A stretch of DNA of 64,000 nt from Nitrosomonas halophila (GTDB lineage Bacteria > Pseudomonadota > Gammaproteobacteria > Burkholderiales > Nitrosomonadaceae). Location: positions 1-64,000 of the forward strand of contig NZ_FNOY01000005.1 in assembly GCF_900107165.1 (NCBI RefSeq), read 5' to 3'. The notes under the pieces were generated by a model, which was not told the origin of the DNA, did no database searches, and saw only the letters and a program-made list of their open reading frames with translations. Of the stretch, positions 1-64,000 are shown one piece after another (the first letter of the stretch is position 1; every line of letters begins with the position of its first letter). A program made the position numbers and the translations under genes.

Positions 1-333
1 CTTCTCAGAGATTGGGCGGGGTGCTCCACTATCACCGGCCATGGTCTTACAAAAGGCGCTTTCGGTTACCCACAAATTCTGCCGAGGAGCCAAAAATTCA
101 AACAGGAAGGCCACAATGCCTTCATGGAATACCAGTTGCCACATGCCATCATCAGTCTGAAGCAAGGTGCCGGACGCTTGATTCGCGACGAGCATGACCG
201 GGGGGTACTCATGATCTGCGACCCCCGTCTGGTCACCAAACCGTATGGCAAACGCATCTGGCAAAGCCTGCCACCAATGAAACGCACACGAGATCAGGCG
301 GAAGCCCTGTATTTCCTGAAATCTACTTTGTAG
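1..333 (+). CDS. C-terminal end of a DinG/YoaA-type ATP-dependent helicase (partial, possibly frameshifted)
   Basis: Partial gene cut by the window start. Residues encoded from about position 106 to the stop at 331-333 read as the end of a superfamily 2 XPD/DinG-like DNA helicase: the segment NAFMEYQLP, then LKQGAGRLIRDEHDRGV (helicase motif VI, Q-x-x-GR-x-IR), then the conserved ICDPRL and SLPPM near the C terminus. The 35 residues before that in the same frame do not resemble the family, whereas another frame reads RLPTNSAEEPK, similar to the expected LPF-x-x-P-x-x-P stretch. I infer a frameshift around 85-110, real or a sequence error. The element that follows begins 44 bases after the stop. 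Confidence 0.75.
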   Translation, partial: LLRDWAGCSTITGHGLTKGAFGYPQILPRSQKFKQEGHNAFMEYQLPHAIISLKQGAGRLIRDEHDRGVLMICDPRLVTKPYGKRIWQSLPPMKRTRDQAEALYFLKSTL

Positions 334-376
334 CTTTGTCGCAAAAAAGGGTGGAAAATGATTCGCATCCCCAAGG

Positions 377-565
377 GCTCGTTAATGAATAACTTGGGCA
401 TACGTTGCTACGTATTCGGGAAAGATGTAAGGCGCGAGGTGAAGCCGAATGGTCGTTCCATCCGCAAGCCTCGCAACGCCGCAGATGTCCGATTACGCAA
501 CAACCCTTCGGGCTGGGGTCGCTTTTGGCGCATACCGGCGTATGCTCAAGTATTCATTAACGAGC
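377..565. repeat. MITE-like dispersed repeat, family A, copy 1
   Basis: A 189 bp element bounded by perfect 15 bp terminal inverted repeats (GCTCGTTAATGAATA at 377-391 and its complement at 551-565). A second copy lies at 14863-15065 with about 85-90% identity by eye. No protein of plausible kind is encoded. The right end is 1 base from the purD stop codon (567-569). No target-site duplication is obvious. Confidence 0.85.
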
Positions 566-566
566 T

Positions 567-1877
567 CTAACCAGCGGAGTGATGATTGGCCAAACCCCTG
601 GATCCGATATCCTTGCGCATCTGACAGCCTTTGAAGCGAATATTGCCAGCAATCTCATAGGCCCGTTGCTGTGCCAATTTCAGATTCTCACCCAGCGCTG
701 TCACACCCAGCACGCGACCACCGGCCGTTAGGATTTCCTCTTGATCCTGACCACCGAGAGCGGTGCCGGCATGGAATACATGATATTCACCCGTTGCATG
801 CTGGCTGGCCATAACGGCATTCAGACCATGGATAACGTCATGCTTGTTTGGCTTATCGGGATAGCCTTGTGCCGCCATCACCACACACAATGCGACCCGC
901 CGGTCCCATTCAATTTCGGCCTGATCCAGCGTACCGTTGACGGCATGCTCGATCAAACCCACCAGATCGGTTTTCAATCGCAGCATAATCGCCTGGGTTT
1001 CAGGGTCGCCCAGGCGGCAATTGAATTCCAGCACCTTGATATCGCCCTGGCGCGAAATCATCAGACCCGCATACAAAAACCCGATATAGGGTTGCCCCGC
1101 CTGTGCCATGCCATTGATCGCGGGAATGATAATCTCGCGCATGACTTTGGCATGCAATGTGGGCGTAATGATTGGTGCAGGTGAATAAGCACCCATACCG
1201 CCGGTATTGGGGCCCTGGTCGTCATCCAGCAAGCGTTTGTGATCCTGGCTGGTGGCAAGTGGCAAAACGTTGCGCCCATCGGACAAAACAATAAAGCTGG
1301 CCTCCTCGCCTTCCAGGTAATCCTCGATCAGAATAGAGGCACCAGCCTCGCCCAGCCTGTCTTCGACCAACATGGCATCGACCGCCGCATGTGCTTCACT
1401 CACGGTATGTGCGATCACCACCCCTTTGCCAGCCGCCAAGCCATCGGCCTTGATCACAACCGGCAGTGAATGCTGCGCAATATATTCGCGGGCCATCGCC
1501 GCATCGTGGAAACATTCACTGGCCGCTGTCGGAATTCCTTGCGTGTGCATGAATGTCTTGGCAAAGGATTTGGATGATTCGAGCCGGGCGGCAGCCTGGC
1601 TCGGGCCGAATATCTTCAGGCCAGCCGCCTGAAATGCATCGACAATCCCTTCCGTCAAGGGGGCTTCAGGGCCCACCACTGTCAATTCTATTTTTTCGCG
1701 CTGCACGAAAGCAATCAGGTCTGGAATGGCAGTAATTGCGACGTTTTCCAGACCGGGCTCCAGTGCTGTACCGGCATTACCAGGTGCGACGAAGATTTTT
1801 TCTGCACGTGGGGATTGGACGAGTTTCCATGCCAGGGCATGTTCTCTGCCACCACCGCCAACAACGAGTAGTTTCAT
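567..1877 (-). CDS. purD: Phosphoribosylamine-glycine ligase
   Basis: GAR synthetase, the ATP-dependent ligation of glycine to phosphoribosylamine, second step of de novo purine synthesis; cytosolic. 436 residues, close to the usual 425-430. The N terminus shows the GGGGREHA signature (residues 7-14), the middle has the ATP-grasp segment VIKADGLAAGKGV and the C-terminal half has EFNCRLGDPETQ, both diagnostic. The ATG at 1877 leaves no better start. It is the last gene of a minus-strand set dusB-fis-purH-purD; 67 bases separate it from purH. Its stop TAG lies 1 base beyond an inverted-repeat element, so the last few residues (NHHSAG) may have been altered by that insertion; this is inference. 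Confidence 0.97.
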   Translation of the reverse strand: MKLLVVGGGGREHALAWKLVQSPRAEKIFVAPGNAGTALEPGLENVAITAIPDLIAFVQREKIELTVVGPEAPLTEGIVDAFQAAGLKIFGPSQAAARLESSKSFAKTFMHTQGIPTAASECFHDAAMAREYIAQHSLPVVIKADGLAAGKGVVIAHTVSEAHAAVDAMLVEDRLGEAGASILIEDYLEGEEASFIVLSDGRNVLPLATSQDHKRLLDDDQGPNTGGMGAYSPAPIITPTLHAKVMREIIIPAINGMAQAGQPYIGFLYAGLMISRQGDIKVLEFNCRLGDPETQAIMLRLKTDLVGLIEHAVNGTLDQAEIEWDRRVALCVVMAAQGYPDKPNKHDVIHGLNAVMASQHATGEYHVFHAGTALGGQDQEEILTAGGRVLGVTALGENLKLAQQRAYEIAGNIRFKGCQMRKDIGSRGLANHHSAG

Positions 1878-1944
1878 TTTATTATTCGAATGGATTATGT
1901 GACCAAGTGTAATACGGCAAATGACAGAAAGAATCCAGCCTCTG

Positions 1945-3504
1945 CTAATGCCTGAAATGCCTGATACCTGTAAACAGCATGGCTATACCCTGCTCATCGG
2001 CAGCTGCAATGACTTCATCATCCCGGATACTTCCCCCCGGCTGAATCACAACCTTGGCACCGGCCTGGGCCAACACATCCAAGCCATCCCTGAATGGGAA
2101 GAAAGCATCCGAGGCAACCACGGATCCCTGCAGATCAAGACGCGCTTGTTCGGCCTTGATGGAAGCAATCCGCGCACTGTCCACGCGGCTCATCTGGCCC
2201 GCACCGATACCGAGTGTTTGACCATTGGCACAAAATACGATCGTATTCGATTTGACAAACTTCGCAACGCGCCACGCAAACAAGCAGTCTGCGATCTGCA
2301 GTGGAGTGGGTTGAAGCTGTGTGACACATTGCAGCTGGTCAATAGCAAGATTGAAATTATCCGGGGTCTGCACAAGCAAGCCGCCATCGACCCGCTTCAG
2401 ATCATAGTGATTGGCATGCGTGCCCTGGAGAACGGTCAGCACCCGTATATTCGGTTTGGCAGCCAATGCAAGCCTGGCCTCAGGAGTGAATTCTGGCGCA
2501 ATGATGACTTCTACAAACTGATTCAGTATCGCCTTGGCTAAATCAGCCTCAACCACGCGGTTGAGCGCAATAATCCCGCCGAATGCCGATACCGGATCGG
2601 TTGCAAATGCTTTCTCATACGCAGCCAACAATGTATCGGCAATCGCCACACCGCATGGATTGGCATGCTTGACAATCACACAAGCCGGTTTGTCGAAGGT
2701 TTGCACGCACGCCCAGGCGGCATCGGTATCCGCGATATTGTTGTAGGACAGTGCTTTGCCCTGAATTTGATCATAATTGGCCAGACTGCCTGATATATCG
2801 AGCACTTCACGGTAAAAAGCGGCCTGTTGATGCGGATTCTCGCCGTAGCGCAGTGGCTGCGCCAGCGAGAAATTAAGATTGAGTTGATCCGGAAAGGGTT
2901 TGCGCTGCCCGGCCGGATCCAATGCGGTCAGGTAGTTGCTGATCGCTGCATCGTAACGTGCAGTATGCGAGAAAGCCTTTTGTGCAAACTGAAAACGCTG
3001 CTCGGCATTGACCGATCCATTGCTGGCTTGCATTTGTGTGAGCAGCGCCGTGTAGTCCTGTGGATCGGTGACAACTGTCACACGCTCAAAATTCTTGGCG
3101 GCCGCCCGGATCAAGGTCGGTCCGCCGATATCGATGTTCTCGATCGCCTCTTCCAGCGAACAATCCGGCCGGGCTATCGTTTGCGTAAACGGGTACAAAT
3201 TGATGATCACCAGATCTATGGTCGGAATCTGCACTTCCTCCATGGCTTGCCGATGCGCAGGCAAATCCATTCTGGCCAGGATGCCTGCATGGATCCGGGG
3301 ATGCAGGGTCTTGACACGTCCATCGAGCATTTCTGGAAAACCCGTATAATCACTGGCTTCCGTGACGCTGATTCCCGCTTCCTGCAATAGTTTTGCGGTG
3401 CCACCCGTTGAAATGATCACCACTTTAAGTTTTTGCAGGGCAGTAGCGAGTTCGATAATACCGGTTTTGTCAGAAACACTGATAAGAGCTTGTTTTATGG
3501 TCAT
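1945..3504 (-). CDS. purH: Bifunctional AICAR transformylase/IMP cyclohydrolase
   Basis: Catalyses the last two steps of IMP synthesis. 519 residues, normal for the family (about 520-530). N-terminal MGS-like cyclohydrolase domain begins [11 protein letters not shown] and contains STGGTAKLL and the [12 protein letters not shown] motif; the C-terminal transformylase domain contains the catalytic KHANPCGVA motif near residue 277 and ends with [14 protein letters not shown] and TGIRHFRH. It starts 13 bases after fis, consistent with co-transcription with dusB-fis upstream and purD downstream. Confidence 0.98.
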
Positions 3505-3517
3505 TTCAGAGAATTAA

Positions 3518-3760
3518 TTATTTGATCTGATGCTTAAGCAAACGATTACGTAAAGTATTACGGTTGATACCAAGTAGCTCAGCGGCCTTGCTTTGGTTGC
3601 CCTGAGCGTGATGCATGGCGATTTCAATCAGCGGTTTCTCGACACTGCTTATCACCATTTCATAAATCGGACAGGGTTTTTCACCATCCAGGTCATGAAA
3701 ATAGGCTTCCACTGATTTACGGATACAGAACGCGATTTCATTTTCATCAATAACGCTCAT
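3518..3760 (-). CDS. fis: DNA-binding protein Fis
   Basis: Nucleoid-associated DNA-bending regulator. 80 residues; the C-terminal helix-turn-helix reads NQSKAAELLGINRNTLRNRL, nearly the family consensus. The N-terminal half carries the dimerisation helices. Its ATG overlaps the dusB stop by 4 bases (ATGA), the same dusB-fis coupling known from E. coli, and purH follows 13 bases later. Likely expressed as part of that operon. Confidence 0.96.
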   Translation of the reverse strand: MSVIDENEIAFCIRKSVEAYFHDLDGEKPCPIYEMVISSVEKPLIEIAMHHAQGNQSKAAELLGINRNTLRNRLLKHQIK

Positions 3761-4770
3761 ACCGCGATTACCTCGTCTTGAATATATGCAAGCCTGCGAC
3801 CCTGGTCAGCAAGTTGCTCAAAAAATGTATGGGTGGCAGACAGTTGTGCTTCTATGGTCTGAAGTTGATTCATCGCATGACGAAAAGCGGCAGAGCCGAC
3901 GAGTCCGCGCGTGTACCAGGAAATATGTTTGCGGGCAATGCGCACGCCGGAATATTCCCCGTAGAACGCATACAATTCATGCAAGTGATGCATCAGCACA
4001 TGATGAATTTCCGTTACCTCAGGAGGAGGCAATCGTTTGCCGGTGGCGAGAAAATGATCAATCTCACGAAAAATCCATGGCCTGCCTTGTGCTGCACGCC
4101 CGATCATGACCGCGTCGGCATGCGTGTAGTCCAGAACCTGCTTGGCCTTTTCTGGCGTATCGATATCACCATTTGCAATCACCGGAATCCTGACGGCAGC
4201 CTTTACCATTGCGATGGTATCGTATTCGGCCTGCCCTTGATAAGCACAGGCACGGGTACGTCCATGAATGGCCAAGGCCTGCACTCCAGCGTCTTCTGCA
4301 ATATGCGCAACATGGACCGCATTCTTGTTTTGTATATCCCACCCCGTTCTGATCTTCAAAGTCACTGGCACATCCACCGCCCTGACCACCGCATCGAGAA
4401 TTTTCCCGACCAGCGCTTCATCCTTCAGCAAAGCCGAGCCGGCCATGACATTGCAGATCTTTTTGGCGGGACACCCCATATTGATATCAATGATCTCGGC
4501 GCCCTGCGCAGCATTGTATTGGGCAGCCTTTGCCATCATAACGGGATCCGCGCCCGCTATCTGCACCGAGATGGGCTTGACCTCGCCATCATGGCTGGCA
4601 CGCCGCCGGGTTTTTTCCGAACCCCACAGCAGGGAATTGCTGGAAACCATTTCAGATACCGCCATCGCTGCGCCCATCCGTTTGCACAATTGCCGGAAAG
4701 GACGGTCCGTCACCCCCGCCATCGGCGCAACAATCAATTTATTTTTGAGCGTATATGAACCAATTTGCAT
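3757..4770 (-). CDS. dusB: tRNA-dihydrouridine synthase B
   Basis: FMN-dependent reduction of specific uridines in tRNA. 337 residues. The TIM-barrel N terminus reads LIVAPMAGVTDRPFR; the NMGCPAKK motif with the catalytic Cys is near residue 100; the phosphate-binding IANGDID and the end VMIGRAAQGRPWIF motif match DusB. Gene order dusB-fis is conserved in proteobacteria, which supports DusB rather than DusA or DusC. The ATG at 4770 is the first in frame. A 153-base gap with no gene separates it from the upstream hydroxylase gene. Confidence 0.95.
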   Translation of the reverse strand: MQIGSYTLKNKLIVAPMAGVTDRPFRQLCKRMGAAMAVSEMVSSNSLLWGSEKTRRRASHDGEVKPISVQIAGADPVMMAKAAQYNAAQGAEIIDINMGCPAKKICNVMAGSALLKDEALVGKILDAVVRAVDVPVTLKIRTGWDIQNKNAVHVAHIAEDAGVQALAIHGRTRACAYQGQAEYDTIAMVKAAVRIPVIANGDIDTPEKAKQVLDYTHADAVMIGRAAQGRPWIFREIDHFLATGKRLPPPEVTEIHHVLMHHLHELYAFYGEYSGVRIARKHISWYTRGLVGSAAFRHAMNQLQTIEAQLSATHTFFEQLADQGRRLAYIQDEVIAV

Positions 4771-4923
4771 GAGAAATGGTTAACTGTGGCTAAAAGTTTT
4801 AAAAATCAACAATGGTTGAGTATCCCTGATCATTCTTCTCCCATTCAGGGACCATTCATTGGAAGAAAAAAACAGATCCGATGTGCTGGTGAAGAGCAGC
4901 AGCCACCGAGATTATCCAATAGA

Positions 4924-6099
4924 CTAACCGCGTGCACCAAAGATCATGCGCCGTGCAACGAAACGCTTGACGGGCGGCAAACAGTCCAGCGCGGTCAACC
5001 CCAAGCCAGCAAATGTCTGGCACAGTGGAATATCCGTAGTAAACAGCTTCACCAAGGAATCAGTAAACAACCTTCCCGCTTGCTTGTCATACCGGCGACG
5101 CTGATTGTACATTGCGAGCATTCTGGCCGAACCCGGTTCGCCTGCCGCCCCCGCTGGCACATGGCGAATTTCATCGACCAACTCCCATGCATCCCGCAGA
5201 CCGAGATTGAAACCCTGACCAGCGACCGGATGGAGTGTTTGTGCAGCATTGCCTATCAATACGGTCCGCTGTGAAGTCACAGCTGATGCATATTTGAGTG
5301 CCAGCGGAAAGCCCGAACGTTTACCCGCCCGGATAAAGCTGCCCATGCGGTCCCCAAAGTGGTCATGCAGGCATGTCAGAAATGACTGGTCATCCAACTG
5401 CAAAATCGCCTCCGCCTTCGCCACCGGCATCGTCCAAACCAGCGCATAATCATCGCCAGATGGCAGCAGCGCCAATGGCCCATCCAGGGTAAAACGCTCG
5501 AAGGCGGCGCCTCGCTCAGGCGCCTCGACCCGGACATTACTCACGACTGCCCACTGTTGGTAGTCGTGCACATGATAGTGGATTCCTTCGACCTGTTCCG
5601 CAAGCCGCCCTCCATCAGCCAACACCAATAAACTGGACTGCGCCCATTTGTTCGATGCATCCTGCTGATAGGTCACTTGAGCCTGACTTGGATTCGTCTG
5701 TATGCTGGAAACTTGGGCACCCGTCTGATAATTGACCTGGCGTGCTTGCAAGAGTCCACGCATCGACTCGTAAAGAGCATGGTAGTTCACGACATAGCCC
5801 AGCGCGGGAACACCTGCTTCGTCTGCCGTCAGCACAGCATGCCCAAAATGGCCTCGATTGGAGATATGAATAGTCGTGATTGGTGTGGCTTGGGTTAATT
5901 TTTCCCAGACGCCCAGGCGCTGCAATAGCAAATGACTGCCATATGATAGCGCCAACGGACGGGGATCGCTCACATTTTCCGGCAATTTGCGCGCTTCAAG
6001 CAGCAACACCGAAAACTCATATTCCGTTAAGGCAAGCGCCAGCGCCATCCCTACCGGCCCACCGCCAGCAATGACGACATCAAACTGCTGATCGGTCAT
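4924..6099 (-). CDS. ubiH: FAD-dependent ubiquinone-biosynthesis hydroxylase, UbiH/UbiF/Coq6 family
   Basis: Flavoprotein monooxygenase of aerobic ubiquinone ring hydroxylation. 391 residues, the usual length. N-terminal Rossmann motif VVIAGGGPVGMALA (residues 8-21), a central ADGGRLA segment (DG motif region), and the C-terminal FAD motif GNAAQTLHPVAGQGFNLGLRD near residue 300, typical of UbiH-type enzymes. A strong Shine-Dalgarno (GGGAGGAG) precedes the ATG at 6099. Family members UbiH, UbiF and UbiI differ in the ring position they hydroxylate; UbiH is the best guess from overall similarity, not proven. Confidence 0.85.
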   Translation of the reverse strand: MTDQQFDVVIAGGGPVGMALALALTEYEFSVLLLEARKLPENVSDPRPLALSYGSHLLLQRLGVWEKLTQATPITTIHISNRGHFGHAVLTADEAGVPALGYVVNYHALYESMRGLLQARQVNYQTGAQVSSIQTNPSQAQVTYQQDASNKWAQSSLLVLADGGRLAEQVEGIHYHVHDYQQWAVVSNVRVEAPERGAAFERFTLDGPLALLPSGDDYALVWTMPVAKAEAILQLDDQSFLTCLHDHFGDRMGSFIRAGKRSGFPLALKYASAVTSQRTVLIGNAAQTLHPVAGQGFNLGLRDAWELVDEIRHVPAGAAGEPGSARMLAMYNQRRRYDKQAGRLFTDSLVKLFTTDIPLCQTFAGLGLTALDCLPPVKRFVARRMIFGARG

Positions 6100-6207
6100 A
6101 GCTCCTCCCGGTCTGGTTTTTTAGAAGGCACGTGACATTCGTGCCCATTTTACAGAGAAAATGCTGGTTTTCACTTGGTTGGCCTCGATCCCGGCATACC
6201 CATTTTG

Positions 6208-7509
6208 TCACTTGGTGCAACGGTACTCGGCAGACAGCGCATGCGCCGCCAACCCTTCCCCTTTCGCCAGGATCGCTGCCACACGGCCAAGCTCGGCCGC
6301 ACCTGCCGGGGAAGCCTGGATCAGGCTGGTGCGTTTCTGGAAATCGTAGACACCCAGTGGCGAAGAAAAGCGTGCCGTCCCGGAAGTCGGCAATACATGG
6401 TTGGGGCCGGCACAATAATCCCCAAGTGCCTCACAGGTATACCGCCCAAGAAAAATTGCACCTGCATGCCGGATGCGTTTAACCCATTGTTCTGGCTGCG
6501 CCACCGACAGCTCAAGATGCTCGGGCGCAATCCGGTTGGCGATGGTGCAAGCTTCTTCCAGATCACGCACCTTGATCAAGGCACCGCGATTCTCCAGCGA
6601 AGCACGAATGACATGCTGACGCGGCATAGTCGTTATCAGTCGATTGATGCTCTCCATCACTGCATCCAGGAAGGCAGACTCCGGACAAAGCAGAATAGAT
6701 TGCGCCTGTTCATCGTGCTCAGCCTGAGAGAACAAATCCATGGCAATCCATTCCGGATCAGTTCTCCCATCACATATCACCAGAATCTCTGACGGCCCAG
6801 CCAGCATATCAATGCCCACCAAACCAAAAACATGACGCTTGGCTGCAGCCACATAAGCATTGCCCGGTCCAACAATTTTGTCGACTTTGGGGACAGTTCC
6901 CGTACCAAAAGCCAGTGCGCCGATTGCCTGGGCACCCCCGATGGTAAAAACCCGGTCCACATCACAGATAGCGGCTGCCGCCAGTACCAACTGATTGAGT
7001 TCTCCCGCTGGGGTGGGTGTCACCATGACAAGTTCTTGCACACCGGCCACTTTGGCCGGAATCGCATTCATCAAAACCGATGAAGGATAGGCCGCCTTAC
7101 CGCCCGGCACATACATGCCCACGCGGTCCAGCGCCGTAATCTTTTGGCCAAGCAAGGTGCCATCCGCCTCAACATAATGCCAGGATTCCGATACCTGTTT
7201 TTCATGATAAGAGCGAATACGAGTAGCCGCCAATTCCAATGCAGAGCGTTCGCTGGCATCGAGCGATTGTAAAGCGGACTGCAAGCGATCCCGCGACAAC
7301 TCGATTTGTTCGATACTCGCCACCTCTAGTTTATCGAAGCGACGCGTATATTCGATCAGCGCCTGGTCGCCACGCTCGCGCACCGCCGCAAGAATCTGGA
7401 GCACGGCCTGATCGATGGTGGCATCCTGGGTCGCTTCGAACATCAGCAGGTTATCGAGTGCTTGCTCAAAATGCATATCGGAGGAAGATAGGCGTGTGAT
7501 ATCAACCAT
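6208..7509 (-). CDS. hisD: Histidinol dehydrogenase
   Basis: Zn-dependent, NAD-linked oxidation of L-histidinol to histidine, last two steps of the pathway. 433 residues. Visible signatures: [21 protein letters not shown] in the first half, [19 protein letters not shown], and the SQAEHDE motif with the catalytic/metal His near residue 265; the end has [18 protein letters not shown]. It begins 22 bases after hisG, so sodB-hisG-hisD read as one transcription unit. Confidence 0.97.
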
Positions 7510-7531
7510 GAGATTTTCCAGTTCGTTTGAA

Positions 7532-8182
7532 CTATAGGTTAGCGGGGATTGCCGCGCTGAAGGCTTCCAGCAAAGGCTGGATCGTATTGTTTTTCAATTT
7601 GAGTGCCGCCTGATTGACAATCAGGCGGGCTGAAATCGGCATAATCTCCTCGACGGCTTGCAACTGATTGGCTTTCAGAGTACTGCCGGTCGAAACCAGA
7701 TCGACAATCGCATCGGCCAGGCCCACCAGTGGCGCCAATTCCATCGAGCCATACAGTTTGATCAAATCCACATGCATGCCTTTTGCCGCAAAATGATCAC
7801 GAGCCGTTTTGACATATTTGGTGGCCACCCGCAGGCGGGCACCCTGGAAAACCGTCGCGGCATAATCGAAATCGTTCCTGACCGCCACCATCATGCGACA
7901 GCGGGCGATTTTCAGATCCAGCGGCTGATATAGGCCAGCGCCACCGTGCTCCAGCAGCACATCCTTTCCAGCCACACCCAAATCCGCCGCGCCGTATTGC
8001 ACATAGGTTGGTACATCAGTCGCACGCACCATGATCAGCCGCACCTGCGGCTGGTTGGTTGCAATGATCAACTTGCGCGAAGCATCGGGATCATCCTGCG
8101 CGACAATCCCGGCCGCTTTCAGGAATGGAACGGTATCTTCATAGATGCGCCCTTTTGAAAGCGCAATGGTAATATCCGACAT
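7532..8182 (-). CDS. hisG: ATP phosphoribosyltransferase, short form
   Basis: First enzyme of histidine biosynthesis, joining ATP and PRPP. 216 residues, i.e. the short HisG form lacking the C-terminal regulatory domain, which in known cases needs the HisZ subunit (not in this window). Begins [18 protein letters not shown] and contains [13 protein letters not shown] and the PRPP-binding region [19 protein letters not shown]. It lies 9 bases after the sodB stop and 22 bases before hisD. Confidence 0.96.
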
Positions 8183-8191
8183 AAATGAAGG

Positions 8192-8830
8192 TTACCCGAG
8201 ATTGGCCGCAGCAAACTCCCAGTTAATCAATTTGTCGAGGACTGTATTGACATAGTCAGGCCGCCGGTTCTGGAAATCCAGATAATAGGCGTGTTCCCAA
8301 ACATCGATGGTCAACAGTGGACGAAGGTTGTGCGTGAGCGGCGAATCGGCGTTGCCGGTTTTAACAATCGTCAGTTTGTCTCCATCCTGCGCCAACCAGG
8401 CCCAGCCACTTCCAAATTGGGTGACCGCCGCATTGGCGAATTCACGCTTGCAAGTCTCGACATCGCCAAATGCCGCTTCTATTTTTTGTTTCAATGCCGC
8501 CGGCGGCTCTCCGCCGCCTTGCGGGCTGAGACTGTGCCAATAGAACATATGATTCCAGATCTGAGCGGCATTGTTGAAAATGCCGGCCTTATCCGCCTGG
8601 CCAGCCGTGGCGGCAATGATCTGCTCCAGTGACTGCCCCGCATACGGAGTGCCCGCCACGAGCTTGTTCAGATTATCCACATAGGTTTTATGATGCTTGC
8701 CATAGTGAAAGCTCAGTGTGTGGGCGGAAATCACGGGCTCGAGCGCATTGTCGGCATAAGGAAGAGGCGCCAATACGTAGGTACCACCAGCCAGCGCTGC
8801 CTTGGAAAAATTATCCAGATTATTGCTCAT
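8192..8830 (-). CDS. sodB: Superoxide dismutase [Fe]
   Basis: Converts superoxide to hydrogen peroxide and oxygen in the cytosol. 212 residues from the ATG at 8830, which has a good Shine-Dalgarno (AAAGGAAAG); an in-frame upstream start at 8869 would add 13 residues without similarity. Metal-ligand and family motifs: [18 protein letters not shown], the FYWHSLSP segment, and [18 protein letters not shown] near the C terminus, the form typical of iron-type enzymes. Unusually it sits directly upstream of hisG (9-base gap), so it may share a transcript with hisGD. Confidence 0.95.
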
Positions 8831-8896
8831 TTTCTTTCCTTTAAAAATGAAGTTGAATAATGAAGTCATGAGGTCGAGTATTATGTCAAAAGAATG

Positions 8897-9328
8897 TTAT
8901 TGATTGTTATTCGACACTTCGGTCGTAAACGTCACTTGATTGTATCCCGCCAATCTTGCGGCTTCCATAACCGTAATCACTGACTGATGTGTTGCCTTCG
9001 CATCGGCGCTGATGATAACGGCCGGATTCTCCTGATTTTTAGAAGCCGCCCGCAGCGCGTCACGCAAGCCTTCAATACTAGTGAATTTGATTGGCACGAG
9101 ATCAATTGTATAGTCGCCCTTTGCACTTACTGACACGTCAATGACTTGAGGCGCATCGGATTTCTTATCCGTTTCAGCAATTGCCTGCGGCAAAGTAATT
9201 TCCAATTCCGAGAATTTGGAATAGGTGGTCGTGATGACCAGAAAGATGAGTATGACCAGCAATACATCAATCATGGGCACGAGATTAATCTCCGGCTCTT
9301 CTTTCTTCTGCCCGCGCTGAAAATTCAT
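8897..9328 (-). CDS. exbD: ExbD/TolR-family biopolymer transport protein
   Basis: Inner-membrane partner of an ExbB/TolQ-type proton channel that energises TonB-dependent uptake or Tol function. 143 residues: short cytoplasmic N terminus, one membrane helix (about residues 15-36) containing the essential Asp (Asp21 in PMIDVLLV), then a periplasmic domain. No exbB or tolQ gene is adjacent; upstream on this strand is an intergenic stretch and then divergent purE. It must therefore work with a partner encoded elsewhere. sodB follows after 66 bases. Confidence 0.9.
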   Translation of the reverse strand: MNFQRGQKKEEPEINLVPMIDVLLVILIFLVITTTYSKFSELEITLPQAIAETDKKSDAPQVIDVSVSAKGDYTIDLVPIKFTSIEGLRDALRAASKNQENPAVIISADAKATHQSVITVMEAARLAGYNQVTFTTEVSNNNQ

Positions 9329-9525
9329 TGGATTCGATTCCCGATACTCGATTAACAGATCAAACGATTGTAATACACCGGCCCAGTTGAAACCAGCATA
9401 CGAACGCCGCAGCCCAATCCATAAAAAACTTCCCGGTCAATGGACCTATTCTAGTTTATTATTACCACTTTCACCATGCTTCGGTGTTTATTGATTTATT
9501 TCTGAATTTAGTATAAGGATCTTGT

Positions 9526-10017
9526 GTGGACCGTCCATCAGTCAGCATTGTAATGGGCAGCAATAGCGATTGGGGTGTGATGCAGCATGCTGCAAACGTT
9601 TTAAAAAATTTCTGCATTCCGCATGAAACCTTAATCATCTCAGCACACCGCACACCAGACCGCATGTTCGGCTATGCGGAAACCGCACGTGCGCGTGGAA
9701 TCAAATGCATCATCGCCGGCGCGGGCGGTGCAGCCCACCTGCCCGGCATGATTGCCGCCAAAACCATTCTACCGGTACTAGGTGTCCCGGTCACATCCAA
9801 ACACCTACAGGGCGTGGATTCACTGCTGTCAATTGTGCAAATGCCCAAGGGTGTGCCCGTCGCGACATTCGCAATCGGCGATGTAGGCGCGACCAATGCG
9901 GCGTTATATGCGATTGCCATATTGGCTACGGAAGATGCCTCCCTGGCAGAGAAACTCAATCAATTCCGTAAAGAGCAAGCGGCGACTGTCACATCGATGA
10001 CGCTGCCGGAAGCATGA
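9526..10017 (+). CDS. purE: N5-carboxyaminoimidazole ribonucleotide mutase
   Basis: Converts N5-CAIR to CAIR in purine synthesis. 163 residues. Conserved [16 protein letters not shown] near the start, then [20 protein letters not shown] and [11 protein letters not shown], the nucleotide-binding motifs of class I PurE. Start is a GTG at 9526 with AAGGA upstream; a GTG two bases earlier is out of frame. The stop overlaps the purK ATG by 4 bases, so the pair is translationally coupled, as in many proteobacteria. Confidence 0.96.
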
Positions 10018-11150
10018 ACATCAAACCCGGAGCGATGATCGGCCTGCTCGGTGGCGGGCAACTCGGACGCATGTTTACCATGTCGGCACAATGCATGGGC
10101 TATCGCGTAACAGTCCTGGACCCGACTAAAGACAGCCCTGCCGGCAATATTGCCGAACGCCACTTATGTGCGGATTATCTCGATTATCAGGCACTCGATA
10201 TACTCGGCTCGACATGCGAGGGTGTCACGACGGAATTTGAAAATGTGCCCGCCGAAGCGCTGCGTTATCTAATGAAATATTGCATGGTCAGCCCAACAGC
10301 CGAAAGTGTTTCGATCGCCCAGAACCGCATCCTCGAGAAACAGTTTCTTGCCAAGCATGGTTTTGCAGTCGCGCCATTTGCCGTCATCCATCACCAGCAG
10401 GATATTTCCAGCCAACTGGACGCATCGCTATTGCCCGGCATTCTGAAAGTCAGCCGGTTTGGTTATGATGGCAAGGGGCAACAGAAAGTGGCATCGATCG
10501 ACGCACTTTCACAGGCATTCGCCAGCTTCCGGCACGAGTCTTGTATACTGGAAAAAATGCTACCGCTTGACTCTGAAATTTCAGTCATTCTGGCACGCGG
10601 CCATGATGGCCAGGTCACGTATTTTCCAGTTGCAGAAAACCGCCATGTCCAGGGTATTCTGGATATGAGCATCATCCCTGCCAGAATCGCTCAAGAGACC
10701 ATTCGGCAGGCTTATGAAATTGCGCAACAGGTGGCTGCCTGCCTGAACTACATCGGCGTGCTATGCATCGAATTCTTTATCCTGGCCGACGGTCAAATAT
10801 TGATCAATGAAATAGCACCTCGTCCACACAACAGTGGTCATTATTCGCTTGATGCCTGCATCACCTCCCAGTTTGAACAGCAGGTCAGGGTTCTGTGCGG
10901 CGCACCCCAAGGCAGCACGGAATTAACCCAGGCGGCTGTCATGACCAATCTTCTGGGAGATCTCTGGCAAGACAACGAACCAGACTGGCACCGGGTATTG
11001 TGCCATCCAACCGCCAAATTGCATTTATACGGCAAGCGTGAAGCCAGACCCGGCAGGAAAATGGGTCATTTCACTGTACTGGCTGCCACAGCGGACGAAG
11101 CGCTCAGCCATGCTCAAGCCATCAAGCATGCACTGCAACCCAAACCCTAG
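10014..11150 (+). CDS. purK: N5-carboxyaminoimidazole ribonucleotide synthetase
   Basis: ATP- and bicarbonate-dependent carboxylation of AIR, feeding PurE. 378 residues. N-terminal [12 protein letters not shown] motif, ATP-grasp fold with [20 protein letters not shown] and the metal-binding [14 protein letters not shown]. Overlaps purE by 4 bases and is followed after 24 bases by purC, giving a purE-purK-purC operon on the plus strand opposite the purH-purD cluster. Confidence 0.97.
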
Positions 11151-11174
11151 CACTCAACAGAATCGAACATTGCC

Positions 11175-12059
11175 ATGACCTCTGCCCTATTCGAAACCGA
11201 TCTATCCAGCCTGCCACTGCTTCATCGGGGCAAGGTGCGCGACATTTACACCGTGGATGAAGACCGATTGCTGATCGTACAGACCGACCGCATCTCAGCT
11301 TTCGATGTCGTGCTACCCACCCCGGTACCAGAAAAAGGACATATCCTGACAAAGATTTCTCAATTCTGGTTTGACAAGCTGGCGCACATCCTGCCCAATC
11401 ATTTAACCGGCATTGCCCCCGAATCAGTGGTCGCGCCTCATGAACGTGACCAGGTAGCTGGCCGTGCCTTTGTGGTCAGAAAATTGAAACCGTTACCGAT
11501 CGAGGCCATCGTACGCGGCTACATTTCAGGTTCTGGCTGGAAAGACTACCAACAGAGCGGTGCAATCAGTGGCATCACTCTGCCCCAGGGTTTGCAGGAA
11601 GCCGGCATGATACCAGGCGGGGCCATTTTTACGCCCTCCACCAAGGCCGAAGCAGGCCAGCATGATGAAAATATTTCATATGCAACTTGCGAACAATTGT
11701 TGGGCGCGTCACTTGCCCGTCTGGTACGCAAACAGACCATCGCGCTTTACAGCCAGGCGGCAAAGTACGCGCTTGAACGGGGCATAATCATTGCCGATAC
11801 CAAATTCGAATTTGGTCTGGATGATACAAACCAGCTCTATCTCATTGATGAAGTGCTCACACCGGATTCCTCTCGCTTCTGGCCAGCTGATGGCTACCGG
11901 GCCGGGCGTACCCCTCCCAGCTATGACAAGCAATTTATCCGGGATTGGCTGGAACAGATCAGCTGGAATAAGATGCCGCCAGCACCGGCCATTCCGGACG
12001 ATATTCTGGCGCAAACCATGGAAAAATATCGGGAAGCATGCCGCTTACTGATCGACTGA
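11175..12059 (+). CDS. purC: SAICAR synthase (phosphoribosylaminoimidazole-succinocarboxamide synthase)
   Basis: Ligates aspartate to CAIR using ATP. 294 residues, the longer form common in betaproteobacteria. Motifs: [17 protein letters not shown] and [11 protein letters not shown] near the N terminus, [16 protein letters not shown] in the middle, DTKFEFGLD and [13 protein letters not shown] in the second half. Third gene of purE-purK-purC. Confidence 0.97.
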
Positions 12060-12164
12060 AATCGGTTTCCCGCTTCTTCTGCCCCGGAATCAAAAGCCGC
12101 CTTCGCGGCCACTTCCCTGAACAACTGGGAAGCTGTTCATTTGCATGAACTCAGGCAGGCAAGA

Positions 12165-13193
12165 TCAGACGTAGGACTGCAACGGCCGGCCAGCTGCCCA
12201 GAATTTCCACAAACTGCTAGGCGTGAGGGTAAAGCGCCTGCCAGCCTGATCATCGATCGCAGTCAATGCGAGTCGCTTGATTTGTTTTGCCTTCAATGCC
12301 TGCAAAAGCGGCACAAACCACTGCTGCTCCAGGCTTACCAGCTCATTGCGCCAGGCATAGGCATCCTTATAGAAAGCATATTTTTGCAAATGATCCAGCA
12401 CAATCATCTGATCGCCTGATCGTGCCTCCCCAAGCCACTCCTCCGCATTTGCCGGCAAATGGCGGCCAACCGCCCCGCTTGCTTGACTCAATGCCTGCAC
12501 AAAGGGATGATTGCTCCATATCTCTGGGCAAGGGGCCTGTATGCTTTCCGGCCTGGTTCCACCGCCCCATAGCCAGAGACTGTTGATTGCCAGCTCCCCA
12601 CGGGCCTCCCTTGCCTGATTCAACGGGCTGTCGTACAACAGCATCTGAATCTCATTGATTCGGTTGTTCCAGGCGACTCCATCCCTGCCACCCGGCAATA
12701 AATGATTGATGTTTCTGCCTGCCACCTCGCTCAGGAGATGTGTATTCAACTCCGGAGACGGATGCACACGCATATACCAACGGTCGGCATGCAACGGTAA
12801 CAACATCAGACCGTCTTTGACGAGTTGCGCGTTGATGAAAGCAGCAAACGCCTGTGCCTCCTGCAGGGAAATATTCAGCATCTGGCTATCGGCCAGAAGA
12901 ATATGATTATTCTCAATGCGCAAATGCACGGGATCGGCCCGCAACCAGTAAGCCCCGTCAATATCGATTCCTTCCCCATCCAGCTGCAACATAATGGGCG
13001 AGACGGGCCAATCCCGTTGCTTATCCACGCCAAACAACCAACATAACCAAGCCTCCAGTTGATGCTCAGACTCCTCATTGGATTGGCTTTTTGCCAAAAT
13101 GGTCTGCAAAGCAGGTAACGGCAAGCCATGATAAATCTCTGACTGGGAGCGATCGGGCCAAAATAAGGTCGGGACGACCAAATGTAAATTCAT
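12165..13193 (-). CDS. Phosphoglycerate-mutase-like conserved protein (COG4255 type)
   Basis: 342 residues starting MNLHLVVPTLFWPD. It resembles a group of betaproteobacterial proteins often annotated as cofactor-independent phosphoglycerate mutases on weak grounds. Visible conserved-looking blocks are YWLRADPVHLR (about residue 82), ADRWYMRV, NHLLPGG and LWLWGGG. No complete set of alkaline-phosphatase-superfamily metal ligands can be made out, so enzymatic activity is doubtful. It is monocistronic, convergent with purC, with the iron-storage genes diverging after a 530-base gap. Function unknown. Confidence 0.75.
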   Translation of the reverse strand: MNLHLVVPTLFWPDRSQSEIYHGLPLPALQTILAKSQSNEESEHQLEAWLCWLFGVDKQRDWPVSPIMLQLDGEGIDIDGAYWLRADPVHLRIENNHILLADSQMLNISLQEAQAFAAFINAQLVKDGLMLLPLHADRWYMRVHPSPELNTHLLSEVAGRNINHLLPGGRDGVAWNNRINEIQMLLYDSPLNQAREARGELAINSLWLWGGGTRPESIQAPCPEIWSNHPFVQALSQASGAVGRHLPANAEEWLGEARSGDQMIVLDHLQKYAFYKDAYAWRNELVSLEQQWFVPLLQALKAKQIKRLALTAIDDQAGRRFTLTPSSLWKFWAAGRPLQSYV

Positions 13194-13424
13194 AGTAAGA
13201 ATGTGTAGAAATAAAATCCTGACAGATTACCGAAATAAATAGCCAATCGAAAGCCATTCACTCAAAAACTAACGCTACCAATCGACACAATTCAGGCTGG
13301 ACCCTTCACTCAGGTGACATGCGGGTGGGTTCACACAAGACAAGACATTACCCAGCTATCTAACCAGCTATTCCCGAGCGTGAGAATGCTGCTCTGTACC
13401 TCGAAATCGCATCAACCAGCAACC

Positions 13425-13564
13425 AAGGAATCGCTCATAAATAACTGTAACACTTGGATCGCATCTGGCGGGCGCACTGCGGCGTTACTCGTCGTCGCCA
13501 TAGCCTTGCATTGCATCCCACCAGACGCGCCCAATCGTCACACTTATTCCTTCTCGGCTCCTAA
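13425..13564 (-). repeat. MITE-like dispersed repeat, family B, copy 1
   Basis: About 140 bp, near-identical to the reverse complement of 54121-54284, which carries an extra segment of about 23 bases beginning GAGAGGAGGAGTCATAGC. Ends are imperfect inverted repeats (TTAGGAGCCG at one end, AAGGA(G/A)TCGC at the other). No coding capacity of note. Confidence 0.85.
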
Positions 13565-13621
13565 CAACCGAATATGTTTCGGCAAAGAACTTATTGCTTG
13601 CAAATCAGTCTGAATGGAATA

Positions 13622-13645
13622 TAATTACGAATCATTCTCATTAGC
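13622..13645. promoter_or_regulatory. Possible Fur box upstream of bfd-bfr
   Basis: On the minus strand the stretch reads AATGAGAATGATTCGTAATT, close to a Fur-box hexamer array (the AATGAGAATnATT type). It lies about 80 bases upstream of bfd, whose family is iron-repressed. Placement and match are suggestive only. Confidence 0.4.
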
Positions 13646-13723
13646 AACCCATCGAACCTGGTAATGCACGTAGGCTACAGCCAATCAATTATCGGAAAAT
13701 TCATTCTCTAAGAGCTATCTTTC

Positions 13724-13921
13724 ATGTATATTTGTGTCTGCAAAGGCGTCACGGATCGCGATATTCACAGTGCTGTTCAGCAAGGCGCTGAAAGAATGCG
13801 TGATTTGAGAATTTGCCTGGGAGTGGCCGGGGAGTGCGGCGCGTGTGCCTGCCATGTAAAAATGGCATTGGACAAATCACGACAGCTGACACCTTCGCCC
13901 GAACCCGCTGGCGGTTCCTAG
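13724..13921 (+). CDS. bfd: Bacterioferritin-associated ferredoxin
   Basis: Small [2Fe-2S] protein that delivers electrons to bacterioferritin to mobilise stored iron. 65 residues with Cys4, Cys6, Cys38 and Cys41, exactly the Bfd cluster spacing (C-x-C then C-x-x-C). Extra cysteines occur at 31 and 43. The bacterioferritin gene follows after 59 bases. Likely iron-regulated given the Fur-box-like site upstream. Confidence 0.93.
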
Positions 13922-13980
13922 GCTGCTCGCCCGGAAACCGCTCAGAGCGAGCCGGCTACCTAATACTCAAGGAGACAAAC

Positions 13981-14445
13981 ATGAAAGGTAATGCAGATAT
14001 CATTCGTTGGCTCAATCGTCAGCTTCAGCACGAATTGACCGCTATCAACCAGTATTTTTTACATGCCCGTATGTATAAAAACTGGGGATTCCATAAGCTG
14101 GCAGAACACGAATACCATGAATCGATCGATGAGATGAAACATGCAGACAAGCTCATCGAACGCATACTTTTCCTCGAAGGCCTGCCCAATCTCCAGCAGC
14201 TTGATAAGCTACTGATCGGAGAATCTGCACAAGAGTGCGTGACCTGCGATCTGGATCTCGAACTGGCCGCCCGCGAAACCCTGATCAGTGCCATAGCCGC
14301 CTGTGAATCCACGCAAGATTATGTTTCACGCGAAATTTTCGAGCACATCCTGGAAGATACGGAAGAACATATCGACTGGCTCGAAACGGAACGTGACATG
14401 ATACAAAAAGTAGGTATCCATAACTGGCTGCAAAGTCAGATATAG
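13981..14445 (+). CDS. bfr: Bacterioferritin with an altered ferroxidase site
   Basis: Heme-containing iron-storage subunit. 154 residues from the ATG at 13981, preceded by a strong AAGGAGAC. Numbering matches the E. coli protein without gaps: Glu18, Tyr25, Glu51, heme ligand Met52, His54, Glu94 and His130 are present, but position 127, normally the bridging Glu of the second E-x-x-H, is Thr (segment [11 protein letters not shown]). So one of six ferroxidase ligands is missing unless Glu128 or Glu129 substitutes. Known two-subunit bacterioferritins have one subunit with a defective site; a partner could be elsewhere in the genome. Co-transcribed with bfd. Confidence 0.93.
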
Positions 14446-14466
14446 CCGAAATCTCAACACCATGCT

Positions 14467-14496
14467 GTCAGTTGGATCAGAACAATGCCAACTGAC
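14467..14496 (+). terminator. Hairpin after bfr, possible terminator or 3' stabiliser
   Basis: Perfect 9 bp inverted repeat with a 12-base loop, 22 bases beyond the bfr stop. It lacks a T-run, so Rho-independent termination is uncertain. Confidence 0.4.
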
Positions 14497-14862
14497 AATT
14501 CAAGCGCTATCATTGCGATGGCGCAGGATGTCCCTTAAGGGGCCAAGATAATAGGTTAACGCCATATCCCTGCCCTGGTCCCTGATACGCAGTTACTCAA
14601 CACACTTCCTACAGCACACCGCTCTTCAGCATGGTCATAACCCCTTGGTCCTGCCTGTGGATACTTTTATGCTGAATAAGCCGCAATTTACAAACCAACC
14701 CGATTGCCGATCGCGCTACCAGCTGAATGGCACGGCTTATCAGTCGCATGGCAGCGTAACAACGCATACGCTCCGCTTCCCATCCAAACGCAATTTACAG
14801 GGTGACTATGCATTTATTGCCAGATCAGCAAAAGGTATTGGTAAAATGGCTATTTACCCTTA

Positions 14863-15065
14863 GGGCTCGTTAATGAATAACTTGGGTATACGGTTACGTA
14901 TTCGGGAAAGATGCAAGGCGCGAGGCGAAGCCGTATGGTCGTTCTATTGGCAAGCCTCGCAACGCCGCAGATGCCCGAATACGCAACAACCCTTCGGGTT
15001 GGGGTCGCTTCTGGCGCAGACCGGCGTATGCTCAAGTTATTTTCAGGTTATTTGTTAACGAGTCC
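14863..15065. repeat. MITE-like dispersed repeat, family A, copy 2
   Basis: Second copy of the 377-565 element, same orientation, about 200 bp. The left end GGCTCGTTAATGAATA is intact; the right end has diverged and carries a small insertion before TTGTTAACGAG. Internal conserved landmarks are GCAAGGCGCGAGG, AACGCCGCAGATG and CAACCCTTCGG. Confidence 0.85.
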
Positions 15066-15129
15066 TTATTGTGAATCTACTACGCAGCCAACTTAACGGT
15101 ATGCGTCCTCACACTATAACAATTTCGCC

Positions 15130-15909
15130 ATGACATACAATTGCCCCCAATGCGGCAGCAAGCGTGTACATCAATCACGCTTCAGGCCCGGTGAGCGAAC
15201 CGCTTCAAACCTGTTTCTTGCCCCCTTCCGCTGCCGTGATTGCAAGGCTCGCTTTTGGGAACGGAATACCAGCGCATATTTTGTGGCTGCCTTCAGTGCA
15301 GGCGGGATTTTGCTATTTGGCACATTTGTCTGGCTGGCTTTATCGCCCGATGAGATCAGTTCGGCAAGACTTTCCTCTCAATCACCAGCCAGCGTCACTG
15401 AAACTGCGCAGGATGCTATATCCACCGCTGCAAATGGTCCTGCCTCAAACCCCATTCTGTCTGCAGCAGTCGAACGTGGCCAGGAGATTGACACACAGGC
15501 CTTAAATGAAAAATCCGGCTTGCCCGATCCGAGCGACAATCGGTTTTATACCGTAAATCTCTTTCTGGAAAAGGCCAACAAAGGCAATCCCGATGCACAA
15601 TACCAGCTGGGGTTACTTTATCTAGCCGGCAGAGGCACTTTGCAGGATTTTTCAGAAGCGGCCAAGTGGTTCATGATGGCAGCTGAGCAGAATCACCCTT
15701 TCGCACAATATGAGCTTGGATTGCTCTATCAGGTAGGTCAGGGGGTAGATATGGATCTTGAGAAAAGCTATATGTGGTTCAATCTGGCTGCTGCTGCAGG
15801 CGTCGAACAAGCAATGCTGGCGCGGGACAAAGCCATGCGCTCACTCAGCTCCAAACAATTGACAGACGCACAAAAAGCAGCCAGAGAGTGGCTTGAGTCC
15901 AGGAAGTAA
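15130..15909 (+). CDS. Zinc-ribbon membrane protein with Sel1-type repeats
   Basis: 259 residues. An N-terminal zinc ribbon has Cys5, Cys8, Cys35 and Cys38 (C-P-x-C-G and C-R-D-C). A single membrane helix follows at about residues 50-71, then a Ser/Ala-rich linker, then at least two Sel1/TPR-like repeats (DAQYQLGLLYLAGRG and FAQYELGLLYQVGQG with the W-F partner helices) at about residues 150-225. Such proteins usually scaffold protein-protein contacts at the inner membrane; the specific role is unknown. Convergent with pntB. The repeat domain would be periplasmic if the ribbon is cytoplasmic; this is inference. Confidence 0.8.
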   Translation: MTYNCPQCGSKRVHQSRFRPGERTASNLFLAPFRCRDCKARFWERNTSAYFVAAFSAGGILLFGTFVWLALSPDEISSARLSSQSPASVTETAQDAISTAANGPASNPILSAAVERGQEIDTQALNEKSGLPDPSDNRFYTVNLFLEKANKGNPDAQYQLGLLYLAGRGTLQDFSEAAKWFMMAAEQNHPFAQYELGLLYQVGQGVDMDLEKSYMWFNLAAAAGVEQAMLARDKAMRSLSSKQLTDAQKAAREWLESRK

Positions 15910-15972
15910 TCCAACTCTGATTCTTCCTGGATTCGCGGCCATCTCTGTTTGCAAAGCTCAACAAAGCATGCG

Positions 15973-17352
15973 CTATAGCGCCTTGACCATATTCTCCACG
16001 ACTTTCTTGGCATCACCAAATACCATCATGGTTTTGTCCATATAGAACAGGTCATTGTCCAGGCCAGCATAGCCGGCGGCCATGCTGCGCTTGACCACCA
16101 TCACCGTACGTGCCTTGTAGGCATCCAGAATTGGCATGCCATAGATAGGACTGCCTGGCACATTGGCGGCCGGGTTCACGACGTCATTCGCACCCAGCAC
16201 CAGCACCACATCTGTATTGGAAAAATCACTATTGATCTCATCCATCTCCAATACCTGCTCATAGGGAATCTCTGCTTCGGCAAGCAGCACATTCATATGG
16301 CCAGGCATACGGCCTGCAACCGGATGAATGGCAAAACGCACATTCACACCTGCCTTGAGCAGGGCTTCTGCAAGCTCTTTAACAGCATGCTGGGCACGTG
16401 CCACAGCCAGCCCATAGCCTGGCACAATGATGACGCTATCGGCATTACCCATCAGGAAAGCCGCATCGTCGGCACTGCCGCTGCGATAGGTTTTCTGTGT
16501 CCCGTCACCCGCAGCCTGGGCACCCCCATCACTGCCAAAGCCGCCCAGAATAACCGACAGGAATGGGCGATTCATCGCCTTGCACATGATGTAGGACAGA
16601 ATCGCACCGGAACTACCCACCAACGAGCCTGCGATGATCAGCATCGGATTGCCGAGGGAGAAACCAATACCGGCCGCCGCCCATCCCGAATAAGAATTCA
16701 GCATGGAAATCACAACCGGCATATCCGCCCCGCCGATGGGAACAATGATCAGGAAGCCCAGCAGGAAGGCGATGGCCGTCATGGCGGAGAATGCAGTCCA
16801 GTTGGTGGTTTCAGTGAAGAAGAACCACAGGCCGAACCCTATCATGACAATCGCCAACAACAGATTGAGCAGGTGTTGACCGCTAAAAACAATCGGTGCG
16901 CCGCTCATACGGCCGGAGAGTTTCAAGAACGCGATCACAGAACCCGACCAGGTCATGGCGCCAATGAACGTACCCAAGAAAAGCTCCAGCTTGCTACCGG
17001 TCGGCAGCACTTCAGGCAAACCAAATGAAACAGGATTGTTGACAGCGGCGATCGCAATGAATACGGCCGCCAGACCAACGAGCGAATGCATGAATGCGAC
17101 CAGCTCCGGCATGGCCGTCATCTGAACACGTTGCGCCACGATGGAACCAATCAAGCCGCCGATAGCAATACAGCCCAGAATCAATGCCCAGTTCTCGGTA
17201 ATGGTCAGCGTGGTCGCCACAGCGATCGTCATCCCCAGCATACCGAAAAGATTGCCGCGCCGGGCTGAAAGCGGCGAACTCAATCCTTTGAGTGCGAGTA
17301 TAAAAAATACCGCTGCGACGAGATAAGCGAGTGCAATGAAATTAGCGGACAT
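15973..17352 (-). CDS. pntB: NAD(P) transhydrogenase subunit beta
   Basis: Membrane and NADP(H)-binding subunit of proton-translocating transhydrogenase, which uses the proton gradient to make NADPH. 459 residues: about eight membrane helices in the first 270 residues, then the NADP(H)-binding domain III with VIIVPGYGLAVARAQHAV, HPVAGRMPGHMNVLLAEA and LVLGANDVVNP. Its ATG directly abuts the pntAb stop. NADPH supply is relevant to the sulfate reduction and biosynthesis genes nearby. Confidence 0.97.
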   Translation of the reverse strand: MSANFIALAYLVAAVFFILALKGLSSPLSARRGNLFGMLGMTIAVATTLTITENWALILGCIAIGGLIGSIVAQRVQMTAMPELVAFMHSLVGLAAVFIAIAAVNNPVSFGLPEVLPTGSKLELFLGTFIGAMTWSGSVIAFLKLSGRMSGAPIVFSGQHLLNLLLAIVMIGFGLWFFFTETTNWTAFSAMTAIAFLLGFLIIVPIGGADMPVVISMLNSYSGWAAAGIGFSLGNPMLIIAGSLVGSSGAILSYIMCKAMNRPFLSVILGGFGSDGGAQAAGDGTQKTYRSGSADDAAFLMGNADSVIIVPGYGLAVARAQHAVKELAEALLKAGVNVRFAIHPVAGRMPGHMNVLLAEAEIPYEQVLEMDEINSDFSNTDVVLVLGANDVVNPAANVPGSPIYGMPILDAYKARTVMVVKRSMAAGYAGLDNDLFYMDKTMMVFGDAKKVVENMVKAL

Positions 17353-17661
17353 TTAGGCGTTCCCTTTCTTTTCTTTTTTCTTGAACATTTCCAGCATTCG
17401 CTGGGTTACGAGAAATCCACCAAATACATTGACAGAAGCCAAAACGACCGCAACCGCACCCAACCAGACGCCCCAGTCAGACTCTGCGGTTCCGGCAGCC
17501 AGCATCGCACCGACCAGAATAATGCTGGATATTGCATTCGTCACTGACATCAGTGGCGTATGCAAGGCTGGCGTCACATTCCATACCACATGGTAACCAA
17601 CAAATACGGCCAAAACGAACACCGTTAGATGAATGATCGTTGGATCAATTTCGCCAATCAT
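17353..17661 (-). CDS. pntAb: NAD(P) transhydrogenase subunit alpha, part 2 (membrane part)
   Basis: 102 residues with three hydrophobic helices (about 8-25, 35-57 and 62-84), corresponding to the C-terminal membrane domain that is fused in E. coli PntA but separate in many other bacteria. [18 protein letters not shown] is the characteristic segment. Between pntAa (57-base gap) and pntB (adjacent). Confidence 0.95.
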
Positions 17662-17718
17662 GTTCTTTCCCTTCTAAATTCATAAATTTTCAAAAATCAG
17701 CAATACACCCACTCATGT

Positions 17719-18840
17719 TCAGCTGATGATTTCACCATTTGCACAAATCAGACTACCGGCGATAATTTCGTCTTCCCGATCCACCTTGAGCGCCCCTGTT
17801 TCGGCGTCAAGCATCAGATTCAGGAAATTCATGAGGTTGCGTGCATAGAGCGCGCTGGCATCAGTTGCCACCAACCCGGGAAGATTGGCGATACCAATCA
17901 GATGCACGCCATGCTTCACCACAGTCTTGTTCAATTCCGACAAGGGACAATTCCCCCCGGCTTCTACTGCCATGTCGACAATCACCGAACCCGGCTTCAT
18001 TGCCTTGACAGTATCTTCCTTGATCAGAACCGGCGCCGGGCGCCCAGGAATCAGGGCAGTGGAAATGATGATATCCGCTGCCGCCGCACGTTCATGAATC
18101 AGCTCACCCTGGCGGCGCTTATAATCCTCGGACATCTCGGCAGCATAGCCGCCAGCCGTTTCGGCATTTGCCTTTTCTTCATCGGTCAATGGGACTTCCA
18201 CAAATTTTGCACCGAGACTCTCGACCTGCTCCTTAACGGCTGGGCGCACATCGAAAGCTTCAATCACAGCGCCCAGCCGCTTGGCCGTGGCAATTGCCTG
18301 CAATCCCGCCACCCCAGCTCCCAGCACCAATACGCGCGCGGCTTTTACCGTGCCCGCCGCCGTCATCAGCATGGGAAAGAATTTCTGGTAAACATTGGCT
18401 GCCATGATCACGGCCTTATACCCGCCAATATTGGCCTGAGAAGACAACACATCCATGCTTTGCGCACGGGAGATCCGCGGCAATTTCTCCATGGCAAAGC
18501 CGGTCAGGCCATGCTTGGCCATTGCTTCAATGCCTTCGGCATGATGCGGTGACAGCAAACCGATCAGGACAGCGTCCTTGCGCATCAGGGCAAGCTCATC
18601 AGCTTGCGGGCCGCGAACTTTCAATACAATTTGGGATTGCTCATATAACTGCGACGCTTCGGCAACGATGGTCGCGCCAGCTTCCTGATACGCCGCATCC
18701 GGAATGCTGGCACCCGCTCCCGCGCCAGTTTGCACCAAAACTGTGTGCAATCCTTTGGCTGTATATTTCTTGACGGTTTCGGGCGTGGCCGCCACACGCG
18801 TCTCACCTGCACGCGTCTCGGCAGGTATGCCTATGTGCAT
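17719..18840 (-). CDS. pntAa: NAD(P) transhydrogenase subunit alpha, part 1 (NAD-binding part)
   Basis: Peripheral NAD(H)-binding domain I. 373 residues; starts MHIGIPAETRAGETRVAATP, contains the Rossmann motif VLVLGAGVAGLQAIATAKRLGA, the EVPLTDEEKANAETAGGYA mobile-loop region and GSVIVDMAVEAGGN. Same family as alanine dehydrogenase, but the following pntAb-pntB genes fix the assignment. Confidence 0.97.
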   Translation of the reverse strand: MHIGIPAETRAGETRVAATPETVKKYTAKGLHTVLVQTGAGAGASIPDAAYQEAGATIVAEASQLYEQSQIVLKVRGPQADELALMRKDAVLIGLLSPHHAEGIEAMAKHGLTGFAMEKLPRISRAQSMDVLSSQANIGGYKAVIMAANVYQKFFPMLMTAAGTVKAARVLVLGAGVAGLQAIATAKRLGAVIEAFDVRPAVKEQVESLGAKFVEVPLTDEEKANAETAGGYAAEMSEDYKRRQGELIHERAAAADIIISTALIPGRPAPVLIKEDTVKAMKPGSVIVDMAVEAGGNCPLSELNKTVVKHGVHLIGIANLPGLVATDASALYARNLMNFLNLMLDAETGALKVDREDEIIAGSLICANGEIIS

Positions 18841-19106
18841 GGATACTCTCCCCTGTTATCTTGCTAATTCGTTAATAAAATCAAAATATTAATTGTCTGC
18901 AAAGCAGATGCGCGTTCTGGTTACGGCAAAAACAATGATCCTGATTGCCTGACCGCTTCTCACAAACTCGGCTGCTGCGCACCCATCATCAGGCCCTTGC
19001 TGTTAAATGCATACGCCATTTTTTACAGACTCCCAGATTCAAGTCAGCCCTGAATTATAAATCAATTTGGATCAGATGAAATCCAATCCGGTCTTACGAA
19101 CCCCTG

Positions 19107-22100
19107 TCAAGATGTAGCCGTATGACTTTCAGCATGCAAGCAGTGATCAATCCATTGACTCGTCAGTTTTTCCTGGACACTGTTTTGCCGCAGGCGGGAA
19201 GCAAGCCCGCTAAAGTCGACCCAATCCAGTGGCTGATCCTGATTAAAGCAAGAAAAGACATATGACACCTCACCCGTGACAGGATCCTTCTGTGGCTGCA
19301 GGCACTGCGCGCAAATTTCTTTCATCATGCACTGCATCGGTGAATTGATCGAACCGACCGCAAAATGGCCTGCCTTCAAGTAGGGCGCCAGCTGCTGATG
19401 GCGGGCAGCGCCGACTGCAGCCATCATCCGGTCGGAACCGATCGCGATGATACGATCTGCTTCCTGCATAGCAATTGCAGGCTGCCCCAGCTCGCCACGA
19501 GCATATGCAACCATCGCCTGAACGATATTGCCAACATAACTCGCATCGCCCGGCCGCGATGGCTCGAAGCCTGGCGCCTCATCGCAACACCAGACGATGG
19601 TATCGGCGGCCGCCTCGATCTCGGCGACCTTATACCGATCGACCAATTTCTTGTAGCCTGCGAAGTACAATACCTTGCAGCCTGCCGCACGCGCTGCTGC
19701 ACCGATCGAAAACAATACTGCATTGCCCAATCCACCGCCAACCAGCACAACCGTTTCATTGGACACAATTTCGGTTGGCGTGCCTGTCGGGCCCATCAAC
19801 ACCACCGATTCACCGGGCTGGAGCAATGTACACAAATCTGCCGAGCCGCCCATTTCCAGCGCAATCAACGATACCAACCCTTTCGAGACATCTACCGCCG
19901 CACCAGTCAGCGCAATGCCCTCCATTGCCAGGCGCGTCTCCTCGGAAACCTTGGACAACGCCGCAAAATTTTGGAAACGGTAAAACTGCCCCGGCTGGAA
20001 ATGACGGGCAGCCAGTGGCGCATGGACAACCACCTCGATAATGGTGTCAGTCAGTCGCTCTACCTTATGCACTGTTGCTCGCAACAGAGACCCGAGTTCA
20101 TCCATGAAATCCGGCACCGGCGTACTTGCTGCCGGTGCAATCTGCGCCAGCACCCGGCTCACGACCGGATAACCCTGCTTGGCACTGGCCATAGCCTTGA
20201 CCACATTGCCCGAGTAAGAAGGATGCAGATCACCGAAATAACTGATGAACCGCCCATCATCCGAACGGCTGAGCAAAACCACTGCTTTTTCCGGTTTTGG
20301 ATTACCTCTGATCACGTCAACAGGCTGGCCTTGTTCATCGCAGGATGCGAAATAACGTCCGTTAAGCTTAAAGTTACCGGCATCTTCCCGCGCAAGTACG
20401 GTATTGGGCTGTGTCCCGGCCGCCACCAGAATTGCCCGTGCGGGCAAATCCACTTCCCGAGTCTTGTGCCAGCGACCTTCCTCATCCAGTGCCTGCACCG
20501 CAAACCGAATCGTTTGGGTATGCTCCCAGCGGTCCACATCAATCCGCAAAGGCGTCAGTCCTTCGGCAAAATAGATCCCTTCTTCCAGGGCTTTCTCTAC
20601 TTCTTCATGATTGAGCGTGTAAGAAGGGCTATCGATCAAACGTTTGCGATACGTGATCGTCGCGCCTCCCCAGGATCTTAACAACTGCGCAATCCGTGGC
20701 GTGCGGCCCTCCTGAGCAGCCTGTGCTTTCTCTTCCCGAATGGCGCGGGCATGATTCATGAACTCAGCTGCAATTTCCCGCTCTTCATCATCCCAGCCAG
20801 CCTCTACCACCGCCTTACCCTGTTTGGCCACCAATGTTTCATAGCGATGCAGGAATTTCTCCACTTGCACGGGATAATAGGCAAGCGCCTCGGTGGCCGC
20901 ATCAATGGCAGTCAACCCACCACCAATCACCACCACCGGCAAGCGCAACTGCATATTGGCAATGGAATCGCTTTGCGCAGCCCCGGTCAATTGCAGTGCC
21001 ATCAGAAAATCGGATGCTGCCCGCACCCCGCGCGCCAACCCATTGGGTAAATCCAGAATAGTCGGACGCCCAGCACCGGCGGCCAGCGCAATATGATCGA
21101 AACCCATGTTCCAGGCATCTTCAACGCTCAATGTACCGCCAAAACGTACCCCGCCAAAGAGCGCAAATTCGGCGCGCCGTTCCAGTAAAAGCCGGATCAG
21201 TTTCAGAAAATTCTTGTCCCAGCGGACCGTGATACCATACTCCGCAACCCCCCCAAAACCCATGGGCTGGCGCTCATTCAGATCCTCGCGCAAGGATTCG
21301 ACATCATGAATGGGCGTAAAAGGCATACGGACACCGTTCATGTCCACACCAGATATTCCGGCGTCCAAGGGCTCTATTTTCAGTCCATCCACGCCGATGA
21401 CCGTATGCCCATCATTCATCAGGTGGTGCGCCAAGGTATAGCCCGCAGGGCCCATTCCCACTACCAGTACTTTTTTGCCAGTGGGCGATTTGGGATAAGG
21501 CCGGTGCAGATCAAGCGGATTCCAGCGCGTCAACAGGCTATAAATCTCAAATCCCCATGGCAGCTCGAGCACATCCTTGAGCGTCCGCGTTTCCGCCTGC
21601 GGGATATTGACAGGATCTTGTTTCTGATAAATGCAGGATTTCATGCAATCATTGCAAATCCGGTGCCCCGTGCCGGCACACATTGGATTATCCAGCACGA
21701 TCATTGCCAGACTGCCCACCGCCACGCCCTGTGTCTTGAGTTTGTGAAACTCGGAGATACGCTCCTCCAATGGACAACCTGCCAGCAAAGCGCCGAGATC
21801 GCTTTTCTTGAACACCTTGCTCTCGGGCGCATCCTTCGATTTTTGCAAATACCCTTTCGAACAGGAATCCTTGCCCTGCTCGTGACACCAGATACAATAA
21901 TTGGCTTCGTCCAACGCACCGACCAGGTCAGTGCCAGTATCGGTCAGAGAAAAACCTTCCCGGTGACGCAAATGATCGAGATGATGCATCGTATAGCCCG
22001 CGCTGTCTTCAGTAACCAGCGACAGCAAATGCTGTGGATTCAGCTTGCGCGGGGACTTGAACAAAACACCCTGCCGAGTATGCGCCTGGCCTTCCGGCGT

Positions 22101-22661
22101 GCGCAGCGCCCATGCGGCATAATGCAAGGCCAGCTCAATCTGATTGGCATACTGGGCTTCATCTTCCATCCAGTCAGCAACATGCCTCGCAAACGCCAAC
22201 TCGGAAAAAGGCTGTCCGAATATTTCCACCAGTTTCTGTTCCAGTGTCAATCCGTCGATAGTCTGCAGCACCTGCTCACTCACCTTGGTTTTGGCACGCC
22301 GCTGTACGAATTGACGTTTACAAAAATAAAGCGGCGCCAGCTCATGATGCCGTTGGGCCAGGGCACGCACCTCATTGCCAATACCGAACAAAGTCGCGAT
22401 AAAGTCCTCCAACCAGGGCGCCAATTCTATCAGCAGGGCAGATTCGTCTTTCGTTGCCAGTGACTCAGGATGCTGACGCGCTTGATCCAGGCGGACTCGC
22501 AATGCCGCGTCACCTTCCTTGAGGACATCCAGAAATATTTGATCCAGCTTGACCAGACCCTCACGATCATATAACTCTCTGAAAGTCATGCCATAACCAA
22601 GCGCGAGGGTAGCCAAAGCAGTTGTCGAAGGATGGGCGGATGTTGAGGGTGAATCAATCAT
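19107..22661 (-). CDS. GltD-like FAD oxidoreductase fused to a PyrK/ferredoxin-reductase-type module
   Basis: 1184 residues. After a unique N-terminal part (about 1-250) come cysteine clusters (C-x-x-C and C-N-D-C-x-x-x-C, residues about 255-345) like the Fe-S domain of GltD-type subunits, then FAD-binding VLVVGMGPAGYTLA near 400 and NAD(P)-binding VVVIGGGLTAIDAA near 577. From about 860 a flavodoxin-reductase-like module follows (FQPGQFYRFQNF, GPTGTPTEI, VLVGGGLGNAV), ending with a [2Fe-2S] cysteine cluster C-M-M-K-x-I-C-A-Q-C...C like PyrK. The architecture suggests electron transfer between NAD(P)H and a ferredoxin or quinone-type partner, possibly bifurcation-like. Substrate unknown. It lies between the transhydrogenase and sulfate genes. 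Confidence 0.8.
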   Translation of the reverse strand: MIDSPSTSAHPSTTALATLALGYGMTFRELYDREGLVKLDQIFLDVLKEGDAALRVRLDQARQHPESLATKDESALLIELAPWLEDFIATLFGIGNEVRALAQRHHELAPLYFCKRQFVQRRAKTKVSEQVLQTIDGLTLEQKLVEIFGQPFSELAFARHVADWMEDEAQYANQIELALHYAAWALRTPEGQAHTRQGVLFKSPRKLNPQHLLSLVTEDSAGYTMHHLDHLRHREGFSLTDTGTDLVGALDEANYCIWCHEQGKDSCSKGYLQKSKDAPESKVFKKSDLGALLAGCPLEERISEFHKLKTQGVAVGSLAMIVLDNPMCAGTGHRICNDCMKSCIYQKQDPVNIPQAETRTLKDVLELPWGFEIYSLLTRWNPLDLHRPYPKSPTGKKVLVVGMGPAGYTLAHHLMNDGHTVIGVDGLKIEPLDAGISGVDMNGVRMPFTPIHDVESLREDLNERQPMGFGGVAEYGITVRWDKNFLKLIRLLLERRAEFALFGGVRFGGTLSVEDAWNMGFDHIALAAGAGRPTILDLPNGLARGVRAASDFLMALQLTGAAQSDSIANMQLRLPVVVIGGGLTAIDAATEALAYYPVQVEKFLHRYETLVAKQGKAVVEAGWDDEEREIAAEFMNHARAIREEKAQAAQEGRTPRIAQLLRSWGGATITYRKRLIDSPSYTLNHEEVEKALEEGIYFAEGLTPLRIDVDRWEHTQTIRFAVQALDEEGRWHKTREVDLPARAILVAAGTQPNTVLAREDAGNFKLNGRYFASCDEQGQPVDVIRGNPKPEKAVVLLSRSDDGRFISYFGDLHPSYSGNVVKAMASAKQGYPVVSRVLAQIAPAASTPVPDFMDELGSLLRATVHKVERLTDTIIEVVVHAPLAARHFQPGQFYRFQNFAALSKVSEETRLAMEGIALTGAAVDVSKGLVSLIALEMGGSADLCTLLQPGESVVLMGPTGTPTEIVSNETVVLVGGGLGNAVLFSIGAAARAAGCKVLYFAGYKKLVDRYKVAEIEAAADTIVWCCDEAPGFEPSRPGDASYVGNIVQAMVAYARGELGQPAIAMQEADRIIAIGSDRMMAAVGAARHQQLAPYLKAGHFAVGSINSPMQCMMKEICAQCLQPQKDPVTGEVSYVFSCFNQDQPLDWVDFSGLASRLRQNSVQEKLTSQWIDHCLHAESHTATS

Positions 22662-22806
22662 GTTTATTCAGGTATTTTTACGTAGGATAATGGGAACAAA
22701 TAGCTGGATTCATACTCCCGGCAGACCCGGATCATTTGCAGGCTTTCCAGGAGTATCAATAATAGCTATATCAAACAGCGCCAAGCCTTAACCGGGAGTT
22801 CCAGGT

Positions 22807-24090
22807 TTAGTCTTCCGAATCACAGATCATGCCGGCGGCCACCGTGTTATTGGTAATCTCATCGATCAGAATAAAACAGCCGGTGCCGTGACTGTTCACA
22901 TAGGTGTCCACAACCAGCGGCAGCTGCACTTTCATCCCGACACGAGCGATATCGTTCATGCTGAGCGTATCGGTCATTTCATGATTCATGGTATTGACAT
23001 CCACGCGGTAATCGATCCGGGCAATCAAACCCTTGACCATACGCGTCGTATGCTTGACGATATATTTCCGCCTGGGATCAAATCCGCTCTCAGACAGCCA
23101 GCAAAGCATGGCATCGAATTCACGGATGGTGCGGGGCGGTTTGCCAGAATTGACCAGCATGTCGCCCCGCGAAATATCCAGGTGGTCTTCAATTGTCAAC
23201 GTTACGGACTGGGGTGCGAAAGCACTTTCCAGCGCATCGTTATAGAACAGGATTTCCTTAATGTGCGAGGTCAAACCGGAAGGCAACACGGTGACCGCAT
23301 CTCCCTTGCGCACCACACCGGATTCGATACGCCCCATATAGCCGCGGAAATCATGCAACGCCTCCGTTTGCGGGCGACAGACCCACTGCACCGGAAAACG
23401 AAAATCTTTCGTGTTGAGATCATGCTCGATATCGATGGTCTCCAGCAATTCCAGCAAAGGCTTGCCGCTATACCAGTCCAGCCGGTCGCCCCGCTCCACC
23501 ACCATATCCCCGAGTAGAGCGGACATGGGAATATAATCGATGGAACGCAACCCCAATCTTTGGGCAAAAGCAGCAAAATCGGCACAGATGCGCTCGAAAA
23601 CTTCCTGGGAATAATCCACAAGATCCATCTTGTTGACGGCCACAACCAAATGCGGAATACCCACCAAACTGGCCAGGAAGGCATGCCGCCTCGATTGTGT
23701 CAGTACGCCCTTGCGCGCATCGATCAGGATAATAGCCAGGTTGGCGGTAGAAGCACCCGTCACCATGTTCCTGGTATATTGCTCATGCCCGGGCGTATCA
23801 GCGATAATGAATTTACGTTTAGGAGTGGTGAAATAACGGTAGGCCACATCGATGGTAATTCCCTGCTCCCGCTCTGCCTGCAGACCATCCGTCAGCAAAG
23901 AGAGGTCGACTTTTTCCATACCACGCTTGCTGGAAGTATGGGCAATGGAACTCAGCTGATCCTCGAATATGGATTTCGAATCATGCAGCAAGCGCCCGAT
24001 CAGGGTGCTTTTCCCATCATCCACGCTTCCGGCAGTAATAAATCGAAGCAACTCGGCACGATCGAGTCCGACATTTTCAACGACTGACAT
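22807..24090 (-). CDS. cysN: Sulfate adenylyltransferase subunit 1 (GTPase)
   Basis: GTPase subunit of ATP sulfurylase that drives APS formation with CysD. 427 residues without a fused APS kinase domain. GTPase motifs: GSVDDGKSTLIGRLL (P-loop), ADTPGHEQYTRNM (G3), NKMD (G4). EF-Tu-like domains II and III follow. Downstream of cysD by 59 bases. Absence of CysC domain fits direct APS reduction by the cysH product nearby. Confidence 0.97.
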   Translation of the reverse strand: MSVVENVGLDRAELLRFITAGSVDDGKSTLIGRLLHDSKSIFEDQLSSIAHTSSKRGMEKVDLSLLTDGLQAEREQGITIDVAYRYFTTPKRKFIIADTPGHEQYTRNMVTGASTANLAIILIDARKGVLTQSRRHAFLASLVGIPHLVVAVNKMDLVDYSQEVFERICADFAAFAQRLGLRSIDYIPMSALLGDMVVERGDRLDWYSGKPLLELLETIDIEHDLNTKDFRFPVQWVCRPQTEALHDFRGYMGRIESGVVRKGDAVTVLPSGLTSHIKEILFYNDALESAFAPQSVTLTIEDHLDISRGDMLVNSGKPPRTIREFDAMLCWLSESGFDPRRKYIVKHTTRMVKGLIARIDYRVDVNTMNHEMTDTLSMNDIARVGMKVQLPLVVDTYVNSHGTGCFILIDEITNNTVAAGMICDSED

Positions 24091-24149
24091 GTACTAGATG
24101 AACCTTTGAAGAAAAGTAAAATTAAGATGGGGAATGATTAAACTTTGGA

Positions 24150-25055
24150 TTAGAAATAGCCTTCCCGTTTGCGCAATTCCATCGACGCTTCGGATGTCTG
24201 ATCATCCATGCGCGTCGCGCCACGTTCAGTGATACGGGTCAGCACGGTCTCGGCAATGATTTCCTCGACATTGCTGGCTTGAGACGCCACTGGACAAGTA
24301 CAGCTCATATCTCCAACCGTGCGGAACCGCACCATCATGCTCTCCACATGCTCGTCCGCTCCAGGTTGAACCAAGCTCGAGACCGGCAACAATCCGCTGT
24401 TCCGCGGAATGACCTCCCGCTGATGTGCGAAATAAATGGATGGCACCTCCAGGCGTTCGCGCCCGATATATTCCCACACATCCAGTTCTGTCCAGTTGCT
24501 GATAGGAAACACCCGGATATTTTCCCCGGGGTGAGTACGCGTGTTGAACAGGCTCCATAACTCCGGGCGCTGATTTTTTGGATCCCATTGGCCGAATTCA
24601 TCTCGGAACGAGAAAATGCGTTCTTTTGCACGCGCCTTTTCCTCATCCCGGCGTGCACCACCGATACAGGCATCGAATCCAAATTCCGCAATCGCATCCA
24701 GCAAAGTGATTGATTGAAACGGGTTGCGGCTCTGGTTTTCGGAACGCAGGACCACCCGCCCGCGCTGAATGGAATCCTCCATGCTGCGAACAATCAGACG
24801 TTCACCCAGCTCCTTGGCCCGGTAATCACGAAACTCGATAACTTCCGGGAAATTATGGCCAGTATCGATATGCATCAAAGGGAACGGGAAACGGCCTGGC
24901 CGGAAAGCCTTCTCTGCCAGCCGCAACAAGACCACTGAATCCTTGCCACCCGAAAACAGCAATACCGGATTCGCGCATTCTGCCGCCACTTCCCGCATGA
25001 TATGGACCGCCTCACTTTCCAGGGCATCCAAATGTGTAAAAGCTCGATGATTCAT
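24150..25055 (-). CDS. cysD: Sulfate adenylyltransferase subunit 2
   Basis: Catalytic ATP-pyrophosphatase subunit making APS from sulfate and ATP. 301 residues. PP-loop LLFSGGKDSVVLLRLA near residue 35, MHIDTGHNFPEV, the GGARRDEEKARAKERIFS block, and the C-terminal RTVGDMSCTCPV and SEASMELRKREGYF. Part of cysI-cysH-cysD-cysN, all on the minus strand with short gaps. Confidence 0.97.
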   Translation of the reverse strand: MNHRAFTHLDALESEAVHIMREVAAECANPVLLFSGGKDSVVLLRLAEKAFRPGRFPFPLMHIDTGHNFPEVIEFRDYRAKELGERLIVRSMEDSIQRGRVVLRSENQSRNPFQSITLLDAIAEFGFDACIGGARRDEEKARAKERIFSFRDEFGQWDPKNQRPELWSLFNTRTHPGENIRVFPISNWTELDVWEYIGRERLEVPSIYFAHQREVIPRNSGLLPVSSLVQPGADEHVESMMVRFRTVGDMSCTCPVASQASNVEEIIAETVLTRITERGATRMDDQTSEASMELRKREGYF

Positions 25056-25087
25056 TTTGATTTATTTGATAACACCTTAAGTGTAGA

Positions 25088-25780
25088 TTACTTTTTTTCG
25101 ACATGCAGGCCGCATTCCTTGGAATCCGGATTTTCCCACCACCAGCGCCCCGACCGGACATCTTCACCCGGCGTGATCGCCCGGGTGCAAGGCGCGCAAC
25201 CAATGCTGGGGTAGAACCGATCGTGCAATGCATTGTAGGGCACATCATGCTGTTTGATGTAATCCCACACATTCTGATGGGTCCAGTGACACAGCGGATT
25301 GAATTTATGCAAGCCGTGTTCGCTGTCATAGGCCGAGATTTCCAGGCTGTCACGTGTCACGGCCTGTTCACGCCGCATTCCTGTAATCCAGGCCTTTTTC
25401 CCTGCCAGCGCCCGCTTCAGAGGCTCGACCTTGCGCAAATAGCAGCAACTTTTCCGCAAGGCGATGCTCTTGTAGAAACCGTTCGGGCCATGCTGCGCGA
25501 CATAGTCTTCAGTCGACGCCGCATCCGGGCAATAGGCCCGGATGGAAACAGCGTAACGGTCCTTCACTGCCTGCATCAGATCGTAGGTTTCTTGCGGCAA
25601 ACGGCCGGTATCAAGCGTAAAGATCACAATCTGCGGATAGTGACGCGCAATCAGGTCTGTCAGCACCATGTCTTCGGCACCGAAACTATTGGCGAACACC
25701 GCTGGTGCATAGTTTTGCTGGATATCCTCCAGCACACTGCACAACTGCTCAACCTTCTGTTGCAAATCCTGTTGACTCAT
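25088..25780 (-). CDS. cysH: Adenylylsulfate (APS) reductase, CysH family
   Basis: Thioredoxin-dependent reduction of APS to sulfite. 230 residues. The paired cysteines KSCCYLRK and GCAPCTRAI (Cys-Cys...Cys-x-x-Cys) that bind a [4Fe-4S] cluster mark the APS-using rather than PAPS-using type; FTLDTGRLPQET and TGMRREQ are further family motifs. The catalytic C-terminal Cys is in KECGLH. 32 bases separate it from cysD, 29 from cysI. Confidence 0.95.
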   Translation of the reverse strand: MSQQDLQQKVEQLCSVLEDIQQNYAPAVFANSFGAEDMVLTDLIARHYPQIVIFTLDTGRLPQETYDLMQAVKDRYAVSIRAYCPDAASTEDYVAQHGPNGFYKSIALRKSCCYLRKVEPLKRALAGKKAWITGMRREQAVTRDSLEISAYDSEHGLHKFNPLCHWTHQNVWDYIKQHDVPYNALHDRFYPSIGCAPCTRAITPGEDVRSGRWWWENPDSKECGLHVEKK

Positions 25781-25809
25781 GCGCGTTCGATCAGACCAAG
25801 CCTACGCAA

Positions 25810-27909
25810 TCAGGCCACTGAAGCTGACTGGGTTTCCTGCCGGCTTGATGAAGCTGCTCCAGTTTGGGGCAGTGCACCGGCCAAATCCAGCTGACGGTCA
25901 AAATCCATACAGAATGCCGCAACATCATTCGTCCAGCCGTCCATTTCAGCGTACCACTCGGTCAGCAACTGATCATTCAACTCTTCCGCAGGTTTTGAGA
26001 AATAGTGCGCAAAGTTTGCCAGCGATTTGGCCAAAGCCGGTTTGGCGGGCAACACTTGCAGCAATTCCTCCGCCTGCTCGGCCAGCGTGTCGCATTTGCG
26101 CCCGCCAACCAGCTGGGTCAATCCTTGGCCAATCAGCCAGGCGATTGCCTCGGCACATTTCGCAGATTCCTCAAACTTGCGCTGGAACTTCAAGGCATTC
26201 CGGTAATTTCGCTCGTTTGCAGCATCAAAGAATGTGGTACCGATCTGTACCTGCTTGGCGCCTGCGCATTCGCCACCGCCCAGTTGCAACACCCTGAAAT
26301 CGTCAGTGTGACCATGATCGCGCACGACCGACAGCACTTCCTCAGCATTGACAGCCATCAGGTCGGCCATCAACTCCACGAAATAGTCCTTACCCTTGCG
26401 GCGTGTCCAATTAAAAAATGATTCGCTATCGGCGCGATCAGCAGCATAGGCAGCCTGAACTCGGTCGATGGCCGATTCAATACGGGCACTCGGCACCGAT
26501 GGCCCTTTGAAAGCCAGTCCGCCTGCAGCCATGCCGTTGCCACCAAAATACATTTGGTAATGTGGCACCAGCTTGCCGTGCATGCGTTTGCCCTCGCCAT
26601 AGATGCCAATATCACCCGCTTCCGGCTGCGCACAACCATTGTGGCATCCCGACACACGGATACGGAGATCATGCTCACCCCCGGACAGCTTACCCCCTAC
26701 CGTCGGGCTCGATGTAATACCCAAACGGCAAGTGGAAGTACCCGGGCAGGCCACGACATCGTCACCGGCCTTGGGCAAGCCCAGTCCCAAATCGGCCAGT
26801 ACCGCCTGAATATCCGCCAGCTGGGCCTGCGGCACATTGACCAGCATCAGATTCTGATCCTGGGTGGTGCGAATTTCCGCTAAATCGAACCGCTTCAATA
26901 GCCCGGAAAGCCCCCGCATTTGTGGCACCGTCAACTGCCCAAGCCGCACGCTGATTGGCAGCACATGCAATCCAGCCTGTTTCTGTTCGTAAATTTCACG
27001 TGGTGCACCTTGTCCCGGGGCCGCGACATCGGTTCTGCCAGTTGTCCATTCGCCTTTGGGGTAGCCTTGATTCTGCAAGGCTTCTTTGACGCGAGCCAAT
27101 TCCTCCTGATATTTTTCGACGAAGCCCGCCTCACCGAACCGGTCCACCAGGAACTTGATGCGTGACTTGGCGCGCTTGACCCGGTCGGAATACTTGTTGT
27201 GCACGGTCAGCACCGCCTCGATCACCAGGAACAGGTCCTTTTCCTCGACGAACGACTCAACAACAATCGCTTCATGGGGTTTATGCCCGAGGCCACCGCC
27301 GACCAGCACCTTGAAGCCGAAACGCCCATCCTCGTTTTTGACAGCCACCACCCCCAAATCATGGATCATCGCTTGCGCACAATCCGATTCACAACCCGAA
27401 AAGCTGATTTTGAATTTGCGCGGCATCAACTGATTGAGCGGCTTGCGCAGAAAATGCCGTACCGTGCCATTGAGATGCTGGGTAATATCGGTATGTTCAC
27501 GTGGACATACCCCGGTCAGCGGACAGGCCGTAATATTGCGAATCGTATTGCCGCAGGCTTCGCGCGTCGTCAATCCACCTTTTGACAACTTGCGCATGAC
27601 AACTGACGTATCCGTCAGTGGCACATAATGCAGTTGTATATCCTGGCGCGTTGTAATATGCGCTTCGCCACGTTGCGTGTGATGTTCAACGACATCGGCA
27701 ATTGCATCGAGTTGCGTCCCGACCAGACGTCCGCCGGGGATCTTGACGCGTACCATGTTCACGCCTTCCTGACGCTGGCCGTAGATGCCCATTTGCAAAC
27801 GGGTGGCCGTAAAACGGTCTGCATCGATCTGGCCATTCAAGAAACCTTGCAAGGCTTGTTCGTAGGCGTCGATTTCCTCGTTGTCAGCAAGATCAGTCAA
27901 ATAATCCAT
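25810..27909 (-). CDS. cysI: Sulfite/nitrite reductase hemoprotein (siroheme, [4Fe-4S]) with C-terminal extension
   Basis: Six-electron reduction of sulfite to sulfide. 699 residues from the ATG at 27909, which has GGAGAG upstream; a TTG at 27972 would add 21 unlikely residues. Two ferredoxin-like half domains plus siroheme-Fe-S cysteines C-P-G-T-S-T-C (near 388) and C-H-N-G-C (near 423) with SGCESDCAQ in the first half. After the last Cys the usual tail is about 90 residues, but here about 270 follow, so roughly 180 residues (25810-26350) are an added C-terminal domain with a GGGECAGA motif and helical NERNYRNALKF segment. No cysJ or flavoprotein gene is adjacent. Head of the cys gene set and divergent from cysB. 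Confidence 0.93.
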   Translation of the reverse strand: MDYLTDLADNEEIDAYEQALQGFLNGQIDADRFTATRLQMGIYGQRQEGVNMVRVKIPGGRLVGTQLDAIADVVEHHTQRGEAHITTRQDIQLHYVPLTDTSVVMRKLSKGGLTTREACGNTIRNITACPLTGVCPREHTDITQHLNGTVRHFLRKPLNQLMPRKFKISFSGCESDCAQAMIHDLGVVAVKNEDGRFGFKVLVGGGLGHKPHEAIVVESFVEEKDLFLVIEAVLTVHNKYSDRVKRAKSRIKFLVDRFGEAGFVEKYQEELARVKEALQNQGYPKGEWTTGRTDVAAPGQGAPREIYEQKQAGLHVLPISVRLGQLTVPQMRGLSGLLKRFDLAEIRTTQDQNLMLVNVPQAQLADIQAVLADLGLGLPKAGDDVVACPGTSTCRLGITSSPTVGGKLSGGEHDLRIRVSGCHNGCAQPEAGDIGIYGEGKRMHGKLVPHYQMYFGGNGMAAGGLAFKGPSVPSARIESAIDRVQAAYAADRADSESFFNWTRRKGKDYFVELMADLMAVNAEEVLSVVRDHGHTDDFRVLQLGGGECAGAKQVQIGTTFFDAANERNYRNALKFQRKFEESAKCAEAIAWLIGQGLTQLVGGRKCDTLAEQAEELLQVLPAKPALAKSLANFAHYFSKPAEELNDQLLTEWYAEMDGWTNDVAAFCMDFDRQLDLAGALPQTGAASSSRQETQSASVA

Positions 27910-28303
27910 TCCATCTCTCCATAGCTTCCATGGCATTATGCATATATCCACGGAATAATTTTCAACAGCCAAAACATGCTATTTTATCCGATAACCGCCC
28001 GCTGCGTAACGTCATTGTCAGAAAATAGTCAGAAAATTCAGGGTCAAGCTGTAAAAAAAGCCTCATTGAGCCAGCATCATACGCACTCAAGATCGATCAG
28101 CGATTTCCAGCGGGTGATAGCGGCAGAAAATAAGTCCCTCATCCAACTTACCAATATACCGCTCGCAGCGATATGCTTGCAGATGCAATATCATGCACTG
28201 CTACGCAGAATAAACTTCTCGTATTTCTAACAGAATAACAAAAATCTTATATAATATAAAATAATATTATTTTACAAGCATATAACCCGCGCTAATAATA
28301 TCC
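27910..28303. promoter_or_regulatory. Divergent cysI/cysB control region
   Basis: A 394-base gap between the minus-strand cys genes and plus-strand cysB, no gene within it. The part nearest cysB is very AT-rich, including a perfect 16-base palindrome AAAATAATATTATTTT at 28258-28273. Expected site for CysB action on both sides; exact operators not identifiable. Confidence 0.5.
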
Positions 28304-29245
28304 ATGAAACTTCAGCAATTACGCTATCTCTCCGAGATCGCCAGGCAACAGCTCAATCTTTCCAAAGCCGCCGAAGCCCTGCACACTTCACAACCTGGCA
28401 TCAGCCGACAAATTCAATTACTGGAACAGGAACTGGGGGTGGAAATTTTCATACGCAATGGCAAGCGCATCACCAAAATCACGCCGCCAGGGCAGGCCAT
28501 TCTCGAAATCGCAAGAAGAATGCTCCAGGATGCGGATAATCTGAGAAGAGTCGGAGAAGAATTCAACGACAAGGAAAGCGGCTCGCTCGTCATTGCAACC
28601 ACTCACACCCAGGCCCGGTACGCCCTGCCACCCATCATCAAACGATTCATCGAGCGCTATCCAAAAATCAGGCTCACCCTGCGCCAAGGCAGTCCCACCG
28701 AAATATCCACCTGGGTTGCTTCAGGCGAGGCGGATCTGGCTATCGCAACCGAAGCGATAGAGCTGTTCGACGAGCTGATCATGCTTCCCTGCTACCAATG
28801 GAACCGCTGCATCGTGGTACCCCCCCAACACCCGTTACTGGAACAGGAAAAATTGACCCTGGAATCTCTCGCACAATACACCATCATCACCTATGATTTT
28901 GCCTTCACCGGGCGCTCAAAAATCAACCAAGCTTTTGAGTCCAGGGGCCTGCAGCCCAACGTCGTCCTGACCGCCATCGATGCCGACGTAATCAAGACCT
29001 ATGTTGAAATCGGGCTGGGTGTAGGGATTCTCGCGCAAATGGCCTTCGACCCCGTACGCGATAAAGGTCTGCGCGCCATCGATGCCGCCCATCTCTTCGA
29101 ACCAAGCACCACCCGGATCGGCATCAGCCGCAGTTGCTACATCCGCAGCTACATCTACGACTTCATCGAAATGTTCGCTCCCCACTTGAACACGGAAACC
29201 ATCAAGCAGGCATTGGTCCATCCACAACGACAAGAACCAGCCTGA
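28304..29245 (+). CDS. cysB: LysR-family regulator CysB (or Cbl)
   Basis: Activator of sulfur assimilation responding to acetylserine. 313 residues. The winged HTH reads MKLQQLRYLSEIARQQLNLS then KAAEALHTSQPGISRQI, characteristic of CysB/Cbl; the effector domain has TTHTQARYALP and the LRQGSP motif (T-T-H-T-Q and Q-G-x-P, the ligand-binding residues of CysB). Divergent from the cysI-H-D-N set, which fits its role. Confidence 0.93.
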   Translation: MKLQQLRYLSEIARQQLNLSKAAEALHTSQPGISRQIQLLEQELGVEIFIRNGKRITKITPPGQAILEIARRMLQDADNLRRVGEEFNDKESGSLVIATTHTQARYALPPIIKRFIERYPKIRLTLRQGSPTEISTWVASGEADLAIATEAIELFDELIMLPCYQWNRCIVVPPQHPLLEQEKLTLESLAQYTIITYDFAFTGRSKINQAFESRGLQPNVVLTAIDADVIKTYVEIGLGVGILAQMAFDPVRDKGLRAIDAAHLFEPSTTRIGISRSCYIRSYIYDFIEMFAPHLNTETIKQALVHPQRQEPA

Positions 29246-29612
29246 AGCTAGAGATACTTTTTGAAACACTCATGGGGCCAGTATGAAACGGAAGAAATGA
29301 TCAACCACTAATGAACACCAATGCACACTAATACATTAATATTGCAAAATGACTTCGGGGCCGCATTGCCACCCGCAACCAGACCAGCCAGCCGCATGAC
29401 ACAACTCAAATTAGTAGCGTAGGGTGCACTTGTGCACCGATTTTTGTCGTGCAAAACGATTTGCTGGCGCTGCCCACTGGAAATTGTATTGAAGCATACT
29501 CAACAATTCGAGTGCATTAGATCCATTCGTGGCTGCGGCTGCCTGACAAAGCCGGCAGTAACACAACATGGCAGCCACCCAGATGCTTTGCGGTCACTGC
29601 CGTGGAAAATTT
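29246..29612. other. Intergenic region, no gene
   Basis: 367 bases with no supportable gene. It holds the short palindrome GGTGCACTTGTGCACC (29423-29438), which recurs at 45697-45712 after a similar CGTAG lead-in; a small REP-like motif. Confidence 0.5.
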
Positions 29613-30722
29613 TTACAACTTGGCCCCTGTACCCACCAACGCAGCCGACGTGATTTTATAGGAAAACGTTTCCGGTTCGAGGCTATCCTGTTGCCGCCCG
29701 TCGATTTCAGCATGCGGATAAAGGAAAAACGGCAGCCTACCCGCAGCACTGGTCTTGCCCAGGCCAACATTCTCGCTGTCATTGAAAGCCACCCAGTTCA
29801 TCTCCCAGGAACCGAACAATTTCTCTCTCAATTGCGCAATCAATTCGTGATTGCGGGGCAGCATATCCAATGCCATGACCTCGTTCACGTCAGCCGGATC
29901 TACCGGCACCCAGCCAAAGCCGGCCAGATAGAATTCAGCCCGGCAATGCTGTGCGCGACTGACATCACCAAATTTGCCCAGGTGCTTATTGAGCACCGAA
30001 TCATTAATCCGGATCCCATACTTCTGCCTGGCGGGAATGCCACTGGCGCGCGCCAGCCCCACAAACAGCGCATGAATATCGACACATTTACCATTGAGGT
30101 CATCCTTCGCCAGCATATTCTGGACATCCCCCCAGCCTTGCCCGCGCCGATTGTTATCAAAAGTCGCGTTGTCAATCACCCAGTCATAAATAGCTCGCGC
30201 CTGCTGCAGCGGCGTTTTCGCACCCGCCTGTTGAGCAATTGCAAGCGCAGTTTTCTTGACGATGCCATCAATAGGAATTTGCTTGCTCGGTTTCAAATAT
30301 TGTTTCACCGCCTGCGGTATGGCAGCCGAGGCCGGTGCACGATAATGCTGCAGATCAATAGAGCGATCAGCGGTCTTGATAATGCTGCTGACTTTCATGC
30401 TTCGTTCACCACTGCCCTGCCAGGTTGCGTGAAACATCGGAAAACGCGTATCAGGCACAACACTGAACCCACCAGCAGTCGTACTCCCATTCCAGTTGCT
30501 GCCCTGCGTAAACTGATAATCCGTATCGTTGGTATCCGGCAAAGGCAGCCACAAACGCGCAACCTTTCCTGCAGATGGCAAGACCACCTCATAAGACAAA
30601 CGATAACTCCGCCATTTAGCCGGGGCCGAAGATTGCGCAAACACCGATGACGAGATAGAAGGATACAACACAGCGCCTGCCGCACCGGTGCCAATCAGTT
30701 TGAAAAAATCCCTACGTTTCAT
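29613..30722 (-). CDS. Tat-exported transglutaminase-like protein
   Basis: 369 residues from the ATG at 30722, preceded by AGGAG; an in-frame longer reading frame lacks support. A twin-arginine signal (KRRDFFKLIG then a hydrophobic stretch to about residue 30) targets it to the periplasm. The transglutaminase/protease fold has Cys in GKCVDIHALF near residue 211, His in SRAQHCRAEF near 257, and Asp in PVDPADVN near 272. Substrate unknown; family members include periplasmic peptidases or cross-linking enzymes. Divergent from the adjacent esterase gene. Confidence 0.85.
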   Translation of the reverse strand: MKRRDFFKLIGTGAAGAVLYPSISSSVFAQSSAPAKWRSYRLSYEVVLPSAGKVARLWLPLPDTNDTDYQFTQGSNWNGSTTAGGFSVVPDTRFPMFHATWQGSGERSMKVSSIIKTADRSIDLQHYRAPASAAIPQAVKQYLKPSKQIPIDGIVKKTALAIAQQAGAKTPLQQARAIYDWVIDNATFDNNRRGQGWGDVQNMLAKDDLNGKCVDIHALFVGLARASGIPARQKYGIRINDSVLNKHLGKFGDVSRAQHCRAEFYLAGFGWVPVDPADVNEVMALDMLPRNHELIAQLREKLFGSWEMNWVAFNDSENVGLGKTSAAGRLPFFLYPHAEIDGRQQDSLEPETFSYKITSAALVGTGAKL

Positions 30723-30811
30723 ACGACTCCTGAACAGTGTTGGTATAAAATAAATACGGTCAGAAACAGCAAATCTAGCGCTGCCAGCTACTTCAGTCAA
30801 TTCCTATATTC

Positions 30812-31489
30812 ATGCTCGACACACAATCCTTACTCCCCGCAATCAAAATCACAACCGGCCCCAATCCCACCCACACAATCTTATGGATGCACGGGCTGGG
30901 CGCCGACGGCAACGACTTCGTGCCCATTGTACAGGCACTCGATTTGCCCCCTGCGACGCCCATCCGTTTTTTATTTCCACACGCCCCCATCCAGCCTGTC
31001 ACCATCAATGGCGGATGGAAAATGCGCGCCTGGTATGACATCAAACATAACGATTTAAGTTGGCAGGAAGATGAAACCGGGATACGCAACTCACAGCGCG
31101 CGATCACCGCGCTAATCGAACATGAAATCCAGCAAGGCGTGCCAGCCGAAAGAATCGTGCTGGCCGGTTTCTCCCAAGGCGGCGCCATGGCGCTGCAAAC
31201 CGGCCTACGCCTTCCGCACAAACTGGCCGGCATCATGGTCCTGTCCGGCTACCTGCCACTGCCTCATCATTTGGCGCGGGAAGCCCACTCCGCCAACATT
31301 TCGACACCCATATTCATGGCACATGGCACTCAAGACCCCGTTGTACCCATCGCACTTGCCAACACCTCGCAACAACACCTGCGCGAGCATCGCCATTCAG
31401 TGGAATGGCATGAATACCCCATGGCACATGCTGTTTGCGACCCTGAATTAGCCGACATCTCACGCTGGCTGAGAAAAGTTCTTCAATGA
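30812..31489 (+). CDS. Carboxylesterase/phospholipase, alpha/beta hydrolase (COG0400 type)
   Basis: 225 residues. Starts TILWMHGLGADGNDF (oxyanion region), nucleophile Ser in GFSQGGAMAL near residue 120, acid in HGTQDPVVPI, His in MAHAVCDPE near 205. Typical of small acyl-protein-thioesterase-like carboxylesterases. Single gene. Confidence 0.93.
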   Translation: MLDTQSLLPAIKITTGPNPTHTILWMHGLGADGNDFVPIVQALDLPPATPIRFLFPHAPIQPVTINGGWKMRAWYDIKHNDLSWQEDETGIRNSQRAITALIEHEIQQGVPAERIVLAGFSQGGAMALQTGLRLPHKLAGIMVLSGYLPLPHHLAREAHSANISTPIFMAHGTQDPVVPIALANTSQQHLREHRHSVEWHEYPMAHAVCDPELADISRWLRKVLQ

Positions 31490-31816
31490 TTGCCTCAACC
31501 CGGCTCATCTGATCGGCCCGGATAACCGCCAAGGCAGCCAAGTACCCAACCGCCTCAAAAAAGTGTGAAATCACATCCATCGATAAGTAATAAGTAAGCA
31601 GCATTCAGCAGCCATCGAGATCAATTTACTGACAACCTATCTCACGATCCCACGAGAGAATTGAAACGGAAAAGCTGAGAAGCCGGACATCCCTTCATTC
31701 AGGATCACTGAAGACCAAGCTCGTAGACTCCGAGCTACCACAGCCCAACCTTTAGGATAAGTAGTGTAAACCCGGTATGGCGTAAAAACAAACCCGGTCA
31801 GAACGGGATTCCGAGT
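31490..31816. other. Leader-distal flank of the CRISPR array
   Basis: About 327 bases between the esterase gene and the degenerate terminal repeat. No gene or recognisable element seen. Confidence 0.6.
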
Positions 31817-34800
31817 GTTTATTGATACGTTCGACATAATGGCCGGGCGCTACCGCAAAGGGGCGAACAATGCATGAGGCGCAGGTAATGTTTCAATCCT
31901 CGCCCAGCCGAATGGCCGGGCGCTACCCACGCCATCAACCAGACGATTGAGCGCCTCGGAGGTTTCAATCCTCGCCCAGCCGAATGGCCGGGCGCTACCG
32001 CGCTGTTGCGCGCCTCGTCCCGATACAACCGAATGTTTCAATCCTCGCCCAGCCGAATGGCCGGGCGCTACCTTTTAACATCGCGGGCTATACGGAAATA
32101 CGCGTAGTTTCAATCCTCGCCCAGCCGAATGGCCGGGCGCTACCACGGACAACGTTGCCCTGAACCAGGAGCGGCTGCTGTTTCAATCCTCGCCCAGCCG
32201 AATGGCCGGGCGCTACCTAATAAGATCGGTCTGGATTACGACCCTATAAGAGGTTTCAATCCTCGCCCAGCCGAATGGCCGGGCGCTACTCAGGAGTGGG
32301 AATGTCAGTTGTGCCTTGCGTGCGTTTCAATCCTCGCCCAGCCGAATGGCCGGGCGCTACATCATACCCTCAATCCGATCACCTGGATTAGCCGGGTTTC
32401 AATCCTCGCCCAGCCGAATGGCCGGGCGCTACGGCGTTTTCTGCGCGCCGGAACTAAATAAACTGCTGGTTTCAATCCTCGCCCAGCCGAATGGCCGGGC
32501 GCTACCTGGACGCCAAAATCCATGGGGTAAAACTTTCACGTTTCAATCCTCGCCCAGCCGAATGGCCGGGCGCTACCCCGCCACCGGCAAACGATGAGGG
32601 CGTACCCGGCATGTTTCAATCCTCGCCCAGCCGAATGGCCGGGCGCTACCGGGTAGGATAGCAGTTGGAGTTGATGTGTTACTGTTTCAATCCTCGCCCA
32701 GCCGAATGGCCGGGCGCTACCCGGATTTGACACCATCAGTCAACCCGGACACAAACGTTTCAATCCTCGCCCAGCCGAATGGCCGGGCGCTACCGTGATT
32801 TCTCTATAAACAGCTTCAGCTACAGCAGTTTCAATCCTCGCCCAGCCGAATGGCCGGGCGCTACATGTGGTGGGTTTCCATTACCAGGATTATTACAAGT
32901 TTCAATCCTCGCCCAGCCGAATGGCCGGGCGCTACTTGTCTCCATCACCATCCACAATAATATTAGCATGTTTCAATCCTCGCCCAGCCGAATGGCCGGG
33001 CGCTACCAGGAATCCCGGTTCCTCCGGGACGGTGCAAGCTGTTTCAATCCTCGCCCAGCCGAATGGCCGGGCGCTACCTCAAAGCGGCTACCGCTGAAAT
33101 CAGCGACCTGTGCGTTTCAATCCTCGCCCAGCCGAATGGCCGGGCGCTACCCGTCGCTCTTGGCAACAGTGGGAGCGCGGTGAGAGTTTCAATCCTCGCC
33201 CAGCCGAATGGCCGGGCGCTACCGGGTAAAGTGGACCCTTTAGCGATAAACGACTCGTTTCAATCCTCGCCCAGCCGAATGGCCGGGCGCTACCAGCGGC
33301 ACGGAATCACTCAAGATCAATCGATTTGTTTCAATCCTCGCCCAGCCGAATGGCCGGGCGCTACCGGATCCAACCTGGGAGCAACACTCGCCAGCCAGGT
33401 TTCAATCCTCGCCCAGCCGAATGGCCGGGCGCTACGAATCTGCTTTAACAGCTCCGGCTTGCGTTTCAAGTTTCAATCCTCGCCCAGCCGAATGGCCGGG
33501 CGCTACCTCAACGGATCTAGCCTCGGCACCCCTTATTCATGTTTCAATCCTCGCCCAGCCGAATGGCCGGGCGCTACCACGCGTGGCCTCGGCGGCCGGG
33601 ATTCCACTGGAAGTTTCAATCCTCGCCCAGCCGAATGGCCGGGCGCTACTTCAGTATCAGCAACAATAGGAGAAGCATTACCAGTTTCAATCCTCGCCCA
33701 GCCGAATGGCCGGGCGCTACATTGTCTACCGGGCCATGCGGCACTATGGCATGTACGTTTCAATCCTCGCCCAGCCGAATGGCCGGGCGCTACCCAGCAG
33801 TCGGCGAACAGTACCTAAATGTCACCTGGTTTCAATCCTCGCCCAGCCGAATGGCCGGGCGCTACGTCGCGCTGGTGGCAATGGTACTACAGGATGGTGG
33901 CGTTTCAATCCTCGCCCAGCCGAATGGCCGGGCGCTACCGGGCAGCGTCGAACCTTTGGCAATAAATGATTCGTTTCAATCCTCGCCCAGCCGAATGGCC
34001 GGGCGCTACCATTTATAGCCGATGTGGTATCGTTTTCTACGCGTTTCAATCCTCGCCCAGCCGAATGGCCGGGCGCTACCGGCGGTTGGAGAGCAGTACT
34101 TAAACATCACCTGGTTTCAATCCTCGCCCAGCCGAATGGCCGGGCGCTACTCGGGGGGATCTCTGCAGACACCCCCCGACCTTTGTTTCAATCCTCGCCC
34201 AGCCGAATGGCCGGGCGCTACAGGATTTTTTGCCGAGATAGACACCGCGTCCCCTGTTTCAATCCTCGCCCAGCCGAATGGCCGGGCGCTACCGGATCCA
34301 ACCTGGGAGCAACACTCGCCAGCCAGGTTTCAATCCTCGCCCAGCCGAATGGCCGGGCGCTACCAGCCAAGCGGGAAGCAAGCAGAGCCTACCGGTACGT
34401 TTCAATCCTCGCCCAGCCGAATGGCCGGGCGCTACTAGGCCAACGCAAATACACTTGCGCGCAAAAGCTGGTTTCAATCCTCGCCCAGCCGAATGGCCGG
34501 GCGCTACCGGGTCCTCCAATAATCCACCGCTCATAACTGGCTGTTTCAATCCTCGCCCAGCCGAATGGCCGGGCGCTACATAAACTCGGTCAGCTCGCCT
34601 CGTAACGCGATAAAGTTTCAATCCTCGCCCAGCCGAATGGCCGGGCGCTACCATTGTTATTGAGTGGTTCAAAGACAACAGGAACCAGTTTCAATCCTCG
34701 CCCAGCCGAATGGCCGGGCGCTACGGGCCTTCATGGGTGGATCGGATGGTCATGTCTATGTTTCAATCCTCGCCCAGCCGAATGGCCGGGCGCTACCGTT

Positions 34801-36305
34801 ATTGCCGGACACGAACGCAACCGGACGGCTGTTTCAATCCTCGCCCAGCCGAATGGCCGGGCGCTACCGCCGCTGTTGATGCTATCAGAACAGTAACAGT
34901 AACAGTTTCAATCCTCGCCCAGCCGAATGGCCGGGCGCTACGCCAGGAGCGATGCCAGGAGCGATAAATGATAAACGGTTTCAATCCTCGCCCAGCCGAA
35001 TGGCCGGGCGCTACGCCAGGAGCGATGCCAGGAGCGATAAATGATAAACGGTTTCAATCCTCGCCCAGCCGAATGGCCGGGCGCTACGCCAGGAGCGATG
35101 CCAGGAGCGATAAATGATAAACGGTTTCAATCCTCGCCCAGCCGAATGGCCGGGCGCTACGCCAGGAGCGATGCCAGGAGCGATAAATGATAAACGGTTT
35201 CAATCCTCGCCCAGCCGAATGGCCGGGCGCTACAAGGACCCATCATCTGGCTGTCTCCATCGCTTTTTGTTTCAATCCTCGCCCAGCCGAATGGCCGGGC
35301 GCTACCAGGTCTCGATGCCCGGAAATCCTCGCTAGAGTCAGTTTCAATCCTCGCCCAGCCGAATGGCCGGGCGCTACCGCAACTGCAGACAGTGATCACC
35401 GGGAAAATCGTGGTTTCAATCCTCGCCCAGCCGAATGGCCGGGCGCTACACCATGAAATCAGACCCGCACTACGCCTACACCGGTTTCAATCCTCGCCCA
35501 GCCGAATGGCCGGGCGCTACAGGCCAACGCAAATACACTTGCGCGCAAAAGCTGGTTTCAATCCTCGCCCAGCCGAATGGCCGGGCGCTACCCCACTTCG
35601 AGCTGCAGCAAACGGGCCGGGGCGGTGGTTTCAATCCTCGCCCAGCCGAATGGCCGGGCGCTACCGGCCGGAGTCATCCAGGATGAGGACATTCAAAGTG
35701 TTTCAATCCTCGCCCAGCCGAATGGCCGGGCGCTACCTGCCGATTGTAGCTCTCGGCAAGAAGGCCGGTGTTTCAATCCTCGCCCAGCCGAATGGCCGGG
35801 CGCTACGCCAATACAGTTATCAACGCTAATACATTAACATGTTTCAATCCTCGCCCAGCCGAATGGCCGGGCGCTACGCGGCGGTATCTTTGCCGAAGGC
35901 GCAAGCAAGTTGTTTCAATCCTCGCCCAGCCGAATGGCCGGGCGCTACAAAAAAACACCTACGCGCCAAGGGTATATAAAATGTTTCAATCCTCGCCCAG
36001 CCGAATGGCCGGGCGCTACAAGCAAGCAGAGCCTACCGTTACGCACACTCTGGAGTTTCAATCCTCGCCCAGCCGAATGGCCGGGCGCTACGCTCAATGT
36101 AATAGTTGCCAGTGGGCGCAGCGCTGTTTCAATCCTCGCCCAGCCGAATGGCCGGGCGCTACATGCAAAAAGTGCCGTCAGTAAGACCGTTTTTAAGTTT
36201 CAATCCTCGCCCAGCCGAATGGCCGGGCGCTACCAGCGCCAGGCCGGTTCGTTCAGAAATTCCCATTCGTTTCAATCCTCGCCCAGCCGAATGGCCGGGC
36301 GCTAC
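31817..36305 (-). CRISPR. Type I-C CRISPR array: 62 intact repeats plus one degenerate terminal repeat, 62 spacers
   Basis: Repeats of 37 bases recur every 69-74 bases. In the transcribed (minus) direction each starts GTAGCGCCCGGCC, has an ATTC loop between arms GCCCGGCC and GGCTGGGC (one G-T wobble), and ends GAGGATTGAAAC, the ATTGAAAC end typical of type I-C. The first plus-strand repeat (31817-31853) keeps only its outer parts (GTTT and ATGGCCGGGCGCTAC), marking the leader-distal end. Spacers are 33-37 bases. The leader is at 36306-36485, next to cas2. Intact repeats look identical over the whole array. Several spacers are repeated (see findings). Confidence 0.98.
34942..35196 (-). repeat. 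Four identical consecutive CRISPR spacers
   Basis: The same 36-base spacer occurs at 34942-34977, 35015-35050, 35088-35123 and 35161-35196, each time with an intact repeat, so a 73-base repeat-spacer unit is present four times in tandem. The spacer itself begins with a doubled GCCAGGAGCGAT. Confidence 0.97.
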
Positions 36306-36485
36306 AGTACAACTACAACTCCATCATACAGCAAATAAAATTGTAGCCAATGCGCGAACCCATATGCATCAGCTTTTTAGGAGAGCAGGAATTTTGATTT
36401 CCTGATGGAATGTGTCTATTTTTCATATAGATAACAGAAGCGCGAATATCCCTGTATTTTTACGGTTGCTTGACATCCGCGCAAA
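36306..36485 (-). promoter_or_regulatory. CRISPR leader with possible promoter
   Basis: AT-rich 180-base stretch between cas2 and the newest repeat. On the minus strand TTGGCT (36350-36345) and TATGAT (36328-36323) are 16 bases apart, a sigma70-like pair that would start transcription just before the first repeat. Integration-host-factor sites were not resolved. Confidence 0.7.
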
Positions 36486-36776
36486 TCAGATAACAAGAGG
36501 GCCTTCAAAATCTACAGCCTTGAAATTACCATATTCTTTCACATGCAATTCGAATGGCTCCTTTAAACGATAAAGCCGAAGACTATCTTCCTTTTCATCA
36601 ATCTCGGCCAATAACCGTCGCTCCAATTCCTCGAATTGCATCAAATTGACCTTGCATTCAAATACCGACTTTTGCACTCTCTGACCGTGTCCCTCACAAA
36701 CCTTGGCCACACGTCTCAACCTTTTCCGGCCTTCTCTGGTTTCTGTCGAAACATCGTAGGTCACGATAATCAACAT
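36486..36776 (-). CDS. cas2: CRISPR-associated endonuclease Cas2
   Basis: Adaptation subunit forming the Cas1-Cas2 integrase. 96 residues from ATG at 36776 (GAGG five bases upstream); a GTG at 36782 overlapping the cas1 stop is the alternative. Ferredoxin fold beginning [21 protein letters not shown] and containing VQKSVFEC. Last gene of the cas operon, facing the leader. Confidence 0.96.
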
Positions 36777-36778
36777 GA

Positions 36779-37813
36779 TCACCTCACAAGAAAAGGAATA
36801 TAACCATCCATTTCACCCCGGATGGTGCGGGATAAAAATCGTGCCTGCAGCTGTGGCAACAATCCAAATGGTACTTTGGAATCAAGCAAGGGATGCGTGA
36901 TTTCCTCTTGCTTGCGCTCCTGATAGGCCGTCACCACTATTTTCCTTGCATCATCCTGCAGATAAACCGCCCCGCCCTCTCGTTCCTGCACATCCCGCTC
37001 AGAAATCTGCCCCCGGTTGATCAATGTCAGAGCGAGACGATCTGCCAGAATCGGGCGAAACTCCTCCATCAGATCCAGTGCCAGCGCGGCTCTGCCAGGA
37101 CGAACACTATGCAGAAAACCCAACTGGGGATCGAGTCCCACGCTTTCAACCGCCGAACGGCAATCATTCATCACCATGGAATAGAGAAACGACAGCAACG
37201 CATTGAAGCGATCACGCGGCGGCCTGCGTGTTCGCCCATTCATGGTGAAAAATTCGCGTATATCACGACGTACCAGACAAGGCATGGCTGAGAAATAGGT
37301 CTTTGCCGCATCCCCTTCAATGCCGCGCACACTATCCAGGTTATCCGCAAACGGCAAATTACGAATCGAAACAGCAAGGGATTGCGCTGCCACACTTAAC
37401 GCCTGCTGATCATTTTCATCCGATGCTTCTCGCGCTCCTCGCAATAATACCTGGCGGCAGTTGCGTAATTTTCCAGTAATCGCAGCCTTGGCTATCGTCA
37501 ATGCAAACGAAACATTGGCCGCCATGCGATGCTGCGCCTGGCGCAACAAAATATTGCCACTGACAGCCCCCTCCAGCCTGGCCTTGAAGCGCCCGTTTCC
37601 GTCAAGCAGAACAAAGTTGATGCCTTCATCGGCACAACGATGCATCAATGCTGGCGATATCATGATATTGCCAAAGCAAACCACAGACCCCAAATGGTGC
37701 AATGGCACCTGCAGACGCTTTTCCCGTTCCACATCTATACGCAACGTATTATTTTCCAAATGCACATAAGCGCTTGGTGTCATGACGTACAATGTATTGA
37801 GCATTTGATACAT
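36779..37813 (-). CDS. cas1: CRISPR-associated integrase Cas1 (type I-C)
   Basis: Metal-dependent integrase for spacer acquisition. 344 residues; begins [16 protein letters not shown], the type I-C form. Catalytic region visible: [20 protein letters not shown] (Glu region), [23 protein letters not shown] (His and Asp/Glu). Lies between cas4 (13-base gap) and cas2. An ATG three codons in is an alternative start. Confidence 0.97.
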
Positions 37814-37826
37814 ACAATTCCTGCTA

Positions 37827-38453
37827 TCAGTCGGGTTCGAACAAACTCTCGCGTGCTTTACTTTGCCCGGCCTTATCAGCCATGGCTTGCGGTTGGCAGA
37901 TTTCCATCAAGGAGCATTCCTTGCATCGCGCATCGTTTGCAGGGGGTGGCAGTTTCTGCGACACCAGCATTGACCGTACAGCTTTCACGGTTTCTTCCAC
38001 TTGCTGACGTAACGAATCTGTGATGACAATCTCGCGTCGGCGGCGAGAAGAGTGGTGATAAATCGCGCCATGCGTAACCGGCATACCAAGCATTTCCTCC
38101 AGGCAGAGTGCCTGTGCTGCCAGTTGCAAGTCATCATGTACTTTAGCGCGTTTCTTTCCATGCTTATATTCCACCGGATAAATGCGCCCATCCGGATAAA
38201 ACTCAACCACATCGCATTTCCCGATCAAGCCCAAACGATCAGACCAGACCGGCAAGGCATATTCCGTGCGCACACCCTCAAATGATTCCAGCCCAGGTTG
38301 ATCAACCCGCTCATGCACCGCATTACCCCGCATAGTATGCACATTTTCGTCAAAAACCTGCTCCATATGAATCAGCGCACATTGCCGGGGGCAATAGCTG
38401 TAATGCTGCAAAGCCGAAAGCATGATGGGATCGTCCGCTTCACCCTTTACCAT
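37827..38453 (-). CDS. cas4: CRISPR-associated exonuclease Cas4
   Basis: RecB-like, Fe-S nuclease that selects PAM-containing prespacers. 208 residues from the ATG at 38453; a TTG one codon earlier is possible. Cys in YCPRQCALIH near the N terminus and CKECSLMEICQP near the C terminus bind the [4Fe-4S] cluster; GKCDVVEF and PVEYKHGKK supply nuclease residues. Its ATG overlaps the stop of the preceding HicA-like gene as TGATG, so translation of cas4 is likely coupled to that toxin-like gene, an unusual arrangement. Confidence 0.96.
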   Translation of the reverse strand: MVKGEADDPIMLSALQHYSYCPRQCALIHMEQVFDENVHTMRGNAVHERVDQPGLESFEGVRTEYALPVWSDRLGLIGKCDVVEFYPDGRIYPVEYKHGKKRAKVHDDLQLAAQALCLEEMLGMPVTHGAIYHHSSRRRREIVITDSLRQQVEETVKAVRSMLVSQKLPPPANDARCKECSLMEICQPQAMADKAGQSKARESLFEPD

Positions 38454-38701
38454 CAATCATTTCCAAATAATTTCAAAATCACATTCTCTCTTGATAAGGA
38501 ATGATGCTTTGCTACCTCACTCAATATGGACGCCAGCGTTCCTATGCGTAATGGATCGTGCAACGGAATCGTCAAATGATGCCTCTTTGGCAGATGGCAT
38601 TCCAGCCGCACATGACTACCGGTTTGCCGGGTTGTTTCATACCCAAGTCGGCCCAATGCTTTAATCAACTGCTGACCGGATACATTGCGTGGCATTTTCA
38701 T
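38453..38701 (-). CDS. HicA-family (YcfA-like) mRNA interferase toxin, inside the cas operon
   Basis: 82 residues. Double-stranded-RNA-binding-like HicA fold: VSGQQLIKALGRLGYE, then QTGSHVRL with the catalytic His at residue 30, then HHLTIPLHDPLRIGTLASIL, all close to the family consensus. HicA proteins cleave mRNA during translation and are neutralised by HicB. ATG overlaps the upstream HicB-like stop by 4 bases (ATGA), and its own TGA overlaps the cas4 ATG. Location between cas7 and cas4 is not part of standard type I-C operons. Confidence 0.9.
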   Translation of the reverse strand: MKMPRNVSGQQLIKALGRLGYETTRQTGSHVRLECHLPKRHHLTIPLHDPLRIGTLASILSEVAKHHSLSRENVILKLFGND

Positions 38702-38904
38702 GCCTGAATGACTTCCTCACGCACGAAATGCAAACGAATCATTTCGGGCACCTCACCTTCATCGAAATGACAATGTACGGCATCACGCACTTGTTGACGC
38801 AGGCTAGCAAGATCGTCTGCTTCGGTAAAAATCGATTCACCCAGTGCACGAGCGGTATATCCCCCTTCCGGCGCTTCTTCGACGAGGAAAATTATTTCAT
38901 TCAT
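38698..38904 (-). CDS. HicB-like antitoxin
   Basis: 68 residues, MNEIIFLVEEAPEGGYTARALG then ASLRQQVRDAVHCHF, a short HicB-like partner with the beta-strand/GGY-x-A motif but no C-terminal DNA-binding domain. Good Shine-Dalgarno (AAGGAG) upstream. Order antitoxin-toxin is the reverse of classical hicA-hicB. Pairing with the following HicA-like gene is supported by the 4-base overlap. Confidence 0.82.
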   Translation of the reverse strand: MNEIIFLVEEAPEGGYTARALGESIFTEADDLASLRQQVRDAVHCHFDEGEVPEMIRLHFVREEVIQA

Positions 38905-39083
38905 GGCAATTCACTCCTTCCAGTCCATCCTTTTCCATGGCTGGCAGTCATTCCCTGAACGTTTAGTTGAAAAAACATGGTCAACCCTTCGATGAAACTT
39001 TGGATAGCCAGGAAAGGAAAATTCCCAATAGCCAATAACTTCAGAATCATCCAGCAGTAGCCTTGGGTTTCTCCATCATTCAC
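38901..39083 (-). CDS. Small ORF between DUF433-like and HicB-like genes, doubtful
   Basis: 60 codons from a GTG that overlaps the preceding stop (GTGA) and with a stop overlapping the HicB-like ATG. The product (FPFLAIQSFIEG then TASHGKGW) resembles nothing I recognise. Another frame reads YWEFSFPGYPKFHRRVDHVF, which looks more protein-like but has no start. It may be a remnant of a lost partner of the DUF433-like protein. Low confidence. Confidence 0.3.
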   Translation of the reverse strand: MNDGETQGYCWMILKLLAIGNFPFLAIQSFIEGLTMFFQLNVQGMTASHGKGWTGRSELP

Positions 39084-39247
39084 AAATCTGCCGGAATCAG
39101 GTATGGGTAACTTTCAAGCATCCGTACTTCATCCCAACCATAAACGAACAGACCAAGAATAAACTCATCTTCAATACGGGTTCCACGTATACGCAGCTTG
39201 CTAAACAACGTATCCGGATCCGAAACGATGCGATCTTGCCAGTTCAT
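39080..39247 (-). CDS. DUF433-family small protein (antitoxin-like)
   Basis: 55 residues from ATG at 39247 (AGGA upstream). The sequence DRIVSDPDTLFSKLRIRGTRIEDEFILGLF then GWDEVRMLESYPYLIPADL matches the DUF433 pattern (I-x-G-T-R-I ... I-L-x-x-Y-P-x-L-x-x-x-D), a winged-HTH-like domain found as the antitoxin next to PIN-like DUF5615 toxins. No DUF5615 gene is present. It begins 28 bases after cas7. Confidence 0.8.
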   Translation of the reverse strand: MNWQDRIVSDPDTLFSKLRIRGTRIEDEFILGLFVYGWDEVRMLESYPYLIPADL

Positions 39248-39275
39248 ACCGATACATCCTGAAAATGCTAGAAAC

Positions 39276-40178
39276 TCAAAATCCAGCAATTATTTCTGGC
39301 TCCAATCCAGGTAAGGAATTGATCTCATAACCTCCATCTGGATTTACTGTAAGAGAGCTGTGAACCTTAGCAGAAGAATATTGCCCTGATTTGCAATTAT
39401 GTTTCCACCAAATGAAATTTAATATTTGCATACTCCCTGCTGGACGTGCACTTGATTCATCGTTTTCAAATAATTTAGGCAATATCTTTTTAATAACCAA
39501 TGCATCTTCGTCGCTGAATCCAGTTTTTTCGGCAAGCTGTGGATTCATACTACCGAAAAAGACATAGACACCATGATCTACGCGATGCTTCATTCCCATT
39601 GTATCGGAACCACGTTTACTACCGTCGCCTTCGCCACTTACACTCTTGGTAATTTGAGTGCTGGTGATGTCAATAGGCTCCAGGCTAAATGCAGATTGCA
39701 CAGTCACGGGTCCACGGATTCCAATTGAAATTCCGGTATCACCTTCTCCGTCGCTGCCATCCTCTTTCTTTTTGCCTTTCTTTTTGGAAAGTGCGAAAAG
39801 TTGCCCGAAAGTACGAACATCAATCCACTCCGAACAAGTAAGATTGACGGTTTCGCCCGCTCCTAATGTTTTTCCAATGGAATTGAAGAATTTCTCAGCT
39901 CTGTCGCGCAGGCTTGTTGCACCATCAACTTTCCGGTCATCGGATTGAACAAACACAGCCTGGCCTTTTGCCTCTGCTTTTCCTTCTTTTCCACCTAGTT
40001 TTACGAATCGTTCAACCAAACGGTCACGAATTTTCCGCTTGATGCAGACATCGGTAATCTCCCCAAAGTTCTCATAACTGGTGCGTGGACGGTTACTGTT
40101 AAGCGGATCACCATTCGGATTTGCATTTTTAACGCGGAGAATTACGGCGAAATCGATCTTATTTTGCAGCGTATTCAT
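39276..40178 (-). CDS. cas7: Type I-C Cascade backbone protein Cas7 (Csd2)
   Basis: Backbone subunit that coats the crRNA. 300 residues; starts NKIDFAVILRVKNANPNGDPL, with FGEITDVCIKRKIRD, the thumb-like variable region and ISIGIRGPVTVQSAFS, IDITSTQITKS, MGMKHRVDHGVYV typical of Csd2. Follows cas8c after 21 bases. Confidence 0.97.
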   Translation of the reverse strand: MNTLQNKIDFAVILRVKNANPNGDPLNSNRPRTSYENFGEITDVCIKRKIRDRLVERFVKLGGKEGKAEAKGQAVFVQSDDRKVDGATSLRDRAEKFFNSIGKTLGAGETVNLTCSEWIDVRTFGQLFALSKKKGKKKEDGSDGEGDTGISIGIRGPVTVQSAFSLEPIDITSTQITKSVSGEGDGSKRGSDTMGMKHRVDHGVYVFFGSMNPQLAEKTGFSDEDALVIKKILPKLFENDESSARPAGSMQILNFIWWKHNCKSGQYSSAKVHSSLTVNPDGGYEINSLPGLEPEIIAGF

Positions 40179-40199
40179 ATTGTGATCTCCTTGGGTCAG

Positions 40200-42086
40200 T
40201 TAGTTGTCATTATTGATGCTATCGTTATCAGATGCAGAACCATCTGTTTTGTCTTGTTTTGGTAGGTTTAGCAATAAGCGCTGACAGTGGTAGCCCAGTA
40301 GGAATTCACCGGAAAGTTTTCGATCACTCACAAATTCATCCCTTTCAAAATTTGCGACGACCTCATCGAGTAGCATTTCCATATTATGCAAAAAAGCAGG
40401 ACTTTTTGCCCGTAGGCGTGTTCTGTAAGGCGTAAGTGCGAGCTCTATAGTTCGCCACGTACTGTTGGGCCGATCTGCAAATCGTTGCATCAGCTTGGCG
40501 GCAGTCGTGTCGCGCTTCTCACCGCTAACATATAACGCTCGATCTTCAATATGCTCTGCAATGGACAATAGTCGTCCATAAAGATAATCCCTTGATGTTC
40601 TGTCGTTTTCCAATACCATTTGATATCCCCTTTTTTTGCAAGAACCTTTAAACAGGGCACAAGCAATGCCCAGAATTTTTTCCCATTCCCACTGCCTTCC
40701 ATTTTTATCTTTTTCAAAGGAAACACGATTGCTGGTTCTGCGGATAACCGATTCAACCAAATCTCGTGGCAGCGCTTGCCCATCAATGATGCAGGGCAAC
40801 ATCCTCTCCACTGTAGCTTTGCGCAAACTATCGTCGAGACGGCGACCGTAAGCAGCTTCGGCAATGTCCCGCGGAGCAGGTGCACCGATGAACTTTGAAT
40901 CTTTGCCAAAGTTTTGCGGCCATGCGTATTGTTCATGCCAATTTTTAACACGATTCAAGAAATCAGAGCTTTTCAGTTCACGGTAAAATGTAATCGCCAT
41001 TCGCCCTGGTGTGGCTGAATCCAAACCCATGACGACAATATCATCCGTGGGATTCAACTTAGCGCTATAACCTGCAATCGCTTTACGCAAACGAATCGCA
41101 AAGGCTTGACCTATGTCGCCGACATCCGGTTGTTCAATTTCTGCAGCTTCGTGAGCAGAGCCTTCAATACCGAGTATGAGTGATAGAGAATCCTTGAAGG
41201 GATCGGGTACCGGCTTTCCTGCAATCGACCAAGTCACGATTACCAAATCGCCACTACGATATGCTTGCCGCCCAATCAACCAGCGCAACGCATTATGCGC
41301 TTTCAGGCTGACTTCGTAGCCTACACTGCAAGTTTGCTTTTCATAATCTTTCTTAGTATCAGTAAATCTTCCTTTGAAGGTGTAACCATTAAAATCATTT
41401 GCAGAAATTAGTTTTGCGCCATCATCTGATCCTCGAAGAAATCTTGGATGATTCTGGCATAAACGTGTAAATTCCCCGGTTATCATGCAAAAACCAGTTT
41501 TACTATTTTGCGATCGATCAAAAGCTATCCATGCCATAATCAAATCGCTATCTTCCCAAGTGCCGGAAACAGGGTTTCCCGCATATTCCACTCGCCAACG
41601 CACAAATACTTTTGAATCGCTGACTTTTGTCTTCTTACCTTTGGCATCTTCAGTTGTTATAGGGAAAATTTGCTCGTTGCATAGATCTTTCCAAAGTCGC
41701 TTACTTCTTATATATGCCAAGATGGCTGATATTTTTGGGTGCGTATTTTCAGATCTACACCATTTCGCTAATTGTTGTTCGTATTCCTCAAATCTTTCTG
41801 AACTTATTTCTGGATAATCAGCGGCGCAGTAACTTATCTCCTCACAAAGGGGATGCGGCGCAGCTCCAGCAGTTCTGCCTGCGGAGGATTCTGTGACGGG
41901 AATAAGTGTTGAAGCTTCCGTTCTACCAAGTGTTCTTGCTCGGCGGAAACTCCCTCGTTCGTCAATGATGATTTCAACATGGGCTCTTTTTACTAAATGA
42001 GATAAAGGCCAAAGCTTCTCGGCTGGCACATCCATTGTGCTCTCACACTGCTCATAGGTCTCATAGAGTTTCTGAATCCAGCTCAT
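40200..42086 (-). CDS. cas8c: Type I-C large subunit Cas8c (Csd1)
   Basis: Large subunit for PAM recognition. 628 residues. SWIQKLYETYEQC at the start, the AWIAFDRSQNSKTGFCMITGE region, VGYEVSLKAHNALRWLIGRQ, VVMGLDSATPGRMAITFYREL and, near the C terminus, AFLHNMEMLLDEV and LSGEFLLGYHCQRL are Csd1 hallmarks. In known systems an internal start yields the small subunit Cas11c; not testable by eye. One base after cas5. Confidence 0.96.
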   Translation of the reverse strand: MSWIQKLYETYEQCESTMDVPAEKLWPLSHLVKRAHVEIIIDERGSFRRARTLGRTEASTLIPVTESSAGRTAGAAPHPLCEEISYCAADYPEISSERFEEYEQQLAKWCRSENTHPKISAILAYIRSKRLWKDLCNEQIFPITTEDAKGKKTKVSDSKVFVRWRVEYAGNPVSGTWEDSDLIMAWIAFDRSQNSKTGFCMITGEFTRLCQNHPRFLRGSDDGAKLISANDFNGYTFKGRFTDTKKDYEKQTCSVGYEVSLKAHNALRWLIGRQAYRSGDLVIVTWSIAGKPVPDPFKDSLSLILGIEGSAHEAAEIEQPDVGDIGQAFAIRLRKAIAGYSAKLNPTDDIVVMGLDSATPGRMAITFYRELKSSDFLNRVKNWHEQYAWPQNFGKDSKFIGAPAPRDIAEAAYGRRLDDSLRKATVERMLPCIIDGQALPRDLVESVIRRTSNRVSFEKDKNGRQWEWEKILGIACALFKGSCKKRGYQMVLENDRTSRDYLYGRLLSIAEHIEDRALYVSGEKRDTTAAKLMQRFADRPNSTWRTIELALTPYRTRLRAKSPAFLHNMEMLLDEVVANFERDEFVSDRKLSGEFLLGYHCQRLLLNLPKQDKTDGSASDNDSINNDN

Positions 42087-42087
42087 A

Positions 42088-42804
42088 TCAAACCTCTAGC
42101 CGGGCTATTTCAGTTTCAACGTCGAGCAGATTGCGATCTTTTGAGAACGTTTTTTTGCTCATATCGCGAACGAATTTTTTCACCGAGCAATCTTGTGGGC
42201 GCTCAAACACGATTTTCCCATTGATCATCGTTGGGCGGGTAAATCGGGCATGAAGTCTGTCCTCACCGATTTCATCCGGGTAGTCAAAACCGTGAAACAT
42301 CAAGCCAAAAGCTATCTCGCCTTCACCCTCGTAAGGGCTGGTTCCTGAACCGAATTTGCATGGTTCGACATACCCTTGGCAATCTCGCGTTCCTAGAAAA
42401 ATATCCTGCCGCCCGCCACGATCCAACATGCGTTTGGCGACAATGTGATGTTTGGCTTCATTCTGATCATCAGCCAATTCAGGGCGATACTCATTCCACT
42501 CAAAATGCGCACGCACCTGATATTCCACATCAGCCAGAAAAGTGTAAATAGCCAAAGTGTTTCCTCCGCTCATCTGTAAAGGTTTGGTTCCTTTTGTTTG
42601 CGTGCGGATTCGCTTCATTACCCGCACTTCATCAATGACCCAGATAAATGTTGGCTTCCAGTAAATGGACTTGGCAATGCCTTTAAGCGCCTCGTAGGTG
42701 GGAACTTGATAAGAACATTTCTCACCACCGATACGGGTCAGTGGATCGGTAAACAGGGCATGCCGTCCCCAGACTTTAAATTCAACGCTGTTTCGTTCAA
42801 GCAT
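42088..42804 (-). CDS. cas5c: Type I-C crRNA-processing endonuclease Cas5c
   Basis: In type I-C this protein replaces Cas6 and cuts the repeat hairpin. 238 residues. N terminus VEFKVWGRHALFTDPLTRIGGEKCSYQVPTYEALKGIAKSIYWKPTF is diagnostic; CFLGTRDC-like region and YVEPCKFG, FGLMFHGFDYPDE follow. Overlaps the cas3 stop by 8 bases and precedes cas8c. Confidence 0.96.
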   Translation of the reverse strand: MLERNSVEFKVWGRHALFTDPLTRIGGEKCSYQVPTYEALKGIAKSIYWKPTFIWVIDEVRVMKRIRTQTKGTKPLQMSGGNTLAIYTFLADVEYQVRAHFEWNEYRPELADDQNEAKHHIVAKRMLDRGGRQDIFLGTRDCQGYVEPCKFGSGTSPYEGEGEIAFGLMFHGFDYPDEIGEDRLHARFTRPTMINGKIVFERPQDCSVKKFVRDMSKKTFSKDRNLLDVETEIARLEV

Positions 42805-45250
42805 TCAGTACCTCCATATTTCTCACGGGTGTTTCACTTAGGCCATACTCATCACTGTAATAACGGTAATCAAGATACAGAATGCCCGTTCCTTCTTGTA
42901 TTTCTTTGACAGCATTTTCTTTCTCTAATCGTTCTAAAACATTTGGGAATATGTTGACGGTAAATTGCTGCGCACGGCGTAGCATGTCGAACTCTTTGTC
43001 AGGTAGATAGGCTGCGCAAAGATCAGCGACGATAGCTTGTCCCTCCTTGCCATGCTGGACAATGACGCCGCGCGTCGGCGCATCAATAGCCCTGAAAGCT
43101 TTTGCTGCTGACATAAAAGATTGGCGCAGGTAGATATTGGGCGCTTGACCTGCTCGCTTATTATGCTCAGATACCGCCACTGAATTGCTGGATAGCAAGT
43201 TAAGCAGGGTGTCGTCGTGCCCGATGGATTTGGCTGAAAGCGGATAATCCATTTCATTCTGCCGATCAAAAAAGTAGTACATGTAATAACGCTTCATTGC
43301 TTCAAGACCAATTCGGTCATTACCAAATAGCGTTGGATCGCCCTCATATTCGTCCAGTACGCGTTCGGTCTTCTCTCGTCCAACACGAATATCTTCCAGC
43401 AAGTCTAAATTTTCATCTTTTGGGTTGATAACCTGAACATACCCCATTTCTGTGCGACCATTCCGATTGCATCGCCCTGCTGCTTGGGCGATTGAATCCA
43501 ATCCCGCCGTATAGCGAATGACCGCACTGAAATCGACATCTACCCCGGCTTCGATTAGTTGAGTGCTACAGCAAAGTGTAGGTAATTTTTTCTCTAGCCT
43601 ATCTCGAATCTCACTCAGAATTGCTCTTCGATGTGCCGGGCACATGTTTGTGCTCAGATGGTAAACCGGCATGCTATTGACCTCTTTGCACAAACGGTAC
43701 AGGGTTTGCGCAGCATTTTTGGTATTAACGATTACCAAGCAACTTCCTGTGCGATGCGCCTCTCCCAAAGCAAGTGTCGCAATTTCATCATTCGACCAAC
43801 CTCCGGGTTTTCTGCGGTTAATTACTTCGACTCGCTTCAGATCATCGAACAGTCTTTTTATATCCGGCATCAGTTCATTACCCGCTGGTATTCTGAGCGC
43901 GCCTTTCTTCGATTCGACCTGATGAAGAAGTGGCTGAGTAGCAGTACACAAGACGACCGTGCTTCCGCACTGTTCAACCAAGAAATTGATGGCGTTATTA
44001 AACAGATGAACGCAGTTTATTGGCAGCGTTTGAATTTCATCGAATATTAGTACGGCATTCGCTAATTGATGCATCCGCCGTGCGCCGCGCGTTCCAGCAC
44101 CAAAGAGCGCCTCCAAGAGTTGCACACTTGTGGTATAGACAACCGGCGCATCCCAGTTTTCAGCCAGAATTTTCCCGCGCCAACTTTGTTCTTCTGGGGT
44201 GAGGTTAGAATGGTGTTCGAGAACCACGCTGCTTGGTTTTGTTCCTTTGGGTTCCAAAATACTCCTTGCGACTTCAGCATTCTGGTCAATGATGGAAGTA
44301 AACGGGATGACATAAATCACTCGATCCATCTTGTGTTTCTTCGCGTGATGCAATGCAAAACGCAGACTGGCAAGAGTCTTGCCTCCGCCCGTTGGAACGG
44401 TCAGGGTATAAATTCCTTTATCGCGGGATGCGGCATTATGGCAATGACTGGAAATATCGCAACGGAGAGGATCAATTGGCTTGCTAGGCTTCAGTTCTGC
44501 AAGGTACTTTTCTATCCGATCACACAAGATATACCATTCCGAATACAGACCATGCATTCTTAACTTTGCTGCTTTGGGATTCTCGGAATCGGCGGAATCA
44601 ATGCGATCAGCATCAATTAAACAGCTGAATAGAAATCGAACCAATAAACCAATCTGCAATTGAGCCACTACACTTTTATCATCCTTGATTGGTGCCGCCT
44701 GTACAATCTTTGCGAGGGCTATTCGCATCGCCTGGAGTATGTTCGGGTTACTGACGAGCTTTTTAGCGCGAGAAAGGATTGAAACATCCGCTTTGGCTAG
44801 CACTTCTTGTAGGTGAGTACGTTCGTTGCTCTTCCTCATTCGCTTTCCGTATACATTTTCGCCAAGGCTGTTCGTATCAGACGACAGGCAATCAATCGCA
44901 CCTGAATGATGGGATGCAATACATAATGACAAGATTTGACCGACGATTGCTCCTAATTCCCCTTGCTTTGATAACTCACGCCAAACAAGCTGAGCACCTG
45001 CTGTCGAGTGATCTATCTTTCCTTTTTTGCCTTGTGAATCAACATAATCATCTTCATCTTCGTTAATAAGCCCGATAGCTGACTGAATATAGGTTTGGAA
45101 TTCATCACTATATTTGCCCAAATCATGTAACAACCCAATTAACTCTCCCTGTTCATCCAAACTTATTTTGGCGGCAAACCTTTTGGCTTTATCAGCCACG
45201 CCTATTAAATGTTGTTCCAGCGTATGATTTTTATGCGCTATATATGCCAT
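42797..45250 (-). CDS. cas3: CRISPR-associated helicase-nuclease Cas3
   Basis: Effector that unwinds and degrades target DNA. 817 residues: N-terminal HD nuclease (His14, His42-Asp43 in GLLHDLGKY), then SF2 helicase with TVPTGGGKTLASL (Walker A, near 290), ADVIFDEIQ-type motif (LIFDEIQ near 400), VLCTATQP, and QLIEAGVDVDF in the C-terminal helicase domain with AAGRCNRNGR. Complete, no frameshift seen. First gene of the cas operon; the start is 288 bases from a WYL regulator remnant. Confidence 0.97.
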   Translation of the reverse strand: MAYIAHKNHTLEQHLIGVADKAKRFAAKISLDEQGELIGLLHDLGKYSDEFQTYIQSAIGLINEDEDDYVDSQGKKGKIDHSTAGAQLVWRELSKQGELGAIVGQILSLCIASHHSGAIDCLSSDTNSLGENVYGKRMRKSNERTHLQEVLAKADVSILSRAKKLVSNPNILQAMRIALAKIVQAAPIKDDKSVVAQLQIGLLVRFLFSCLIDADRIDSADSENPKAAKLRMHGLYSEWYILCDRIEKYLAELKPSKPIDPLRCDISSHCHNAASRDKGIYTLTVPTGGGKTLASLRFALHHAKKHKMDRVIYVIPFTSIIDQNAEVARSILEPKGTKPSSVVLEHHSNLTPEEQSWRGKILAENWDAPVVYTTSVQLLEALFGAGTRGARRMHQLANAVLIFDEIQTLPINCVHLFNNAINFLVEQCGSTVVLCTATQPLLHQVESKKGALRIPAGNELMPDIKRLFDDLKRVEVINRRKPGGWSNDEIATLALGEAHRTGSCLVIVNTKNAAQTLYRLCKEVNSMPVYHLSTNMCPAHRRAILSEIRDRLEKKLPTLCCSTQLIEAGVDVDFSAVIRYTAGLDSIAQAAGRCNRNGRTEMGYVQVINPKDENLDLLEDIRVGREKTERVLDEYEGDPTLFGNDRIGLEAMKRYYMYYFFDRQNEMDYPLSAKSIGHDDTLLNLLSSNSVAVSEHNKRAGQAPNIYLRQSFMSAAKAFRAIDAPTRGVIVQHGKEGQAIVADLCAAYLPDKEFDMLRRAQQFTVNIFPNVLERLEKENAVKEIQEGTGILYLDYRYYSDEYGLSETPVRNMEVLNA

Positions 45251-45311
45251 ATTGTCTCCATATCAACCTTATAGCTCATTACTTCAAGTAATTAACCACA
45301 CGCCCAAAAGA

Positions 45312-45538
45312 TCAGAACCTGATCCAGCAATATTTCTCCAGTGCTGCACATAACTGTTTGATGACTTCCTGCCAGTGCTGAATAAGAACCCGCACGGTTC
45401 AACATTCGCTTCTTCAATCATTTGCTTGCTCATGGCGGTCGAGCACTTGAATCTTTTCTCAAGCTGCCATCTTGTAACGGGAGAGTGTGTGGAGAAGAAT
45501 ATTTGCTGTAATTGGTAACTGCACTGCAGGCGATCCAT
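45312..45538 (-). pseudogene. Remnant of a WYL/DeoR-type regulator upstream of cas3
   Basis: From an ATG at 45538 the frame reads MDRLQCSYQLQQIFFSTHSP then TRWQLEKRFKCSTAMSKQMI, the winged HTH of WYL-family regulators. It then loses similarity, but a different frame reads QEVIKQLCAALEKY close to the 45312 stop, like the usual C-terminal end of such proteins. The whole middle (WYL domain) is missing. This indicates a decayed gene with an internal deletion and frameshift. Confidence 0.7.
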
Positions 45539-45876
45539 TTTGATTATGCCGTTTGTCTCCTATCATTCCAGCATAACCAGTTCTGGATCAAAATAAGCGT
45601 GACACCGGGTTTTATCCTTTAATTCGCGATCAATAGTGCGCAAGCGCACCCCTTCCCTTCGCCAACTGCCAGCGCCGTCTTTGCGCACGTAGCCCGGGTG
45701 CACTTGTGCACCGGCTTGCTGATGATAGCCAGGTGTATTTGACAGTGCGGCCATACAGGAATTTGAACGAATCTGATCATGCCGTGGTACGCGAATGCAT
45801 CCTGTGTGTGCCGAGCCGGTAGCATAGTGCCGGCTGGCGCCACCTCGTATCTCCCCACAGTGGGGGACAGGACAAA
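45539..45876. other. Intergenic region between the regulator remnant and sucrose synthase
   Basis: No convincing gene. A 63-codon minus-strand frame (45563-45754) ends RELKDKTRCHAYFDPELVML but has no recognised relative. A REP-like palindrome GGTGCACTTGTGCACC is at 45697-45712, and a short hairpin CTCCCCACAGTGGGG lies near 45850-45864, close to the sucrose-synthase stop. Confidence 0.5.
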
Positions 45877-48255
45877 CTATACGTCTTTTGTCAGTTTGTT
45901 TGCCAGCGGCCGGAACTGAAGATGGTAGAACATGTTGAGGTAACGATCCATTTCCTCACGATCGAACCCGCTGACAAATTTCCAGAAGCCGTAAATGCGT
46001 GACAGTGTCATCATGCGTTCCGCATACAGCTTCCAGGTGTAGCGGCTGGCTACGCGATCAAGCGCGCCATGCGAAATGCGTTCCCATTCCCCGGGGTTTT
46101 CCTGGCTGCGTTCGAGGAAATCGGCGATCAGGTCTGCAGATTCGGCACCTTCTGTCGGGTCGATGTGAAAGCCGGAGCGATTATGCTGGATGATTTCCAG
46201 CGGCCCGCCATAGCGGGTGGCAAAAGTCGGCAAACCGGATGCCATGGCTTCGATGATCGTCAAGCCGAATGCTTCAAACAATGCCGGTTGCACGAATATG
46301 CCGCGCTGGTCGGCAATGTGACGGTAGAGCTCACCGGCCAGGTTTTTATCCAGACGCATGCCCAGCCAGCGCACCTGCTGGTCGAGTCCGAATTCATCCA
46401 TCAATTGATGCATGCGGTGGATTTGTTCCTGCTCTTCATGGTCGGAAGATTGCTGCGGGTCGATTTTCCCGCCCACCACGACCAGATTGGCAAGTGAACG
46501 CAGCCGTTGCGAAGTGCCATACCACTCCACCAGGCCGGTGATGTTCTTGATCCGGTCCAGGCGCGCCATGGTAAAAATCAACGGTTTGTCGGGATCCCGC
46601 AATGCGCCCCGCGCCGGAAAGCACGCGTCATCGCCAAAAATCATGGAATCGATTTCCGGGATCAGGCTGCGCAAGCGCCGGTCCTGGTCGGTGTAGGCGA
46701 AATAGACATCGGCATTCGCCCCCGGCGAGACAATATTGAATTTCGGGTCGAACAAATCGATACCATTGACCACGCGATAAAGGCCCGGCATGGAAAAGGC
46801 CCGGTAACTCTCGTACTGGCCTTCTGCTTCCCGAGTTCCGGCAATTTCCTGATAGGTGCTGGTCACGATGAAGTCGGCGGCGTTCATTGCCAGCAAGTCG
46901 GCGGTGTATTGGCAGGAAAAATGATATTTTTCCTCATTCTCCTGCCAGTAGAGGTCCGAATGCAGGTATTTGGTCTTCTCGAGTGCATGGGCAATATTGC
47001 ATTGCGTCACACCCAGCCGCTTGCTCAGCAAGGTGGCCACCAGATTGCCATCCGAATAATTGCCAATGATCAGATCGGGACGGCCGCCCAATTCGGCCAA
47101 CGCCTCCCGCTCGACATCCCGCGCGAAATCTTCCAGATGTGGCCAGATTTCGAAGCGCGAAATCCAGTGAGGAATGATTTCTCCATTGCTCTTGTGAAAT
47201 GGGACACGCAGAATCCAGGTATTCTCGCAGCCGCTGACTTTTTCCAGGCGCTGGTTGCAGGTGGTATCGCCAGCATCGGGTATCAAACGGCTGACAATCA
47301 ATATCTTGGGCTGCACATGCACGCCTTGCAACAGCAGGCGATCGTGCATTTCCTTCTCCAACGCCCGGACCTGGTCGAGAATGTATACGACCTGGCCGCC
47401 GGTATCCGGCAGGCCAAGCACGTTGTCCTGCCCGAAATAACCATGCGGGGACAGAATCAACAACCGTGAAATCATCGGTATCCGCGCCAGAAAGGCCTCG
47501 AGCGCAGCCGGAGAAGGCGCCTCCAGAATATCCATCAGCATATTCATGGTTTCGCTCACTCTGGCTGCATCATGCCCCCAGCCCGGCGCAAACCCGAACC
47601 GGTTCATTTCCTGCTCCAGCTCAGACCATGGCGCCGCGCTATCGTGTTTTTCCAGCGTTTCCAGTGCCTGGCGCAACTGGCCGCGAATGGTATAAGTATC
47701 GCGCGAATTGCTAGTGAACATCAGTTGCTGGCCATCAATCGCATGCACCCCGAGGAAATGCAATAACTTCTCGCCTCCCTTTTCAATCCGGGTGAACATT
47801 TCACTGGATAGTTGCCGGTTAAGAAAGATAACGCCCTGTCCAATCGAGCGGGTTTCCTTCAATTTAGGAAATCCGCGCCCAAATGGATCGAAATCGATTT
47901 CCAGCACCGACTCGGCGCATACACCCTTGACAACTGTTTCTTTAAAACGGAGAAATTCGCTGACTGTTATTTTTTCCGGATAAAGATAATCCTGATGAAT
48001 GCGCACGAATACCCATTCGGCGACATCGGGGCGCAGCACAAAATACGCCCAGGGGGAACAGAATACCCCCTCCTGCAAACGATGCACAAAGTTATAGAGC
48101 GCATCCGAGCGGTCAAATGCTTTTTCCATCAGCTGTATTTCGTGCCGCAGATCGGATTGCAATAGCAAGGTACGGTTCAGTGCAAAATAACGCCGCAACA
48201 AGGTGTAGACAACGTCGCGGTTTTGTTGGGTATAGGTGATCAGCGCATCAATCAT
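45877..48255 (-). CDS. Sucrose synthase
   Basis: Reversible transfer between sucrose/UDP (or ADP) and NDP-glucose/fructose. 792 residues, normal length. N-terminal region typical of sucrose synthases, then LILSPHGYFGQDNVLGLPDTGGQVVYILDQVRALE, IGNYSDGNLVATLLSKRLGVTQCNIAHALEKTKY, and GT4 domain with EAFGLTIIEAMASGLPTFATRYGG (E-x7-E). Good Shine-Dalgarno (CAGGAGG) before ATG at 48255. Downstream of the sucrose-phosphate synthase gene, with an inserted repeat between them. Serves sucrose turnover in the cytosol. Confidence 0.96.
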   Translation of the reverse strand: MIDALITYTQQNRDVVYTLLRRYFALNRTLLLQSDLRHEIQLMEKAFDRSDALYNFVHRLQEGVFCSPWAYFVLRPDVAEWVFVRIHQDYLYPEKITVSEFLRFKETVVKGVCAESVLEIDFDPFGRGFPKLKETRSIGQGVIFLNRQLSSEMFTRIEKGGEKLLHFLGVHAIDGQQLMFTSNSRDTYTIRGQLRQALETLEKHDSAAPWSELEQEMNRFGFAPGWGHDAARVSETMNMLMDILEAPSPAALEAFLARIPMISRLLILSPHGYFGQDNVLGLPDTGGQVVYILDQVRALEKEMHDRLLLQGVHVQPKILIVSRLIPDAGDTTCNQRLEKVSGCENTWILRVPFHKSNGEIIPHWISRFEIWPHLEDFARDVEREALAELGGRPDLIIGNYSDGNLVATLLSKRLGVTQCNIAHALEKTKYLHSDLYWQENEEKYHFSCQYTADLLAMNAADFIVTSTYQEIAGTREAEGQYESYRAFSMPGLYRVVNGIDLFDPKFNIVSPGANADVYFAYTDQDRRLRSLIPEIDSMIFGDDACFPARGALRDPDKPLIFTMARLDRIKNITGLVEWYGTSQRLRSLANLVVVGGKIDPQQSSDHEEQEQIHRMHQLMDEFGLDQQVRWLGMRLDKNLAGELYRHIADQRGIFVQPALFEAFGLTIIEAMASGLPTFATRYGGPLEIIQHNRSGFHIDPTEGAESADLIADFLERSQENPGEWERISHGALDRVASRYTWKLYAERMMTLSRIYGFWKFVSGFDREEMDRYLNMFYHLQFRPLANKLTKDV

Positions 48256-48469
48256 GGTAAGGTCCTCCTGGTTCTATCACTGGTTATCAAAGTGAAACAG
48301 GCTTTTTTCGGTTTGCGCAGGAAGAGACGCCCTGGCGGGCATCCCGAATCAATCAGGCATTCGCCCCGGGGAACGAAAGAGTGAGACAGCCGTTGCTGCA
48401 GCCATCCCTGCCGGCTGATTGCAGGCGCCCAAGCGCAGCGCTCAATTCAGCGCTTCACCGGCGCAACCC
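48256..48469. other. Spacer between the sucrose genes
   Basis: No gene seen. GC-rich, holding the sucrose-synthase ribosome site and ending in the family C element. Confidence 0.5.
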
Positions 48470-48630
48470 AATCGGCCGGGGATAGCGATCGTAGCAAGGG
48501 CGAAGCTGGCTAAGCGGGATTTTTCGATCCTTTGAGGCGAATAGTTGTTCTATTCAACGAAAAGGATCGAAAAATATAGCCTGGCAGGTTCGTCCGCAGT
48601 AGATCAGTCTAATCTCGGACGGCCTCCTAG
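48470..48630. repeat. MITE-like dispersed repeat, family C, copy 1
   Basis: About 160 bp, strongly similar to 57813-57975. The right end (GGCCTCCTAG) is intact, the left end is worn. The centre is a perfect 15 bp-arm hairpin (48519-48533 with 48561-48575, ATTTTTCGATCCTTT) enclosing a smaller GAATAG/CTATTC hairpin. The terminal CTAG supplies the TAG stop of the sucrose-phosphate synthase gene (48627-48629). Confidence 0.88.
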
Positions 48631-50798
48631 CGCGAGGCGTGTGGATCGCCATGCGAGTCGGCTTGCATGAATCCATAGTGTGCCAACCCTTCGAGAATCC
48701 CATGGGCATAAGGTTTGCTAGCAAAGTAAATTTGCTCCAGGCCCCGCAATGTTTCCAATTCAGGGCTATGGTTGCCCACCACCACGCCCAGCGTGTCGCC
48801 GACCAGCATTTCCTCGTCATTGCCCGAGTCCCCGGCCACTAGGAAGCTTTTAAGCGACAACCCCCACTTATAGGCAAGATAGCGCACGGCCTGACCCTTG
48901 GAAGCGCGCACGGGCAATACATCCAGAAATGCTTCATGCGAATAAATCAGTTTGGCATGCAAGTTCTGTTGATGCAAATACTGGTAGAGCTGCTCCAGCG
49001 GCGGCATGTCTTCGGGCGACACCACATAACTCAACTTAAACTCACGCTGGTTCTCGGCCGCCTGCAGCGTCAGGCCTGGCACTTCTTTTAACACCTCGGC
49101 CAACGTATCCCGTCTCCATTGGTGCCGGATATGATTGATCCAACCTTTATCCGGCCGCAGCGAGGGCCAATAATTGATTTCGCTGCCGACCGAGGTGATC
49201 AGAAGATCAGGCATGGGCACGCGCCATTTCTTGAGTACCTTGATCGCACTCTCAACTGTTCTGCCTGTCGCCACCCCGAACGAAATGGTCTTGGCATGCG
49301 CACGCAGCCATTGCAGTAACTCGGCCAGCCCTTGTTCGTCACCCAGCAATGTATTGTCGATATCACAAATCACCACTTTCTGGGCCAGTGGCATTGGCGC
49401 CTGGCCATAATGCAAGGTCGCTGCATGCTGGCGGCGCAAACGCTTGCGCTCCTTGTGCAGCAGTTTGTCGACTTCCTTGAGGTATTTGGCGACATGCGCA
49501 TCCCAGGTGTAATGCCGCCTGACATTGAGCACGCCATTTTTGGACCAGTCGCGCCAGCGCTTCTTGTCGGCAAAAGCTTCCTTGAGCGCGGCGGCGATAT
49601 CTGAGTGATTCAAGGTATTGACGAGCAGCCCGTTACGGCAATTGGCAATGATATCGCGGGGGCCGCCATCTTCCGGCGCGATAATCGGCAATCCACTGGC
49701 AGCAGCTTCGATCAGTGTCAATCCGAAAGGTTCGGTCAGCGCGGGGTTGACGAACACACCGCGCCGGCGCGTGGCCAGGCGGTACAGTTCCGGCACGTCT
49801 TCCCCGGTAAAATGCTTGGGAATGGCCACTTTGCCCCACAAGTCGTAGCGATCGATATCGAACAGCATATCGCTCATGACCTTGCGCTGAGAGTCTTCCA
49901 TATCCCGGATATCTTCGCGTGATCCGGCAACTATTACCAGGTTGGCCATGTCCTGCAAGGATTTATCACCGCCATAGGCCTGCACCAGGCCATGCAGATT
50001 CTTGCGCGTATCCGGCCGGCAAATGGCCAGTATCATCGGTTTGCCCGGTTCGTTCAGAAACCTGTCGATGCTGGTCTGGACGGATGGCACGATCGCTTTG
50101 CGCCCCGGAGGTGAAAAACGTGAGGTATCGGTGCCAGGCGGAATAACGCGACAACGCCGGGGATCGGTATTCTCATACATGCCGTACTGGTCCTCGATCT
50201 CCTGCCAGGTGCTCGTCACCACCAGCGAGGCATGAATCAACGTATCTTCTTCGGCAGCGATGCGCTGGGATAAATTGAACTGGCGCTCAATTGTCTGCTC
50301 TTTGCGTCCCGAAGCAAGCAGGCGTTCACGTTTCGGGCGGCCGAGCGAGTGGCCGGTATGAATTTGCGGGATACCCAGCAGATTGGACAGATGATGGCCC
50401 ACATAGCCGGCATCCGCATAATGGGTATGGATCAGATCCGGCAAGCGGCCTTGCTGGCGCAGATAGTGCAGGCATCGGTCGACTATCTGGTCGAGATGCG
50501 GCCATAGCAATTCCTTGCGCAGGTATTTCTTGGGACCGCAGGGTAGCCGGACTATGCGCGCATGCAAACCGAGTTCCTCGATCCGCTCCGCGTAGTCGGA
50601 CGAAACATGAGGATCTTCGATTTGCCGGGTCAACAAATCCACCTGGGCGACATTGTCATGCCGACCCAGCGCACGCGCCAATTCAACCACATAGGTAATC
50701 TGCCCGCCGGTATCGGCATCACGCCCCAGTTCCATGTCATCGCCACGAATCAGGCCGTGCACACTGATCATCAAGATATAGAGTTTTTGGTCTAACAT
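48627..50798 (-). CDS. Sucrose-phosphate synthase with C-terminal sucrose-phosphatase-like HAD domain
   Basis: Makes sucrose-6-phosphate from NDP-glucose and fructose-6-phosphate. 723 residues: a GT4 glycosyltransferase part starting ILMISVHGLIRGDDMELGRDADTGGQ with EPFGLTLIEAAASGLPIIAPEDGGP (E-x7-E), then, from about residue 470, an HAD hydrolase domain with CDIDNTLLGDEQG (D-x-D-x-T) and LLVAGDSGNDEEML. The HAD part looks intact, so the protein may also dephosphorylate. Its stop codon is inside the family C repeat end, so the last residues (about PHASR) adjoin the insertion. Upstream gene: fructokinase. Confidence 0.95.
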   Translation of the reverse strand: MLDQKLYILMISVHGLIRGDDMELGRDADTGGQITYVVELARALGRHDNVAQVDLLTRQIEDPHVSSDYAERIEELGLHARIVRLPCGPKKYLRKELLWPHLDQIVDRCLHYLRQQGRLPDLIHTHYADAGYVGHHLSNLLGIPQIHTGHSLGRPKRERLLASGRKEQTIERQFNLSQRIAAEEDTLIHASLVVTSTWQEIEDQYGMYENTDPRRCRVIPPGTDTSRFSPPGRKAIVPSVQTSIDRFLNEPGKPMILAICRPDTRKNLHGLVQAYGGDKSLQDMANLVIVAGSREDIRDMEDSQRKVMSDMLFDIDRYDLWGKVAIPKHFTGEDVPELYRLATRRRGVFVNPALTEPFGLTLIEAAASGLPIIAPEDGGPRDIIANCRNGLLVNTLNHSDIAAALKEAFADKKRWRDWSKNGVLNVRRHYTWDAHVAKYLKEVDKLLHKERKRLRRQHAATLHYGQAPMPLAQKVVICDIDNTLLGDEQGLAELLQWLRAHAKTISFGVATGRTVESAIKVLKKWRVPMPDLLITSVGSEINYWPSLRPDKGWINHIRHQWRRDTLAEVLKEVPGLTLQAAENQREFKLSYVVSPEDMPPLEQLYQYLHQQNLHAKLIYSHEAFLDVLPVRASKGQAVRYLAYKWGLSLKSFLVAGDSGNDEEMLVGDTLGVVVGNHSPELETLRGLEQIYFASKPYAHGILEGLAHYGFMQADSHGDPHASR

Positions 50799-50888
50799 GG
50801 GTATCGTTACAACCTTAAAGGTGAGCGGTCACAGCCGCCGGGTGTTTATCGAAACGACGAGATAAGCACTACGCTCAGTCCTCATCAA

Positions 50889-51812
50889 TTATTTCCAGGC
50901 ATCGATAAAAGGCTGGTAAAACTCTGATGAATCAGGTATCGCACCCCGTATGCCACACAGGGTAGCAGCAAATTGGTTTGCCCGCTTCAGCAGCAATGCT
51001 TCCGGCCAGCCGGACAGCATTCCGAATATGAATACGGCGGAAAAGCCATCACCTGCGCCAACCGTATCCTTGATCGATACATTCTCAATACCCCCCGTAT
51101 GTGCCATGGCACCCGAACGATCGAGCAGCCATGCGCCCTCTCCTCCGCATGTCACCAACACGGCCTGCAACTGAAATTCCTCAAGCAAGCGTTGAGCGAT
51201 ATCGCGCGCATCATGCATGGCAGGCAGACCAGTCAAACCCGGTAACGCGGTCAATTCATCTTCATTGACTTTGACATAATCGGCATGCAGCAGGGAATCC
51301 CGAACGATTTGCGGGGTGTACCACGGCTCTCTCAGATTGATATCGAGCAACCGTGGGCTTGGTCGGGAGTGATGCAGGATTTCTCGCAGGGCAGCCCGGG
51401 AGGTCTCATGGCGTTGTGCGAGGGTACCGAAATACACTAAATCGGGCTGGATGGATGAAGCGACTTCGGCGGCAGCGGCCGGGTCGATGAAGTCATAGGC
51501 CTGGTCGGGGAGAATTTCGAAGGTATGGCCATTTTCGCCAAATTCCACTCTGACCTGGCCAGTCGGATAATGGGCATCGCATTGTATACCCGCTGTGGAC
51601 ATGGCAAACGCATCCATCAGCTGGATGAGCTTATCTCGGTATTGGTCATCGCCAGTTCTCGTAATCAGAACCGGATGCAGACCGAAGGCCTGCAGATGGC
51701 GCGCCACATTGAAAGGCGCCCCTCCCACGACCGCACCATCAGGAAAAACATCGACCAATGCCTCGCCAAACAAAATGATGTCTTTAGCGGGTTTATCAAG
51801 ATCAGTAGGCAT
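50889..51812 (-). CDS. PfkB-family fructokinase
   Basis: ATP-dependent fructose kinase candidate. 307 residues: FGEALVDVFPDGAVVGGAPFNVARHLQAFG at the start, NLREPWY, KVNEDEL, and GAGDGFSAVFIFG with the catalytic Asp near residue 250. Position with sucrose synthase and sucrose-phosphate synthase supports fructose as substrate, recycling fructose released by sucrose cleavage. First gene of the sucrose set (91-base gap to the next). Confidence 0.9.
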   Translation of the reverse strand: MPTDLDKPAKDIILFGEALVDVFPDGAVVGGAPFNVARHLQAFGLHPVLITRTGDDQYRDKLIQLMDAFAMSTAGIQCDAHYPTGQVRVEFGENGHTFEILPDQAYDFIDPAAAAEVASSIQPDLVYFGTLAQRHETSRAALREILHHSRPSPRLLDINLREPWYTPQIVRDSLLHADYVKVNEDELTALPGLTGLPAMHDARDIAQRLLEEFQLQAVLVTCGGEGAWLLDRSGAMAHTGGIENVSIKDTVGAGDGFSAVFIFGMLSGWPEALLLKRANQFAATLCGIRGAIPDSSEFYQPFIDAWK

Positions 51813-52111
51813 TCTCTGTAAGACTCCTATCTGTGATGGTCATTTACCCATATTTATGAATCACACGGGTCACGGATTCCGGCTCGCAACCGGCAAGCCA
51901 AAGTCTCCATGGTCCAAGCAGTGCAAAGTTACTTCAGCAAGCACGCTTTTATGACGATATGTCTTTTATTCTGGCATGGATGACGGCTATAAGCAAAATT
52001 TGCTGACACAAGATTGAATTTCTAATCTTCCAGAATCGCAACCCTATTTGCTAAAATAACTGATTTTTTCGATAAACACCAAGCAACCCCGCTCCCCATT
52101 TATTACTCAAA

Positions 52112-53701
52112 ATGCATAAATCTATCCTGTTTCTGCTGAAGCTGGCAGCCATAAGCATAATCGTTATCACATTTGGATGGGCCCACCAGATATTCGCCAG
52201 CGAACATCCGAACAGCGGCGAGACGTCATTTGACTGGTCCAAAGTCCCGCCTGTCACCCCGTTGCCCCGGGTTGGCATCTTCTTCAAGCCCCCCACAGGG
52301 CCCGGCTATTATTCGGTATGGGACATGTTGACGGGAAACAAGCGTGAAAAACCGCCACTTGCGCCTTATGCCCCGTTTGCACTGCTGCCCACTTCGGCCT
52401 TTGATATCGATTTTCGCTACCTGGAACAGCCCGGTTATGAACCGGACTTTTTCGACGCTATCAAACGCATCCATCTGGGTGACGACTGGCTGCTCTCATT
52501 CGGTGGCAGTTTCTGGTATCGATACATGCACGAAACGGACAGCCGTCTGAATGCTGCGGGCGTCAACAACAATCATCACTTGCTGCGCACCCGCATTCAT
52601 GCCGATTTGTGGTATCAGGATCGTTTCAGATTGTTTGCGGAATTTCTGGACGCACGCGCACTGGGGCTGGATCTGCCAGCGCTCGGGATCGACAAGAATC
52701 ATACCGACATGCTCAACCTGTTCGCGGATGTCAAACTGGGACAATTCCAGAACGGCCCCGCTTACTTGCGGGTCGGCCGCCAGGAATTGCTATACGGATC
52801 GCAGCGGCTGATCTCGACACTGGACTGGGCAAACACGCGCCGCACCTTTCAGGGCGTCAAAACTTTCTGGCACAACCCGGTCTTCAATGTCGACGCTTTC
52901 TGGGTTCGTCCGATGATCACCGAGCCCAACCAATTCGACAACTGGGACACAGATCGCAACTTCTTCGGTTTGTGGGGAACCTACAAAGCCTTGCAGGGCC
53001 AGACGCTCGATCTCTATTATCTCAGCCTGATCGATAACCGCACCGTCTCACCGGCAAATATCCAGCAAGGCAACATTCTGAATGGTGATTCGGAGTTGCA
53101 TACCCTCGGCGGACGCTGGGCGGGTGAATATCAACGCTATCGCTACGAGCTGGAAGGCATGTATCAGTTCGGTAAGCGTTCCGGGCTCGACATCTCGGCA
53201 TTTTCCATCGCCTCCGGTCTGGGATATCATTTCACCTGGCCGATGAATCCACAGCTTTGGTTGCGCTATGATTTTGCCTCGGGTGACAGGAACCATCAGG
53301 ATGGGCGCAGCACCACTTTTCATCATCTGTTCCCATTTGGTCATTACTATCTGGGATTCATGGATCGGGTAGGCCGGCAGAACATTCATGATTTCAATGC
53401 CCAGCTGACCCTGCATCCACAGCCATGGTTTACATTCATCGGGCAGTACCACCGTTTCTACCTGGCCAACAAGCGCGATTATCTTTACAACGCGGCAGGT
53501 GCCGGAACGCTGCGCGATATCACCGGTCAATCAGGCAGCCATGTCGGCGATGAAATCGATTTTAGAATCAACTTTCACGTAAGCCGCCATCAAGACCTAT
53601 TATTGGGTTATTCCAAACTTTTTACCGGAAAATTCGTCAAAAACCAGCGGCCCGGCGTGTCTCCCGATCTGTTCTACGCGCAATACAATTTCCGCTTTTA
53701 G
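52112..53701 (+). CDS. Alginate-export-type outer-membrane porin
   Basis: 529 residues with a signal-anchor-like N terminus (hydrophobic to about residue 30, ending near FASEHP). Most of the rest is alternating amphipathic strand pattern with many Trp/Tyr and LRTRIHADLWYQDRFRLFAEFLDAR, VRPMITEPNQFDNWDTDRNFFGLWG, like the alginate_export (AlgE-like) beta-barrel family; it ends in aromatic YNFRF as outer-membrane barrels do. The transported solute is unknown; proximity to sucrose genes does not prove sugar transport. Confidence 0.85.
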   Translation: MHKSILFLLKLAAISIIVITFGWAHQIFASEHPNSGETSFDWSKVPPVTPLPRVGIFFKPPTGPGYYSVWDMLTGNKREKPPLAPYAPFALLPTSAFDIDFRYLEQPGYEPDFFDAIKRIHLGDDWLLSFGGSFWYRYMHETDSRLNAAGVNNNHHLLRTRIHADLWYQDRFRLFAEFLDARALGLDLPALGIDKNHTDMLNLFADVKLGQFQNGPAYLRVGRQELLYGSQRLISTLDWANTRRTFQGVKTFWHNPVFNVDAFWVRPMITEPNQFDNWDTDRNFFGLWGTYKALQGQTLDLYYLSLIDNRTVSPANIQQGNILNGDSELHTLGGRWAGEYQRYRYELEGMYQFGKRSGLDISAFSIASGLGYHFTWPMNPQLWLRYDFASGDRNHQDGRSTTFHHLFPFGHYYLGFMDRVGRQNIHDFNAQLTLHPQPWFTFIGQYHRFYLANKRDYLYNAAGAGTLRDITGQSGSHVGDEIDFRINFHVSRHQDLLLGYSKLFTGKFVKNQRPGVSPDLFYAQYNFRF

Positions 53702-53746
53702 GCACGGTCAAATCGGGTCTTTATATTCAATCAACAAAGGAAAACT

Positions 53747-54091
53747 ATGAAATTGCTTCGAATGATACTTGCTACGGCATTGGTCACTTTTCTTGCGAGC
53801 CTGAACCCGCTCGTGGCACACGCCGACAACCACTCGGCGAACGCTGCCGCCCTGCCCTCGAATGAAGGAATCGTCGTTTCCTCCATGGACACCACCGGCT
53901 ATACCTATATCGAGCTATCCAATGGCGCGAAAAAATTCTGGATTGCCGCACCGGCCACCAAAGTCAAAAATGGCGACCACATCCGTTTCGTGGAAAACAT
54001 GACCATGCACAACTTCACCAGTAAAACGCTGAACCGGACCTTTGACAAATTGATCTTTGTCACGTCCACACAGGTCAAAGTCGCGCAATAA
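53747..54091 (+). CDS. Periplasmic OB-fold-like small protein
   Basis: 114 residues with a clear signal peptide (LLRMILATALVTFLAS... cleavage near AHA-DN). The mature part reads VVSSMDTTGYTYIELSNGAKKFWIAAPATKVKNGDHIRF, matching the NrfJ-like/OB-fold proteins (M-x-T-x-G-Y-T-Y motif). These small periplasmic proteins are associated with cytochrome or metal handling; the role here is unknown. It follows the porin gene by 45 bases and may be co-transcribed. Confidence 0.75.
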   Translation: MKLLRMILATALVTFLASLNPLVAHADNHSANAAALPSNEGIVVSSMDTTGYTYIELSNGAKKFWIAAPATKVKNGDHIRFVENMTMHNFTSKTLNRTFDKLIFVTSTQVKVAQ

Positions 54092-54120
54092 GCCACCCCC
54101 AACAAGTCCGCCAAAACCGC

Positions 54121-54281
54121 TTAGGAGCCGTGAAGGAATAAGTGTGACAATTGGGCGCGTCTGGTGGGATGCAATGCAAGGCGAGAGGAGGAGTCATAGC
54201 AAGGCTATGGCGACGACGAGTAACGCCGCAGTGCGCCCGCCAGATGCGATCCAAGTGTTGCAGTTATTTATGAGCGACTCC

Positions 54282-54284
<3 letters not shown>
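54121..54284 (+). repeat. MITE-like dispersed repeat, family B, copy 2
   Basis: 164 bp, reverse-oriented relative of 13425-13564. Starts TTAGGAGCCG and ends GACTCCTTA; this terminal TTA is the complement of the uvrB TAA stop (54282-54284). Core features GCAAGGCGAGAGG and GTAACGCCGCAG resemble those of family A, so A and B share ancestry or design. Confidence 0.85.
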
Positions 54285-56381
<2,097 letters not shown>

Positions 56382-56452
56382 GGGTTTGATTGCCACAAAA
56401 TTTATACAATTGATTTTAACATGCGGAAACCGCAAACTTCAGGAGCCATCTC

Positions 56453-57646
56453 GTGAAACTCTCGCAACGTGTTCAAGCCATCAAGCCCTCGCCTACTCTG
56501 GCAGTCACCGCCAAAGCCGCCAAACTCAAGGCAGAAGGAAAGGATATCATCGGTCTTGGCGCGGGTGAACCCGATTTCGACACTCCGCAGCATATCAAGG
56601 ATGCTGCGATGACGGCCATTCAGAATGGATTTACCAAATATACGGCCGTCGGTGGCACTGCCTCATTGAAACAGGCAGTCATTGCCAAGTTCAAGCGTGA
56701 CAATTCACTGGACTTCACCCCAGGAGAAATTCTGGTGTCTTCTGGCGGCAAGCAAAGTTTCTTCAATCTGGTGCTGGCCACCATCGATCCCGGCGATGAA
56801 GTCATCATCCCAGCCCCTTACTGGGTCTCCTATCCCGACATCGTCCTGATCGCTCAAGGCAAACCGGTCTTTATTCAAACCGGGATCGAGGATAATTTCA
56901 AGATTTCCCCGGCGCAGCTGGAAAAAGCGATCACACCCAACACCCGGATGTTTGTCATCAATAGCCCCAGCAACCCTTCAGGCAGCGTTTACAGCGTGCA
57001 AGAGCTGCAGGCGCTGGGCGAGATATTGCACAAACATCCCCAAATCCTGATCGCCACCGATGACATGTACGAGCATATCCTGCTGACCGGCGATCGCTTC
57101 GTCAATATTCTGGATGCCTGCCCGGATTTGAAACCGCGCACTATTGTACTCAATGGAGTCTCCAAGGCCTATGCCATGACCGGCTGGCGGATCGGCTATT
57201 GCGGCGGGCCGGCAGCGATCATTACTGCCATGGAAAATATCCAGTCGCAGAGCACATCCAACCCTAATTCCATTGCCCAGATGGCGGCCGAAGCCGCACT
57301 GAATGGCGATCAATCCTGCATGATCCCCATGATCACCGCCTTTAAAGAGCGCAATCAATTTCTGACCGACAGCCTGAATACCATACCGGGCATACATTGC
57401 CTGCTGTCTCAGGGCGCTTTTTATGCCTTCGCCGATGTTCGCCAGGCAATCGACAAGCTAACCGTTCAACAACTGTTACCTGATCATAGCGACATTGCTT
57501 TCAGCGCTTATTTGCTGGAGAAGGCGGGTGTGGCCGTGGTTCCCGGTTCGGCCTTCGGTTCAGATGGCTACGTACGGCTATCTTTTGCGACTTCTATGGA
57601 TAATCTGCGCAAAGCGATTGAGCGTCTGGGTAATTTGCTGAATTGA
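56453..57646 (+). CDS. Class I aspartate-type aminotransferase (AspC/AspB-like)
   Basis: PLP-dependent aminotransferase, probably aspartate or aspartate/prephenate type. 397 residues from GTG at 56453 with AGGAG upstream. IGLGAGEPDFDTP near the start, GGKQSFFNLV, NSPSNPSG, the Schiff-base Lys in NGVSKAYAMTGWRIGYCGGP near residue 237, and AFGSDGYVRLSFA with the substrate Arg near the end. Divergent from uvrB with a short gap. Confidence 0.93.
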   Translation: MKLSQRVQAIKPSPTLAVTAKAAKLKAEGKDIIGLGAGEPDFDTPQHIKDAAMTAIQNGFTKYTAVGGTASLKQAVIAKFKRDNSLDFTPGEILVSSGGKQSFFNLVLATIDPGDEVIIPAPYWVSYPDIVLIAQGKPVFIQTGIEDNFKISPAQLEKAITPNTRMFVINSPSNPSGSVYSVQELQALGEILHKHPQILIATDDMYEHILLTGDRFVNILDACPDLKPRTIVLNGVSKAYAMTGWRIGYCGGPAAIITAMENIQSQSTSNPNSIAQMAAEAALNGDQSCMIPMITAFKERNQFLTDSLNTIPGIHCLLSQGAFYAFADVRQAIDKLTVQQLLPDHSDIAFSAYLLEKAGVAVVPGSAFGSDGYVRLSFATSMDNLRKAIERLGNLLN

Positions 57647-57812
57647 ACTTTCAACATCACCCAATCCAGATGCTGGTCCCCTCCCAATTTCAGGAGACCT
57701 GAAGCCTGGAACATTCCATTATCAGCTTGATGGTGCGCAAGAGCACCCTTGTGGTTGCAGCATGTCCCCGGAAAGTGACTGATTTGTCCAGAAATACTGA
57801 GCAAGCTTGAGT

Positions 57813-57975
57813 CTAGGAGGCTGTCCGAGAATAGCGTAGCGAGGGCGAAGCTGACTGAGCGGGATTTTTAGATCATTTGAGGCGAATAGTTGTTCTATTC
57901 AACGAAAAGGATAGAAAAATCCAGCCTGGCAGGTTTGTTCGCAGTAGATCAGTCTATTCTCGGTCAGCCTCCTAG
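57813..57975. repeat. MITE-like dispersed repeat, family C, copy 2
   Basis: 163 bp with 22 bp terminal inverted repeats (CTAGGAGGCTG(T/A)CCGAG...), one mismatch, and the central hairpin more degraded than in the other copy. The right end CCTCCTAG contains the TAG stop of the small HTH gene (57972-57974). Confidence 0.9.
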
Positions 57976-58211
57976 AGGCTGATGCGTTTGTTTTTCCTGA
58001 TCAGACCACTTTCCTCGGCTGCACGAAGCGCCTCGTAGCGGCAATGCACGCCTAACCGCTCCATGACTCTCTGATATTGGGTGCGAACAGTCGCCGGAGA
58101 ACGATTCAAGTGTTGTGCAAGTATTTTGGTATTGGTCGTTTTCTTTTCAAGACTTGCTTCCAGCAAGGTATAAAAAGAGGGGGATAGACGTCCGGACTGC
58201 CTTTTACTCAT
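57972..58211 (-). CDS. Small LuxR-type HTH protein (single domain)
   Basis: 79 residues. LEKKTTNTKILAQHLNRSPATVRTQYQRVMERLGVHCRYEALRAA is a GerE/LuxR-type helix-turn-helix with the T-V-R-x-x-Y-x-R-V recognition helix, but there is no receiver or autoinducer domain, so it may act as a lone DNA-binding regulator. Its TAG stop lies in a family C repeat end, so the original C terminus may have differed. Target unknown. Confidence 0.7.
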   Translation of the reverse strand: MSKRQSGRLSPSFYTLLEASLEKKTTNTKILAQHLNRSPATVRTQYQRVMERLGVHCRYEALRAAEESGLIRKNKRISL

Positions 58212-58695
58212 ACTTGATCTCCATGTTCTTTATTTTATAAAACAGAATGGCCAAAGTTGATAGATTGCCCATATCAAATTAAGCAAGATTCACGCCAGCA
58301 TATACAACCTATTGATTAACAGGCCTTAGGAACCAGAATCTCTTCATCGCGTTGACTGAATGTAAAATTTCCCGACATCTTTTCTCTCAACCAGTGCACA
58401 ATCCCGCCTTGTCTCAGATTGACGCCTTCCCCCAACATTAGTCATAACAAAACTGAATGCATGTGGCATTTGTCACGCTGGAATCGAATCAATATCTTCT
58501 ATGCATGCAGCCGCAAGAAAGCTGGCGATGCCAGCGGGAAACAACAGATCCTCTGTCATCGGGTATACAATAAATCTATCAAATTTCTTGTAACGCTTAA
58601 TAATGAATGCAAATCTTTAGCAGAATTTCGTTATAAGAGTATGATATTTTCAAATAAAACTGGCGGCAATCACACCCATATTTCACGGAGGCAGC
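58212..58695. other. Intergenic region upstream of the peroxidase gene
   Basis: 484 bases. No gene or clear operator identified; AT-rich near 58560-58670, likely the peroxidase promoter region. Confidence 0.4.
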
Positions 58696-59751
58696 ATGAA
58701 AAAAATATTACTCCTGGCACTGCTGTTAAGTGCGCAGGCATACGCTCAACATGAGCAGGGTCATCAAGGTGGCATGCATGAGGGTGGTCATCATGGCGGA
58801 AAGCATGCTGGCGAACATCGTGGCAAGCATCATGGCGGCATGCATGGCGGTGGCCCGGGACTGGATGAAGCAACCCTCAAGCAATTCTTTGAACCGCTTC
58901 CCGCTTCGATCATTGACGAGCAAAAGAACGAAGCCTTGATCAAACTTGGCAAAGTGCTTTATATGGATCCCAGGCTTTCGGTCAATGACACCATTTCCTG
59001 CAATTCCTGTCATCGCCTGGACAAATTTGGCGTGGATAACGAACCGACCTCACCCGGCCACGCAGGCAAACGCGGCGGCAGAAACTCGCCCACTACCCTC
59101 AATGCCGCACTGCATATCGCTCAATTCTGGGATGGCCGGGCCAAGGATGTCGAAGAGCAGGCCCTTGGGCCCATCCTGAATCCCGTAGAAATGGGCATGC
59201 CGAGTGAAGCCGCCGTCATCGCCAAATTGAAAAAAATCGAGGCCTATCAGACACTCTTTGCAGAGGCGTTCAAAGGCAAGGATGATCCCTTCCAATACAA
59301 AAACATTGGCGTTGCCATTGGCGCTTTCGAGCGCACGCTGTTGACGCCCTCCCGTTTCGATGACTTTCTCAATGGCGACAAGGAGGCACTCAGCCAGGCC
59401 GAACAAAGAGGGCTGAAGAAGTTCATCCACATGGGATGCGCCACTTGCCATAACGGTGTGGTGCTGGGTGGCAATTCATTCAAGAAAATAGGCATGGTCG
59501 AGCCCTATGAAACTGCCGATATGGGCCGATATGAGGTCACCGGCATCGAAAGCGACAAAAAAGTATTCAAGGTGCCCAGCCTCAGAAACATCACCCAAAC
59601 CGGCCCCTATTTTCATGATGGATCCGTCGAAACACTGGACGAAGCCATTCGCTTGATGGCCAAGCACCAACTGGGCCGGCAAGTGGGTGAAGGCTTTGTC
59701 AGGGACGTGAAACTCTTCTTCGGATCCTTGACCGACAAGGAAAGCGAATAA
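58696..59751 (+). CDS. Diheme cytochrome c peroxidase/MauG-family with His-rich N terminus
   Basis: Periplasmic reduction of hydrogen peroxide by two c-type hemes. 351 residues: signal peptide MKKILLLALLLSAQAYA, then a segment to about residue 60 made of His, Gly, Met and Lys (repeated HHGG, GKHAGEHRGKHHGG), likely metal-binding, then the catalytic part with heme motifs CNSCH at 102 and CATCH at 248, and FKVPSLRNITQTGPYFHDGSVETLDEAI near the C terminus. The metal-rich N-terminal extension is unusual for the family. Confidence 0.92.
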   Translation: MKKILLLALLLSAQAYAQHEQGHQGGMHEGGHHGGKHAGEHRGKHHGGMHGGGPGLDEATLKQFFEPLPASIIDEQKNEALIKLGKVLYMDPRLSVNDTISCNSCHRLDKFGVDNEPTSPGHAGKRGGRNSPTTLNAALHIAQFWDGRAKDVEEQALGPILNPVEMGMPSEAAVIAKLKKIEAYQTLFAEAFKGKDDPFQYKNIGVAIGAFERTLLTPSRFDDFLNGDKEALSQAEQRGLKKFIHMGCATCHNGVVLGGNSFKKIGMVEPYETADMGRYEVTGIESDKKVFKVPSLRNITQTGPYFHDGSVETLDEAIRLMAKHQLGRQVGEGFVRDVKLFFGSLTDKESE

Positions 59752-60215
59752 ACAGACTGGGTTCTCCAACCGATGCGCGGCAGCATGTCAGAAAAACTGA
59801 CACTCTGTCTTGCACATGAAAAGGGCGCAATCCACCTCGCCCGATTGGAGAATCCGTAATTATTTGCCGGATTTACGATTTATTGAATAGACGTTTTATC
59901 CTCTCCTCACCCAGCACCAGAATTTCCATTGGCGGGATATAAAAACGGTGCGCTCTCAGACTACATTCAGATTTTTTCAAACCCAAACCCGAAAATCTGT
60001 TCGATTTGACAATTTTTGCAGTCAAATTCAAGCACGTTGTCCTGTTTTGTATGCAATTGCATTATTGCTTAGTTCCCAGGTATCGCCTACGATAAAAACA
60101 CCAAAGAGGTGCTGTCTCCGATCCGAGACAAACTGCCTCGATGGCATTTCAAGATATAGAAAATATTTTCAAATATTTTTTGTTTCTTAATCCACGATAT
60201 CAAAGGAGAAATACC
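59752..60215. other. Upstream region of the amyloid-like gene
   Basis: 464 bases without a gene. AT-rich, with TTTGACAATTTTTGCAG around 60003-60020. A strong ribosome site AAAGGAGAA is at 60202-60210, directly before the repeat-protein start. Confidence 0.5.
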
Positions 60216-61613
60216 ATGGAAAACTTTTCCAAAAAAATCTTGGTTGCCAGTATCGTTCTTGCATTTGGTGCTGCAGGCAATGCTTGGGCCAACCCAACCA
60301 ATACTGCGGCTGAAGGCTTTGAAGGCGACCAACACGCCAGTGTTAATTCCCATGCCGAAGGAACCGGTACTGCTTCTTCGAGTGAAGGCAGCACATCGAC
60401 AGTTGGCGATGTGGAAAGCAACAACGCCTACGACAACAGCGACAACAGCGTAGCCGACAACAGCGATAACAGCAACAATAGCGACAACAGCAACAACAGT
60501 GATAACAGCGTAGCTGACAACAGTGATCACAGCAACAACAGTGACAACAGTGACAACAGCGATAACAGCAACAACAGCGATAACAGCGTAGCTGACAATA
60601 GCGACAACAGTAACAACAGTGACAACAGCAACCATAGCGACAACAGCGTAGCTGACAACAGCGATAACAGCAACAACAGCGACAACAGCGTAGCCGATAA
60701 CAGTGATAACAGTAACAACAGCGACAACAGCAACCATAGCGACAACAGCAACAACAGCGATAACAGCGTAGCTGATAACAGCGACAATAGTGACAACAGC
60801 ATCGCTGTCGAAGCTGCTGTAGGAATTGGTGATGGCAATGCGTCTGCTACCAATGGCAGCACCGCAACGGCAGACAATAGTGATAACACCAACAACAGCA
60901 TCAACGACTCATACAACCAGACCGCCACCGACTCGTACAACAACACTGATGATAACAGCGACAACAGCTATTCATCGGCTGCAGGAGATGGCGGCGCAGC
61001 TTCTGCCAACAATGGCAGCACCGCCACAGTTGACAACAGCGACAATAGCGATAACAGCGACAACAGCTATGCAGCCGCTGAAAGCAGATCTGCTTCTGCC
61101 AATAATGGCAGCACTGCAAATGTAGACAACAGCGACCACAGCGATAACAGCTATGCCACCGCATCCGACAACTCGGCTGCGGCCAACAATGGCAGCACCG
61201 CCACAGTTGACAACAGCGACAATAGCGATAACAGCGACAACAGCGACAACAGCTATGCAGCCGCATCTGAAAATTCGGCAGCAGCCAACAATGGCAGCAC
61301 CGCTACGGTTGACAACACCAACAACAGCGACAACAGCAGCACTCATGCAGATAATGGTGGTGCAGCTGCCAATGTTGGTAACGCAACCAGCACCTACTCT
61401 GTTAACAATGCCACACTGGCCGGCACGGTAACAGGCGAAGGCGTCGGCACTATCCAGGTTGACTATGATAACGCTGCAGTCAATGCCCACAATGCGATTG
61501 ACAATTCTTTCAATGGCGCTGCGGGTCTGAATCAAGTTGCCCAAAACATGGGATCCAACTCACTGATTCAACAACAAGTATCTTTCCAAGGCAACGTAAA
61601 CGTCAATCAGTAA
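60216..61613 (+). CDS. Secreted low-complexity repeat protein, candidate amyloid/adhesin subunit
   Basis: 465 residues from ATG at 60216 with a strong AAAGGAGAA; an upstream in-frame ATG at 60141 lacks this. Signal peptide ILVASIVLAFGAAGNAWA. From about residue 69 to 210 the chain consists of SDNS/NNSDNS/SVADNS units, continuing with NNGSTATVDNSDNSDNS units to about residue 400. It ends with QVAQNMGSNSLIQQ and NVNVNQ, like the Q/N-rich motifs of amyloid-type secreted proteins. Coding bases repeat as GAC AAC AGC, so slippage-prone. The downstream genes resemble a Fap secretion set. The exact family is not recognised from memory. Confidence 0.8.
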   Translation: MENFSKKILVASIVLAFGAAGNAWANPTNTAAEGFEGDQHASVNSHAEGTGTASSSEGSTSTVGDVESNNAYDNSDNSVADNSDNSNNSDNSNNSDNSVADNSDHSNNSDNSDNSDNSNNSDNSVADNSDNSNNSDNSNHSDNSVADNSDNSNNSDNSVADNSDNSNNSDNSNHSDNSNNSDNSVADNSDNSDNSIAVEAAVGIGDGNASATNGSTATADNSDNTNNSINDSYNQTATDSYNNTDDNSDNSYSSAAGDGGAASANNGSTATVDNSDNSDNSDNSYAAAESRSASANNGSTANVDNSDHSDNSYATASDNSAAANNGSTATVDNSDNSDNSDNSDNSYAAASENSAAANNGSTATVDNTNNSDNSSTHADNGGAAANVGNATSTYSVNNATLAGTVTGEGVGTIQVDYDNAAVNAHNAIDNSFNGAAGLNQVAQNMGSNSLIQQQVSFQGNVNVNQ

Positions 61614-61650
61614 GATTGATCACGTTTAACCTGCTTTAGTTGATATGGAT

Positions 61651-61694
61651 AGCTGGCAAGTCATGCTCGATTCAGCTTGCTTGCCAGCTTTTTT
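61651..61694 (+). terminator. Rho-independent terminator between the repeat-protein gene and the downstream genes
   Basis: A 10 bp perfect inverted repeat AGCTGGCAAG (61651-61660) with CTTGCCAGCT (61680-61689), followed by six T. It would make the subunit mRNA more abundant than the downstream part. Confidence 0.85.
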
Positions 61695-61737
61695 CCAGGT
61701 TGGATACGCGAGCGTAAATTAGAAAGGTGGGTTTGAT

Positions 61738-62106
61738 ATGAATACCCTAATCAGAAAGAGTCTCATTGCTCTGGCGATGTCGATCCCGGTTAATGTGCTG
61801 TATGCTGCTCCGCCTGATTCGGAGGAGTTTTTGGAAGGTACGCTGCTTTTTCACGCCGAAAAAGCATCAATTGAGGAACTGGACAATGCACGCGGCCGGG
61901 AGGGAATCGATGTAACAACGCTCAACAACATGAATGTACGCGCGACACTTACCGATAACAATGCAACCAATAATACCAGCGGCTTCAATATCATTGATCA
62001 CGGTTCCTTTGCCGGTGCGGGTGGTATGTTTTCAGTCATCCAGAATTCAGGTAATAATGTATTGATACAGGATTCCACAATCATCAATGTCACGATTTTG
62101 CCTTAA
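61738..62106 (+). CDS. Small secreted protein with GG-leader-like motif and amyloid-like C terminus
   Basis: 122 residues, signal peptide to about residue 23 (MSIPVNVLYA). After it SIEELDNARGREG (residues 44-56) resembles a double-glycine leader cleavage site, and the C-terminal half ends FSVIQNSGNNVLIQDSTIINV, a Q/N motif like that of the upstream protein. Candidate substrate of the nearby C39 peptidase and component of the surface fibre. Ribosome site AAAGGTGG. Function inferred from context. Confidence 0.75.
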   Translation: MNTLIRKSLIALAMSIPVNVLYAAPPDSEEFLEGTLLFHAEKASIEELDNARGREGIDVTTLNNMNVRATLTDNNATNNTSGFNIIDHGSFAGAGGMFSVIQNSGNNVLIQDSTIINVTILP

Positions 62107-62234
62107 TAAGCAAGCACATCCTGAGCAATAATTCAGGCAGACTATATCTTGGCAAGAAGCTGAATTCGTAAGTATTTTACAAAATTGTTGCCGTAATAAC
62201 CGAGCAGCCATTTCACAGACCCCGAGACCCAGAC

Positions 62235-62924
62235 ATGAAATTTCGACCGATACTGCTTCTGATAGTTTGGATAATGACTGGTGGCACTGCCTTTGGCATA
62301 GAACTGGTCGGCATTGCAGGTGGGGGTAATTTCAACATCCAGGGAAAAAGTTTTGCCGAGCGCCGTTTCAGTACCGTCTATCGGCAGCAGTTTGATTTCA
62401 GTTGCGGTTCAGCTGCGCTGGCTAGCCTGCTCACTTATCATTATGACGATATCGTCGATGAGCAATCCGTTTTCGTCGACATGTTTCAGCATGGCAATCA
62501 ACAGAAAATCAAGAAAGAAGGATTTTCCATGCTGGATATGAAGCTCTATCTCGAGCGAAGAGGGTACCCCTCGGATGGTTTCAAAATAAACTTGGACCAA
62601 TTGTACTCCACCGGCAGCCCCGCCATCACCATCATCAATGACAAGGGTTACATGCATTTTGTCATTATCAAGGGTGTCGATACCCATAAAATATTGGTGG
62701 GCGATCCAGCGCAAGGGGTAAAGATTATCGCCAGACATGAATTTGAAAAAATGTGGGGCAATCGCATCTTATTTCTGATTCACGGCAACCTAGATCCTGA
62801 AGTATCCTATCAGCAAGCTCGTCAGGAATGGGCGGATCGGTCAGCCCCTTTGGGAGACGCTGTTGACCGCTCCAGCTTGGCAATTTTCAATGTGTTACGT
62901 CCTGGGCCCTGGGATTTCCGCTAG
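62235..62924 (+). CDS. Stand-alone C39-type cysteine peptidase, FapD-like
   Basis: 229 residues with a signal peptide (about 21 residues), so likely periplasmic. The C39 fold has Cys57 in DFSCGSAALASLL, His141 in GYMHFVII and Asp157 in VGDPAQG; all three are in place, and GSAALASLL is the family pattern. There is no ABC transporter domain, unlike bacteriocin-exporting C39 proteins. In the Pseudomonas fap operon a C39 protein (FapD) has the same place before FapE/FapF. Two neighbours carry GG-leader-like motifs it could cut. Confidence 0.88.
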   Translation: MKFRPILLLIVWIMTGGTAFGIELVGIAGGGNFNIQGKSFAERRFSTVYRQQFDFSCGSAALASLLTYHYDDIVDEQSVFVDMFQHGNQQKIKKEGFSMLDMKLYLERRGYPSDGFKINLDQLYSTGSPAITIINDKGYMHFVIIKGVDTHKILVGDPAQGVKIIARHEFEKMWGNRILFLIHGNLDPEVSYQQARQEWADRSAPLGDAVDRSSLAIFNVLRPGPWDFR

Positions 62925-62948
62925 GCGCTTTTAGGAGAGGGAGGAACA

Positions 62949-63449
62949 ATGAAAACCAGCAACGTTCAACAAAAAAAAGTCAATGTTCCAGCGATTCTTC
63001 TAACAGCCACCTTCGCCTGCTTGTCAGTACCGGCAGCAGCCGAAGGTGTGGATAATGTGGCCTATCGATCAGCTTTTGATCATGATAACAATTGGGAACG
63101 GGCGACAGACGATGAGCTCGATGAATTGAGAGGCGGGTTTATTCTTCCCAATGGCGTACGCATTGATTTAAATCTGGAAAAAATCGTCATGCTGAATGGC
63201 AACGAACTGTTCTCATCCTATTTTCAAACGCCGAAAGACACTTTATTGCTGCAAAACGGCATTCAGAATTTGGTCTCCGACTCCGTCACAACGCCAGCAA
63301 TGGGTTCTTTCATCCAGAATACACTGGATGACCAACAGCTCCGCACGATCACGGAAATCAACATAGAAATCAGCAATCTGCAGAATGCAGAAATAATTAA
63401 CAGCGATCATCGGGTTTTTACAGATTTTATCATGCCTGGGTTAAAATAG
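62949..63449 (+). CDS. Secreted protein with DDELDELRGGF motif, FapE-position protein
   Basis: 166 residues; signal peptide to about residue 34 (LLTATFACLSVPAAA). Residues 54-64 read DDELDELRGGF, close to the double-glycine leader consensus of C39 substrates. The later part shows GSFIQNTLDDQQLRTITEINIEISNLQ, similar to the Q/N motif in its neighbours. Located between the C39 peptidase and the pore protein, where FapE lies in known fap loci. Strong GGAGGAAC ribosome site. Confidence 0.78.
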   Translation: MKTSNVQQKKVNVPAILLTATFACLSVPAAAEGVDNVAYRSAFDHDNNWERATDDELDELRGGFILPNGVRIDLNLEKIVMLNGNELFSSYFQTPKDTLLLQNGIQNLVSDSVTTPAMGSFIQNTLDDQQLRTITEINIEISNLQNAEIINSDHRVFTDFIMPGLK

Positions 63450-63494
63450 TTCAATAGGCTGAGATTGTAAAAGCTGTCGATCGCGGAGAGGAAT

Positions 63495-64000
63495 GTGCGC
63501 AACAAAATTGCTTTATCACTGAAAATCATAAAATATCCATTTCTTGTCACTTGTCTGTCAATCGCTACCACAGCATTCCCGCAAACAAACGAACCAGACG
63601 AGATACTCCAGCAATACAAGGTGCTCTTTGCGGAGCAACAAAAAGAATTCGAGAAACAACGCCGTATCATTATTGAGCAGGGAAAGGAAATAGAAAAACT
63701 CAAAACTCGTCTCGATAGCCTTTCCAAACAGCCCGCCAAATCGGCCCAATCAAGTCAGCCCCCTGCCCCGAGTCCTGCCGGCAACGCTCAGACCGCACAA
63801 CCTAGCAGGCCGGCCGATAAAGGCCCCGGTCAAACTACTGCGCAAGCAAAGCCTGCCAATATGCCTGCCGGCCCGGTTGGGCAAGCGCCTCCACAAAAAG
63901 AGGAAAAACCGAGACCGCCCGAAATGCCAAGGCTAAGCGACACGGTCGGAGGTGTCCTGACACGCAAAGGGAAATTTGTAATCGAACCGACACTGGAATA
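63495..64000 (+). CDS. FapF-like outer-membrane pore protein with coiled-coil N terminus (partial, runs off window)
   Basis: Starts with GTG at 63495 (AGAGGAAT upstream) because the nearby ATG is in a short frame. After a signal peptide (KIIKYPFLVTCLSIATTAFP) comes a predicted coiled coil about residues 33-70 (YKVLFAEQQKEFEKQRRIII), a Pro/Ala-rich linker to about 145, then GGVLTRKGKFVIEPTLE, where the beta barrel seems to begin. This matches the layout of FapF, the fibre-exporting pore. 168 codons are in the window. Confidence 0.82.
   Translation, partial: MRNKIALSLKIIKYPFLVTCLSIATTAFPQTNEPDEILQQYKVLFAEQQKEFEKQRRIIIEQGKEIEKLKTRLDSLSKQPAKSAQSSQPPAPSPAGNAQTAQPSRPADKGPGQTTAQAKPANMPAGPVGQAPPQKEEKPRPPEMPRLSDTVGGVLTRKGKFVIEPTLE

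Follow-up and report, generated by a model that had tools for sequence, protein, structure and literature searches.

The last part of a 64,000-nucleotide stretch of the Nitrosomonas halophila contig NZ_FNOY01000005.1 (the whole stretch is referred to here as the window) carries a set of five genes that is complete when read beyond the window end (60216-64838) and lies entirely on the (+) strand. The original prediction had described a repeat protein, a small protein, a C39 peptidase, a second small protein and a pore, and all five are present in that order and on that strand. The features are listed below; signal peptides were judged by eye.

57972..58211 (-): small HTH protein upstream of P1 (GerE, 21.1 bits, below the 23.5 cut-off)
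60216..61613 (+): P1, low-complexity subunit, 465 aa (ORF listing, 16-row alignment, composition)
60432..60840 (+): acidic DNS/NNS spacer of P1, residues ~73-208 (~135 residues), AF2 blocks of 35-43 pLDDT
61002..61439 (+): imperfect repeats of P1, A-A-N-N-G-S-T-A-T-V-D-N..., 28-34 aa apart, residues ~263-408 (AF2 model)
61476..61610 (+): conserved C-terminal unit of P1, GAAGxNQxxQNxGxNxLxQQxVxxQGN, common to the P2 C-terminus
61651..61689 (+): terminator-like hairpin followed by T6 in the P1-P2 gap (folding, z -4.0)
61738..62106 (+): P2, 122 aa, leader with a degenerate double-glycine site and C-terminal unit QNSGNNVLIQ
61894..61899 (+): G53-R54 of P2, predicted FapD cut site, ELDNARGR (leader alignment)
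62235..62924 (+): FapD-family C39 peptidase (NCBIfam C39_FapD, Pfam Peptidase_C39)
62949..63449 (+): P4, FapE relative with a canonical double-glycine leader (hhalign, motif counts)
63132..63137 (+): G62-G63 of P4, predicted FapD cut site, ELDELRGG/F (leader alignment)
63495..64838 (+): FapF-type pore, a coiled coil and then a barrel (63495..64000 within the window, the last 838 bases outside it)

The machinery genes link this locus to the Pseudomonas fapABCDEF system, with which it has in common a C39 FapD, a FapE with an RG site in the same place, a FapF pore and the order D-E-F. The peptidase matches Pfam Peptidase_C39 (E 2.6e-19) and NCBIfam C39_FapD (E 6e-37; 127.1 bits, below the equivalog cut-off of 330 that the FapD of three other loci exceeds with 401-441 bits), and its residues Q51, C57, H141 and D157, which we take to be the catalytic ones, are invariant in 11 aligned rows, in keeping with the complete triad read earlier from the sequence. 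The pore matches NCBIfam FapF (E 1.3e-40; 139.5 bits, below the equivalog cut-off of 700) and the solved FapF structure PDB 5o67 (E 6.9e-26 over residues 153-447). P4 (69 rows) aligns with 14 classical FapE proteins over 39 columns around the site (hhalign 93%, E 2.6e-7; this and all other hhalign values are pairwise and lie outside any calibrated database). The original prediction, which had proposed FapD and FapF profile searches and an extension past position 64000 as checks, is favoured by these results because the gene running past the window end continues as a FapF-type barrel to 64838, and the kinship and order fapD-fapE-fapF are upheld by the relatives found in place. Its label "Fap-like" thus stands as regards FapD, FapE and FapF but not as regards a fapABCDEF operon, since the FapB/FapC repeats are missing: FapB/FapC repeat proteins were not found and P1 and P2 occur in their stead, the only ORFs listed between P1 and the pore (relevant to FapA) being P2, the C39 peptidase and P4. 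Further differences are that the FapE relative has RGG where classical FapE has RG[R/K], and that FapD belongs to a separate clade and, like FapF, scores below NCBI's equivalog cut-off. In the FapD tree, which comprised seven of 17 classical loci and left out L018, L020, L025, L029 and L030, this sister-type clade is split from classical FapD at 100/100.

P1 consists of a signal-peptide-like start, an SDNS spacer, imperfect NNGSTATVDN repeats and the conserved C-terminal unit. The mechanical ORF begins at an earlier ATG (60141; 490 aa), and the start was set at 60216 because the signal-peptide-like start there corresponds to the one conserved in relatives. The protein contains 43 DNS and 30 SDNS units, 57 D versus 3 K+R, no Cys and a single Trp, and its pI is ~4.1. 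Although the DNA encoding P1 is periodic, the repeat is coding and not a DNA artefact, because the DNS units are written in eight different codon spellings and the repeat style is kept at different lengths among relatives in a 16-row alignment (the window's P1 and 15 of 25 N-rich relatives). P1 matches no Pfam or NCBIfam family. Glycan sequons were considered and dropped, P1 containing a single D/E-x-N-x-S/T.

Behind the P1 gene, folding supports the terminator noticed earlier, as the hairpin at 61651-61689 and its six T fold with -22.6 kcal/mol (z = -4.0), while both a consensus terminator scan and our own strict scan leave it unlisted in this locus. Across loci the strict scan, which overlooks this folding hairpin, finds terminators in 16 of 64 P1-P2 gaps and in none of 27 P2-FapD gaps. 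The small HTH protein encoded upstream is possibly, on weak sequence grounds, a regulator of the P1 locus. A similar small HTH ORF lies upstream of P1 in L018, where it has a weak DeoR match, and in L020.

The subunit had been said to differ from FapB and FapC, and this holds: a profile of the FapC repeat (GNxGNxxAGxxNQQxN) finds none of 88 P1 and none of 84 P2 proteins. The profile was built from 16 FapC proteins of the 17 classical loci (the 15 best-scoring FapD-model loci plus L028 and L112), so that its 17/17 classical matches arise by construction and only the zero in P1 and P2 is informative. It is thus unlikely that the locus is a standard Fap amyloid operon whose FapC can no longer be recognised after divergence, even though the FapD, FapE and FapF kin stand in Fap order and FapC is described in part of PMC3792158 as highly variable in size and linkers. 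Besides the empty profile search and the FapD tree, it is opposed by the hhalign values of the P1 C-terminus against the FapB C-terminus (3%) and the FapC repeat (0.3%), and by the lack of Cys in P1, which therefore has no CxxC as in FapC. The corresponding values for P2 are 19% and 13%. Treating the subunit as a diverged FapC was accordingly rejected, and without a FapB/C repeat match the sequence does not support calling P1 an amyloid by homology.

Structure modelling suggests a protein that is ordered in part. The AF2 model of whole P1 is mostly of low confidence (mean pLDDT 48); the SDNS spacer is predicted to be disordered, and the NNGSTATVDN repeats, which start at residues 263, 294, 322, 356 and 384 with one further at 210, are predicted to form a beta-solenoid (ten-residue blocks of 51-87 pLDDT). 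Foldseek returned no solved fold for this model at E<=0.001, FapC (9u4u) appearing at E 5, and a second structure comparison listed beta-helical chains among 28 with Z>=2 (best Z 6.1), which may reflect just a common arrangement. Possibly, though less likely than not, P1 is no amyloid at all; it would then be a mucin-like polymer at the cell surface, disordered and acidic, that makes use of the Fap pore and has the C-terminal unit as its only structured part and as its tether to P2. The predicted disorder of the spacer, the low pI and the absence of FapB/C repeats would fit such a polymer, as would the fact that among P1-like proteins only the C-terminal unit is constant, the remainder ranging from N/S/D-rich to G/A-rich. 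However, most of the 16 aligned N-rich rows contain NNGSTA-type repeats, which are modelled as a solenoid, and the known cargo of the Fap machinery, according to part of PMC5557850, is amyloid.

The two small proteins provide a feature that was absent from the original prediction, namely unexpected leader motifs, together with the unit common to P1 and P2. Substrates of C39 ABC exporters carry a double-glycine leader with L-7, G-2 and G-1. In 69 aligned rows this leader is near-invariant in P4 (L-7 in 66, R-3 in 67, G-2 in 67, G-1 in 67 and F+1 in 60), and 64 of the 69 combine L-7 and G-2 with G/A/S at -1. In P2 it is degenerate (83 rows: L-7 in 79, R-3 in 65, G-2 in 73, with R at -1 in 34 and G in 31), so that the same combination occurs in 27 of 83 rows, the window's P2 having R at -1. 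These counts include repeated records (L018/L032, L020/L033, L025/L039) and omit the P4 rows of >=260 aa (18 of 87) and one of 84 P2 rows. An L...RGG motif within residues 21-160 is found in 69/87 P4 and 25/84 P2 proteins versus 13/962 other genes of the loci, or 5/243 of the signal-peptide-like ones; the looser L...xG[GARK] is common in P2 (63/84), yet also in 239/962 other genes. P2 and P4 are related to each other by sequence (hhalign 97.6%, E 3.8e-12), and the C-terminal unit of P1 is related to that of P2 (hhalign 94.6%, E 7.3e-8). The window's P2 was aligned with 52 of 70 listed relatives, and its structure model is of low confidence (mean pLDDT 57). With a profile built from six P1 rows, 58 of 84 P2 proteins are recovered at E<=1e-3, with no match to reversed copies and none below 0.41 to shuffled ones. 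Between P4 and the P1 C-terminus hhalign sees no relationship (0.16%).

At the equivalent position classical FapE has [L/M]xxxRG[R/K] in 15 of 17 loci, and all three loci above NCBI's FapD cut-off have it as well; the site lies at residue ~39 after the likely start in L161 and at 44-72 in mechanical ORFs. This matching site would make FapE a FapD substrate in classical Fap too. In its favour, FapE is the sole Fap protein without N-terminal peptides in the mass spectra reported in part of PMC5557850. Against it, this gap in Pseudomonas FapE extends to ~residue 70, past the RG site of the loci examined here.

Two other roles for the peptidase bear on these leaders. FapD might mainly cut FapF, at a GG that precedes the barrel and is conserved in this clade, the leader-like motifs of P2 and P4 then being uncut targeting signals. 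FapF is mentioned as a possible target in passages of both PMC5557850 and PMC5135000, the latter as a double-glycine candidate, and of 45 FapF proteins encoded on the same strand, 23 have a VGG-VLT-type junction. We consider this improbable, as the junction is PG in 15 of the 45 and the pattern is unmatched in 6, while in P4 both G-2 and G-1 are kept in 67 of 69 rows. Less probable still is that FapD matures P2 and P4 for release as peptides of a bacteriocin or signal type, with P1 being incidental. The double-glycine grammar and the C39 fold are indeed those of peptide exporters, whose C39 domains are the nearest solved structures to the peptidase by sequence. However, the peptidase here lacks an ABC transporter part and starts with a signal-peptide-like segment of its own, no ABC-exporter-like ORF is seen by eye among those listed around the locus, P1 and P2 have the C-terminal unit in common, and 73 of 94 loci have a P1-like gene upstream.

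Other secretion systems resemble this one less closely. The Fil "putative pilus" system of Acinetobacter also combines a C39 peptidase and a barrel, but was ruled out as the nearest family because the FilB (E 4.6e-31) and FilC (1.3e-12) matches are weaker than those to FapD and FapF and reach only 108.2 of 475 and 47.7 of 630 bits of their cut-offs. Curli likewise have a repeat subunit with N/Q-rich motifs and an outer-membrane pore, but of a different family, and were ruled out since CsgG (PF03783) was not found in the organism's own genome (99% complete).

All five genes occur in 62 of the 94 loci examined, which represent 91 distinct ones because L018/L032, L020/L033 and L025/L039 are the same records, and which include one classical Fap locus (L028) and two of another C39-barrel type (L029/L030). 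FapF is on the same strand in 45 of the 94, on the other strand in 42 and not seen in the stretch examined in 7. Hosts include Nitrosomonas, Methylobacter, Colwellia, Burkholderiales, Geobacteraceae and others. The suggestion of a distinct type made by ammonia oxidisers is right about the host, whose genome has an AMO family match (E 6e-115), but too narrow, since the best 80 of at least 583 named relatives include methanotrophs, Colwellia, Burkholderiales and Geobacteraceae; its distribution within the genus is patchy, with P2 present in 18 of the 85 genomes.

Taken from sequence comparison, the locus is probably a Fap-like secretion operon that exports P1 and in which FapD cuts the leaders of P2 and P4. 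All five proteins would cross the inner membrane via Sec, after which periplasmic FapD would remove the leaders by cutting after the double-glycine-type site, that is, after LxxLRGG in P4 and after LxxARGR in P2. The cut helpers may open or prime the FapF pore, allowing P1 to reach the cell surface, where its C-terminal unit would join the related unit of P2, acting as a starter; the NNGSTATVDN repeats would then be stacked in a beta-solenoid, with a hydrated coat formed by the acidic SDNS part. The hairpin after P1 might let the cell produce more subunit than machinery.

More broadly, we lean towards seeing in these loci a sister class of Fap that is widespread but was overlooked by surveys that made FapB/C repeats a requirement. 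Such a system would rely on a single pore and a single periplasmic C39 protease to export modular passengers whose compositions are unrelated. The protease would act on two related helpers carrying double-glycine-type leaders, and in Pseudomonas it would cut FapE at the same site, where R or K occupies -1. FapD is essential for amyloid secretion in Pseudomonas, its cysteine being required for FapC secretion according to part of PMC5557850, and the passages concerned of papers from 2017 and 2018 do not settle which protein it cuts. A candidate substrate site is offered by the sister operons, in which the position of the degenerate leader of classical FapE is taken by a canonical C39 leader. These operons also suggest that cargo lacking FapC repeats is handled by the Fap pore family. 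For ammonia oxidisers, part of PMC6291783 describes the amyloid-like EPS of granules as tryptophan-rich, and P1, with its one Trp, is thus not claimed as granule material. The P1 operon nevertheless adds a candidate for a surface protein in Nitrosomonas; curli genes are mentioned for another species in the same part of that study.

The original prediction of a Fap-like, putatively amyloid locus at the right end of the window was sound as regards the locus itself, with five genes in place on the + strand. The contig is 93 kb long, of which the window covers the first 64000 bases, and the cut-off pore gene can be read to its end.

Genes of the locus (window coordinates)
60216-61613, + strand: P1, open reading frame (ORF), low-complexity repeat protein
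61738-62106, + strand: P2, ORF, small protein
62235-62924, + strand: C39 peptidase (NCBIfam C39_FapD, E 6e-37)
62949-63449, + strand: P4, ORF, FapE relative
63495-64838, + strand: pore with FapF matches, running past the window end

The barrel anticipated beyond position 64000 is present, since the pore matches the NCBIfam FapF model over residues 47-447 (E 1.3e-40) and aligns with the solved FapF structure over residues 153-447 (E 6.9e-26). The FapD affinity of the peptidase was likewise confirmed by profile, though below the equivalog cut-off. Because peptidase and pore both score below NCBI's equivalog cut-offs, they are kin of FapD and FapF rather than textbook members. The family call was nearly right and holds for this kinship; the subunit is not FapB/FapC. 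The locus consists of Fap-type export genes and an unrelated modular subunit, a combination widespread in Proteobacteria. Between an HTH gene and P1 lies a di-haem cytochrome c peroxidase with a His/Gly-rich N-terminus (58696-59751; CCP_MauG, E 2.7e-56); ORF listings of two relatives' loci, L018 and L020, contain no such ORF upstream of P1.

P1, present in one copy in its genome, has the following parts after its signal-peptide-like start.

Parts of P1 (+ strand gene, from sequence)
residues about 73-208: SDNS/NNSDNS spacer
starts at residues 210, 263, 294, 322, 356 and 384: imperfect repeats
after the repeats: C-terminal unit

P1 was aligned with 15 of its 25 available N-rich relatives (16 rows). 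Conservation is strongest at the C-terminus and also covers the signal-peptide-like start; NPTNTA-type starts and NNGSTA-type repeats occur in most rows, and spacer length varies. DNS has eight DNA spellings in P1, as expected if the protein repeat, not the DNA, is conserved. In the AlphaFold model (mean pLDDT 48) the spacer is disordered and the repeats are predicted to form a β-solenoid (ten-residue blocks 51-87), a prediction from 16 rows for repeats that are easily modelled so. Structure comparison of this model gave no significant match, and in a second search β-helical chains appeared among matches scoring no higher than Z 6.1. Across the loci examined, P1-like proteins range from N/S/D-rich, with a pI of about 4, to G/A-rich.

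Kinship of P1 with FapB or FapC was considered using a profile of the C-terminal repeats of 16 classical (Pseudomonas-type) FapC proteins. This profile recovers 17/17 classical loci by construction, though it also picks up shorter FapB-like proteins in them; over 94 loci it matched only L028, itself classical, with 0/88 P1 and 0/84 P2 proteins found. Pairwise hhalign probabilities for the P1 C-terminus, which did not align, are 3% (FapB) and 0.3% (FapC), and those for P2 are 19% and 13%. The 0/88 result and the C-terminal comparison argue against such a relationship for P1, in agreement with the predicted difference from FapB/FapC repeats. A recent GTDB survey retained only clusters with FapBC_repeat homology, which would leave out this sister class (PMC12392863). 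In an earlier review, fapD-fapF neighbours are reported in five further phyla, and such pairs are therefore already known (PMC6173800); no description of the P1-P2-FapD-P4-FapF operon type was found in open-licence PubMed Central literature, mostly article listings.

The 94 loci (91 distinct) comprise our own, 13 further relatives and the best 80 of at least 583 peptidase relatives in a scan of named genomes. A P1-like protein lies upstream in 73/94, P2 upstream in 84/94, P4 downstream in 87/94 and FapF, on either strand, in 87/94; all five genes occur in 62/94 (49/64 among loci with full context). P2 occurs in 18/85 genomes of the genus. The earlier proposal of a distinct fibre type made by ammonia oxidisers fits the AMO family found in the host genome but not the wider distribution, which includes Methylobacter and Colwellia. 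In a midpoint-rooted FapD tree, whose bootstrap is not fully settled, seven classical rows form a separate clade (100/100), and Nitrosomonas rows fall either in a supported group of 17 rows (96/86) that includes Methylobacter and Methylomonas or in one of 27 rows (100/99) that includes Colwellia and Paraglaciecola. This placement of betaproteobacterial rows among gammaproteobacteria suggests transfer, whereas transfer of classical Fap is reported as infrequent (PMC3792158).

Several relatives differ in detail. In L022 (6072-7783), apparent frameshifts affect P2 and the final part of FapD; an aspartate aminotransferase there is also split across two ORFs, which makes sequencing error possible. 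In L023 (2449-4321) and L025 (3293-5274), same-genus loci, histidine-kinase-like and LuxR-type response-regulator-like ORFs, identified by eye upstream of P1 genes, are candidate regulators. Same-genus genomes also carry a second kind of C39 peptidase and coiled-coil barrel pair (L029, 6225-9835; L030, 7190-9090), in L029 with two small proteins bearing leader-like sites (LTEAQMDNISGG and LTDAQMDAATAG); it looks like another relative of the Fap-like system.

P4 carries a double-glycine-type leader in which L-7, R-3, G-2, G-1 and F+1 (counted from the predicted cut) are each found in 60-67 of 69 aligned rows, against a mean column identity of 28% (11 rows). The P2 leader has the same frame, with mostly R or G at -1. 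Strict L...RGG occurs in 69/87 P4, 25/84 P2 and 13/962 other genes in the loci; the loose L...xG[GARK] is common everywhere (63/84 P2, 239/962 other genes). By hhalign, P2 and P4 are related over leader and C-terminal part (97.6%), and P1 and P2 have a C-terminal unit in common (94.6%), while P4 has no detectable kinship to that unit of P1 (0.16%). At the matching place, classical FapE has [L/M]xxxRG[R/K] in 15/17 loci and in a further 3/3 loci whose FapD lies above NCBI's cut-off; P4 of the sister operons has RGG there. Six classical loci (L143, L144, L145, L148, L151, L028) also encode, upstream in the operon, a small 'LWDE' protein of 104-139 residues, with G (five, giving a leader-like L....G site) or A (one) by eye at the place of the leader glycine, possibly a further FapD substrate.

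A 2017 Fap paper describes canonical C39 sequences as absent from Fap proteins and the FapD target as unclear, the FapD cysteine being required for secretion (PMC5557850); in a review from 2018 the substrate was still listed as undetermined (PMC6173800). The leader alignment offers a specific answer, as its conservation suggests that FapD cuts FapE, and in sister operons P2 as well, after this element. Gene content, kinship and conserved sites are together probably best explained by Fap-like export of P1 with FapD removing the P2 and P4 leaders. All five proteins would be exported by Sec, FapD would cleave both leaders, and P1 would leave through primed FapF; assembly would be begun by P2 and extended by P1 via the common C-terminal unit and repeats, and the acidic spacer would coat it. 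A hairpin folds 3' of P1, which fits a subunit made in surplus; a strict scan found hairpins in 16/64 P1-P2 and 0/27 P2-FapD gaps. For FapE alone, N-terminal peptides are reported as missing as far as about residue 70 (PMC5557850), a gap that extends beyond the proposed cut site and very slightly lowers our confidence in the overall explanation. The sister operons are useful in that they expose a probable FapD cut site.
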